NCBI GenBank assembly: GCA_030062745.1
Contig: CP099839.1
Coordinates: 5,751,115 to 5,815,114, forward strand
Origin: Capitulum mitella
Taxonomy: Eukaryota; Arthropoda; Thecostraca; Pollicipedomorpha; Pollicipedidae
DNA length: 64,000 bases
Direction of reading: 5' to 3'
In this document: positions 1 through 64,000 of the stretch, in pieces
Layout of the letters: each line of letters opens with the position of its first letter
How positions within the stretch are numbered: position 1 is the first letter of the stretch
Position numbers and translations under genes: made by a program
The notes under the pieces: model-generated
What the model was told of the DNA's origin: nothing
What the model saw: the letters and a program-made list of their open reading frames with translations, nothing else
The model's database searches: none

Positions 1-107
1 GAAGTCACCCTCCTCAGTTTTGTCGATGTACAGCCAGGGGCTGTCTGACGCGAACACATAGGCCTGGTCGACGTGCAGCAAGTCGCAGTGGGCAGGCAGT
101 GTCTCTC
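1..107 (-). CDS. Partial internal exon of an unrecognised gene (minus strand, cut by window edge)
   Basis: Read on the minus strand, a CAG acceptor at 110-108 is followed by an open stretch to the window edge. Its best frame contains HCDLLHVDQAYVFASDSPW, then a stretch rich in acidic residues. The composition is that of ordinary protein (W, Y, D, F, few repeats) and differs from the low-complexity reading frames elsewhere in the left part. The first two exon bases complete a codon from an upstream exon, which would lie at higher coordinates but which I could not find. A second frame is also open but Cys-rich and unnatural. I do not recognise the family. The exon call rests on composition plus one acceptor, so it is tentative. 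Confidence 0.4.
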
Positions 108-590
108 CTGCGATACGACCAAAAATGAATTAAAGTGGACGCCGTGTATGACGTTCCAGGACAAATCTTCGAATCGCTTATCTTGGCTTAAATTTTGAAA
201 CAATTCATCGGTATCAATCTATGCCATGGGCGGAACTTTTTTCGCGAAGGCTTGTTTCTTTTCAAAATACGCGGTTTTTGAAACTGTTTGAACTCCTTGG
301 TATTATTCGCAACTGTGAGTGCCAGTCCTGCACTTCTCTCTGCGTTCCAGGTCATCCATTGCCGATTCTGACGGCTTGCATTTTGGCTCATGACAGTTAT
401 TCGTGACCTGACCCAAAGTCAATGGCTGGAGGTCATTGGTACTTTGGCAATCGATGGTAATTAAATGTCTGCCTGTGACATTAGCATGTGACATTTGACA
501 TTGCCTGTGACATGACACACCTTCAAAATGTTATAAAAATTCCGCCAATATCCGAAGAAATGGCAACAGGTCTTGAAAATGGACTTGCCC
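108..590. other. Noncoding stretch, nothing recognised
   Basis: AT-rich sequence with only short, unrelated reading frames on both strands. It may be intron of the edge gene. It ends at the TTAA that flanks the first MITE. Confidence 0.5.
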
Positions 591-1804
591 TTAACCCTAT
601 TCCTGGCAGGGGGGCTGAACGCGCCCTCCTCGGGTTTTTTGCTTGCCAATTCCAGGCTTTTTAACGCAGTTTCACGAAACTTGGTGACTTTTTCTAGCTA
701 TTCTTTCTACGTGCCGTGACATAATTTCAAAATTCTGTTTTGCTCAGGGGCGGAGCCAGGTAACGTTTTTGGGAGGCACCTCATGCCATTTTTGGCCATG
801 TTGAGGGTAAAAGGAAAATGTCTGCCAAAAACAGAGTTTTTAAGATAGAACTTAAAACTTTATATGAATGTATAGCTAAATAGTCGGTCAATGTGCAGAT
901 TTAATTTTGGTTACCTGAGGTCATTTTACAAGGTCAGGTCACAGTCAAAACTCAAAATTTGTTTTTTCGCAATAATTTCGGCGTCGTTTTTTCAAATGCC
1001 AAACCCGGAATACATATGACGTAAAAGGGTGCCTTCTACTTGTGTACCAAGTTTCAGCTTGATATCAGGTCGTGCCACGGAGCTATGACCTAAAATGTCA
1101 GTGCGCGTACCCTATATCGCAATAGCCATAAAACGAAATTTTTGAAAAGAGTGAATTCAAGCGATTGAAAACGTTTAAAGATAATATCAAATGCACAGGG
1201 GATCATTCCAAGTGACCCCAAGGTCACTGGAGGTCATTTAAGGTCAAAGGTCACAAGTTGATCTGAGAAACGTGTGACCATGAAAGTTCCCCCTTTTTCA
1301 TGTCCCTGACACCGCCTATGCTAACATTATACACACATTGTAATGCGATTTGTACTTCTTTAGTATAACATGACTAGCAGAAGCCAAAAAAGTGTTTTTT
1401 CCTCTTTTGTTCATTCAGTTGTTAGAGAACCAATCCTCCTATTTTTGAAACCCTGTGAACGCCCATGAATTTTCTCAAAATTTCAGATTTGCGGACCCAT
1501 GGTAAAAGCCCTATTTATAATCTCTCGATTCATGCCAGTTTCATCGAAATTGGTCCATAAACGACGGAGTTATAAGAAGTCCAAAAGTACCCCCACATTT
1601 TGACATTTTTGTTCCCCTGTATCCACAAATTTAAAAATTTTGAAAATTCCGTTTGATAAAAATGTAGTTCTCGTCACGGCCAATCGATTGCCATTTGTTG
1701 CGATGAAATTGGACGAGTAGTTCTCGAGATCTCAGGGGGGGGGCCGAATCCGCCCCCCTGCCGGGAATCGACGATACCGTCTAGCCCTCCGGGAATAGGG
1801 TTAA
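591..1804 (+). mobile_element. TTAA-flanked piggyBac-like MITE, copy 1 (complete)
   Basis: The element runs from 595 to 1800 (1,206 bp) and is bounded by TTAA at 591-594 and 1801-1804. The left end reads CCCTATTCCTGGCAGGGGGG. The right end is its inverted counterpart, finishing CCGGGAATAGGG. A TTAA target duplication with CCCT-type termini is the hallmark of the piggyBac superfamily. No transposase frame is present, so the copy is non-autonomous. Both ends carry a GC palindrome just inside the terminus. The interior holds several AGGTCA-like motifs and a conserved block also found in copies 2-5. Copy 2 has exactly the same length in the opposite orientation. Confidence 0.85.
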
Positions 1805-3440
1805 GTCAATGACACAAAAATATCCGGGAAATCTGAGATAGCAGATTTGTTGCATTTATAAAGATCACCAATCTCTTAAAGTTTTATTATGAAACAATGT
1901 TTTCCGAAAAAGTTACAGGACACTAGAGTTTTTTCTGGACACAGGTCTTGAGTTGACTTGAGCACACTTGAGCTGACCTGCGTGAGACACCTGACTTGGC
2001 CTGAGATCAAAAATTTGACACAAGATGCAAACACGGTAAAGGAAATGATCCACAGAATTTCGTGGTGCTGCATTCGTTTGCTGTCTCGCAGTCTTTGAAA
2101 ACCTCAGTGGGTACATCCGACACAGTCGGGGCAGAGTTTAGTGACTAAACCGCCGCTGTAACAGAAATGTTTTGAAACATGCCTTGGGACTTTCTAAAGG
2201 CTAAAAAGCCAGCATCGATTCCAATTAACTATTTGCAGCGCTGGATGCCAAAAGATGACATTCAACTATTTTCCCCATTTTTGTTCTACTGGAGGCGCCA
2301 ATGACGTTTCTTGGTAACTTTGCTTATATAAAAAGTTAGCTCAGACCGAAAGCTATTGTATGAGTTCCGCTTCGCCGAGATCAGTGCAGTAGGTCGGAGG
2401 ATATTGGGCGAGGGGGAGTTGGGATTGGTCCCGCACAAATTTTAGACGAAATCCGGTGCATGCAAATAGGGCAATCTCTGGATCATTAACGCACGTGAGA
2501 TTCGGCGTTATGTTTGTTGTTCAGTTTACGTCATCGATATAACTGCGTTGAAACTTGCTTAAAGTCATTTGTCATGTATTTGGAGCCATGATGCACCCTC
2601 CACAGGATGCCTGGACGGGGAATGTAAGCATTCTTTTATCCCTTTGGCCTAGGCTGATATGAGATATAGAGCACTGCATCAAAAGAGCTACTTCGAAACA
2701 GAACACTGAGAGTGCATTCGCAGCGCACGTAGAATACGCTATTCTGCGTGACGTCACGCAGAATCTTTCCCGAACACCAAAAGGCACGAAATCTTCGGGG
2801 TATGACGTCACCGATGACATCGACGGCATAGATTCTACGTCGTCCAGGTCGCTGCGAATACATCCAAGCTACACGTCCAAGCACTTCATGCTGGAAATAA
2901 AAGTTACGCTCAGTGCAAATAGAACTCGCTTCTCAAATCCCAACGATGCCGTTTTAAGGATAGAACCATGTTATCATTCAAGTTTAACCAAAATATTCGT
3001 AAACAAATTTATCTGCCATTCTTCTCCAGGTTAAAGAAAACTCATCAATACTCATTTTGGCAGGAGAGGTCAAATTTGCACTGCCTTGTGTCAATGTTAG
3101 GCCACGCGACTTAGGGTTACGAACCCAAGAGATCGAAGTTTGCACAAAATAAAAAAACGCTACCTTTATCATATTCCTTCCATTATTTTAACAGATACAG
3201 ACCGTTAAAGACAACCATCTGCCGTGGTTTTTCACAAATGCCTAAGACTATAATTCAAAAGCCGTACGTCGGATCGAACTAAAAACTGCAGTGTCTCCAT
3301 CTATAGACCAATTTATAACAAAATCTGAGAAACATGGGTGTTAGGCCCCGGCCGATCTGAAGTGGAATGAACTGCCACAATTGTCTCTAGACAACTCAGT
3401 TTCGTTGTTATAGAACAATTGATGTATGTCAATCGAGAGA
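1805..3440. other. Noncoding stretch, nothing recognised
   Basis: Mixed-composition sequence with short unrelated frames. Around 2,740-2,840 there are several ACGTCA-type motifs (TGACGTCACGC and TGACGTCACCG), which resemble CRE-like sites, but no gene is visible beside them. Confidence 0.45.
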
Positions 3441-3900
3441 TCGTTAGTTCGATGCCCCGCACCCTTGTGCCAAGTCCTGGTCGTTGCCCTCTGCGCTACA
3501 CTAAGCGCACGCATCCGGGACCCTACCCTCTTCATTCCTGCTCCACGTGCAGCCTGCCAGTCACGGATACGACCTCTGCGCCAAGGGCGGCGTCAGCACC
3601 GGTACCTGGGGCGGACACGCGTCACCGAGCAAATCACCCGTTGGAAACACTCGTGCCAAGTCACTGTCCACCAGCGCCGGCGCCGTGAGGACACACGGAA
3701 GCTGACCTCAGACACGCGGGTGCCGCTGCCGCTGCTGCCAGCTGCCGGCCGGTCGGGGCCGCCGGCACGTGGGCAGAAGGCCGCCGGCGGCGACCACGCC
3801 CCGACGCGGAGCGTAGCGAGACCACGCCCATCTGCGGCCGGATGTGCTGGCGGCGTGCTTCCAATGTGTGGCACGCCGAGTTGATGCAATGCTGTCTTGC
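3441..3900. other. GC-rich island 1
   Basis: A sharp rise in GC and CpG against AT-rich flanks. Several frames are open on both strands (152 codons plus, 98 codons minus), but all translate to Arg/Pro/Ala-rich sequence with no domain. This fits loss of stop codons through GC bias. It could be a CpG-rich promoter or a 5' exon of an unseen gene; the sequence does not decide. Confidence 0.4.
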
Positions 3901-4780
3901 GACCACTTCAAGGGAAGGGAATTAGAACGTGAACGGATCAGCTTGACTGCGCTTTATGGAAAGCGATATTTCGGCAAATATTAGAGAGAGGCCAGCGGTG
4001 TAAGTTGTGCTGCTTTCAGACTTTGCAGTTCGTCCGTTCCAGTGCTGCCATAGTCATCGCTCATTCGTATCTCTAATGATTAGTAATATTGGAATGTGAT
4101 CTTTGATTGACTGATTGATTGATCACTGGGGCTAAAGGGCGCGTCGACTTCGAGGTTATTCGGCGCCCATAAAAATGCCATCTTTGCTACCTTCGTACTT
4201 CGTCGATCACCGATGTGGTAACACACTGAATTCTTTAACATGCCATTGAGTATGAGGATACATGTTAATTGGCAACAGCATCGTTTCCGATCTAATGAGT
4301 TCGACTGGCTGAATCAGCTGGGACTTAAGTAACCGTTACCAGATGTCTGCAGTGTGAGTGGCTTTCCAACTCGCATTTTCAATTACCTGCATGTCTTGTG
4401 CGTATGTAATGCTGCGATATTTGACGACCAAGCGCACTTACGAAACTATGCAGTATGCATCTATTGTTTTACGGCAACCGAAATGTGTTGAACTCTCAGA
4501 CAGTCTTTAAACGCATTTGAAAGTCCCAAGGGCAACAGCGGAGCAGCTTCCGCCGGTAGATTTACGGTGTCTGTGGCACATTTTACAAGCCACCTTTCTG
4601 ATTGCTTATTTCAGCATTGTTCACTGTTGTGGATTCCGTTTCGTTTGCGCTCGGTTCACGTTCCGTTCGCACTCAGATATATTTTTCAAGTTTAAAATGG
4701 CCTTCACGGTGAATTTCTGCAGGTCCAGATTTAGTGCATGCGATAGCCCAATTGACGTATGATCGCTATCTACGGACCAC
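3901..4780. other. Noncoding stretch, nothing recognised
   Basis: Only a short TGAT/TGATT simple-sequence patch near 4,100-4,125 stands out. No coding or structured RNA signal was seen. Confidence 0.45.
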
Positions 4781-5125
4781 TTCAATGGCGCTGCCGGGTC
4801 CCATGGCCACGTAGCGTCGCCTGTTTTCACGTCTGCGACTCGCCGGATCCAGGTGGTAAAACATGCGAGCTGCGAGAGCCGAAGCCCGGCACTCATCACG
4901 GTAGTTCAGCGGCTCCCGGTCGACACAGCGGACGCCGCGCACGCGAGCGCGCGTCCATCCCGTTAGCAGAGTGGCCCGACACATTGCAGCGGTTTGTTCT
5001 CCCCGCCGAGACGGTGGCGTGCAAGGCCGGGCTCCTTTATCACGGCGGCAGTGGCTGGCTCGAGACACAGCTGGCGCCTGCAGCCACCGCCCCCATAACC
5101 GCACGACCGAAATGACGACTGCGGA
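4781..5125. other. GC-rich island 2
   Basis: A GC-rich patch with overlapping open frames on both strands (118 and 112 codons). They mirror each other and contain no recognisable domain, so they are probably compositional. Confidence 0.4.
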
Positions 5126-6830
5126 AGGAATATGGCGTTGAGTGGCGGCCGACCTACCGGTGAACTTTCACTCGGAGCTCAGCTGATCAAGAGGTCAGAA
5201 TTTATGGGGCACGTTCCTAAAAGAATGGTAGTTAAATCGCGACATGCGATCGAGAACAGGATGCAATGTCCAACGAATACTCCCAGAGCAGGAATATGAG
5301 AACCCGTTATCACTTTGATGGATAGGTCTGTAGTGTGCATGATGTAGCTTTCGGTTGTGGAACTCCATGAACTGTGCTACTGCGAACAACTTCCTATGCG
5401 TTTTGACGGAAGGACGCGAGCATTCCTACATTCTCTTCTCGCTGAGGGCGTAGATTTTGCCTGAGCGAAAGAAGTAAACTGTGGTTATTTCTGTCTCGCA
5501 ATCGTTAGTAATGAGAACACAACTGGCAAATATCCTAAGCATATGTACCTGTCATTAAAGGGTCATCGGTAATCGACCCGATGACACGCATTTGCGTTTA
5601 TGTCCAGCCCATAATTCAGTCAGAAACGAACATCAAACCAAATAATTTTTCACACGATGTGAGCCGACGTAATCCTCCAAAAATGGAATCATTAGCAGAG
5701 CCCCCGCCAGGCGAGCAAAATGGATTCCGTTTAAAACGAGTCATTGCTCAGCATTTACTCAAAGGGGCTTGGTGACAGGGCTGACCGTGAGAAGTGGAAA
5801 ACACCGCAGGATGTTCTACATGCGTTCATGAACAGAGAACGAGTGGATGTATGCAATGCAATGCATTGTATTGCATTGCAAATGTAATTTGGCTTTGCAA
5901 TTTACTTTTGAACTGACGTGTTGGTATTATTAAAGTTGCGCATCATTGTAAGATAGGTTCAGGTGGTGGTTCGTGTAAGAGAACAAATAAACTGTATTCC
6001 AAGATAATGATTTAACAGCGAATAATCACGATAATTTGCAATGACTGCTCAAGCGCCTTTTTCCGTTCCATCGCAAAACATTTTTCATCTGACGTGGTTG
6101 GACATACTCCATGAGAATGCGCAGAACATCAAGCTGCCGATGAATAAGGACAACTGTGAATGATATTTCTAGTCTGTCGTATTGCCGGCGTACAGCCACC
6201 TTGCAAGGTACAGAAAAGTTTCGAGTCAGGAGTAGAATCGTTTATGTGGAAGCTTTGAACCAGAATCAGTCAGAATCGGCTTTAAAAACGGCTCTTTGAG
6301 CCTAGACAGGAACGGAGGACATCGTATAAACATTGAGACACACTCAAATGACTCACAAAAATCTAACTTTACTGCAAACCTGTTTCGGTTCTTCTAACAA
6401 TTTTTGAATTGTGTTGTCATCAAAAACACAACTTAGAAATCCTGACCATGCAAAGAGCAACAGCTGTAATTCAGCGGATCTGGAGCCGGAAAACAGAGTT
6501 CAATCTGTGCACGATGTACCGGGTCCTGGTGCAATCAATGACAGCAGTATTCGGTCCCAAACGGAAACGATCAATCAGTTCACGGGAAAACGGCGTCAGG
6601 GAGTTTCAATGCAAGATGCAAACCCCTGGCACCTTCTAGACTGAACCTGCGGGCTATACGCAGACTCCGTTACACTTTCTGTGTTTCTCAGCGAAAAACT
6701 ACACTGCATTTCAGAGTAATTAATATCGCTAGTGGAACACTTTTCTGACACATTGTAACGAGCAAACAGGACTGCATGACGCGAAGCACGACCAGCAGTT
6801 TGTTTCACACGTGCATTCCAGAGTCACATT
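5126..6830. other. Noncoding stretch with one palindrome
   Basis: AT-rich sequence without a supportable gene. The only structured element is the perfect inverted repeat at 5,852-5,880, listed separately. Confidence 0.45.
5852..5880. repeat. Perfect inverted repeat, 11-bp arms
   Basis: TGCAATGCAAT at 5852-5862 and ATTGCATTGCA at 5870-5880 are exact reverse complements around a 7-base loop. The unit TGCAA is itself reiterated, so this may be a simple-sequence palindrome rather than a functional site. Confidence 0.8.
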
Positions 6831-7210
6831 ACCCAGCCTCCTGCGTCGAGGCGGCGATGCGTGCGCCGAATCAGCTGACTAACAAGCTGGGAAGGCTCCT
6901 CCCTCATACCAGGGGCGCCCAGGTGTGACGGCGAAGACCCGACACGCTTACACGCGGTCACGCTCCTCTAGCGGTCGGCTGTCTCCGCCCCGCTGACCCT
7001 GTACACGCCTCCTGGCCCCGGTGCGGCGGCGGAGCTGGCCCAGACGCCGGGCGGTGCCGTGACGGTCACCGTGACGGTGACGGCTGCGGTGAGGGCGACG
7101 AGCGCCTCATGTGCTGGCCGGCCTGTGGAGGCGCCCGCTGCCGGCTGCACCAACGAGTCACGCAGCAGGGAGGTCACGGATGGCTTCGTCCAGTTGTGCT
7201 CAAACACTGG
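6831..7210. other. GC-rich island 3 with reiterated GTGACGG
   Basis: A CpG-rich patch. Between about 7,058 and 7,085 the motif GTGACGGT recurs with a partial palindrome. Open frames on both strands encode Ala/Thr/Val or Arg-rich sequence without a domain. Confidence 0.4.
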
Positions 7211-8222
7211 CCGATCGACTCGGGCCCGCGACAAGCTCTCTTCAGATATGTTGGACATGTGGGGGAAAAGAGAGAATGAAGAGGCAAGATAAATGTGCAC
7301 CTACGAAGGCGGAAATTCCAGTTACGAAGAAAAACAACAAGCACGGGTTTTGCAGTTCTAGAAGGCGCAGTTCATCCGGATACCATTAATATACGGATGT
7401 GTTGACTCTTTCGGGGATATTTTTTCTTCCAAATATTTCCAGAAGTTGTCCGGACACAGTGTGATCCGACAAGGATATTGCGACATCATCCTTCACAGTC
7501 AGTTTTAAACATTTGGAAGCTTTGCACTCTGCTCTCGCAGATATAAAAAACGACGGGTGATGACTGGAGTTTTTGCCCGCTGGTTGAGGTAATGACGCCT
7601 AGCGCATTCACCATGCTTTTGCCGAATTCAGTAGTGCGGCTGTGGTCTTTGCGTGGAAAGAAACGTCCGACAAATCTTAGTGTTCCTCGAAAATTCGTCC
7701 CGTGGCAAAGCCCTTGGCGTAATTTACCACGTACAAAAGGCAATTGCGACTACCAGGATTGCCTTGTCGTGGAATCCGAGGCCATTGTGGCTGCGGAAAG
7801 TCACGGCTGGCGGTCACATGGTAACGAAAATACTTTTCCACGCCGCGCAACGGGACCAAGGCAGAATGAATTAACAATCGGCATGCAATGCGCCGACAGA
7901 GGCGAATCAATTCGATCCGGTTAGCCAGACAATCCAACGCCTCTGTTTGTCGCTCCACCAGACGTGATTGGATGCACCAGATCTGTCAGTAGTGCTCCGT
8001 CACAAAAACTTGATGTCTTTGCGGTTGAATTCCATGCAGGGTGCATCCTTGATGGATTTTGACCTGTGACTGGTGCTGATGAGAACTCAGGATAATGAGA
8101 ACTCAGGATGATGAGAACTGATGCTGATGGGAACTCAGGATCTCTGAGTGCTAACAGCTTTTGTTTACGACCGTCTCAATATTTCTGCAGTGAATTGCAT
8201 GTCCTGAAATTGGCCCATCGTG
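7211..8222. other. Noncoding stretch, short minisatellite near its end
   Basis: No gene is supportable. Frames of 73-110 codons between 7,590 and 7,960 overlap on both strands and show no domain. Confidence 0.4.
8073..8140. repeat. 16-bp minisatellite, about four units
   Basis: Imperfect tandem copies of GATGAGAACTCAGGAT with small substitutions, ending in GATGGGAACTCAGG. Confidence 0.8.
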
Positions 8223-8650
8223 CTACAGCAAGGCGTGACCTTGCCTTGCTCGCAGCGGCATCGTCCAGAGATTCCTCACGCTTTTTTTCCGCCACGAGAA
8301 ACCCCGTCTTTGTGAGCCACACTGCGACCTCGCTCCGAGCCCACACATGGACGTGCCCTTGATTTTACGCCAGGGCGAACACGGCCGTTTAACAGTAGGC
8401 ATGCAACGCTCAGCGGGGGCTACGACTGCGTCATCACCGCTGACGGCCGGCGCGGCTGGGCGCTGACGTTTGCTGGCAGGTTTTGCTGCTCCCCGGAATA
8501 CCGGGACGTCCCCAGCGACAGGTGGTGGTGCTGCCGAAACATTATTCCGCCCGGCCCTCCGCCACCTGCAGCGCACACCGGGCGAACGCAAACAGTTGTC
8601 AGGCCATCAAGACGTGGCGGAGGGCTCTGATGAGGCACAGGCACGAGGCA
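8223..8650. other. GC-rich island 4
   Basis: A GC-rich patch with mirrored open frames on both strands (122 codons minus, 63 plus). They read as Arg/Pro/Ala-rich sequence with no domain. Confidence 0.4.
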
Positions 8651-10920
8651 TAAACATGTAACTAATGCGTCGTTGGAGTATTTCAAGAAACGTGCTGTAT
8701 CTGTGTGAATGTATGTATACGCACGGCAACTAATACAGCCACTAGGAAACCTAACTATATCAATCTTTATGCGTGAGGTGGCGCTCTCTTAATATATCAG
8801 CCTTTTGGTCAGCTCCCAGGCAAAGACGGTGTATGTGCTGTTTTTACTCCCAAAAGTACAGCTCGGCTTGTTCACCTTCTAGTGTATTTTGAACGGCCAA
8901 ATCGGCGGTAAAAAAAGTAATCCTCCTGGCATTTGCGCAATGGATACGTAGACAATACGCTTGTGTGAACTAGAAGAAAATTTTAAAATGGCGATAAGCT
9001 TTTTGGGCACTCAACTAACTAACTAACACTAACACTAACATTAGCACTAACCTTTTTGGGTCATAGACACACAAGAAACGCATTCTGAAGTGCTGACTTA
9101 ACGCTTACTGTTGCAAGGGAGGAGCTGGTGTGCCCCCCCCCCCCCGACGTTTTCGCAGCTTGTCCTCAGTTCCAGTCATTTGCAAATTCTTTATAGCTGA
9201 GTTTTAAACATTTTGGCGTCATTCGTGAAACCCTGAAGTTGATACTTTCACAGATTACTGACCTATGTCCTCTTCCTGGAGGGGGGCATGCAATCGAGAA
9301 ATCACTGTTCGGCGACAGTCGTCACAGCATGAAAGCGTTTTAAGTTTTTAGGTTCTCAATCCTGGTAAGTCTTACGCATAGGTATAACGATGGTGACACC
9401 CAAAGTGTAATAGTGTCAGGCTATGAACATATAATGTATTATTCCAACAGCATTAGTGACCTACGCATTTAACTCCTCAAGTAAAAAGGTCATCTTAGGT
9501 CAAAACCACGAGCTGAGGCAACTGGTTTTTTGCCTTTGCTTGACCTCCGATGTGTCGTGACAATCGGAAACGCTTACGTAAATAGTGACAGTAGCCGGAG
9601 CCCTTATTCATTGTCAGGGTTCATTTTGAACGCCTCAAAAGCTCCCTTAAGCCGCCACGTTTCCCAGGATCCAATGGGGGCGCCTGTAAGGTTACCCTGT
9701 GAACTGAATGGGCCAAACGGAGTATCAGTGCGTAGCCAAAAGATAAGGTACACGGTCGTTTCTCTTTCGTTGCTGTTGCTTGCCAGAACTGAAAACGACT
9801 GGGGGTCGCACCAGTCAACCCCAGTGCTGCTGAGTGTGGCTAAATGGCGAACCCCGGCGAAGATTTAAGTTATTGATGTAATGGGATTAGAAATCGTCTA
9901 CATTCCTGAAAATTCGGCATGGCTATTGGAAAAAGAAATCCCGACAACGGCCTACACCCGAAACATTAAATCTTATTTTAAGTGTAAAACTTATCCGCTT
10001 CCACCATATCGGCTGCTGAAACTGAATATTTTTCAATTGCATCACTTAGGCAAACAAATGAAGCTATTGGGTCTTTCCTCAGGCATCAGTACGTATTCAG
10101 GGAATATTCAGACTTGAGCCAGTAAAACAAAAAAATGGTGTTTCATGGGACAATTTTTATTCACCAAGGTCTAATTATGTGTTAGTACTTCGTCCCGAAG
10201 CCGTGTTTGTCCTTTTTAAGGCATTCCTTATTCCATATGTGTGGCGCTCACTCTCTGAAACGTGGATGTACATGCCTGATGCATGAAGGAACTGTATCGT
10301 CCGTACCAGTGTTTTTTTGTTTTTGTTGTTTTTTCCCACAATGCAAGCAGCCGATTTCTCTAAACGAATCTTTCTCAATGAATGGGAAATCATTACCGGA
10401 ACAGGGTTGTTTCTGTCCTATAAACGCTTCATTTGGCTTTTGTTTATTGTCATGGACGTAGTTATGAGGATGCTGCACGTGATGCCTGTATTTACGAACA
10501 CCGAGGCCGTTTCACATAATGTGGGATGCTGAGGCCTATTTCAAGGCCATTTCGTGCAGCAAACCGCTTATTACATGGCGTCGAGCATTGTGAGTAGCAC
10601 TGTATTATATTACATCAGTAGCATCGAGCACGACAGTAGCCGAATAAAGGTAGATTCTATAATGCCTTGTTTTATTAAACAGCTATAATCATTTTTAATT
10701 CCGTTTCATAAGTCACGAAGGATACCTTGCGGAATCCTCGAGATCAACGGTGAAACAAATTTCTCTTTTCTTGCCAACTGACAATGTCACATTACCAGAT
10801 ACGCATGTCAGCCTGCGACATGTATGTATTAAACAACAGTCGTCTTCAAATGAAATGCAGTTTAATCGGCATCGATACCACAGGAAACCTGCAAAGCATT
10901 GGCGTCACCTGGCTAAATCG
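8651..10920. other. Noncoding stretch with simple repeats
   Basis: It contains an ACTAAC/CTAA simple repeat at about 9,008-9,051 and a run of 13 C at 9,133-9,145. A 112-codon frame at 9,530-9,868 has no recognisable domain and no supporting context. Nothing else was recognised. Confidence 0.45.
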
Positions 10921-11500
10921 ATCCGCCAAGGCGAGACCTGACGACGGATCGTCGCCCCATGACGTCACCACGGCGTTATGACGCCCCGGGGCTGCCACCT
11001 CCGGCAGCGGTCCGGTCCGGTCGAGCCGCCCTTTGTGTGCGTCCGGCGTGCGGCGCCGTACCGCCTGCTGGCCTCCGCCGGAGCCACCGGCGCCGCCTCC
11101 AAACATCCGGGTATGTCCGGCTGGGCCGGGCCGGGCCGGGCCGGGGCGGCCAGCTCGAGTGCGTGGTCGTCTCCGGCCGCCTCGCCCCGGCCAGAACGCC
11201 TCTGAGCGTGCAGTGTGCCGTCAACAGCCTAACGGGGGGGGGGGGGGGTCACGGCGCCCCCCGGACGCGGCGGCCCGCGGCCAGGGCGGGGACGTGAATC
11301 GGCAGAAAATCGCGCGCGCTGCCGTCGTCGGCGGCCGGCGGCGGCGCTGCAAGGTCGCCGGTTCACGGCTGAGGGCGGAGGCCGTGCCGGACGGTACCGG
11401 ACCGGCGGCGAACGGAGCGGCGCGGAGCACGGCTCGAGCTGCGGCCGCCGGCCTGCCGCCGGGCCACGGCGCCTTCCCGTCGCCTCGTCCACAGGCATGC
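10921..11500. other. GC-rich island 5 with poly-G tract
   Basis: The most extreme GC island in the left part. It contains a run of 15 G at 11,234-11,248 and repeated GGGCCGGGCC steps near 11,125-11,150. Frames of up to 181 codons are open in several registers on both strands and translate to Arg/Gly/Pro/Ala-rich sequence, as expected when stop codons are scarce. It could be a CpG island of an unseen gene. Confidence 0.4.
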
Positions 11501-12121
11501 CGACGGCGCCACGAGCAATTTCGACACGTGTCATTGTTTGGTGGGTATCACAAGATACAGGCCCACGACACACGTTGACAGATGGTCGAGAGAGCACTCA
11601 ACAGCAAAAGCGCACAAACGAAGGAATGTTGCATACGTATTATCTTTCCACACTCCGTGGCATTCAAACAAACGAGAACCGAAACAAACGAACACTGGCA
11701 TCGCGTACATCACACTAGCAAGCACGCAGCTACCGGCTATAAAGAAGGGAAACATGGAGATCTGGCCGGAGTTGAGTCCAAACAACACGCTGATGGAGAA
11801 AAGGGGGTAGTGCTTGTGGGTAATTCGATATGCGGATCCAACATAGCCGGCATAACATTGAATCGCTTACCCTTCCCAGGCCCTCAGACCATCACACACC
11901 AAAGCCATGAGACCTAATGAGCAATCCAAGGGAAGAACGATCCCACTGCACTACACTCACTACGCAATAATTTTACGCGACGTAAAACTACCGATTCCCA
12001 TGTTTCCGAGCGTTTCTGAATGCCTCAGAGTCCATTCCGAAAGCCTTCAGTACGGTTGTACAACTCATACATTGTTCAAGACTAGACACTCCCACTTTAT
12101 GTAGTCAGACTTCTTGTACCC
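11501..12121. other. Noncoding stretch, nothing recognised
   Basis: Several overlapping frames of 65-111 codons, none with a domain. It ends at the TTAA flanking MITE copy 2. Confidence 0.4.
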
Positions 12122-13335
12122 TTAACCCTATTCCCGGAGGGCTAGACGGTATGGTCGATTCCGGCAGGGGGGCGGATTCGGCCCCCCTGAGATCTCGAGA
12201 AATACTCGTCCGATTTCATCGCAACAAACGGCAATCGATTTGCCGTGACGTGCACTACATTTTTATAAAAAGAAATTTTCAAAATTTGGATATTTGTAGA
12301 TACAAGGAAGCAAAAATGTCAAAATGGGGGTTACTTTTGGACTTCTTATAACTCCGTTGTTTATCGACCGATTTCAATGAAACTGGCATGAATCGAGAGA
12401 TTATAGATAGCGTTTTTACCATGGGTCGACAAATCCGAAATTTTGAGAAAATTCATGGGCGTCCACAGGGTTTCAAGAATAGGAGGATTAGTTTTCTAAC
12501 AACTGAACGAACAAAAAAGTAAAAACACTTTTTTGGTTTCTGCTAGTCATGCTATGCTAAAGAAGTACAAATCGCATTACAATGTTTGTATAATGTTAGC
12601 ATAGGCGGTGCCAGGGACATGAAAAAGGGGAACACTCATGGTCACACGTTCTTCAGATCAACTTGTGACCTTTGACCTTAAATGACCTCCAGTGACCTTG
12701 AGGTCACTTGGAATGATCTCGTGTGCATTTGATATTATCTGTAATTGTTTTCAATCATTTGGATTCTCTCTATCCCAAAAATTCCATTTTATGGCTATTG
12801 CGATGTAGGGTACGCGCACTGACATTTTAGGTCATAGCTCCGTGACCCGACATGATATCAAGCTGAAACTTGGTACACAAGTAGAGGGCACCCTTTCACG
12901 TCATTTGTATTTCGGGTTTGGCATTTGAAGAAAAGGCGCCGAAATTATTGCAAAAAACAAATTTTAGCTTTTGACCTTGGCCTGACCTTGTAAAGTGACC
13001 TCAGATAAACAAAATTTTGTGTGCACATTGCCCAACTATTAAGCTATACATCCATGTAAGTTTTAAGTTCTATCTTAAAAACGCTGTTTTTGGCAGACAT
13101 TTTCCTTTTACCCTCAACATGGCCAAAAATGGCCTGAGGTGCCTCCCAAAAACGTTGCCTGGCTCCGCTCTTGAGCAAAGCATAATTGTGAAATTTTGTC
13201 ACAGCGCGTAGAATTAATATCTAGGAAAACCCACGAAGTTTCGTAAAGCTGCGTTAAAAAGCCTAGAATTGGCAAGCAAAAAACCCGAGGGGGTGCGGAT
13301 TCAGTCCCCCTTCGGGGGGCTGGGAATAGGGTTAA
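12122..13335 (-). mobile_element. TTAA-flanked piggyBac-like MITE, copy 2 (complete, inverted)
   Basis: The element runs from 12126 to 13331, again exactly 1,206 bp, between TTAA at 12122-12125 and 13332-13335. It is the reverse complement of copy 1 along its whole length, with scattered substitutions. Immediately outside the right end, 13336-13356 repeats the terminal motif CCGGGAATAGGGTTAA, so the terminus is locally duplicated. No transposase frame is present. Confidence 0.85.
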
Positions 13336-13640
13336 TGATGCCGGGAATAGGGTTAATGCTCCTTGAACTGCGCGACCAGGTGAATGAGAAGGGTTCTTAT
13401 CCGCCCAAGGTTTTGAAAGTACCAGAACTGAGATGCTTGGCAGCAGCCTTTTTTCGCTTTACGGCCGCGTCAAATCAGAAACCACCTCTACACTAGGACA
13501 CGTTTCATATTCTAATTTTCTATCCGATGCGTTCCCCTTTGACATTTATCCCCTTTGGCATTCACAAGAAATCTCTAGCATCCATACTAAAGCAGGGACG
13601 CAGCGTACCAAAAATTTTGGCGGCAGGAGGCTCTTCTCTC
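13336..13640. other. Short noncoding link with duplicated MITE terminus
   Basis: It begins with the second CCGGGAATAGGGTTAA (to 13356), then passes unremarkable sequence into the minisatellite. Confidence 0.5.
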
Positions 13641-14334
13641 AGCGGTGGGCCCCTCGACTTCATGTGGGCCCCTGAACAGCAGGGCTCCTCCGACGACTGG
13701 CAGGGGCCCCACGAGCCGGTAGGGTCCTACAGACCGGCAGGAGGCTACTACAGACCAATAGGGGCACCCTGCCTGCCTGTAGATGGCCCCCTGCAGACCA
13801 GCAGGGGCCCTTGCATGCCGACAGGAGGCCAACTGCAAGCAGGCTTTGGGACCTATCGATCGGCAGGGCCCCTACAGGCCGGCAGGGGCTTAAGAGGACA
13901 GCAGAGGAACCCTCCACAGACCAGCAGGTACCTTTCGAAAGCTGACAGTGGTCCCACGGGCCAGAAGGGGCCCTACAGACCAGCAGGTGTTTCTTACAAG
14001 CCAGTAGGAGGCTCAAAATGCCTGCAGGGAGCCCCTGCAGACCAGGAGCAGGAGGTCCCACAGGCCGGTAGGGGCTCCAGAGGAACCCTCCGTACGCCAG
14101 CTGGTGCCCTTCGAAGGCTGACAGGGGTTCCACAGGCCGGCAGGGGGCCCTACAGACCGGCAGGCGCTTCTTGCAAGCCAACAGGAGGCTCAAAAGGCCG
14201 GCAGGAGTCCCTGCACGCCGGCAGGAAGTCCTTACAGGCTAGCAGGGGCATTACTGGCCAATAGGGGGCCCAAAAGGCCAAAAGGAGCCCTACAGACCAG
14301 TAGGGGCTTCCTGTAGACAAGTAGGGGCCGCTAT
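13641..14334. repeat. 21-bp-period minisatellite, left segment
   Basis: Tandem degenerate units of about 21 bp with the core CCGGCAGGGGCCCCTACAGA. Because the period is a multiple of three, a 245-codon plus frame (13,527-14,264) stays open, giving heptads such as GRGPYRP/AGASCKP. A 177-codon minus frame (13,660-14,193) is open over the same stretch. Neither has a signal peptide or a domain. I read this as noncoding repeat, although a translated low-complexity protein cannot be excluded. Confidence 0.8.
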
Positions 14335-15011
14335 TAGAGCTGGGGATTCGGGTTTGCTGGTTTCGAATAGATTCGAATAGATTCAATTCTTGCAAAGTCT
14401 CGAATCCTGAAAACGACGATTCGAACCCTGGCGATCGGGGTTCGGATTCTAAAAACCACAGTCATATTCTGAAAGCCATAATTAAAACCTGGAAATAATG
14501 TACTGAAATATTCCCCAGGTTAAAATTTCCGTCGATGAACTAAATGTAACACATATATGTTGGTTGTGCGTTGGAGAGCCGCCCGCCCTGCGTTTCGTTC
14601 CAATGTTTTAGTTATTACCGGCCTCAACTTTCGTGGTTACTGGTTTTACTCCGCTACAAAAATCATTCGTTGTTTTGCTGTGTGAGTGAAAGTAAGACAA
14701 CTTTTGTAGCGACTCTAACAGTAACGTTTCGGTTCGCGCAGTACCGTCCAAGGTTGCGATACCGTGCGCACATATGCCAAATACTTTCCCTATACCTCAT
14801 CAAAAATCGAAAGTCGACACATACCCAACTGGTACCAATGCCTGCCCCCCCCTCCCGCCATTTTTGGCTGGGTTGTGTCGACGTTAAAAATTTCGAGATT
14901 CCGATGCAGAGATTCAGATCCATGCGAATCTCGAATCCGAGTCCGAATCCGAATCCGAATCCACTCACCCTAAGGTTCGAATCTCAAAATGGATGCGAAT
15001 CCTCAGCTCTA
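14335..15011. mobile_element. hAT-like MITE inserted in the minisatellite
   Basis: A 677 bp element with 16-bp terminal inverted repeats: TAGAGCTGGGGATTCG at 14335-14350 and CGAATCCTCAGCTCTA at 14996-15011 (one mismatch). TAGAGCTG-type ends are common in hAT elements. Flanking GGCC-CTA sequences on both sides suggest a degraded 8-bp target duplication, but this is not clean. Subterminal regions are dense in GATTCG/CGAATC, including a (CCGAAT)n run near 14,937-14,962, as expected for transposase-binding repeats. No transposase is visible; a 159-codon frame inside has no domain. Confidence 0.65.
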
Positions 15012-15130
15012 GGCCCTAAATGCAGGCAGAGGGCCTCTGCAGACTGGTAGGGGCCCCACAGGCTGGCAGGGGGTACCTTCAGGCCGGCGGGAGGCCCCCT
15101 ACAGGCCGATAGGAGCCCCTCTGTAGGTTT
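15012..15130. repeat. 21-bp-period minisatellite, right segment
   Basis: The same GGCAGGGGCC-type units resume directly after the hAT-like element, showing that the element interrupts one array. Confidence 0.75.
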
Positions 15131-16000
15131 GGATCTATATATTTAATCCTTTGTCTTCTTTTGCCTACCGTTCGGAAAGTATTTTGCCGATAGCTTCGGT
15201 TTTTTAACGGTAACTTTACAACCTAGGCGGGGGTGAGCCCGCGTCAAACATTTCGGAGGTCTTGGGGTCCCTAGAATCCCCCGGCTGTTTCCCCTGCACT
15301 AAAGTAGCCTTTCATGCGTCACAATTTTTGCGGTTTGCTTTACCGTTACCAGTCGGCCGGTAAATGGTGCCGCCGCGAGAATGACCGTGGTGGTGACGAC
15401 ATCCCCCATATTATGACCAGAGCACTGCAATCATTCCGTAATCAATTATGTCGTTTTTAGGCCGAGGCCGAAATTGGGTTGGACAGCTAAGAAAAATGGC
15501 AAAGACAACTATACGATCTAAGTGGAAGGGTAAGCAGGCGTCTACCGTCTCATGTTCCAAACTCTTTTATTTCTTTCCCAGTCTTTTTTCTTGAGGTGAG
15601 AGAATCAACCTGAAAAAAGTCGATCTCCTGAACACCCTCCAATGGTTAATTGCTGGTCCTTTGTTTATTCATGTAAAAACAAATTCAACAAATAATCAAG
15701 TAAATTCAGAAACAAACGGAATGTTATATATTAGTCAGCTATGTAACTTATAAAACCAATATCGTAGTATGTGGCGCGAAAAAAAAACATTGATACCGAC
15801 CAGTTCGTGCAGAGTTTGACAAAAACGATCATCGATACCAACCAATTTGTGCAGAGTTGGAGAAAAACAAACACGGCTAACTATTTACGAAAGATTGTGA
15901 CCAGGCGTTTCTACACGTTTGCGACTCTTACAACTCTTGCAACCTATAGAACGTCACAAATGGTCTGGCTTTGTTCCACTGTAATACTGCAGGGGCCACC
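15131..16000. other. Noncoding stretch, nothing recognised
   Basis: AT-rich sequence. A locally repeated ACCGACCAGTTCGTGCAGAG-like phrase at ~15,797 and ~15,838 is a short direct duplication. No gene is visible. Confidence 0.4.
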
Positions 16001-16350
16001 ATCACTGGGCTGGTCGCCCCAGGTTCTCCCGCGTAGCCGACCAGCCGCTCTCTCCAATGAAGAACCCGTTTCGGAGGGCCGATTGGGAACAACAGTACCC
16101 GGAGGCGGCTGTTTGTTCTTTTTTTCTCGGCACAGGGTGTTTGCCTTATCAGGATCGGGTGAGTGTGGCGGTGTAAGGACGGTGCGCGTTAACGGCGGCC
16201 GGCAATCGTGTCCGGCGGAGCAGCACGCACCGTAAAGACGCAGACGGAATGAGGAACAGAGAGCGGCTCCTGACCTCGCCCGGCCCGACCGTGGCCCCGC
16301 CTGTGCCCACTCCCGGAGAACGGGGTCAGACAATGGGTCGCAGGCTCACG
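16001..16350. other. GC-rich island 6
   Basis: A GC-rich patch with opposing open frames (154 codons plus from 15,771, 129 minus). No domain recognised. Confidence 0.4.
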
Positions 16351-17100
16351 ATGGTGCGGCGTAGATCTGATAACGGAGGGAAGTAATAGGCGCTTTGTTG
16401 TCCCTGAGGGGTACGGAGCGCTGCTTGATGTGCTTTCCGAGAGAATGCAGCTGGCGCTGACATTCAAACTGAATGCCGTTGCTTCTGATGTCTCAAGCCG
16501 CCATTAAATGTGGTATCAGGCGTAATTCCATTGACTGGGGAAGATAAATATTGCCCCCCCCAGGACATCTATTGAACTAAATGGCGGGTTGGGATGAATC
16601 GAGAAAACCTTGCAACATAAAAATCATTTCGGCACGTCATAATCATTCGACGTATCAAAAAATAATGTAAACACAGTATTATGTGGTAGCGAAGTGCACC
16701 TGGTAGTAACATTTCATTTCCTGGAAGTCAACTCGAAATGCAACGTTTCTCGAAAAGTGTGATAAATCTTCTCGTGACGTAACACCCTTGCCGGATGAGG
16801 GGTTGCCCCCCCCACCTCCAACCCATGCTGCTATTCGGGACTACCGGCGAACAGCCCGCGACAAGAGACTGAAATCTGTAACAGCTGGTCTTATATCCTT
16901 TCCAGACTCAGATTCAGATTCAGACGTACATTAAAGCCATTCGCGATAGGCTCGCGGCTATTGTAGCCCCACATCAAAAAGATCTGCATCATGATAACGC
17001 ATCGCTAGGTCGCGCCAAATCAGCGGGCTTTGGTTTGATTTTTGAGGCCTCGCAAACCGATTTTCTAGACCTGTGCTACATTTCGTCATATTTGTAAGGG
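16351..17100. other. Noncoding stretch, nothing recognised
   Basis: AT-rich sequence with no gene signal, ending where similarity to the cuticle-array spacer begins. Confidence 0.4.
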
Positions 17101-17480
17101 TTTAGTTCTTATTAAAGACTATTTCAAAGAAAGACTATTTCGGCGTATCCTTGACAACATACTGGGATTTGAAAGGTCGGTGACCTTTTCAAGACCTTGT
17201 GAGGTCGCTGACCTTATATGACCTCACAGTGCATTTGAACTGGTGTTAGGGTAATATTTGGCGCTAATTTCAGTAATGTCGCCTATGATTACCCCATTCG
17301 ATGATACGAACTATGATATTTGACCTCCTCTTGACCCCATCATGATCCGGAAAAACGGAAAGGATCATTCAATACAAGAGTTACCTTTAAAACCAAGTGG
17401 CTATAAAAGCATGAACTGCAGGCCCTTCTGCTAAAAGGCTACCGCGACGACGGCAGAGACGGCAAACGGGCGCGATACTA
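17101..17480 (+). repeat. Diverged fragment of the cuticle-array spacer
   Basis: The phrases CTGACCTTATATGACCTCA and TTCAGTAATGTC, and the GCAGGCC..TGCTAAAAGGCT..CGGCAGAGACGGCAAACG run, match spacer blocks at ~21,885-21,960, 33,400-33,460 and 37,560-37,640. This marks the left fringe of the array. Confidence 0.6.
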
Positions 17481-18120
17481 TTTCGCAGTGACCTGAGAGG
17501 CCACCAGGTGAAGTGAAAGCGTCAAATCAGGCACCATTAGATTAAGCAAGAAACTACCCACACAACCCTCTCGTTGGTCGCGGTCACGTTGAAAATCCCC
17601 GCGTCCCGCGTACGATAACAAACTCACTTCACAAGGAAAACAGCTCAACGAGTTCCAGCCGAATGCCGCGCTAACGGCCGTCGAGTCGACCGCCACCACT
17701 TCCGCCTGTACTACGCGCGGCCCGCGGTGGCCGCGCGGGCCGCGTGTGGTGGCCCATCGGTCACGCACGGGTCGCCGGAGCGCGCCGCAGCGCGTACCCC
17801 GGGGCGTGGCGGCCGCGCAGACGGGGCCCGGCGCCGCCACGCCCGGCTGGCGCCGGACCGTGACGCCGCAATGTCGCCTCCGACGGCCGCCGCCGGCGCG
17901 CGGCGGCGCGGGCCGGCCGTTTTCGGTCCGGGGGCCTTGCGCGGGCCGCATGCGCCGCCGTTATTGCGGGGCCTGCAGAACCAAGGTGGGACGAACTGGG
18001 CTCTCGTGGGAACGGCCGCCGGCGACCACGCCTTGCGGCTGGGCTGGGGCTCCGAGCCGTCCGAGGAAGGCCCGAGCTCAGCAGTTCGTGGGGCAGTTGT
18101 CAGCAGTTACCGTCGGAGGA
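17481..18120. other. GC-rich island 7 at the array boundary
   Basis: Strongly CpG-rich. It carries an 11-bp-arm inverted repeat of CGCGGCCCGCG near 17,715-17,745. Open frames of 139-182 codons (plus) and 157 codons (minus) have no domain. It separates the spacer relic from array-type sequence that resumes at ~18,121. Confidence 0.45.
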
Positions 18121-19840
18121 GACGAGCAAAGGGTGAACTGCTTTGACACTAGTGGCGTCTGGTTCTATTTATGTCGCCTGCTATGTACAATGGGAGATAT
18201 TTGGAAAAGAAGAAATAGTAAAATGGAGAACGATTACCAGTTAACGGAGAATGAGCAACATATCAGGAGGCAGCTGTACACAGCGTCATTGTGATGTACC
18301 CTCACGGATGTCAACCGTTTACATTTTTTTAGGAACCAAGCTGCCAAATTCACGTACTGAAGCTTTTGAAGCTATCATGCTGGATGTCATGACGCCGGAG
18401 GAAATGTTTCACCTATGTCATTTTTTTTCAAACTGAATTGGTTAACAAATGCTGCAGATCATATCTGCAGCATATATTTGTTTGATTTACGCCAAGAAGC
18501 AGGAAGGCTCAACTGAAATATATATTCGGCTATATCAAATATTTTGAGGCAGTATTAGCTTCTGATATCAGTAACTGCTTTGATATCAAACTCCGACTCA
18601 TTGTAAGGTAATATTTCCTGCGGTGGTCAAGGGACGTTCGGCTCTGGGCATTGTTGAGCATCGCATTTGCGATAAAGCATCGCTGTTCCGTTATCTTTCT
18701 GCGTCCGGTAAAACACTGTAATTTTAAATTTTGTAATCGGTGACACACCTGGTGTTAAGAAAAGCGCGTGTCGGGGTGCCCAATTTCGCAATGTTCTATA
18801 ATGCGAACGTTCGTCGCTCAGCGCTCGCTACGAACGTCCTTTGTTTGCCAAGCAATATCTGTATATCGTGTAGAAATCAATAGCTGTAAATCGCGTGCCA
18901 CGTAGTTTATGGTAAATAACTGCACTTTCATAATTATGAAGTTTTCAGGCATAACGCATTTTGGAATCGATGCCAGCTTCCAGGATCTACCATGTTCTTG
19001 CCTCATTTGATAACTCATAGCGGAGCCAGAACATTCGACAAAATACAACAAAAGAAATTAAATACGAGACTTCACAGCAAAAAGCAATGAAAAAAAAATA
19101 AGGCAGTGCAAACTTAATTCTCCAAAAACAGATGCGCATCCCGGCAGGTTCCGTTCCTATGCAATCCTGCAGACTGGCAGTGTTGACGGTTTTAAGGTGA
19201 TTTCCATCCTCAAAACCTTTCCTTTTGGTCATCGTTTACCACGAAAATATAAAACTTTAGTGTATTTTTCATATCACTATTTTATTGTTTTATTTACGAA
19301 CCACGCGGGAAGATTTACCTTATCGATCGCTGAAAAGAATGTCATGAAAAGTAAACTGCTGCAGGACGACGACCGGAACAAAACCTTCTACATTTGGTTC
19401 TACCCTACCTTTTCCAGTTAACCCAAACAATGCATGAATTTCCAGGCCGCGCCATATTGGTATTGAACGCTGCAGATGAGCGAACGCCCGAATATTTGCG
19501 AATTTTGTCAGGACGTTCAGTCTGAAGATGCATACCGGAGCGTCTCCGGTCATTGCTCAAACTTTTATAGACAATACCCATGACGACCTGACGGTTACTT
19601 GAGCCTATCTACGATTACTTTTTTCACCTTTAGCAACATTTTAACTTAACTATACACTACTATGACGAAACGAAAGGACATCGGGCCGAGGCATGCGTTC
19701 GTTAAAACATGAAAACACAAACAATGCTTTATAACACCGCTGCGAGCTTCCTTCACCTTTCTCCGTAGACTCACCACAGATGGCGCCTCTGCTCGTCTGA
19801 GGTGACCATGGAGGGATGTATGCACAAGGCCATACGTGGC
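18121..19840 (+). repeat. Array spacer, promoter-proximal half, upstream of copy A
   Basis: From TGAACTGCTTTGACACTAGT onward the sequence follows the same order as the second half of every spacer. First comes the TCTATTTATGTCGCC block, then AGGAACCAAGC, the TAGAAATCAATAGCTGTAAA block, the CCAAACAATGCATGAATT block, and the gene-proximal block. The microsatellite and the 152-bp repeats are absent here. Confidence 0.75.
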
Positions 19841-19847
19841 TGGCCAC

Positions 19848-19890
19848 TATAAAGGCCGCTCCACCGGCGTTGGTGGGCACTCCTCACAGT
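19848..19890 (+). promoter_or_regulatory. Core promoter of cuticle copy A
   Basis: TATAAAG at 19848-19854, 59 bp before the ATG, within CCACTATAAAGGCCGCTCC, which is shared by all copies. A TCACAGT initiator-like sequence lies at 19884-19890. The start site is inferred from TATA spacing, not observed. Confidence 0.75.
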
Positions 19891-19906
19891 CTCCTCCACA
19901 GCCAAC

Positions 19907-21258
19907 ATGAGGGCTCTGGTGAGTGTGACAGTGGACGCTAGAGGGCGTAAGGGAGTGCGTGGTAAAGTCGGTACATTCGAAACAATTACTCACATTCCTG
20001 ATAAACAGAACAGAGAACCGCTCGAATGCATCTCATCGCAGAGCGACGTTTAACAACTCCCGTAATTTTTTATGCATGCAGTGATATGCGTACTGCTATA
20101 CCCAGCATATTGTTCACTGCAAATGACGCAAATATCCCACCTTCCATGTTTCAGATTCTGTGTACGCTGGTCGTGGCCGCACGGGCCCTGTACTCGGCCC
20201 CTGCCATCGGAGCTCGATTCAGCTACGGTTACACAGCCGCCGCCCCCCTTTACGCCGGCTACGGCTACACTAGGGCATACGGTGCTGCCCCTGTGGCTGC
20301 TACCTACGCTGCCACCCCTGTCGCTGCTACCTACGCTGCACCTGTTGCTGCGGGCTACGCTGCCCCTGTGGCTACTGCATATGCTGCTCCTGTGGCTGCT
20401 GCCTACGCCGCCCCTGTGGCCACCAGTGCCCAGCACCACTCCCAGGATGAGCTAGGCCAGTACAATTACGGCTATTCGGATATCAACTCTGCCAAGAACG
20501 AGGTCAAGACCGCTGACGGTGTGGTCCGTGGCTCCTACAGCTACCGCGACGCCTACGGCCTGCCGCAGAAGGTCGACTACGTGTCTGACGCTCTTGGCTT
20601 CCGTGTGGCGGCCACCAACCTGCCGGTGGGCCCCGCCCAGGCCGGTCTGGTCGGACCGGCCCCCGTCGGTGACACCCCTGAGGTTGCCGCTGCCAAGTCC
20701 GCCCACTTCGCTGCCCATGCTGAGGCTCTGGCTCGGTCTGGCCGTAAGAGGCGCAGTCTTGCCTACTCCTTTGCTGCTCCCCACGCGGCATACGCCCCCG
20801 CTGCGCTGGGCTATGCGTATAGCGGCCTGAACTCCGCTTATGGATACGCTCCCGTCGCTGCTACCTACGCTGCTGCCCCTGTTGCTACTGCCTATGCTGC
20901 TCCTGTGGCTGCTGCCTATGCCGCCCCTGTGGCCACCAGTGCCCAGCACCACTCCCAGGATGAGCTCGGCCAGTACAACTACGGCTACTCGGATATCAAC
21001 TCGGCCAAGAACGAGGTCAAGACTGCTGACGGTGTGGTCCGCGGTTCCTACAGCTACCGCGACGCCTACGGTCTGCCGCAGAAGGTCAACTACGTGTCTG
21101 ACGCTCTTGGCTTCCGTGTGGCAGCCACCAACCTGCCGGTGGGCCCTGCCCAGGCCGGTCTGGTCGGACCGGCCCCCGTCGGTGACACCCCTGAGGTTGC
21201 CGCTGCCAAGTCCGCCCATTTCGCTGCCCATGCCGAGGCCTTGGCCCGGGCTCACTAA
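19907..21258 (+). CDS. Two-domain cuticle protein precursor, copy A
   Basis: A secreted structural protein that should bind chitin in the exoskeleton. Exon 1 (19907-19918) encodes only MRAL. A GTGAGT donor and a TTTCAG acceptor bound a 236 bp intron. Exon 2 (20155-21258) encodes the rest, giving 371 residues. The signal peptide is MRALILCTLVVAARA, probably cleaved after ARA. A Tyr-rich stretch and AAPVA repeats follow. A chitin_bind_4-type domain sits at ~105-161 (core GQYNYGYSD, then GSYSYRDAYG, DALGFRVAATNLP), with an Ala-rich tail to ~198. Residues 201-204 are RKRR, a furin-type site. A second AAPVA linker and a second domain at ~276-332 follow. The two domains are almost identical; the visible core change is KVDY to KVNY. 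An ATG at 20026 lies inside the intron and would remove the signal peptide, so I did not use it. Upstream and gene body most resemble copy F. Confidence 0.85.
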
Positions 21259-22892
21259 ACCATTCCATATCCATCTGTGAGGAGAGCACAGTGAACGCGA
21301 TAGAATTCATGTTATTGAATTAGTATCGCTTTCGTATCTAGATTAACAACAAGGTTTCATACTTTATGTCTCTGTTGTTTTCTGTTCATGTGGTTGCAAG
21401 TAATGTCCGTTCAACTTGTCCTTTGTTGTATGTACCTCGTAACATCGTCATGAATGAATATATTTCATTTCGCAATATATGACATTTGCATTAATCTTTC
21501 ACACTTTGGATTCAACGCATGTCAAAAGTACGAAGTAATGGAAATAGATTTAACCTTCGCCGGACTACGTAGATAGTTTCCATCCCTCCCTACTCTCCGA
21601 TGAGGGTGACTAGAATCATGGTATGGCCTTCGTCAAGGACCTGGTGTCTGGCATGTTTCCCCCAAAAATTGATGTAAAGCATTACTGGGCATGTCAGGCC
21701 ATCGAGTTAGACGACATTCTTGAGGGCTGGCAACCGTTTTTCTTGATCTGAGCTATGTTTCTGCTTCTTTCTTAGGGGTTCGATAAGACAGGAGGTCAGT
21801 ATTTGATACATGACTGGATGGACGTATGCTTGACTACACATCGCGGTTTGAGATCTCAGTGATATTTTCAAAATGAAGTAAGGCCACTGACCTTATTCGA
21901 CCTCAAAATCACTTTGAGCAGTTCTCTGGATGGTCTGTAGCGCTGACATCAGTAATGTCAGATATTTCTACCAGCTTTTCAGCTATTTTTTCTCAAAACA
22001 AGATATCACATTACTACTTCCAAGGATTGGTGATCTTGATAGATGCAACAAATCTGCTATCTCAGAGTTTTTGGAATTTTCTGGGTCACTGACCTATTGC
22101 CATACCGATGTTTAAGACAAGTCGTCGTTTTTTTCGGAAATTGGCGGAATTTTTCACAACATTTTTAATGTGGAGTGAAGCAGACATCTACCTACCGTCA
22201 TGGGCAAACCATGAATGATTTCCAGCCATTGACCTGAGGTCAGGTTACGAATAACTGTTGTGAGCCAAAATGTACCACCATCACAGTCAGCGATGAATTA
22301 CTCAGAATGGGTAGAAAATGGGTAGAAAACGTAATACCAGGAACTTCCAATAAAGTTTTACAAAATTGGATATTTTGGAGATAAACAGGCTGTCACGAAT
22401 AAAGTTCCGCCAATTGTGCAGATTGGTAAGTAACGAATTTTTCTAAAATTTAAGCATGAGAAGCCATCGCAAGAACCACTAAGATTAATAAAATTGACAT
22501 GGATAGGCTTAAGTCGTAAAAATAAAGCAAGGCTCAAATTAGTTCGGTTTAATTTCTTGCTGCGTACGACTGTGGCGTCCACCGACAACCGGCGTGAAAA
22601 TTGCCATGTCTTTAACTGAACATTTTGGCGTATATATGGAACAAATCTGAGAAGTTAGACGTGTACCGGCATCTGTGGACCTTTACTTGATCGTTGGTGC
22701 CTTTACCTATGCGTTATTAGTCACATCCCTTGAGATTCAAGCCATTTCTTGGTCTCATGCAGTCGGCTATGAGAAAATATATATACATAAGACGTAAGTT
22801 GCTTACATATTATCTAAAACTAAAAATGAGACCAATTTCGAGCCCTAGTCGTCACAAGCTTTTCAGAGGTGTTCTTATTTTCATCGTGCGAT

Positions 22893-23137
22893 CGTACGCG
22901 TTTGGTTTAAACATGACAACCGGGGAGAAGGTCAACCTCTGGGAAGACGGTCACCCTCTCCCAAATGAGTGTCCATATCATTCCAAAAAATAATTTATGA
23001 GCCTAAAAAGTTTGTCGTACGCGTTTGGTTTAAACATGACAACCGGGGAGACGGTCAACTTCTGGGAGACGGTCACCCTCTCCCAAATGAGTGTCCATAT
23101 CATTCCAAAAGATAATTTATGAGCCTAAAAAGGGCTT
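22893..23137 (+). repeat. Tandem duplication, ~122-bp unit
   Basis: The stretch starting CGTACGCGTTTGGTTTAAAC at 22893 recurs at 23016 with few changes, through GAGTGTCCATATCATTCC and TTATGAGCCTAAAAAG. Other spacers have a single unit. Confidence 0.85.
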
Positions 23138-23699
23138 ATAACGAGGAAGTCAGACAGTTTTAGCGCCTCGTAGCCTGCTTTGACACTGATGATGTCTGCT
23201 TCTATTTATGTCGCCTACTGGCAATGGAAGATATTTGGAAACGAAGAAATACGAAAATTGAGAACGATTACTGATTAACAAAGATTAAGCACAATATATC
23301 TGGAGGCAGCTGTACATAGCACCATTGTGATATACCCATGAGCTTGACGTCAGGAATGTCAACCATTTATGTCTGTTTTCTTTTTAACACGCGCAATGGA
23401 ATTTGGCTCTTTTTGTGCCTCCACCACCTGTTTTTCTTGAATATAACGAGGACGGATCGGAAACGGTTGTTGCTAATTTGTGATATTTATGACAATTAAA
23501 TAACTCTTCGAATGACGCAAAAAAATCTGAAATAGGCTAGAAATTGTTGAAGTTTCAAGCATTTGAAGTCAGGCAAATATGATGAAAACGACGATTGTCG
23601 ATGACAAATCGTAGCGTTGTGAAAGAACTAACGTTCTATCTAAGATTACCGTTTGAACACAATCAGGCCATGTCATTCGGGCATAAGAGATGGATGTAC

Positions 23700-24160
23700 C
23701 AAGACCACATCCATAGTCAATAAGGGTCAAGGTCATCAAAGGTCGTCAACCAGTTTGTAACCTGATGAAGATTTGCTTTGCAACATGTTGGTTTCTATGG
23801 AATATGCATTCAAGGACCGGAATAAAAACACGTGTGCGAACACTGATACGCTTATATGTACCAAGGCCAGTAAAGGTCGAAATCATTAAAGGTCAAGGTC
23901 AAATGTCTTGTGACCTAGTCCTGATATGTTCTGCGACATGTCGATTTGCATGAAAGATGCCTTCAAAGGCCCTAATAAAAACACGTGTGGGCACATGGAT
24001 ATGCATACATATATACCAGATACCAGGTCAAGGTCATCAAAAATCAAGGGCAACTTCTTTGCAACCTGGTCCAGATTTACTTTGTAATATGTCGGTTTGT
24101 ATGAAATGTGCATTGAAAGACCCTACCAAAACACGTTTGGCACACTGATACTCACATGTA
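23700..24160 (+). repeat. ~152-bp tandem repeat, three units, with TCAAGGTCA motifs
   Basis: The anchor phrase (CAACATGT at 23781, CGACATGT at 23934, TAATATGT at 24085) recurs every 151-153 bp, followed by ATGAAATATGCATTC-like and ACACGTGTG-like phrases. Each unit contains TCAAGGTCA: 23727-23735, 23893-23901 and 24028-24036. This motif equals a monomeric nuclear-receptor site (FTZ-F1/ERR type). Function is not shown. Confidence 0.8.
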
Positions 24161-24530
24161 TATACTTATACACATAAAGATACATACATCAAGATAAGCG
24201 CTGGAAGTGGCCAAATGTACCGATGCTGGTTACCTTCACTGAAAATATGCGCAAAAGATATATGTCGCGCCCTCATTTACTTTCAAACTGTCCAATGTTA
24301 TTCGAAATCTGATCTGCAAAAGATGAAAACATGACGCTATTGGTCAATGATCTGACATGTCCTCGGCCCGAATTCCTGAGTCAACACGCCAAATGGATGG
24401 AAACTGTCGTATTCCATGCTTTAAACGCCAAACAAACACCCTTTTTCAGTTTCGTTCGAAAAGTTGTACGGAATGGCCTGTACGGGCCCAGAAAGTGTTC
24501 AAAGTTGACTTTTTCTTCCCCATTTGACCT

Positions 24531-24690
24531 TAACCCGCGCACGACCGTCGGTCCGTCCCGAACACCGGCGACTGGGGGGGGGGGGGGGCAGTTGACTGCC
24601 CTCCCCCTCCAACTCACGAACGGTTGGTCGCACGATAAAAATAAGCATGCCGTTGGAAAGCCTGTCACGAGTAGAGCTCGAAATCTACCT
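24531..24690 (-). repeat. Inverted spacer module
   Basis: Read on the minus strand, this matches the plus-strand block at ~27,690-27,845 (GAGCTCTACTCGT, CGTGCGACCAACCGTTCGTGAGTT, GTCGTGCGCGGGTTAA). It begins with TTAACCCGCGCACGACC and contains a long G run at ~24,575. It replaces ~1 kb found at this place in spacers D, E and F. Confidence 0.7.
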
Positions 24691-25215
24691 TATCCCTCGA
24701 TGGCGAGAATGTCATGGAAAGTGAATTCCTACAGGCCGACGACCAAAACAAAGGGTTCTACACTTCTTCCTAATCTATCTTTTCCAGTTAAACCAAACAA
24801 TGCATGAATTGTCAGGACGAGTCATATCGTTATTGATACACTGCAGATGGGCGGACACTCGAATGTTTGCAGATTTCGTGAGGATGTCCAATCTCAATAT
24901 GCATACCGGAGCGTCTGCACTGATTAATCAAGCCTTTATAGACAATGGCAACGACTCTGAGCTTACCTGAGCCCATTGACGATGACCTTTCTCACTTTTT
25001 CCATCGTTTTAATTTAGCTGCATACTGCCATGAAGAAACCAAAGAAAATCGTGCCGATGCATGCATTCGTTAAAACATAAGAAACACCAACCATGCCATA
25101 TAATGTCCTGGCGAGTTTCATTCACGCTTCTCCGTGGTCCGCCAACAGATGGCGTGCCTTCCCGTCTACAGTGGCCATGGGGCCTGTATGCACAAGGCCA
25201 TCCGTGTCTGGCCAC

Positions 25216-25258
25216 TATAAAGGCCGTACCACCGGCGTCGGTGAACACTCCTCTCAGT
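25216..25258 (+). promoter_or_regulatory. Core promoter of cuticle copy B
   Basis: TATAAAG at 25216-25222, 59 bp before the ATG. A perfect arthropod-type initiator TCAGT lies at 25254-25258, but ~40 bp from the TATA box, so the exact start site is open. Confidence 0.72.
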
Positions 25259-25274
25259 TTCCTCAACAGTCAAC

Positions 25275-26117
25275 ATGAGGGCGCTGGTGAGTGTAACAGG
25301 GAACGCTAGAGGGCGTAAGCGAGTGCGTGATAAAGTCGGTACATTCGAAACAATTACTCACATTCCAAATAAACAGAACACAGAACCGCTCTGATGCATC
25401 TCCTCGTAGAGCGACGTTCATCATCTCCCTTATATTTTTCAAGTATGCATTGACATGCGTGCTGCTATACCCAGTCCATTGATCATTGCAAATGACGCGA
25501 ACACCCCATGTCCCATGTTTCAGATTCTGTGTACGCTGGTCGTGGCCGCACGGGCCCTGTACTCGGCCCCTGCCATCGGAGCTCGATTCAGCTACGGTTA
25601 CACAGCCGCCGCCCCCCTGTACGCCGGCTACGGCTACACCAGGGCATACGGTGCTGCCCCTGTGGCTGCTACCTACGCTGCTACCCCTGTCGCTGCTACC
25701 TACGCTGCTACCCCTGTTGCTGCGGGCTACGCTGCCCCTGTGGCTGCTGCACATGCTGCTCCTGTGGCTGCTGCCTACGCCGCCCCTGTGGCCACCAGTG
25801 CCCAGCACCACTCCCAGGATGAGCTCGGCCAGTACAACTACGGCTACTCGGATATCAACTCGGCCAAGAACGAGGTCAAGACTGCTGACGGTGTGGTCCG
25901 CGGCTCATACAGCTACCGCGACGCCTACGGCCTGCCGCAGAAGGTCGACTACGTGTCTGACGCTCTTGGCTTCCGTGTGGCGGCCACCAACCTGCCGGTG
26001 GGCCCTGCCCAGGCCGGTCTGGTCGGACCGGCCCCCGTCGGTGACACCCCTGAGGTTGCCGCTGCCAAGTCGGCCCATTTCGCTGCCCATGCCGAGGCCT
26101 TGGCCCGGGCTCACTAA
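25275..26117 (+). CDS. Single-domain cuticle protein, copy B
   Basis: A 201-residue secreted, chitin-binding cuticle protein. Exon 1 (25275-25286) encodes MRAL. A 237 bp GT-AG intron follows, then exon 2 (25524-26117). It has the same signal peptide as copy A, a Tyr-rich N-terminal stretch, AAPVA-type repeats (one unit reads HAAPV instead of YAAPV), a chitin_bind_4-type domain at ~106-162 and the Ala-rich C-terminus ending LARAH with no dibasic site. The stop falls where the RKRR linker begins in copy A. The ATG at 25455 lies in the intron and is not the start. The 3' flank has an extra CAACAACAAC run at ~26,208-26,222. Confidence 0.88.
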
Positions 26118-28219
26118 ACCATTCCATATTCATCTGTGAGGAGAGCACAGTGAACGCGATAGAATTCATGTTACTGAATTAGTATCGCTTTCGTATCTAG
26201 ATTAACAACACAACAACAACAACTTATGTCTCAGTTGTGTTCTGTTCATGTCGTTGCTAGTAATGTCCGTTCAACTTGTCCTTTGTTGTATGTACCTCGG
26301 TAACATCGCCATAAATGAATATATTTCATTTCGCAATGTATGACATTTGCATTAATCTTTCACGCTTTGGATTTAACGTATGTGAAAAGTACGAAGTAAT
26401 GGAAATAGATTTAACCTTCGCCGGACTACGTAGATAGTTTCCATCCCTCCCTCTTCTCCCGATGAGTGTGACTTTAGAATCTTGGTATGGTCTTCGTCAA
26501 GAACCTGACGTCTGGCATGTTTCCCAAAAATCAATGATAAGCATTACTGGACATGTCGGGCCGTCGAGTTAGAAGTCATTCTTCATGGCTTGCAACCGTT
26601 TTTCTTAATCTGAGCTATGTTTCTGCTTCTTCCCTAAGAGTTCGATGAGACACGGGGTCAGAATTTGATACATGACTGGATCGATGTACGCCTGATTACA
26701 CATCGCGATTTGAAATCTCAATGATATTTTCAAAATGGAGTTAGTCACTGACCCAATTTGACCTCAGAATCACTGTGGGCCGATCTTTGGATGATTTGTA
26801 TCGCTGACATCAGTAATGTCAACTATTTCTACGAACTTTTCAGCTATTTTTTCGCAAAACAAGATATCACAAGAATGATTTCAGGGATTAGTGATCTTGA
26901 TAGATGCAACAAATCTGCTGTCTCAGACTTTTGGGAATTTTCTGGGTCACTGACCTAACGTCAAGCCGATTTTTAAGACAAGTCGTCGTTTTTTCGGAAA
27001 TTGGCGGAATTTTTCGCAACATTTTTAGTGTGGAGTAAAGCAGACATCCAGTGACCGCCATTGGGCAATGTATCAATGACTTCCAGCTATTGACCTGAGG
27101 TCAGGTCACGAATAATTACTAAGAGCCAAAATGTAGCACCGCCAAAATCAGCGATGAATTACTCAAAACGGTACAAAATGGCAGAACTTGCTTGCACAGA
27201 CGTAATACCAAGAACCTCAAAAAGTTTGGAAAAATTGCATACTTTGGAAATAAACAGGCTCTCGCAAATAAAGCTCCGTCAGTTGTGTAGATTGGTAACT
27301 AACGAATTGTTCCAAAATTTAAGAGCATGAGAAACCATCACAAGAACCACTAAGATTAATAAAATTTACATGGATAGTCGCGTAAATAAAGCAACGCTCA
27401 AATTAGTTCCTGTTGATTTCTTACTGCTTTCGGCTGCAGCGCCCGCCGACAACCGGCGTCAAAATTACCGTGCCTTTAACTAAACGTTTCGGCGTATATA
27501 TTGGACAAATCTGAGAAATTAGACGTGTATCGGCATCTGCAGACCTTTACTTGGGTGTTGGTGCCTTTATCTATGCGTTATTAGTCACAGCCATTAAGAT
27601 TAAGACCGTTTCCTGGTCTCATGCAGTCGGCTATGAGAAAATATATCTTGGGCGTAAATTTCTTACATATTATCCAAAACTAAAAATGGGACCAATTTCG
27701 AGCTCTACTCGTCACAAGCTTTTCAGCGGTTTCCTTATTTTTTTATCGTGCGACCAACCGTTCGTGAGTTAGAGGGGCGAGCGGTCAACCGCCCCTCCCC
27801 TCAGTCGGGCGTGATCGTCGCCGACCCACGGTCGTGCGCGGGTCAAGCAATGTGAACATCATTCCCCAGCTAAAAGTCCGCGTTGGTGGCGAGACTTTTC
27901 AACGCGTATCAGCAAAAGGTATTGGTGAAGACAAAGGTGCAGAATCCTGAAGGAAATATGCTGTACACTTTTTATTATCTCTCAACAACTTTGTCTTCAC
28001 ATAATTCTTGTGTTTTAAACAATACAAGGAGAGAAAGACGTTGCGAAACCTGGTTTACCTCGCCGACTAGATTAATAAAAAGGCTGCCAATTTGTCCTAT
28101 CTTTATCAGAGTCGATCACGTGTATAAAATGTGACAAGTTCCACAGGGAAATCTCGACATCTTCTACGTCAACTTTTATAATCCTTTATGAACGTAATAT
28201 TTCAATGAAAAATGAGGCC

Positions 28220-28383
28220 CCCACGCAAACATCCACGCTCGCACGAACGCACGCACCCGCACACACACCTAAACACACGGATATATATACATATATGTAT
28301 CTGTATGCATATCTATATATATATATATATATATATATGATACAGGTATATGATATATCTATATCTATATATAGATAGATATG
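28220..28383. repeat. Compound microsatellite, spacer B
   Basis: Ordered CGCACGAACGCACGCAC, then CACACA, then a long AT run to ATAGATAGAT. The same order is found at the same relative place in the other spacers. Confidence 0.9.
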
Positions 28384-29369
28384 CCAATGGCGGTGGAAGT
28401 GGTGAATTATTGTCTTAAAACCTATTAAGTTTCACCTACAAAATTAAGTCATCCAGGAAGATATGTATAGTTGTTAGGAATTTGTTTTAAAACCAATGTG
28501 GTTTCTCCCATCAGATTAAATCACTGAGAATAATATAAATATTTGGAAGTAACAGACTGCACCGAAACAGGCCAAATAACGATTTGACAAAGGTAATCCA
28601 TGCAAACAAATTTATCTGTAATGCAAATCAACGCGGATTTTTCAAACCCATAGATTCCAGCATTTGTTGGCGCTTTACTGAGAACGTTGACGTCATGCAA
28701 AGTTATTAAGTAAGTTCTTCAATGGGATAAGCCAGCTAACGGTAGATGGTTGAGTGAAAGTCTGCACGACGGAGACAAAACTACTATCTTTGTTGGAACA
28801 GACGTACATTAATCCAAGGGTGTTGTTCTAATTGCCCCCCAGGGTCCAACAACCTATCTTCTTCAAAATTGGGATTGTCAACGGATTCAATCCACTTAAT
28901 TCGTGGCTGTCATCAGAGGGGACAGGCAAAGGGAAAAAACGCAGAAGTATTGGCACGGGATGAATTGCGTGACGCGTTTGGTTTAAACATGACTGACGGG
29001 GAGCCAGTCAACCTCTGGGGAGACGGTCAACCTCTTCCGATTGAACGGCCATATCATTCCAAAAGATAATTTATGAACCCTAAAAAGGCCTTATAACATG
29101 CAAGTCGGACATATTTTACGCCTGGTAGCCCGCTTTGACAATGGTCATGTCTGGTTCTATTTATGTCGCCTAATATCGGCAATGAAAGATATTTGGAAAC
29201 GAAGAAATACGAAAATGGGGAACGATTACTGATTAACGGAGATTAAGCACCATATCCCTGGAGGCAGCTGCACATAGCATCATTGTGATGTATCCATCAG
29301 CTTTACCTCAGGAATATCAACCATTTATGTTTGTTTTCTTTTTTAACATGCGCAATGGAAGCGGTTTAA

Positions 29370-29560
29370 AAAACACGTGTGCGCAAATGGATATGCATTC
29401 ATATATACCAGATACCAGGTCAAGGTCATCAAAAATAAAGGGGAATTTTTTTGCCACCTGGTCCAGATTTGCTTTGCCATATGTCGATTTTGTATGAAAT
29501 GTACATGCAAAGACCCTACTAAAACACGTTTGGCACACTGATACTTGTGTATACTTATAC
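29370..29560 (+). repeat. Truncated 152-bp repeat, spacer B
   Basis: Only about one unit remains (CCAGGTCAAGGTCATC ... CACGTTTGGCACACTG). The upstream units are lost at a junction near 29,358, where GGAAGCGG runs into TTTAAAAAACACGTG. Confidence 0.75.
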
Positions 29561-31581
29561 ACATAAACATACATACATAAAGATAAGCGCTGGAAATGAC
29601 CTAATGTATCGAGGTTGGTTACCTTCATTGAAAATATGCCAAAAGATACATGTTGCGCCCTTACTTGTTCTGAAACTGTCCGTGTGGTTCGAAATCTGAT
29701 CTGCAAAAGATGAAAAAATGACGCCGTAGGTCAATGATCCGACATGGCCTCGGCCCGAATTCCTGATGGATGGATGGATGATGTTCGCGAGATGGATGGA
29801 AACTGTCGTATTCCAGGCTTTAAAGACAAAAAAAAACATCCTTTTCCCGTTCTGTTCGAAACGTTGTACGGAATGGCCTGTACGGGTCGAGAAAGTGTTC
29901 AAAGTTGACCGTTTCCTCCCCATTGAACCTTGAAGATATCGACCTAGGGTCATGAAAATGGCACACAATGTAAATCGTTATAGCCTCACCCTGTCCTTTG
30001 AATTTCATGTCTCTAGCGCTTTCCGTGGCCGAGATCGAACGCGGAGGCACTTTCGGACCCCCCCTCCAGTGCGCGTTAGTGCGAAACCCCTGTTCCACTG
30101 CGTGTGTTAAGGAACCAAGCCGTCACATCTGATGCATTAAAGCTTCTGGAGTAATCATGCTGGATGTCATGACACAAAAAGGAGATGTTCCATTTTAGTC
30201 ATAGTTTCAGTTGAATTGATTACGAAATGTTGCCTATCATATCCGCAGCACATATTTTTCTGAGGCAAGAAGCAGGAAGGCTAATAAAAAAACATTCGAT
30301 TAAATAAAATATTACCAAACAATATAAACTTCCGATCTCAGTAACTGGTTTGACATTGAACTCCGATTAATAGTGGCGTAATGGTGGCATAATGGTCTGA
30401 TGGTAGTCAAGGGAGTTTAGGCACAGGGTATTATGTCTGGGTTCGGTAAAACAGTGCAATTCCAAACTCTGTGGTCGGTGAAACACAAGGTGCTACGAAA
30501 AGCGCGTGTCAGGGCGCCCAATTTCGCAATGTTCTATAATGCGAACGTTTGCCGCTCAGCGCTCGCTACGAACGTCCTTTCTTTGCCAAGAAATATCCGT
30601 ATATCGTGTAGAAATCAATAGCTATAAATCGCGTGCCACATAGGTTATGGGAAATAACTGAACTTCATAACAATGGCGTTTTGAGGCATAACACATTTCT
30701 AAATTAATTTCAGCTTCCAGGGCATTTAATTTTAGTATCTTAGTTGATGACTGATACCGCAGCTAGAACATTCACTTCAATATAACAAAATGGATTAAAT
30801 ACAAAAATTCACCGCTAAAAGGAACGCAAGAAAAATAGGGTATCAGAAACTTCCTTTTCAAAAATAGGTGCGCATCGCTGAAGGTTCTGTTCCTATATAA
30901 TCCTGTTGACTGACAGTAGTGACGGGTTTTGGTCAATGCCCATTTTTAAAGCATTTAACCTTGGTCCCGCCTATCGCGGAAATGTTCAGCTTTAGTGTAT
31001 TCTTGATATCTCTATTTTGTTAGCTTTGTTTACGAACATGCGGAAAGATATACCTTATCCGTCGATGGAGAGAATGTCATGGAAAGTAAATTCCTACACG
31101 CCGACGACCGGAACAAAGCGTTCTACATTTCGTCCCATCCTACCTTTTCCAGCTAAGCCAAACAATGCATGAATTGTCAGGACGCGTTATATCGTTACTG
31201 ATACACTGCAGATGAGCGCACACTCGAATTTTCGCAGATTTTGTCAGGATGTCCAATCTGAATATGCATGCCGGAGCGTCTGCACTGATTAATCAGGCCT
31301 TTATAGAAAATGGCAACGACGCTTGAAGCTTACCTGAGCCCATTGACGATGACCTTTCTCACTTTTTCCATCGTTTTAATTGAGCTGTATACTGCCCTGA
31401 AGAAACGAAAGACAACCATGCCGATGCATGCACTCGTTAAAACATAAGAAACACGAACAATGCCATATAATGTCCTAACGAGTTTCATTCACGCTTCTCA
31501 GTGGTCTGCCAACAGATGGCGTGCCTTCCCATCTACAGTGACCATGGGGCCTGCATTCACAAGGCCATACGTGGCTGGCCA

Positions 31582-31625
31582 CTATAAAGGCCGCTCCACC
31601 GACGTCGGTAGGCACTCCTCACAGT
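31582..31625 (+). promoter_or_regulatory. Core promoter of cuticle copy C
   Basis: TATAAAG at 31582-31588, 60 bp before the ATG, in the shared CCACTATAAAGGCCGCTCC context, with TCACAGTC just downstream. Confidence 0.74.
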
Positions 31626-31641
31626 CTCCTCCACAGCCAAC

Positions 31642-32458
31642 ATGAGGGCGCTGGTGAGTGTAACAGTGAACGCTAGAGGGCGTAAGCGAGTGCGTGATAA
31701 AGTCGGTACATTCGAAACAATTACTCACATTTCTAATGAACAGAACAGAGAACCGCTGTGATGCATCTCCTTACAGCGAAGTTCAACATCTCCCTTATAT
31801 TTTTCAAGTATGTATTGACACGCGTACTGCTATACCCAGTCCATTGATCATTGCAAATGACGTGAACACCCCATGTTCCATGTTTCAGATTCTGTGTACG
31901 CTGGTCGTGGCCGCACGGGCCCTGTACTCGGCCCCTGCCATCGGAGCTCGATTCAGCTACGGTTACACAGCCGCCGCCCCCCTCTACGCCGGTTACGGCT
32001 ACACCAGGGCATACGGTGCTGCCCCTGTGGCTGCTACCTACGCTGCTACCCCTGTCGCTGCTACCTACGCTGCTGCCCCTGTTGCTGCTGCCTATGCTGC
32101 TCCTGTGGCTGCTGCCTACGCCGCCCCTGTGGCCACCAGTGCCCAGCATCACTCCCAGGATGAGCTCGGCCAGTACAACTACGGCTACTCGGATATCAAC
32201 TCGGCCAAGAACGAGGTCAAGACTGCTGACGGTGTGGTCCGCGGCTCTTACAGCTACCGCGACGCCTACGGCCTGCCGCAGAAGGTCGACTACGTGTCTG
32301 ACGCTCTTGGCTTCCGTGTGGCGGCCACCAACCTGCCGGTGGGCCCTGCCCAGGCCGGTCTGGTCGGACCGGCCCCCGTCGGTGACACCCCTGAGGTTGC
32401 CGCTGCCAAGTCCGCCCACTTCGCTGCCCATGCCGAGGCCTTGGCCCGGGCTCACTGA
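31642..32458 (+). CDS. Single-domain cuticle protein, copy C
   Basis: A 193-residue secreted cuticle protein. Exon 1 (31642-31653, MRAL), a 235 bp intron, and exon 2 (31889-32458). It shares signal peptide, Tyr-rich segment, AAPVA repeats (37 residues between YGAAP and SAQHH against 44-45 in A, B and F), a chitin_bind_4-type domain at ~98-154 and the LARAH end. The stop is TGA, whereas A, B, D and F use TAA. The 3' flank contains AATAAA at 32543-32548, the only canonical polyadenylation signal seen at that position; sister copies read ATTAACAAC there. The ATG at 31694 is intronic. Confidence 0.88.
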
Positions 32459-34760
32459 ACCATTCCATATTCATCTGTGAGGAGAGCACAGTGAACGCGA
32501 TAGAATTCATGTTACTTGAATTAGTATCGCTTTCGTATCTAGAATAAAAAGTTATCACACTTAGTGTCTGTGTTGTGTTCTTTTAATGTGATTGCAAACA
32601 ATGTCCGAACTTGTCCTTTGTTGTATGTACCTGTTAACATCGCCATAAATGAATATATTTCATTTCGCAGTGCACGACATTTGTATTGGCCTTTTCCGCT
32701 TTGGATTTCAGGTATGTGAGAAGTACAAGGTATTGGAAACACATGTAATCCTTGCCGGGCTATGGAGATAGTTTCCAGCTTTACCTCTTCCCCGATGAGG
32801 ATGTTTTTAGAATGCTGGTATGGCGCTCGTCAATAGCCTAACTTTTGGCATATTCCCAAAACATTAAAATGGAAAATATTACTGGACATGTCAGGCAACC
32901 GAGTTAGACGTCATCCTTGAGGTCTGTTTCTGTTTCTTCCTCAGCAGGTTGATGAGACGTGGGTTCAGTTTTTGGCACATGAATGGTTCGACATATGCCT
33001 GATTATACATCGCGCTTTGAAAGCTCTGTCACATTTCCAAGATCAAGTAGGGTTATTGACCTTATTTGACCTCAAATCACTTTGGAACGGTCTTTGGATG
33101 ATCTGTAGCGCAGATGTCAGTGATACAAACTCTTTCTAGCCCAGTCAGTCACTGCACCTGGTAATATCTGCACCTGAAAAACTCACCTCATGTCTGAAAA
33201 AATAAAAAAAAACTTTCTTCCTCTCGTTAATCAGAATAATTGTAATAGCAAAAATGACTGTGGTAACAAATTATTTCTGATGACAGAGCCGTAGAATATC
33301 ATGACGAGACTTGACACTGCATTTTCCTTACTGATCTGAGGGGAAAATTATCATTCATTAGAACGAATGATCGGTTTTAATATCACGTCGTTACAAAAGC
33401 TAACTTGCAGGCCGTTTTGCTATAAAACAGGAATGACGGCAGAGACGCCAAACGATGTCATATTCATTTGCTGTGACATAAAATGTGGCCAGGTGACACA
33501 ACAGGAGTAAAATAACGAACCATTCGTATCTGAACAAACAGAGCTACACGCCCCTTTTTGTTTTTCGTTGTATTCTGTCAGGAGCAAAATGGGGAGGGGT
33601 GACAACCACCTTCTCGTCGAGAACGTGGATGAAAATCGTGTTCTGCTAGTCGATGCGTTTTTAAGTTGACTCAAACAACTTCCTAAGGTGAGGTCCCCGA
33701 TGAGAGCTCTGATGAGAGCTTCTGCTACGCAGAACAAGCTAAACGGATTGTAACATCACTCCCGATTGTGCAAATGCAGATGACGTCTTGCTTAGGGGCG
33801 GTTTTCAAGTCTGAGCAATGTGAACGTCATTCATTCTCCAGCTAAAAGACAGTGTTGTTGGCGAGCCTTTTCCGCATACATCAACAAAAGGTACTAGTGG
33901 AGACAAGGATGCAAAATTCTGAACGAAATACCTTACACTTCTCATTAACTTTGAGTAAGTCGATCTTGACATAATTCTTGTGCTTGGAAGCAATATAAAG
34001 AGATGAAAACGTTATGGGACCTTGTTTACCTCGCCGACTAGAACAACAAATAAGTCGCCAATTTGTTTTATGCTGAACTTGGTGGGTCACGTATAAAACT
34101 TCTAATAACTTTCATTAGGGATTTTTGGACATCTTTTGCGTCATTAATTTTATAATCAGCTGAAAACATAACATTTCCCTAGGAAACGACGCGCACCCCT
34201 CTAAACGCATTCATATATTACATATATACACAGATAAACTAATGGTGATTCAAGTGGTGAAATAATTGTTGTTCTAAAAACCCATATAGTTTCACCGATA
34301 AGATCAAATCCCCACATGGTTATGTGTAGTTGGAGCTAACTGTCTTAAAACCTAAATAGTTTCTACTGGAAGATTAAATCACCTAGAATGATATGTATAG
34401 TTGAAATTAGCAGGAAAAGGCGAAAATAACGTTCTGAGAACGGTGATGCAAGTAAAGAAACTAACCTGTCACGGAAATCAACGGGGATTTTTGAAGCTAA
34501 TGAATTGCAGGATTTGTTGACAGCGTGCTGAGAATGCAGAGTTGACTCAAAGTTATTAAATAAGTTTTTGAATGGGATAAGCCAGCAAATGATGGTTCAG
34601 TCAGTCTTTAATGGAAGCAGACTATTCATAAACTGGCTGGTGGAATAGACATAGATTAACACAAGGGTGCTGTTTTGTTTAAATCACTGGGGGTGGGGCG
34701 AACCCAGGGCCCGACAAACGATCTGCTCCAAAATTGGGATTCTCAACGAACTTCGCCCAT
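32459..34760 (+). repeat. Spacer C-D, diverged first half
   Basis: Homologous to the other spacers but more diverged. It keeps the 3' flank, the TGACCTTATTTGACCTCAAA block (~33,058), an AAAAGGCCGCGTTGG-related block (~33,842) and TGGGATAAGCCAGCAAA (~34,575). Only a weak microsatellite remains (~34,190-34,240). A separate GCAGGCCGTTTTGC block (~33,408) links it to 17,420 and 37,570. Confidence 0.6.
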
Positions 34761-35272
34761 TTAACCCTAGTTCCGGCAAAGCGGCTGAATCGGCGCCCCC
34801 CTGGGATTTTTCCTTACCAATGTTAGGATTTCTGAAGCAGTTTCACGAAACAAACTTCGTCAGTTTTCTTACCTATTCATTGTACATACGTAATTTTACA
34901 ATTTCACAATTTTACTTTGCTCAGTGGCCGATCCAGGCAACGTTTTTGGGAGGCACCTCACGCCATTTTTGGCCCTGTTAAAGGTCACAGGAAAATGGCT
35001 GCCAAAAACAGCATTTTTAGGATAGAACTTAAAACTTTGTATAGGTGAACAGTTGGGTAAGCATACAAATATGATATTGTTCATGATAATGCCACATCAC
35101 AGAGTCAAGTCAAGGTCGAAACTCAAAATCTGGTTTGACATTACTAGCTTTAGCGTTATTTCTCCAAATGCCAAACCCAAGATATATATGACGTAGAAGG
35201 GTGCACTCTACATGTGTACAACGTTACAGATTGATATCAGGTGGGGTCACGGAGCTATCACCTAGAATGTCA
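34761..35272 (+). mobile_element. TTAA MITE copy 3, 3'-truncated
   Basis: TTAA at 34761-34764, then CCCTAGTTCCGG. It follows copy 1 in order up to CACGGAGCTATCACC at ~35,260, where an AT microsatellite takes over. The insertion site is the native spacer TTAA: sister spacers read TTCAATCCACTTAATTCGTG (~28,885), while here CCATTTAA runs into the element. Confidence 0.75.
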
Positions 35273-35308
35273 AATATATATATATATATATATATATATG
35301 ACATTCTA
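35263..35308. repeat. AT-rich perfect hairpin at the MITE breakpoint
   Basis: TAGAATGTCA at 35263-35272 and TGACATTCTA at 35299-35308 are exact reverse complements, separated by a self-complementary AT run, so the whole 46 bp can fold. The left arm is MITE sequence; the right arm is its inverted repeat. Confidence 0.85.
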
Positions 35309-35346
35309 TGTATATATATATATATATACACACACATATATATACA

Positions 35347-35394
<48 letters not shown>
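35273..35394. repeat. (AT)n microsatellite
   Basis: Two AT tracts separated by the right hairpin arm and by a CACACA patch at ~35,330. Confidence 0.9.
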
Positions 35395-35398
<4 letters not shown>

Positions 35399-35539
35399 CT
35401 TTGAGGTACAAAGCCCCTTATTCGTGGTTGGAATTCTTTTCCGATTACCCTTGCATACATTTGTAATTCAAGTCATTTTCTTAAAATAAAAAAAAAAACA
35501 TTGATGGTACGGTGCAAAGGAATCGGGTGAGCTGGAATT
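35395..35539. other. Short noncoding link
   Basis: No gene seen. It contains an A-rich run at ~35,487-35,498. Confidence 0.4.
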
Positions 35540-36050
35540 AACCTCATGTTCATAAGATCCAAAAAAGAACACCGAAAACCGATCAGTCCTAAATTTAGGG
35601 CACGGGCCTTCGTCAGGGATAGTTTAAAAAAGACAAAGACACATATCGACGAATACGAAAATTAGCATGTCCGTGCTGCAAACGTGCATCCATCATAATA
35701 AAACACCAACATATAACGAATCCAAAGAAAAACGACCGCCACAACCAACCACATAGCTACGACTACTGGTAAGTACTGGCATGGGTATTACATGACTACT
35801 TGTTTGGAACTGGAGATAACAGGTGTCAGGATGACATATTGGTGTTCAGGATAGGCCTTGCATTGCGAATTTCAAACGATTCCACGATTTTGAGTTCTGC
35901 AACGTCCTTACAGGTCCCGATAATTTCAACGAGCAAAGATTTAGATGTAATGTTCACACGTATGTGGGATGTTGGAAAATGGTTACCCACGGGCGTGGTC
36001 CTAGTTTTGCTGCTGGCGTTCCTCAAATGTTCATTGTACCACTACGTAAT
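35540..36050 (-). mobile_element. Penelope-like element relic, left arm (minus strand)
   Basis: On the minus strand, a frame covering 36,045-35,826 reads YNEHLRN, then TPVGNHF, TCKDVAELK and RPILNTNMSS. This is the C-terminal half of a GIY-YIG endonuclease domain as carried by Penelope-like retroelements. Beyond the stop, 35,640-35,560 carries CCCTGACGAAGG followed by TAAATTTAGGACTGATC, resembling the terminal repeat of such elements. CTGACGA (35616-35610) fits the CUGANGA box of a hammerhead core, but the expected GAAA reads TAAA. The reverse transcriptase part is absent, so the element is dead. Confidence 0.65.
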
Positions 36051-36273
36051 TTTACATTTATTCCGCTTTATTGCTAACCAAATATTGCTATTGCTAACCA
36101 AATATTGCTAAACAAATATTGCTAACCAAACGCGGAGCGCACAAAACACAGGTTATTTTGTAAGCCTTATTACGTGAATTACTATGGCCTTAGATATTAT
36201 ATATGTGCTTTATATTATAGCTCACCACACGAGGAGCGCACAAATCACACACAAGTTTGTAAACCTTCTTCTC
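36051..36273. repeat. Centre of the inverted Penelope-like pair
   Basis: Tandem TATTGCTAACCAAA units at ~36,070-36,128, then AGCTCACCACACGAGGAGCGC at ~36,219. The latter is inverted against CCTCGTGTGATGAGCTAT at ~36,289-36,306. Confidence 0.7.
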
Positions 36274-36840
36274 TGTGGTTTGCGCCGTCCTCGTGTGATG
36301 AGCTATATTGTGGAAACTAAACGTAGAACTACGGAGCGATACGATGAACATTTGAGGAACGCTAACAACAAAACTAGGAACACGCCGCTGGGTGACCATT
36401 TGCGAACACCTCACACACATGTAAACATTACATCTAAATTACTTCCCATTGAAATTGTCCAGACCTGCAAGGACGTAGCAGAACTCAAATCGCGGAATCA
36501 GTTGGAATTCGTAGTGCAAAGCCTATCCTGAACATCAATATTTCATCCTGGCGCCTGCTGCCTCCAGTCCCATATCAGTATTATGTAGTTCCCATACCAG
36601 TAGTTACCAGTAGTCGTAATAATGGTTTTGTCGTTGGTTGTCGCGGTCGTTTAACTTTGAATTCGCGATATGGCGGTGCCTCATTATAAGGGATGCACGT
36701 TTCCCTCACGGACATCCTAATTTTCTCAGTCGTCGATGTCGGTGTTTGTCTTTTTGAAAAAACCGTCCCTGAGGAAGACCTGTGGCCGAAATATAGGACT
36801 AATTTGTTCTCGTGTTCTTTTTGGGATATTACGAGTTCAA
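36274..36840 (+). mobile_element. Penelope-like element relic, right arm (plus strand)
   Basis: The plus frame from ~36,274 reads CGLRRPRVMSYIVETKRR, then RYDEHLRNANNKT, GDHLRTPHTH and QTCKDVAELK. A frameshift near 36,512 follows, after which KPILNINISSW continues in another frame to ~36,548. YIVETKRR corresponds to the GIY-YIG YIGETxRR box. The terminal-repeat-like part has CTGAGGA at 36769-36775, AGACCTGTGGCC, then GAAA at 36788-36791, which matches the CUGANGA...GAAA layout of a hammerhead ribozyme with a short stem II. It is the inverted partner of the left arm; both look decayed. Confidence 0.68.
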
Positions 36841-38730
36841 GGTTAATTTTGTCCTACCTTATCACAGCAATCATGCTTATTCACGCGCTAAAGTATACAC
36901 AAGATGCAGAAGAACATTGGTAGAGCCTTCATACTATCAGGCCTATAGAAAACGATGCCACAAGTCACTATGCCTGTTTGACCAAAAAATATCTTCCACT
37001 ACAATTTCGAAACGTATTACTATTTTTCCGAAACGTATTAATGATGTCATTCATTATTCCATATTTTCTGCCGATATGTTTTCTGCTGCAGCCATTGTTG
37101 TCCAGTTGCTGGCTATTTCCCTTGATAAAACCCCCAGAAAATATGGGGGAGACAAAATCACCTTTGGGGGGCCGAGACCCACAATAGAGGTGAGCACATG
37201 GCCCCCACAAAAGAATACGAACTGATACTCCTGCACTAAACCTCGTCGGCAGACGGGAGTTGCCACTCGCGTGAATGTATAAGACTACCATGAATGGCCT
37301 GCATCGATAGCCTGAAATTCGCAATAGGTTTCTGTAAAACCTTTTCACACCTTTTTCTCCAATCGTACTACTACATTGTCATGATCGCGTTTTGAAACAC
37401 AGCCACTTGCCCGTCACAGTTAAACGTCTTTATGTCACTAGCAGGATAACAAAGGCTGACGATGATATTTCACAGTTCACTGGCCTGTCCTTGACTTCAG
37501 GAAAACTCAGCAGAGACAGTCACCGCCTATAACGACTGATCAAAGCCAAAAGCATGGTCTACAGCCCGGAACCCTGCAAAACCGCCACAGATGATAGCGG
37601 AGACGGAAAACGATCTCTCAGATGAGGCTGTCTTGCTGTGACCTGAGAGATCATAAGCTTGCCCAAGGGATTAAAAAAATGAGAATGAAACAGGCTAGAC
37701 GATACTTTTTGTTGCTGCTCTGTCATGATTAGCAAGTGGGTCAAGGGTGGCAACCTCCCTGCTCGACTTGAGTATGCGGTGGTGGGCATAGGTGGGCATA
37801 TGGTAGGGTGGGAAAGTATGGTGGACGCAGCGGAAAATCCCTTCGTCTGGCGAGGGTTAATTATAACGCGCGTCTTTTCATCTGTTCTGGCTTAAGAAAT
37901 AAATAAGGGAGGTTGACTGTCATGTCAACAAAACAAAGGCGGTGAAAAAATGAAGAAAACCTGTGACTATGGTTAAAAGACAGTCAACATACCACACAAC
38001 AAAATATTCGTTAGAAATGTCGCCAATTATGAAGTTGCGAAAGGGACGAAACGGTCAGACATGCATCTGTTGGATGCGTTAAACGAACGGAGATGAATAT
38101 GTTGGTCAGGCGCCGGTGCCACGGTCGCTGAAGACTGATTATGACAAATCGCCATGGACCTACATGTTTCGTCATTGGTTTCTGACCTGGTACTTCTGTC
38201 GCTTTATGTTCAGTACATACCGTTTATCTACATTACCCAGAGGTTGTCGTTGAAAGATCGTCTCCTCTGACATTTATTCGTGTTCTAGACTGGGAAATTA
38301 TTCATAATTAAGTGCTCGTCCCGACATCTGAAAAGCAAAACTGTCAAAGGCCAAAGGTCATACTTTTTACCATTATACCTCCGAGTTACAACAAATTGTA
38401 AACATTAATGGCATTCAAAAGCGCATCAACACATACGCTGTTATGTCATAATCTTAAGAAATAAAAATTCTACTAACACATATATGAGCTTCAAATTTGT
38501 CCCACTTCTCGCAACGGCTCCCAAGCAATAAAACCAAAGCAAGTAAGCAAGCATGGACACATTTATAAATCTAAACTGCCGCCATCTCTAAGGCTGCGTT
38601 CAGTCCTTGATTCCTTCGCTCGCTGTCCTCGTTCCCTCACTCTGTGTGCATGACATAGTTATTAAAGTTAAGAAGTTAAGATAACTGTGTAGGTTAACTG
38701 AATCGAGAGCTAATCGTTAGGACCTCCCAT
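36841..38730. other. Noncoding stretch, nearly nothing recognised
   Basis: Two short links to other parts are visible. A GGCAGAGAC/GACCTGAGAG-type patch at ~37,560-37,640 matches 17,420-17,500. A G-run segment GGGGGGCCGAGACCC lies at ~37,173. No supportable gene. Confidence 0.4.
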
Positions 38731-39673
38731 TTAACCCAGACGTTTAGAAGTTTTGCAAAGTTTGTAGACGTTTACAGGGATGCTAGCATTTTTGGCTTGC
38801 TCTTGCCGTTTCACACCGAAGAACCACACATCGCACCACATTGTTCATGTAATGCTGGCATAAGCGATGCCATGTACATGAAAAGGGAACCTACCATGGT
38901 CGCATTCTCATCCGATCATCCTTTGATCTTTGCCCTTGAATGACCTCAAGTGACTTCATATTCACAGAACATGACACTGGGTTTTTTCATAGTGTTTTAA
39001 GACGATCCCAGTTAATCGAAGTATTCATCTTCTTCAGTGTTCTGTTAATGACGAACGTAACATACTGTACAAGCGCAAACAGTTTAAGTCACAACTTTGT
39101 GATCTGTCATAACATCGACCTGGAACTTGAAGCACAGATGGAAAATACTGTTCTATGTAGTACATTCCAGTATTTTCACTCTGAAAATTAGCGTCTAAAA
39201 TCTAGACGTAAGGCCAAATTTAAATTTCTGATCCTGACCTTACCTTTAGAAGAGATCTCAGATATTTGAACATAGATATTTGCTCTGTTGTTGTTCATCT
39301 GTATGCCCATACACTCATGCAACGGAAAGCTTTCTCTCGAAAATTCTATTTTTAGTAGCAATTTTTCTTTTACGTTCAACGGTGCCAAAAACGGCCTGAT
39401 GTTCCTGCGAACAACCGGGCCTGGCTCCATCCTTGAGAAATACAAAACTGTGAAACTGGCATAATACCGGTTGACCTGATGTGCTTGCCAAGAAATGGGC
39501 CTGGTTCATTCCCCGGGAAATGTAAAATTGTGAAAAGCTGACATAATACGCAGAAAGAGATACAGAGCTTTGTAGGTTTCGTGAAAAAGTCCCAGAAAAC
39601 CTGGCATGGGAAGAAAAAAAGAGGGTTTTTTTTAAGCCAACCCATCCCCTCCTAATACGGGAAATAGGGTTAA
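38731..39673 (-). mobile_element. TTAA MITE copy 5, old and diverged (inverted)
   Basis: The right end GGGAAATAGGG is followed by TTAA at 39670-39673. Inside it matches copy 2 through GCCTGGCTCCATCCTTGAG, the GACCTCAAGTGAC block (~38,943) and CATAAGCGATGCCATG (~38,858). The left end is uncertain; TTAACCC at 38731 is the best candidate. A GCCTGGYTC-AATTGTGAAA segment appears twice (~39,418 and ~39,498), an internal duplication. Confidence 0.6.
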
Positions 39674-40208
39674 ATGTCAGAACAATTTCACATTTGTCAT
39701 TAATCTCCACCTTTTCTTATCTCCTTTTACATGCTTCTCGCGCCTGCTTCTGTTGCCTCTAAGATGGCACGTCTTCTCCGCAGAAAATGGACAGCAAGGA
39801 TCGCGGACTCCTAGAGGTTGAGATTAACGCCCCACTGGACAGAGGTTACAGCTGCCGTGCCCCAATGGAACACGTTTCCCCGGGCAGCAATGGAAGTCAG
39901 AGAACCAGATACCATAACAAACAGTATATAGGGGGTTTCCATCAAACAAGTCTGTGACGTTTTTCAGTCGCAGTCTTTCAAACATTTTTTACAAAATCAT
40001 TCCGTTGAAAAAGACGTCTTAACCGGTATCGAAAAAGCATGGATTATTTTACAAACATGGTTCGGTATGTTCTCACCATTGTCAGTTCGCCACACCTCAC
40101 TCAGTCCGCCACACCTCCTTGACCTTGTCATAGATGGCGTGTCTGGCCGTCTGGCCATCTGTAGTGACCACGGGGAGTCGCACATACAAGGCCACAGTTG
40201 GCTGGCCA
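39674..40208 (+). other. Upstream region of copy D, divergent type
   Basis: Unlike A, B, C, E and F, the sequence between ~39,680 and ~40,125 does not match the usual gene-proximal block. Similarity resumes at GATGGCGTG (~40,133). Copy D therefore has a different distal upstream region. Confidence 0.6.
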
Positions 40209-40252
40209 CTATAAAGGCCGTTCCACCGGCGTCGGTGGGCACTCCTCACAGT
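40209..40252 (+). promoter_or_regulatory. Core promoter of cuticle copy D
   Basis: TATAAAG at 40209-40215, 60 bp before the ATG, in the conserved GGCCACTATAAAGGCCG context. Confidence 0.74.
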
Positions 40253-40268
40253 CTCCTCCACAGCCAAC

Positions 40269-41083
40269 ATGAGGGCGCTGGTGAGTGTAACAGTGAACGC
40301 TAGAGGGCGTAAGCGAATGCGTGATAAAGTCTGGCACATTCGAAACAACTATTCCCATTCCTAATTTACTAAATACAGAGCCGCTCTGATGCATCTGCTT
40401 AAGCGACATTTAACATCTCCCACATATATTTTCATGTATGCAGTGACACGCGTACTGCTATACCCCGTCCATTGCTCACTGCAAATGACGCAAGCAACCC
40501 ATGTTCCACGTTCCAGATTCTGTGTACGCTGGTCGTGGCCGCACGGGCCCTGTACTCGGCCCCTGCCATCGGAGCTCGATTCAGCTACGGTTACACAGCC
40601 GCCGCCCCCCTGTACGCCGGCTACGGCTACACCAGGGCATACGGTGCTGCCCCTGTGGCTGCTACCTACGCTGCTACCCCTGTCGCTGCTACCTACGCTG
40701 CCCCTGTTGCTGCTGGCTACGCTGCCCCTGTGGCTGCTGCCTATGCCGCCCCCGTGGCCACCAGTGCCCAGCACCACTCCCAGGATGAGCTCGGCCAGTA
40801 CAACTACGGCTACTCGGATATCAACTCGGCCAAGAACGAGGTCAAGACCGCTGACGGTGTGGTCCGCGGTTCCTACAGCTACCGCGACGCCTACGGTCTG
40901 CCGCAGAAGGTCGACTACGTGTCTGACGCTCTTGGCTTCCGTGTGGCGGCCACCAACCTGCCGGTGGGCCCCGCCCAGGCCGGTCTGGTCGGACCGGCCC
41001 CCGTCGGTGACACCCCTGAGGTTGCCGCTGCCAAGTCCGCCCACTTCGCTGCCCATGCCGAGGCCTTGACCCGGGCTCACTAA
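40269..41083 (+). CDS. Single-domain cuticle protein, copy D
   Basis: A 192-residue secreted cuticle protein, the shortest intact copy. Exon 1 (40269-40280, MRAL), a 236 bp intron with the acceptor variant TTCCAG, and exon 2 (40517-41083). AAPVA repeat region of 36 residues, chitin_bind_4-type domain at ~97-153, C-terminus ALTRAH (Ala to Thr against the other copies). The start is fixed by the shared TATA/ATG spacing and the signal peptide; ATG 40472 is intronic. The body is nearly identical to the other copies despite the divergent distal upstream region. Confidence 0.88.
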
Positions 41084-43175
41084 ACCATTCCATATTCATC
41101 TGCGAGGAGAGCACAGTGAACGCGATAGAATTCATGTTACTGAATTAGTATCGCTTTCGTATCTAGGTTAACAACAAGGTTTCATACTTTATGTCTCTGT
41201 TGTTTTCTGTTCATGTGGTTGCAAGTTATGTCCGTTCAACTTGTCCTTTGTTGCATGTACCTCGTAACATCGCCATAAATGAATATATTTCATTTAGCAA
41301 TGTATGGCATTTGCATTAGTCTTTCACGCTTGGGATTCAACGTATGTGAAAAGTACGAAGTAATGGAAATAGATTTAACCTTCGCCGGACTACGTAGATA
41401 GTTTCCATCCCTCCTGTTCTCCGATGAGGGTGACTAGAATCATGGTATGGCCTTCGTCAAGAACCTGGCGTCTGGCATGTTTCCCAAAAAATTGATGAAA
41501 AGCATCACTGAGCATGTCAGGCCATCGAGTTAGACGGCATTCCTGAGGGCTGGCAACCGTTTTTCTTAATCTGAGCTATGTTTCTGATTTTTTCTTAGGA
41601 GTTCGATAAGACAGGAGGTCAGTATTTGATACATGACTGGATCGACGTATGCTTGATTACACATCGCGGTTTGAGATCTCAGTGATATTTTCAGAATGAA
41701 GTAAGGCCACTGACCTTATTCGACCTCAAAATCACTTTGAGCCGTTCTCTGGATGGTCTGTAGAGCTTACATCAGTAATGTCAGCTATTTCTACCAGCTT
41801 TTCAGCTATTTTGTTTCTCAAAACAAGATATCACCATAATACCTCCAAGAACTGGTGATCTTGATAGATGCAACAAATCTGCTATCTCAGAGTTTTCGGA
41901 ATTTTCTGGGTCACTGACCTAAGGCCATACCGATGTTTAAGACAAGTCGTCGTTTTTTTCGGAAACTGGCGGAATTTTTCACAACATTTTTAGTGTGGAG
42001 TGAAGCAGACATCTAGTTACCGTCATGGGCAAAGTATAAATGACTTCCAGCCATTGACCTGAGGTCAAGTTACGAGTAACTGTTGTGAGCCAAAATGTAC
42101 CACCATCACAGTCAGCGATGAATTACTCGGAATGAGTAGAAAATGGGTAAAAAATGTAATACCAAGAACTTTCAAAAAAGTTTTGCGAAACTGCATATTT
42201 TGGAGAAACTGGCCCTCGCCAATAAAGTTCCGCCATTTGTGTAGATTGGTAACTAATGAATTTTTCCAAAAATTAAGTATGAGAAACCATCATAACAACC
42301 ACTGAGATTAATAAAAGTTACATCGATAGGCTTAAGTCGCAAAAATAAAGGAACGCTCAAATTAGTTCCTATTTATTTCTTACTGCGCACGGCTATGGAG
42401 TCCACCGACAACCGGCGTGACAATTGCCGTTTCTTTAACTCAACGTTTCGGCGTATATATTGAACAAATCTGAGAAATTAGACGTGTATCGGCATCTGTA
42501 GACCTTTACTTGAGCGTTGGTGCCTTTATCTATGCGTTATTAGTCACAGCCCTTGAGATTCAAGCCGTTCGTTGGTCTCATGCAGTCGGCTATGAGAAAA
42601 TATATATAGGACGTAAATTGCTGACATATTATCTAAAACAAAAAATGAACCAATTTCGAGCTCTATTCGTCACAGGCTTTTCAGAGGTGTTCTTATTTCT
42701 ATCGTGCGACCAACCGTTCGCGAGTTAGAGGGTCGGGCGGTCAACCGCCTCCCCCAGTCGGGCGTGATCGTCGCCGACCCACGGTCGTCCGCGGGTTAAG
42801 CAATGTGAACATCACTCCCTAGCTAAAAGGCCGCGTTGGTGGCGAGTCTTTTCAACACATATCAGCAAAAGGTATTGGTGAAGACAAGGGTGCAGAATCC
42901 CGAAGAAAATATTATGTACACTTTTGATTATCTCCCAAAAGTTTATCTTCACATACTTCTTGTGTTTTAAACAATACAAAGAGAGAAATACATTGCGAAC
43001 CCTGGTGTACCTCGCTGACTAGATTAATAAATAGGCTGCCAATTTGCTCTATCTTCATCATAGTGGATCACGTGTATAAAATGTGACAAGTTAGACAGGC
43101 TAGTCTATACATCTTCTCTCATCAACTTTTATAGTCATTTGTGAAAATAATATTTCAATAAAAAATGACTCCCCC

Positions 43176-43294
43176 CACGCAAACATCCACGCTTGCTTGA
43201 ACGCACGCATGCACACACGCGCACACACACAAACACACGGATATATATATATATATACATATATGCTTATAGATCTACATAAAGATGTATATGC
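43176..43294. repeat. Compound microsatellite, spacer D
   Basis: ACGCACGCATGCACACACGC, then CACACA, then an AT run, in the same order as in spacers B, E and F. Confidence 0.88.
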
Positions 43295-44499
43295 CAATGG
43301 TGATGGAAGTGGTAAATTATTGTTTTAAAACCCATTTGGTTTCACCTACATAATTAAATCCCCCATGCGTAGTATCCCCCATGTAATGCCCAATGTGTGT
43401 ATGTGTAGTTCGAACGAATTGGTTTGAAAACCAATGTGGTTCCTCATATCAGATTACATAACTCAGAATGATATAAGTATTTGGAAGTAACACACTGCAC
43501 CGAAACGGGCCAAATAACGTTTTCACAAAGGTAATATATGCAGACAAATTAATCTGTAACGCAAATCAACGCAGATTTCCAAAAACCCATAAAATCCAGC
43601 ATTTGTTGGCGGCTGACTGAGAACGTCGACATCACACAGAGTTATCAAGTAAGTTCTCGAATGGGATAAGCCAGCAAATGGTATATAGTTGAATGAAACT
43701 CTGCACGACGGAGACAAAACTACTATCATTGGTGGAACAGACGTACATTAACCCATTCTAATTACCCCCCAGGGTCCGAAAACCTATCTCCTTCAAAACT
43801 GGGATTCTCAACGGATTCAGTGCGCTTAATTCGTGGCTGGCGTCAGAGGAAACAGGCAAAGGGCAAAACGGAGTGGTAATGCCACGGGATGGATTGCGTG
43901 ACGCGTTTGGTTTAAACATGACAGGACTTGGACTTGTGACATGGAAGTCGGACAGATCTAGCGCCTCGTAGCTTGCTTTGACACTGAAGATGCCTATTTA
44001 TGTCGCGTACTATGGCCAATGGAAAATATTTGGAAACGAGGACTACGAAAATTGAGAACGATTACTGATTAACAAAGATTAAGCACAACATATCTGGAGG
44101 CATCTGTACATAGCATCATTGTAATACACCCATGAGCCTGACGTCAGGAATGTCAACCATTTATGTCTGTTTTCTTTTTAACGCGCGGAATGGAACGTGG
44201 GTCTTTTTGTACCTCCCCCACCTGTTTTTCTTGAATATAACGAGGACAGATCGGAACCGGTTGTTGCTAATTTGTAATATCTATGACAATTAAATAACTC
44301 TTCGAATGGCGCAGAAAAATCTGCAATCGGCCAGAAATTGTTGACGTTTGAAGCATTTGAAGTCAGGCAAATGTGATGAAAACGACGATTGTCGATGACA
44401 AATCGTAGCTTTGTGAAAGAACTAACGTTCTACCTAAGATTACCGTTTGAACACAATCAGGCGATGTCATTCGGGCATAAGAGATGGATGTACCAAGAC

Positions 44500-44945
44500 C
44501 ACAGACAGGGTCAATAAGGGTCAAGGTCATCAAAGGTCGTCAACCAGTTTGTGACTTGATGAAGATTTGCTTTGCAACATGTCCGTTTCTATGAAATATG
44601 CATTCAAGGACCGGAATGAAAACAGGTTTGCGCACACTGCTACGCTTATATGTACCAAGGTCAGTGAAAGTCGAAATCATTTAATGTCAAGGTCAAATAT
44701 CTTGTGACCTGGTTCAAATTTGTTCTGCGACATGTCGATCTGCATGAAATATGCCTTGAAAGACCCTAATAAAAGCACGTGTGGGCACATGGATATCCAT
44801 ACATGTATACCAGATACCAGGTCAGGGTCATCAAAAATCAAGGCGACCTTTTTGCGGCCTGGTCCAGATTTACTTTGTAATATGTCGATCTGTATGAAAT
44901 ATACATTGAAAGACCCTACTAAAACACGTTTAGCACACTGATACA
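44500..44945 (+). repeat. 152-bp tandem repeat with AGGTCA motifs, spacer D
   Basis: Three units with CAACATGT/CGACATGT/TAATATGT anchors and GGTCAAGGTCATC motifs, colinear with spacer A 23,700-24,160. Confidence 0.8.
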
Positions 44946-46953
44946 TGTATATACTTATACACATAAACATGCATACATAAAGATAAACGCTGGAAGTGAC
45001 CAAATGTACCGATGCTGGTTACCTTCACTGAAAATACGCCAAAAGATACATGTTGCGCCCTCATTTACTTCCAAACTGTCCCATATTATTCGAAATCTGA
45101 TCTGAAAAGATGAAAACATGACGCCATAGGTCAATGATCTGACATGACCTCGACCCGAATTCCTGAGTCAACACGCCAGATGGATGGACACTGTCGTATT
45201 CCACGCTTGAAAGGTCAAAGAAACATCATTTTTCAGTTTCGTTCGAAAAGTTGTACGGAATGGCCTGTACGGGCCCAGAAAGTGTTCAAAGTTGACCTTT
45301 TCCACCCTATTTGACCTTGAAGTCATGTCATGAAAATGGCACATAATGTAAATTGTTATGGCCCCACCCTTTCCATAGAATTTCATGCCTCTAGCTCTTT
45401 CCGTTGTCGACATCGGAGGCGGGGGCACTTATGGACCCCCCTCCTTCCAGTGCGCGTTAGTGCGAAACACCCTTCCACTGCGCGGGATAAGGAACCAAAC
45501 CGTCAAAATTGATGCATTCAAGCTTCTAGAGTCATCCTGCTGGATGTCATGACACAGAAAGGAAATGTTGCATCTTAGTCATTGTTTCAGTTGAATTGAT
45601 TAAGAAATGTTGTTTATCATATCTGCCGCACATATTTGTCTGAGCCAAGAAGCAGGAAGGCCAATAAAAAAAATCATTCGGTTAAACAAAATATTACCAA
45701 ACAATATAATCTTCGGATATCATTAACTGGTTTGACATCGAACTCCGATTGATTGTGACGTAATACTTCTGGTGGTGGTCAAGTGAGTTTAGGCACAGGG
45801 TATTTATTCTGTTTGGGTCCGGCAAAACAGTGCAATTTTAAACTTTGTGGTTGGCGAAACACAAGGTGCTAAGAAAAGCGTGTGTCAGGGCTCCTAATTT
45901 CGAAATGCTCTTTAATGCAAACGTTTGCCGCTCAACGTTCGCTAAGAACGTCCCTTGTTTACCAAGCAATATTTGTGTATCGTGTAGAAATCAATAGCTG
46001 TAAATCGAGTGCCGCGTAGGTTATGGGGAATGACTGGACTTCATAACAATGACGTTTTGAGGCAGAACACATTTCAAAATCACTTTCAGCTTCCAAGACC
46101 TTTAAGTTTATTATCTTAGGTGATAACTTATAACGTAGGTAGAACATTCCCGCAAGTATAACTAAATAAATGACAGACAAAAATTCACCGCAAAAAGCAA
46201 CGCAAGAAAAATAGGGCAACAAAAACTTCATTCTCAAAAATAGGTGCACATCCCTGTAGGTTCCGTTCCTATATAATCCTGCCGACTGACATTAGTGACG
46301 GGTTTTGGGCAATGTCCATTTTTAAAGCATTTCCCCTTGGTCACGCTTATTGCGGAAATATTCAGCTCCAGTGCAATATCACTATTTTGTTAGCTTTGTT
46401 TACGAACATGCGGAAAGACATACCTTATCCGTCGATGGAGAGAATGTCATGGCAAGTAAATTCCTACACGCCGACGACCGGAACAAAGCATTCTACATTT
46501 CCTACTTCCCTACCTTTTCCAGTGAAGTCAAACAATGCATGAATTGTCAGGACGCATCATATCATTATTGATACACTGCAGATAAGCGGACACTGGAATG
46601 TTGGCAGATTTTGTCAGGATGTCCAATCTGAATATGCATGCCGGAGCGTCTGCACTGATTAATCAGGCATTTATAGACAATGCCAACGATGACCTGAAGC
46701 TTACCTGAGCCCATTGACTATGACCTTTCTCACTTTTTCCATCGTTTTAACTGAGCTGTATACTGCCCTGAAGAAACGAAAGAAAACCATGCCGATGCAT
46801 GCATTCGTTAAAACATAAGAAACACGAACAATGCCATATAATGTCCTAGCGAGTTTCATTCCCGCTTCTCAGTGGTCTGCCAACAGATGGCGTGTCTTCC
46901 CGTCCACAGTGACCATGGGGCCTAAATGCACAAGGCCATACATGGCCGGCCAC

Positions 46954-46998
46954 TATAAATGCCGCTCCACCGGCGTCGGTAGGCACTCCTCTCAGTCT
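46954..46998 (+). promoter_or_regulatory. Core promoter of cuticle copy E
   Basis: TATAAAT at 46954-46960, where all other copies have TATAAAG, 59 bp before the ATG, with CTCAGTC downstream. The promoter looks usable although the gene is broken. Confidence 0.7.
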
Positions 46999-47012
46999 CC
47001 TCCACAGCCAAC

Positions 47013-48263
47013 ATGAGGGCGCTGGTGAGTGTAACAGTGAACGCTAGAGGGTGTGAGCGAGCGCGTGATAAAGTCCGTACATTCGAAACAATTGCTCACA
47101 TTCCTAATAGACAAAACAGCGAACCGCGCTGATGCATCCCTCGTAGAGCGACGTTTAACATCTTCCGTATATTTGTCATGTATGCAGTGACACGCGTACT
47201 GCTATACCCAGTCCATTGATCATTGCAAATGACGCAAACACCCCATGTTCCATGTTTTAGATTCTGTGTACGCTGGTCGTGGCCGCACGGGCCCTGTACT
47301 CGGCCCCTGCCATCGGAGCTCGATTCAGCTACGGTTACACAGCCGCCGCCCCCCTATACGTCGGCTACGGCTACACCAGGGCATACGGTGCTGCCCTGTG
47401 GCCCTGCTACCTCGGCCCCTGTGGCCACCAGTGCCCAGCACCACTCCCAGGATGAGCTAGGCCAGTACAACTACGGCTATTCGGATATCAACTCCGCCAA
47501 GAACGAGGTCAAGACTGCTGACGATGTGGTCCGCGGCTCCTACAGCTACCGCGACGCCTACGGTCTGCCGCAGAAGGTCGACTACGTGTCTGACGCTCTT
47601 GGTTTCCGTGTGGCGGCCACCAACCTGCCGGTGGGCCCCGCCCAGGCCGGTCTGGTCGGCCCGGCCCCCGTCGGTGACACCCCTGAGGTTGCCGCTGCCA
47701 AGTCGGCCCACTTCGCTGCCCATGCTGAGGCTCTGGCTCGGTCTGGCCGTAAGAGGCGCAGTCTTGCCTACTCCTTTGCTGCTCCCCACGCGGCATACGC
47801 CCCCGCTGCGCTGGGCTATTCGTATAGCGGCCTGAACTCCGCTTATGGATACGCTCCCGTCGCTGCTACCTACGCTGCTGCCCCTGTTGCTACTGCCTAT
47901 GCTGCTCCCATGGCTGCTCCCTATGCCGCCCCTGTGGCCACCAGTGCCCAGCACCACTCCCAGGATGAGCTCGGCCAGTACAACTACGGCTACTCGGATA
48001 TCAACTCGGCCAAGAACGAGGTCAAGACCGCTGACGGTGTGGTCCGCGGCTCCTACAGCTACCGCGACGCCTACGGCCTGCCGCAGAAGGTCGACTACGT
48101 GTCTGACGCTCTTGGCTTCCGTGTGGCGGCCACCAACCTGCCGGTGGGCCCTGCCCAGGCCGGTCTGGTCGGACCGGCCCCCGTCGGTGACACCCCTGAG
48201 GTTGCCGCTGCCAAGTCGGCCCACTTCGCTGCCCATGCCGAGGCCTTGGCCCGGGCTCACTAA
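47013..48263 (+). pseudogene. Two-domain cuticle gene copy E, broken by frameshift
   Basis: Exon 1 (47013-47024) encodes MRAL; a 236 bp intron follows (acceptor TTTTAG). Exon 2 opens at 47261 in the normal frame with the usual signal peptide and YGYTRAYGAA stretch. Between 47,387 and 47,426 the AAPVA repeat region is 101 bp shorter than in copy A, which is not a multiple of three. The frame then reads through the next block out of register and stops at TGA 47453-47455. Downstream, the two domains, the RSGRKRRSLA linker and the LARAH end remain open in another frame to 48263. The first domain also has TADDVV for TADGVV. Either a recent pseudogene or an assembly error in low-complexity sequence. 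A start at 47223 would give no signal peptide. Confidence 0.75.
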
Positions 48264-50365
48264 ACCATTCCATATTCATCTGTGAGGAGAGCACAGTGAA
48301 CGCGATAGAATTTATGTTACTGAATTAGTATCGCTTTCGTATCCAGATTAACAACAAGGTTTCATACCTTATGTCTCTGTTGTGTTCTGTTCATGTCGTT
48401 GCTAGTAATGTTCGTTCAACTTGTCCTTTGTTGTATGTATCTGGGAACATCGCCATAAATGAATATATTTCATTTCGCAATGTATGACATTTGCATTAAA
48501 CTTTCACGGTTCGGATTTAACGTATGTGAGAAGTTGAAAGTGATGGAAATAGATTTAACCTTCGCCGGACTACGTAGATAGTTTCCATCCCTCCCTCTAC
48601 CCCGATGAGGGTGACTTTAGAATCTTGGTATGGTCTTCGTCAAGAACCTGACGCCTGGCATGTTTCCCGAAAAATCAATGCAAAGCATTACTGGACATGT
48701 CGGGCCGTCGAGTTAGACGTCATTCTTGGGGGCTTGCAACCCTTTTTCTTGATCTCAGCTATGTTTCTGCTTCTTCCTTAGGAGTTTGATGAGACAGGCG
48801 TTCAGTATTTGATACATGACTGGATCGACGTACGCCTGATTATACATCGTGATTTGAGATCTCAGTGATATTTTCAAAATAGAATTAGTCAACGACCTTA
48901 TTTGACCTCAGAATCACTGTGGGGCTGTCTTTGGATGATTTGTAGCGCTGACATCAGTAATTTCAGCTATTTCTACCAGCTTTTCAGCTATTTTTTCGCA
49001 AAACAAGATATCACAAGAATGCTTTCAGGGATTAGTGATTTAGATAGGTGCAACAAATCTGCTAGCTCAGAGTTTTGGGAAAATTCTGGGTCACTGACCT
49101 AAGGTCAAGCCCATTTTTAAGGCAAGTCGTCGTTTTTTCGGAAATTGGCGGAATTTTTCACATTTTTTTAGTGTGGAGTGAAGCAGACATCTAGTTACCG
49201 TCATTGGGCAAAGTATCAATGACTTCCAGCCATTGACCTGAGTTCAGGTCACGAATAATTGTTAAGAGCCAAAATGTAACACGGCGAAAATTAGCGATAA
49301 ATTACTCAAAACGGTACAAAATGGCAGAACGTGCTTGCACAGACGTAATACCAAGAACCTCAAAAAGGTTGAAAAAATGCATACTTTGGAAATAAACAGC
49401 CTCTCGCGAATAAAGCTCCGTCAGTTGTGTAGATTGGTAACTAATGAATTACTCCAAAATTTAAGCATGAGAAACCATCACAAGAACCACTAAGATTAAT
49501 AGGATTTACATGGATAGTCGCGAAAATAAAGGAACGCTCAAATTAGTTCCCGTTAATTTCTTACTGCTCTCGGCTGCAGCCCCCGCCGACAACCGGCGTG
49601 AAAATTACCGTGTCTTTAACTAAACGATTCCGCGTATATATTGGACAAATCTGAGAAATTAGAGGTGTATCGGGATCTGCAGACCTTTACATGGGTGTTG
49701 GTGCCTTTATCTATGCGTTATTAGTCACAGCCATTAAGATTCAGACCGTTTCTTGGTCTCATGCAGTCGGCTATGAGAAAATATATCTAGGGCGTAAATT
49801 GCTTACATATTATCTAAAACTAAAAATGAGACCAATTTCGAGCTCTACTTGTCACAAGCTTTTCAGCGGGGTGTTTATTTTTTATCGTGCGACCAACCGT
49901 TCGTGAGTTAGGGCGGCGAGTGGTCAACCGCCCCTCCCTCCAGTCGGGCGTGATCGTCGCCGACCCACGGTCGTGCGCGGGTCAAGCAATGTGAACATCA
50001 TTCCCTGGCTAAAAGGCCGCGTTGGTGGCGAGCCTTTTCGACACATATCAGGAAAAGGTATTGGTGAAGACAAAGGTGCAGAATCCTGAAGGAAATATAC
50101 TGTACACTTCTTATTATCTCTCAATAACTTTATCTTCACATACTTCTTGTGTTTTAAACAATACAACGAGAGAAAGACGTTGCGAAACCTGGTTTACCTC
50201 GCCGACTAGATTAATAAATAGGCTGCCAATTTGTTCTATCTTTATCATAGTGGATCACGTGTATAAAATGTGACAAATTCCACAGGGAAATCTCGACATC
50301 TTCTGTGTCATCAACTTTTATAATCATTTATGAAAATAATATTTCAATGAAAAATGACGCCCCCC

Positions 50366-50460
50366 ACGCAAACATCCACGCTCGCACGAACGCACGCACG
50401 CACGCACGCGCATACACACACACAAACACACGAATATATATACATATATGTATATGTATA

Positions 50461-50552
<92 letters not shown>

Positions 50553-50660
50553 GATATATCACATATCTATATGATATCATATATATATATATCATATATA
50601 TATATATATATATATGATATAGGTATATCATATATCTATATCTACATATAGATAGATATG
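50366..50660. repeat. Compound microsatellite, spacer E (longest)
   Basis: (ACGC)n and (AC)n, then ~85 bp of pure AT, then AT tracts punctuated by GATATCATA/TATCATA units. Confidence 0.92.
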
Positions 50661-51904
50661 CCAATGGTGATGGAAGTGGTGAATTATTGTCTTAAAAGGC
50701 ATTAAGTTCCACCTACAAAATTAAGTCATCCAAGAAGATATGTATAGTTGGAAGGAATTTCTTTTAAAATCAGTGTGGTTTCTCCCATCAGATTAAATCA
50801 CTCAGAACAATATAAATATTTGAAAGTAACAGACTGCACCGAAACGAACTAAATAACGATTTGACAAAGGTAATACATGCAAACAAATTAACCTGTAATG
50901 CAAATCAACGCAGATTTCCGAAACCCATAGATTCCAGCATTTGTTGGCGGTTTACTGAGAACGTCGACGTCACGCAAAGTTATTAAGTAACTTCTTCAGT
51001 GGGAGAAGCCAGCAAACGGTAGATGGTTGAGTGAAAGTCTGCACGTTTGGAACAGACGTACATTAACCCAAGGGCGTCATTCTAATTACCCCCCAGGGTC
51101 CGACAACCTATCTCTTTCAAAACTGGGATTTTTAAAGGATTCAATCCACTTAATTCGTGGCTGAAACGGAGTAGTATTGGCACGGGGTGGATTGCGTGAC
51201 GCATTTGGTTTAAACATGACTGACGGGGAGACATTCAACATCTGGGGAGACGGTCAACCTCTTCCGATTGAGTGGCCATATCATTCCAAAAGATAATATA
51301 TGAGCCCTAAAAAGGCCTTATAATATGCAAGTCGGACAGATTTAGCGCCTCGTAGCCTGCTTTCATCATGGTGATGTCTGGTTCTATTTATGTCGCGTAC
51401 TATGGGCAATAGAAGATATTTGGAAACGAAGAAATACGAAAATGGAGGACGATTACTGATTAACGGAGATTAAGCACAATGTATCTGGAGGCAGCTGTAC
51501 ATAGCATCACTGTGATACACCCGTCAGCTTTACCTCAGGAATGTCAACCATTCATGCTTGTTTTCTTTTTTAACACGCGCAATGAAAGGAGAGGCCTCTT
51601 TGTGCCCCCCCCCCCTCCAACCACCGACCTCTTTTTCTTGAATGCCTCAAGAATGGACTGGAGCGGGTTGCTGCTACTTTGTCACATTTATGGCAATTGA
51701 ATAACTCGTCGAATGACGCAGGAAAAATCTGACATCGCCCGGAATTTGCTGAAGTTTTAAACATTTGAAGTTAGGCAAACATGACGAAAACGACGGTTGC
51801 CGCTGACAAATCTGAACCTTGTGAAAGAACTAACGTCCTACCTAAGATTACCGTTTGAACACAATCAGGACATGTCATTCGGGCATAAGTGATGGAGGTA
51901 TCAA

Positions 51905-52345
51905 GACCACAGACAGGGTCAATAAGGGTCAAGGTCATCAAAGGTCGTCAACCAGTTTGTGACCTGATGAAGATTTGCTTTGCAACATGTCGGTTTCTAT
52001 GAAACATGCAATCAAGGGCCGCAATAAAAAAAGATGTGCACACACTGATACGCTTACATATACCAAGGTCAGTGAAATCATTAAAAGTCACGGTCAAATA
52101 TCTTGTGACCTGTTTCAGATTTGTTCAGCGACATGTCGATTTCTATGAAATATGCCTTCAAAGATCCTAATAAAAACACGTGTGCGCGCATGGATATGCA
52201 TACATATATACCAGATACCGCGTCAAGGTCATCAAAGGTGAAGGGCAACTTTTTTGCGTCCTGGTCCACATTTGCTTTGCAATATGTCTATTTGTATGAA
52301 ATGTGCATTCAAAGACCCTACTAAAAAGCGTTTGGCATACTGATA
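51905..52345 (+). repeat. 152-bp tandem repeat with AGGTCA motifs, spacer E
   Basis: Three units, colinear with spacers A, D and F. TCAAGGTCATC occurs in the first and last unit; the middle unit reads AAAGTCACGGTCA and has lost the core. Confidence 0.78.
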
Positions 52346-54213
52346 CATGTATTATACATATGCACATATATATACATACATACATAAAGATAAGCGCTGG
52401 AAGTGACCAAATGTACCGATGTTGGCTACCTTCACTGAAAATACGCCAAAGATCCCTGTTGCGCCCTCATTTACTCTCAAACTTGTCTCATGTTATTCGA
52501 GATCTGATCTACAAAAGATGAAAAAATGACACGACAGGTCAACGACCTGACATGACCTCGGTCCGAATTCCTGAGTCAACACGCCAGATGAATGGAAACG
52601 GTCGTATTCTACGCTTCAACGGCCAAACAAACATCCTTTTCTCGTTTCGTTCCAAAAGTTGTACGGAATGGCCTGTACAAGATGAGAAAATGTCCAAAGT
52701 GACCTCTCCTATCCCATTTGACCTTGAAGGTATCAATCTAGAGTTGTCAAAATAGCACACAATGTAAATTGTTATAACTTCACCCTGTCCATAAAATTTC
52801 ATGTCTCTAGCTTTTTCCGTTGCCGAGGTCGGAGGTGGGGACACTTTAAGACCTCCGTCCAGTGCGCGTTAGTGCGAAACCCCCTTCCACTACGCGGGTT
52901 AAGGAACCAAACTGTCAAAATTGATGCATTAAAGCTTCTGGAGCTATCATGCTAGATGTCATAACACAGAAAGGAAATGCTCCATATTAGTCATTGTTTC
53001 AATTGAACTGAGTAAGAAATGTTGCCGATCACATATGCAGCACATATTTGTCTGAGCCAAGAAGCAGGAAGGCCAATAAAAAAGAGACATTCGGCCAAAT
53101 GGAATATTACCAAGCAATATCAGCTTCCGATATCAATAACTCGTTTGACATCGAACTCCGATTGATAGTGACGTAATACTTCTGGTGGTGGTCAAGGGAG
53201 TTTAGGCACAGGGTATTCTGTTTGGGTCCGGTAAAACAGTGTAATTTTAAATCTTGTAATCGGTGAAACACAAGGTGCTAAGAAAAGCGTGTGTCAGGGC
53301 GACCAATTTCGCAATGTTCTTTAACGCGAACGTTTGCCGCTCAGCGCTCGCTACGAACGTCCTTTGTTTGCCAGGCAATATCTGTGTATCGTGTAGAAAT
53401 CAATAGCTGTAAATCGAGTGCCACGTACGTTATGGGAAATAACTGAACTTCATAACAATGGCGTTTTGAAGAACAACACATTTCGAAATCAATTTCACCT
53501 TCCAGGGCCTTTAATTTTATTATCTTAGTTGATAACTGACACCGTAGCTAGAACATTCGCTTCAACATAACAAAAATTAAATGCAAAAATTCACCGCAAA
53601 AAGCAACGCAAGAAAAACAGGACATTAAAAACTTTCTTTTCGGAAATAGGTACGCAGCCCTGTAGGTTCCGTTCCTATATAACCGAGCCGACTGACAGCA
53701 TTGACGGGTTTTGGGTAATGCCTATTTTTAAAGCCTTTTACCTTCGTCACGCTTATCGCGGAAATATTCAGCTTTAGTGTATTCCTGATATCACTATTTT
53801 ATTAGCTTTCTTTACGAACATGCGAAAAGATATATCATATCCGTCGATGGAGAGAATGCCATGGGAAGTAAATTCCTAGAGGCCGACAACCGGAACAAAG
53901 CATTCTACATTTGTTTCCACCTTACCTTTTCCAGTTAAGCCAAACAATTCATGAATTGTCAGGACGCGTCATATCGTTATTGACTCACTGCAGATGAGCG
54001 GACACTCGAATGTCTGCAGATTTTGCCAGGGTGTCCAATCTGAAGATGCGTGCCGAAGCGTCTGCACTGATTAATCAAGCCTTTATAGACAATGCCAGCG
54101 ACGACCTGAAGCTTACCTTAGCCCATTTACCATTACCTTTCTCATTTTTTCCATCGTTTTAATTTAGCTATACACTGTCATAAAGAAACGAAAGAAAACC
54201 ATGCCGATGCTCG

Positions 54214-54503
54214 TTAACCCTATTCCCGGCAGGGGGGGCGGAATCCGCCCCCCCCTCGGGTTTTTTGCTTGCCAATTCTAGGCTTTTTAACGCAGCTTCA
54301 CGAAACTTGATCGCTTTTCCTAGCTATTCTTTTTACGTGCTGTGACAAAATTTCGCAATTTTACTTTGCTCAGGGGCGGAGCCAGGCAACGTTTTTGGGA
54401 GGCACCTCAGGCCATTTTTGGCCATGTTAAGTGTAAAAAGAAAATGTCTGCCAAAAACAGAGTTTTTAAGATAGAACTTAAAACTTTATATGGATGTATA
54501 GCT
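54214..54503 (+). mobile_element. TTAA MITE copy 4, runs into the assembly gap
   Basis: TTAA at 54214-54217, then CCCTATTCCCGGCAGGGGGG and a clean GC palindrome, followed by the copy 1 interior up to the N run. It sits at the native TTAA of the gene-proximal block: copy E reads TTCGTTAAAACATAAG at this place (TTAA 46808-46811), ~145 bp upstream of the TATA box. Confidence 0.85.
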
Positions 54504-55003
54504 NNNNNNNNNNNNNNNNNNNNNNNNNNNNNNNNNNNNNNNNNNNNNNNNNNNNNNNNNNNNNNNNNNNNNNNNNNNNNNNNNNNNNNNNNNNNNNNNN
54601 NNNNNNNNNNNNNNNNNNNNNNNNNNNNNNNNNNNNNNNNNNNNNNNNNNNNNNNNNNNNNNNNNNNNNNNNNNNNNNNNNNNNNNNNNNNNNNNNNNNN
54701 NNNNNNNNNNNNNNNNNNNNNNNNNNNNNNNNNNNNNNNNNNNNNNNNNNNNNNNNNNNNNNNNNNNNNNNNNNNNNNNNNNNNNNNNNNNNNNNNNNNN
54801 NNNNNNNNNNNNNNNNNNNNNNNNNNNNNNNNNNNNNNNNNNNNNNNNNNNNNNNNNNNNNNNNNNNNNNNNNNNNNNNNNNNNNNNNNNNNNNNNNNNN
54901 NNNNNNNNNNNNNNNNNNNNNNNNNNNNNNNNNNNNNNNNNNNNNNNNNNNNNNNNNNNNNNNNNNNNNNNNNNNNNNNNNNNNNNNNNNNNNNNNNNNN
55001 NNN
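54504..55003. other. Assembly gap, 500 N
   Basis: Exactly 500 N, the usual placeholder for a gap of unknown size. Left flank is gene-upstream block plus MITE; right flank is a block that lies ~2 kb after the stop in copies D and F. A cuticle gene probably lies inside. Confidence 0.95.
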
Positions 55004-55068
55004 AGACATCTTCTGTCATCAACTTTTATAATCATTGATCAAAATAATGTTTCAATGAAAAATGACTC

Positions 55069-55180
55069 CCACGCAAACATCCACGTTCGCTGAGCGCACG
55101 CACGCACACACGCGCACACACACAAACACACGGATATATATATACATATATGGTTATAGATCTATATATAGATATATATG
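55069..55180. repeat. Compound microsatellite, orphan spacer (first)
   Basis: ACGCAAACATCCACG, ACGCACGCACACACGCG, CACACA, then an AT run. Confidence 0.88.
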
Positions 55181-55858
55181 CCAATGGTGATGGAAGTGGT
55201 GAATTATTGTTTTAAAACGCATTTGGTTTCATCTACAAAATTAAATCCACCATGATCATATGTATAGTTCGAACGAATTTGTTTGAAAACCAATGTGGTT
55301 TCTCATATCAGATCACATTGCTCAGAATGATATAAATATTTGGAACTAACACACTGCACCGAAACGGGCCAAATAACGTTTTGACATACATGTAAACAAA
55401 TTAATCTGTAATGCAAATCAACGCAGACTTCCAAAACCCATAAATTCCAGCATTGGTTGGCGGCTGACTGAGAACGTCGACATCACACAGAGTTATCAAG
55501 TAAGTTCCCGAATGGGACAAGCCAGCAAATGGTAGATAGTTGAGTGAAACTCTGCACGACGGAGACAAAACTACTATCTTTGGTGGAACAGACGTACATT
55601 AACCCATTCTAATTACCCCCCAGGGTCCGAAAACCTATCTCCTTCAAAATTGGGATTCTGAATGGATTCAGTCCACTTAATTCGTGGCTGGCGTCAGAGA
55701 AAACAGCTAAAGGGCAACACGGAGTGGTAATGGTACGGGATGGATTGCGTGACGCGTTTGGTTTAAACATGACTGACGGGGAGACGGTCTACCTCTGGGG
55801 AGACGGTCACCCTCTCCCAAATGAGTGCCCATATCATTCCAAAAGATAATTTATGAGC

Positions 55859-55893
55859 CCAAAAAGGACGTGCAACATGCACGTCCTTTTTGG
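55859..55893. repeat. Perfect 16-bp-arm hairpin at a rearrangement junction
   Basis: CCAAAAAGGACGTGCA (55859-55874), loop ACA, TGCACGTCCTTTTTGG (55878-55893). The homologous place in spacer F reads AAAAAGGACTTGTAACATGG, with no such perfection, so the right arm looks copied from the left. Confidence 0.92.
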
Positions 55894-56694
55894 TCACGAT
55901 TTTGGTTCAAGGTCACGAATAAGTGTTAACAGCCAAAATGTACCACCGCCAAAATCAGCGATGAATTACACAGAATGGCTAGAAAATGACAGAACTGGCT
56001 TGCGTGTATCGGCATCTGCAGACCTTTACCTGTGCGTTGGTGCCTTTACCTATGCGTTATTAGTCACAGCCCTTGAGATTCAGGTCGTTTCTTGGACTCA
56101 TGCAGTCGGCTATGAGAAAACATATATAGGAGGGAAATTGCTTATCTATTATCTAAAACTAAAAATGAGACCAGTTTTGAGCTCTACTCGTCTCAAGCTT
56201 TCCAACGGTGTACTTACTTTTTATCGTACGACCAACCGTTCGTGACTTAGAGAGGCGGGCGGCCAACTTCCCCCCAGTCGGGCGTGACCGTCGCCGACCC
56301 ATGGTTGGATGCGTGTTATGCAATGTAAACATCATTCCATAGCTAAAAGGCCGCGTTGCTGGCGAGCCTTTTCACCACATATCAACAAAAGGTATTGGTG
56401 AAGACAAGGGTGCTGAATCTCGAAGAAAATATACTATATCTTTTTTTATTATCTCTCAATAAGTTTATCTTTACATACTTCTTGTGTTTTAAACAATATA
56501 ACGAGAGAAGGACGTTGCGAAACCTGGTTTACCTCCCCGACTAGATTAATAAATAGGCCGCCAATTTGTTCTATGTGCAGCGTAGTGAATGACGTGTATA
56601 AAATGTGACCAGTTCCACAAGGGAGTTTCGACATCTTCTGTCACCAACTCTTATAATCATTTATGAGTATAATATTTCAATGAAAAATGACGTC

Positions 56695-56822
56695 CCCCCA
56701 CGGAAACATCCACGCTCGCACGAACGCACGCACGCGTGCACGCGCAAACAGATACAAAGACGCGGATACATATACATATTTGCTAACATATTTGCATAGA
56801 TCTATATATAGATATATATGCC
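56695..56822. repeat. Compound microsatellite, orphan spacer (second)
   Basis: CGCACGAACGCACGCACGCG, then degenerate AC, then TATATATAGATATATATG. The AT part is short. Confidence 0.85.
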
Positions 56823-57373
56823 AAAGGTGGTGGAGGTGGTGAATTATTGTTTCGAAACCCATTTAGTTTCACCTACAAAATTAAATTAACCAGGATATGT
56901 TTAGTTAGAAAAATTTCTTTTAAAAGCAATGTGATTTATCAGTTAAGCCAAACAACGCATGAATTTCCAGGCCGCGCCATATTGGTATTGATACGCTGCA
57001 GATGAGCGAACGCCCGAATATTTGCGGATTTTGTCAGGACGTTCAGTCTGAAGATGCATGCCGGAGCGTCTGCGCTCATTGCTCAAGCCTTTACAGATAA
57101 TACCCATGACGACCTGACGCTTACTTGGGCCTATCTACGATTACGTTTTACACCTTTAGCAATATTTTAACTTAACTATACACTACTATGACGAAACGAA
57201 AGGACATCGGGCCGATGCAAGCGTTCGTTAAAACATAAAAACACAAACAATGCTTTATAACACCGCTGCGAGCTTCCTTCACCTTTCTCCGTAGACTCAC
57301 CACAGATGGCGCCTCTACTCGTCTGAGGTGACCATGGAGGGATGTATGCACAAGGCCATACGTGGCTGGCCAC

Positions 57374-57417
57374 TATAAAGGCCGCTCCACCGGCGTCGGT
57401 GGGCACTCCTCACAGTC
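57374..57417 (+). promoter_or_regulatory. Core promoter of cuticle copy F
   Basis: TATAAAG at 57374-57380, 59 bp before the ATG. The upstream ~250 bp differ from copy A at only a handful of positions. Confidence 0.75.
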
Positions 57418-57432
57418 TCCTCCACAGCCAAC

Positions 57433-58271
57433 ATGAGGGCTCTGGTGAGTGTCACATTGGATGCTAGAGGGCGTAAGGGAGTGCGTGGAAAAGTCGGTAA
57501 ATTCGAAACAATTACTCACATTCCTGATAAACAGAACAGAGAACCGCTCGAATGCATCTCATCGCAGAGAGACGTTTCACAACTACCGTAATTTTTTATG
57601 TATGCAGTGATATGCGTACTGCTATACCCAGCATATTGTTCACTGCAAATGACGCGAACACCCCATGTTCCATGTTTCAGATTCTGTGTACGCTGGTCGT
57701 GGCCGCACGGGCCCTGTACTCGGCCCCTGCCATCGGAGCTCGATTCAGCTACGGTTACACAGCCGCCGCCCCCCTGTACGCCGGCTACGGCTACACTAGG
57801 GCATACGGTGCTGCCCCTGTGGCTGCCACCTACGCTGCTACCCCTGTCGCTGCTACCTACGCTGCATCTGTTGCTGCGGGCTACGCTGCCCCTGTGGCTG
57901 CTGCATATGCTGCTCCTGTGGCTGCTGCCTACGCCGCCCCTGTGGCCACCAGTGCCCAGCACCACTCCCAGGATGAGCTAGGCCAATACAACTACGGCTA
58001 CTCGGATATCAACTCGGCCAAGAACGAGGTCAAGACTGCTGACGGCGTGGTCCGCGGCTCCTACAGCTACCGCGACGCCTACGGTCTGCCGCAGAAGGTC
58101 GACTACGTGTCTGACGCTCTTGGCTTCCGTGTGGCGGCCACCAACCTGCCGGTGGGCCCCGCCCAGGCCGGTCTGGTCGGACCGGCCCCCGTCGGTGACA
58201 CCCCTGAGGTTGCCGCTGCCAAGTCGGCCCACTTCGCTGCCCATGCCGAGGCCTTGGCAAGGGCTCACTAA
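57433..58271 (+). CDS. Single-domain cuticle protein, copy F
   Basis: A 200-residue secreted cuticle protein. Exon 1 (57433-57444) encodes MRAL with the GCT codon shared only with copy A. A 236 bp intron follows, then exon 2 (57681-58271). Signal peptide and Tyr-rich segment as in the others. The AAPVA repeats include one YAASV unit. Chitin_bind_4-type domain at ~105-161, C-terminus LARAH, no RKRR site. Its promoter and intron match copy A best, yet it lacks A's second domain, so A gained (or F lost) one domain unit. The ATG at 57552 is intronic. Confidence 0.88.
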
Positions 58272-60357
58272 ACCATTCCATATTCATCTGTGAGGAGAGC
58301 ACAGTGAACGCGATAGAATTCATCTTATTGAATGAGTATCGCTTTCGTATCTAGATTAACAACAAGGTTTCATACCTTATGTCTCTGTTGTTTTCTGTTC
58401 ATGTGATTGCAAGTAATGTCCGTTCAACTTGTCCTTTGTTGTATGTACTTCGTAACATCGCCGTGAATGAATATATTTCATTGCGCAATGTATGACATTT
58501 GCATTAATCTTTCACGCTTTGGACTGAACGTATGTGACAAGTACGAAGTAATGGAAATAGATTTAACCTTCGCCGGCCTACGAAGATAGTTTCCATCCAT
58601 CCCTCTTCTCCGCTGAGGGTGACTTTAGAATCATGGTATGGCCTTCGTCAAGAACCTGGCGTCTGGCATGTTTCCCAAAAAATCAATGAAAAGCATTATT
58701 GGGCATGTCAGGCCATCGAGTTAGACGACATTCTTGAGGGCTTGCAACCGTTTTTCTTGATCTGAGCTATGTTTCTGCTTCTTCCCCAGGAGTTCGATGA
58801 GACAGGTCAGTACTCGATACATGACTGGATCCACATATGCTTGACTACACATCGCGATTTGAGATCTCAGTGATATTTTCAAAATGAAGTAAGGCCACTG
58901 ACCTTACTCGACCTGAAAATCACTTTGAGCCGTTCTCCGGATGGTCTGTAGCGCTGACATCAGTAATGTCAGCTATTTCTAACAGCTTTTCAGCTATTTT
59001 TTTTCTCAAAACAAGATATCACAACAGTACTTTCAAGGACTGATGATCTTGCTAGATGCAACAAATCTGCTATCTCAGAGTTTTCGAATTTTCTGGGTGA
59101 CTGACCTAAGGTCATGCCGATGTTTAAGACAAGTCGTTTTTTTCGGAAATTGGAGGAATTTTTCACAACATTTTTAGTGTGGAGTGAAGCAGACATCTAG
59201 TTACCGTCATGGGCAAAGTATCAATGACTTCCAGCCATTGACCTGAGGTCAGGTTACGAATAACTGTTGTGAGCCAAAATGTACCACCATCACAGTCAGC
59301 GATGAATTACTCAGAATGGGTGGAAAATGGGTAGAAAACGTAATGACAAGAACTTCCACAAAAGTTTTACCAAACTGCATATTTTGGAGATAAACAGGCT
59401 TTCGCGAATAAAATTCCGCCAATTGTGTAAACTGGTTACCAATGAATTTTCCAAAATTTAAGCATGAGAAACCATCACAAGAACCACTAAGATTAATAAA
59501 ATTTACAAGGATAGGCTTAAATCGTAAAAATACACGAACGCTCAAATTAGTTCCTGTTGATTTCTTACTGCGTACGGCTGTGGCGTCCACCGCCAACCAG
59601 CGTGAAAATTGCCGTGTCTTTAACTCAACATTTTGGCGTATTTATTGAACAAATCTGAGAAATTAGACGTGTATCGGCATCTGTGGACCTTTGCTTGTGC
59701 GTTGGTGCCTTTACCTACGCGTTATTAGTCACATCCCTTGAGATTCAAGCCGTTTCTTGGTCTCATGCAGTCGGCTATGAGAAAATATATATAAGACGTA
59801 AATTGCTTACATATTGTCTGGAACTAAAAATGAGACCAATTTCGAGCTCTAATCGTCACAAGCTTTTCAGAGGTGTTCTTATTTTTATCGTGCGACCAAC
59901 GCTCGTGAGTTAGAGGGTCGGGCGGTCAACCGCCTCCCCCAGTCGGGCGTGATCGTCGCCGACCCACCGTCGTGCGCGGGTTAAGCAATGTGAACATCAT
60001 TCCCTAGCTAAAAGGCCGCGTTGGTGGCGAGCCTTTTCATCACATATCAGAAAAAGGTATTGGTGAAGACAAGGGTGCAGAATCCCGAAGAAACTATACT
60101 GTACATTTTTTATTATCTCTAAACGAGTTTATCTTCACATACTTCTTGTGTTTTAAACAATACAACGAGAGAAATACATTGCGAAGTCTGGTTTACCTCG
60201 CTGACTAGATTAATAAACGGGCTGCCAATTTGTTCCATGTGCAGCATAGGGAATCACGTGTATAAATTGTGACAGGTTTGACAGGCAAGTCTAGACATCT
60301 GTCATCAACTTTTATAATCATTTATGAAAATAATATTTCAATGAAAAATGACTCCCC

Positions 60358-60470
60358 CACGCAAACATCCACATTCGCTCGAGCGCACGCACGCACACAC
60401 GCGCACACACACAAACACACGGATATATACATACATATATGTTTATAGATCTATATGTGGATATATATGC
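60358..60470. repeat. Compound microsatellite, spacer F
   Basis: ACGCACGCACACACGCGC, CACACA, then a short AT tract. Confidence 0.87.
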
Positions 60471-61734
60471 CAATGGTGATGGAAGTGGTGAATTATTGTT
60501 TTAAAACGCATTTGGTTTCATCTACAAAATTAAATCCCCCATGATCATACGTATAGTTCGAACGAATTTGTTTCAAAACGAATGTGGTTTCTCACATCAG
60601 ATTACATTACTCAGAATGATATAAATATTTGGAACTAACACACTCCACCGAAACGGGCCAAATAACGTTTTGACAAAGGTGATACATGGAAACAAATTAA
60701 TCTGTAATGCAAATCAACGCAGACTTCCAAAACCCATAAATTCCAGCATTGGTTGGCGGCTGACTGAGAACGTCGACATCACGCAGAGTTATCAAGTTCT
60801 CGAATGGGATAAGCCAGCAAATGGTAGATAGTTGAGTAAAACTCTGCACGACGGGGACAAAACTACTATCTTTGGTGAAACAGACGTACATTAACCCATT
60901 CTAACTAACCCCCCAGGGTCCGAAAACCTATCTTCTTCAAAACTGGGATTCTCAACGGATTCAGTCCACTTAATTCGTCTGGCTGGCTTCAGAGGAAACA
61001 GGCCAAGGGCAAAACGGAGTGGTAATGCCACGAGATGGATTGCGTGACGTCTTTGGTTTAAACATGACAGCCGGGGAGACGGTCAACCTCTGGGGAGACG
61101 GTCACCCTCTCCCAAATGAGTGCCCATATCATTCCAAAAGATAATTTATGAGCCCTAAAAAGGACTTGTAACATGGAAGTCAGACAGATTTAGCGCCTCG
61201 TAGCCTGCTTTCACACTGATGATGTCTATTTATGTCGCCTACTATGGCCAATGGAAGATATTTGGAAACGAGGACTACGAAAATTGAGAACGATTACTGA
61301 TTAACAAAGATTAAGCACAATATATCTGGAGGCAGTTGTACATAGCATCAATGTGATATACCTATGAGCCTGATGTCAGGAATGTCACCCATTTATGTCT
61401 GTTTTCTTTTTAACACGGGAAATGGAACGTGGGTCTTTTTGTGCCTCCCCCACCTGTTTTTCTGGAATATAACGGGGACGGATCGGAACTGGTTGCTGTT
61501 AATTTGTGACATTTATGGTAATTAAATAACTCTTCGAATGGCGCGCAAAAATTCGCAATCGGCCAGAAATTGTTGAAGTTTGAAGCATTTGAAGTCAGGC
61601 AAATATGATGAAAACGACGATTGTCGATGACAAATCGTAGCTTTGTGAAAGAACTAACGTTCTACCTAAGATTACCGTTTGAACACAATCAGGCGATGTC
61701 ATTCGGGCATAAGAGATGGATGTACCAAGACCAC

Positions 61735-62180
61735 AGCCAGGGTCAATAAGGGTCAAGGCCATCAAAGGTCGTCAACCAGTTTGTGACCTGATGAAGATTT
61801 GCTTTTCAACATGTCCGTTTCTATGAAATATGCATTCATGGACCGGAATAAAAACAGGTGTGCGCACACTGATACGCTTGTATGTACCAAGGTCAGTGAA
61901 GGTCGAAATCATTAAAGGTCAAGGTCAAATATTTTGTGACCTGGTGCAGATTTGTTCTGGGACATGTCGATTTGCATGAAATATGCCTTCAAAGACCATA
62001 ATAAAAGCACATGTGGGCACATGGATATGCATACATACACAGCAGATACCAGGTCAAGGTCATCAAAAATCACGGGCGACCTTTTTGCGACCTGGTCCGG
62101 ATTTACTTTGTAATATGTCGATCTGTATGAAATGTGCATTGAAAGACCCTACTAAAACACGTTTGGCACACTGATACATG
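61735..62180 (+). repeat. 152-bp tandem repeat with AGGTCA motifs, spacer F
   Basis: Three units, colinear with spacers A, D and E. TCAAGGTCA is present in the second and third units; the first reads TCAAGGCCA. Confidence 0.8.
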
Positions 62181-64000
62181 TATATACTTATACACATAAA
62201 CATACATACATAAAGATAAACGCTGGAAGTGGCCAAATGTACTGATGTTGGTTACCTGCACTGAAAATACGGCAAAAGATACATGTTGCGCCGTCATTTA
62301 CTTCCAAACTGTCCCACGTTATTCGGAATCTGATCTGAAAAGATGAAAACATGACGCCATAGGTCAATGATCTGACATGACCTTGGCCCGAATTCCTGAG
62401 TCAACACGCCAGATGGATGGAAACTGTCGTATTCCACGCTTTAAAGGCCAAACAAACATCATTTTTCAGTTTCGTTCGAAAAGTTGTACGGAATGGCCTG
62501 CACGGGCCCAGAAAGTGTTCAAAGTTGGCCTTTTCCACCCCATTTGACCTTGAAGTCATGTCATGAAAATGGCACAAAATGTAAATCGTTGTAGCCCCAC
62601 CCTTTCCATAGAATTTCATGTCTCCAGCTCTTTCCGTTGTCGAGATCGGAGGCGGGGGCACTTTTGGACTCCCCCTTCTTCCAGTGCGCGTTAGTGTGAA
62701 ACACCCTTCCACTGCGCGGGATAAGGAACCAAGCCGTCAAAATTGATGCATTTAAGCTTCTAGAGTTATCATGCTGGATGTCATGACACAGAAAGGAAAT
62801 GTTGCATCTTAGTCATTGTTTCAGTTGAATTGATGAAGAAATGTTGCCTATCATGTCTGGAGCACATATTTGTCTGAGCAAAGAAGCAGGAACGCCAATA
62901 AAAAATCATTCGGTTAAACAAAATATTACCAAACAATGTAATTTTCGGATATCAGTAACTGGTTTGACATCGAACTCCGATTGATTGTGACGTAATACTT
63001 CTCGTAGTGGTCAAGTGAGTTTAGGCACAGGGTATTTATTCTGTTTGGGTCCGGTAAAACAGTGCAATTTTAAACTTTTGGTTGGTGAAACACAAGGTGC
63101 TAAGAAAAGCGTGTGTCAGGGCTCCTAATTTCGAAATGTTCTTTAATGTGAACGTTTGCCGCTCAACGTTTGCTACGAACGTCCCTTGTTTACCAAGCAA
63201 TATTTGTATATCGTGTAGAAATCAATAGCTGTAAATCGAGTGCCGCGTAGGTTATGGGGGATAACTGGACTTCATAACAATGACGTTTTGAGGCATAACA
63301 CATTTCTAAAGCAGTTTTAGCTTCCAAGGCCTTTAATTTTATTATCTTAGGTGATAATTCATAACGTAGGTAGAACATTCCCTCCAGTATAACCAAATAA
63401 GTGAAAGACAAATTCACCGCAAAATGCAATGCAAGAAAAATAGGGCATCAAAAACTTCATTCTCAAAAACAGATGCGCATCCCTGTAGGTTCCGTTCTTA
63501 TATAATCCTGCCGACTGACAGTAGTGACGGGTTTTGGGCAATGTCCATTTTTAAAGCATTTCCCCTTGGTCACGCTTATCGCGGAAATACTCAGCTTCAG
63601 TGTATTCTTAATATCACTATTTTATTAGCTTTGTTTACCAACATGCGGAAAGACATACCTTATCCGTCGATGGAGAGAATGTCATGGAAAGTAAATTCCA
63701 ACAGGCTGACGACCGGAACAAAGCATTCTACATTTCTTCCTACCCTACCTTTTCCAGTGAAGCCAAACAATGCATGAATTGTCAGGACGCATCATATCGT
63801 TATTGATACACTGCACATAAGCGGACACTGAAATGTTGACAGATTTTGTCAGGATGTCCAATCTGAATATGCATGCCGGAGCGTCTGCACTGATTAATCA
63901 GGCCTTTATAGACAATGGCAACGACGACCTGAAGCTTACCTGAGCCCATTTACGATGACGTCTCATTTTTTCCATCGTTTTAATTTAGCTATAAACTGCC

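Follow-up and report, generated by a model that had tools for sequence, protein, structure and literature searches.

The gene at positions 19907–21258 (+) of the 64,000-nucleotide stretch of DNA analysed here (the window) encodes two cuticle-type chitin-binding modules joined by a linker with the basic motif RKRR, which raises the question of whether its product serves as one double protein or is divided into two during secretion. Proteins with the RR (Rebers-Riddiford) domain form a very large arthropod cuticle family and are usually regarded as plain secreted polypeptides. The gene, termed copy A, has two exons and a product of 371 aa (37.7 kDa). Exon 1 lies at 19907–19918 (+; ATGAGGGCTCTG, coding for MRAL) and is followed by a GT-AG intron of 236 nt at 19919–20154 (+; GTGAGT...TTTCAG), the intron length being 235–238 nt across 11 gene copies of the cluster to which copy A belongs. 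Exon 2, at 20155–21258 (+), runs from the rest of the signal peptide to the stop codon. The N-terminus of the precursor, MRALILCTLVVAARA, was found by inspection to be signal-peptide-like. Exon 2 then encodes, in order, the signal-peptide remainder, an arm rich in Ala, Pro and Tyr, the first RR domain, a predicted helix and the RKRR linker, followed by the second RR domain, another predicted helix and the stop. A TATA box-like element (CTATAAA) is situated at 19847–19853 (+), 60 nt before the ATG, and the five further copies within the window are preceded by counterparts, the version of copy E being CACTATAAATGCC.

Pfam analysis of copy A gave a match to Chitin_bind_4 (PF00379) in two stretches (E 9.9e-27, 93.5 bits against a cut-off of 25), with RR domain 1 at 20425–20634 (+; precursor residues 95–164) and RR domain 2 at 20938–21147 (+; precursor residues 266–335). 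The modules form two 300-nt units of 96% identity at a spacing of 513 bp. A DUF3432 match (E 1.6e-8, above cut-off) was also returned, though it sits in the Ala/Pro/Tyr-rich arm and was taken as compositional. An AlphaFold model of exon 2, built from an input of 8 sequences and of low confidence (mean pLDDT 46.5), places two beta-rich RR domains at exon-2 residues 92–154 and 263–325 and helices at residues 175–194 and 346–366. In this low-confidence model RKRR starts at exon-2 residue 197, three residues past the end of the first helix, and the linker blocks score a pLDDT of 24–37, which hints that the linker may be disordered. The top Foldseek match to the model was the chitin-bound R&R domain 9l0p (probability 1.00, TMt 0.65, E 0.08), which supports the RR domain assignment as far as such a model allows. 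No match among solved structures was obtained with Foldseek at E 0.001, and a sequence search of the PDB returned 9l0p at only E 0.24 together with two chance-like matches.

The linker between the modules lies at 20734–20931 (+), comprises 66 aa running from RSGRKRRSLAYSF to AAPV and is missing in the single-domain copies. Copies B, C, D and F stop at RAH, the point at which copy A continues with RSGRKRRSLAYSF; the linker onset thus coincides exactly with the end of the single-domain copies, as the preliminary description of this DNA had it. Within the linker, the codons CGT AAG AGG CGC at 20743–20754 (+) encode RKRR (precursor residues 201–204), a predicted furin-type site with Ser at P1'. 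The further claim that two chitin-binding domains and this motif share one reading frame in copy A was borne out by the two Pfam stretches and the position of these codons. A cut at this site is predicted to yield products of 204 aa (including the signal peptide) and 167 aa. When the copy A protein alone was shuffled, the chance of one R-X-[KR]-R was 0.0255; the single motif is therefore just mildly surprising, and it is conservation across the family that carries the case.

To place copy A among its relatives, the genome (16 contigs, 477 Mb) was searched with a protein query that included the linker, giving 65 matches. Twelve copies lie between 5.77 and 5.86 Mb on contig C1, A–F inside the window, which spans C1:5751115-5815114, and G–L beyond it. 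Four of these (A, E, I and L) have two domains, of which two, A and L, are intact, and R-X-[KR]-R is present in the linker of all four. The site is absent from all seven single-domain copies, namely B (25275–26117, +, 201 aa), C (31642–32458, +, 193 aa), D (40269–41083, +, 192 aa), F (57433–58271, +, 200 aa), G, H and K. Copy E (47013–48263, +) had been described as sharing the design of copy A, and this holds for its layout, both domains and the linker (from 47739), but not for its frame, which is broken by a frameshift in exon 2 before domain 1, so that in this assembly the spliced frame is just 68 aa long. Its stretch from the signal-peptide part to RR domain 1 measures 160 nt, compared with 261 nt in copy A, and the frameshift is either a pseudogene lesion or an assembly error. 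Copy I (locus L011, C1:5829500-5835000, gene from 1861) is likewise two-domain, with a frameshift inside domain 2 and a frame that stops after 295 aa. Copy J (locus L012, C1:5838000-5842000, 2084–2257, minus strand) is an inverted 3' fragment fused to other sequence.

Outside the cluster, about 29 distant paralogue loci were counted by hand from the search output at E < 1e-8, and 18 of them were fetched. These paralogues, like the control loci described below, were read as single open frames covering the RR exon alone. Seventeen of the 18 have R-X-[KR]-R at a distance of 2–67 aa past the (first) RR domain, in otherwise divergent sequence, a share that the query could favour as it contained the linker; the 18 fall into approximately 12 distinct groups, and the site is present in 11 of these. 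The exception is L028, in which no R-X-[KR]-R was found behind the RR domain. With a slash marking the predicted cut, the site contexts are APLRRKR/SLLRG (L018), VLTRRKR/GLAYA (L019), SGSRRRR/SLAQP (L015/L016), HGARRKR/QALLL (L017), PDARRKR/SLAMP (L020), PDSRKKR/NAPLP (L021), PDSRKKR/SAPLP (L022), AASRTRR/SAPLP (L023), SSERRRR/SAVLL (L024–L027), RGERKRR/AIVFG (L069/L072), RASREKR/SLLAP and LAFRRKR/SLIAP (L070) and AKSRSKR/SLVYS (L071). Furin-type convertases follow the rule R-X-[K/R]-R, in which P4, P2 and P1 are needed and P3 is free. Among the paralogues the residue at P3 is K, R, E, S or T, whereas P4, P2 and P1 are constant, which points to the furin-type rule and not to a mere basic patch; P1' is mostly Ser. 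The codons of the site vary among the six genes compared. The shuffle chance per site-bearing protein ranged from 0.0005 to 0.10, the upper value (up to 10%) being that of L018.

As controls, 40 other RR loci (L029–L068) were hand-picked across clusters, and hence not at random, from 150 scored PF00379 matches of 627 candidates. R-X-[KR]-R was absent from the region C-terminal of the RR domain in all 40. L060 and L065 contain it on the N-terminal side of the domain, in apparently out-of-frame stretches, and these instances were not counted. On an RR-domain tree of 60 rows the distribution of the site needs two changes (one gain and one loss), or one without L028, compared with a mean of 16.4 changes in shuffles, none of 500 of which was as low, a difference that near-copies inflate. 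The 20 rows of the subfamily form one side of a branch with support of 94/81, which is below star level, and the weaker relatives L048, L057, L058, L060 and L062, which are among the controls, fall outside the clade and carry no site behind the RR domain. From these sequences the site is confined to one RR clade among the loci examined. The earlier reading of RKRR as furin-type is strengthened, at the level of sequence, by its presence in 17 of 18 paralogues, its absence from the 40 controls and the furin spacing of the pattern.

The same data bear on the suggestion that the protein remains uncut and bridges chitin fibrils as a two-headed linker, RKRR being an unused site or simply a patch of basic residues. 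A site-free protein with several RR domains does exist in this genome: L067 (C2:4928000-4932500, 1176–3419, minus strand) has a 747-aa frame with three RR stretches and repeated DTPEVAAAKA-type motifs, contains no R-X-[KR]-R and is a candidate multi-headed RR protein on its sequence. Several RR domains per chain therefore do not alone bring the site. The conserved pattern, however, keeps the spacing of furin sites, with variation at the third position, and is not a generic basic cluster, it also stands behind the RR domain in single-RR proteins, where a second head is absent, and among the loci examined it is limited to one RR clade. The two-headed, uncleaved form is accordingly less likely than a polyprotein and, taken by itself, is considered quite improbable. 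We consider it rather likely, from the sequence features above, that copy A encodes a secreted precursor which would be cut after RKRR by a furin-type convertase into two RR proteins.

A cut could also serve export or activation, an inhibitory or solubilising half being removed and discarded. This overlaps with the favoured explanation of two released RR proteins in the cut itself, and the members with a single RR domain are relevant to it. The tails behind the site of the single-RR proteins L020, L021, L023, L024, L026 and L069–L072 showed no second PF00379 stretch, which would fit removal of such a half, as would the retention in vesicles of Caenorhabditis elegans collagens with a mutated furin site, according to the accessible part of that report (PMC13225626). 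On the other hand, copies A and L retain full modules in both halves, and domain copies of both positions, when pooled, give a pN/pS of 0.044; a cut for export or activation, with one half discarded, is judged unlikely, if with some residual weight. Three single-RR proteins, L025, L026 and L070, have two sites each. In L070 (533–1327) a 38-residue unit follows each of the two sites, 33 of the 38 residues being alike, and in L026 (1893–3479) and L025 (1360–2730) the start of a repeated tail stands behind each of the two sites. L017 (1591–2724) carries a degenerate second RR module behind its site (domain E 6e-07, with one Pfam stretch only), which appears to be decaying while keeping the terminal TPEVAAA motif.

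The pooled value derives from 11 domain copies (A1, A2, B, C, D, F, G, H, K, L1 and L2, with E1, E2, I1 and I2 excluded), for which pS was 0.102 and pN 0.0044. On this comparison of sequences the domain copies are under purifying selection. Comparison of the opening 114 nt of the linker showed four synonymous and no nonsynonymous changes between A and L, no synonymous and one nonsynonymous change between A and E, and two synonymous and one nonsynonymous change between A and I. A remaining explanation is that copy A is a functionless accident of recent tandem duplication or an artefact of assembly, for which the frameshifts in copies E and I and the presence of a 500-N assembly gap inside the window could be cited. 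Set against these are the selection on the domains and the recurrence of the layout, with divergent sequence and an open frame, in copy L, L018, L019 and L015/L016, so that such an origin is regarded as very improbable indeed.

The number of modules per gene appears to have changed repeatedly. Over 321 shared coding nt the first domains (A1, E1, I1 and L1) differ from each other by 7–11 nt and from the second domains (A2, E2 and L2, with I2 excluded for its frameshift) by 10–16 nt. Over the same 321 nt the single-domain copies are 3–12 nt from the second domains and 9–16 nt from the first, which would place them modestly closer to the second. Only three positions, all within the last 11 nt, cleanly split the first domains from all others, and the modules of both positions are therefore largely homogenised. 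Two-domain and single-domain copies intermingle in trees of both flanks, copy A grouping with F and K and copies E, L and I with C, B and G on the 5' side, and A with D and E with I on the 3' side. It is most likely from these patterns that the single-domain copies arose via repeated loss (or conversion) of the 513-bp module and linker. Gain of a second module is a less simple account, because two-domain relatives occur outside the cluster: L018 and L019 elsewhere on C1 and L015 and L016 on C10 are two-domain genes with divergent linkers and a like site. These genes also make the two-domain design older than the duplication that separated A and E; an origin around that duplication is ruled out by them. 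In the RR-domain tree itself the forks are open and a common origin of the two-domain genes is not settled.

A number of other features were recorded in the window. The assembly gap is a run of 500 N at 54504–55003 and separates copy E from copy F. Long inverted repeat arms, 86–92% complementary, occur at 625–1615 and 12306–13293, with a further stretch at 54251–54486, and are perhaps mobile-element copies. A fold-back at 35889–36489 has 172-nt arms that are 81% complementary at a spacing of 257 nt, and two tandem copies of a 122-bp unit with 96% matches lie at 22892–23132. A repetitive Gly/Pro-rich frame of 255 aa at 13497–14264, with the opposite strand also open (13660–14238), is probably a repeat and not a gene. 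No matches were returned for the window by the Rfam scan or by a tRNA scan with the bacterial code, and the prokaryote library NCBIfam gave no families for two proteins.

It is proposed that the copy A precursor would be translated into the endoplasmic reticulum, as a secreted cuticle protein, and would be cut after RKRR by a furin-type proprotein convertase late in the secretory pathway. Candidate convertases, of furin or PC2 type, are represented in the genome by five P_proprotein matches, of which two are full-length. The cut would release two separate RR chitin-binding proteins of one layout, each composed of an Ala/Pro/Tyr-rich arm, an RR domain and a DTPEVAAAKSAHFAAHAEAL helix. Copy A had been called functionally distinct from its single-domain neighbours, but it is not clearly so, since each predicted product closely resembles the near-identical modules that these neighbours encode. 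Unequal recombination or conversion removing the 513-bp module and the linker would have given rise to the neighbours, and because of this loss the cluster would make nearly the same mature module cut and uncut. By analogy, the benefit of cleavage would probably be that chitin-binding chains are kept exportable before assembly, together with equal dosage of the two products. It should also be noted that the GRKRR of the window cluster could, speculatively, leave an amidatable C-terminal Gly.

For the family as a whole, a clade of RR genes would have inherited the site behind the RR domain, where it would part two RR modules in some members and the RR domain from a tail in others. The former, polyprotein layout is seen in copies A and L, in L018 and L019 and in L015/L016. 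Related cuticle proteins would probably also be cut during secretion, since many genes carry a like signal. On balance, the sequences lean towards the entire RR clade of this lineage being made as proproteins that furin processes, among them several true polyproteins, with a module number that toggles by 513 bp. Each true polyprotein would give rise either to a pair of RR proteins or to repeated tail peptides, and exact gain or loss of 513 bp would toggle the number of modules per gene with the mature module nearly unchanged. Cleavage is not essential in every member, since the site is absent from L028 and from all seven cluster copies with a single domain.

If the proposal is true, proteolytic processing would be a control point in the assembly of the exoskeleton and shell matrix, and some two-RR protein models would be precursors rather than mature proteins. 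The predicted termini would be searchable in existing barnacle proteomes. Neighbouring genes that make nearly the same module with and without cleavage also offer a natural experiment.

Among known systems, nematode polyprotein allergens and neuropeptide precursors have repeated modules parted by basic convertase sites, though unlike copy A these are not structural chitin-binding proteins. Compared with CPR proteins (RR, PF00379) in general, copy A is alike in that both modules match PF00379 and the whole protein scores above cut-off, and unlike in that its clade has a conserved furin-type site C-terminal of the RR domain, as seen in none of the 40 controls. No furin or convertase site in RR proteins was found in the literature searched, which left most subscription journals outside; a tick cement study, in the portion of it available, ran a furin-site predictor on proteins that included RR proteins and gives no outcome of it there (PMC9734129). 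Two-RR proteins themselves are already known from barnacles. The shell matrix of Amphibalanus amphitrite is reported, in the accessible part of the study, to include three RR proteins with two RR domains and 50 with one, the former being like copy A in having two RR domains per protein, and its main text gave no match for furin, cleavage, proteolytic or propeptide (PMC11293433). Convertase-controlled assembly of the arthropod exoskeleton would form a parallel to BLI-4 and the collagens of nematodes. According to the available parts of a review and a primary report, the cuticle collagens of C. elegans are cut by BLI-4/PCSK, and furin-site mutants are not secreted (PMC11304992; PMC13225626). They belong to an unrelated family, and the cut described in those parts removes an N-terminal portion in place of dividing repeated modules at their boundary, but like the proteins proposed here they help to build the cuticle and carry a consensus furin site.
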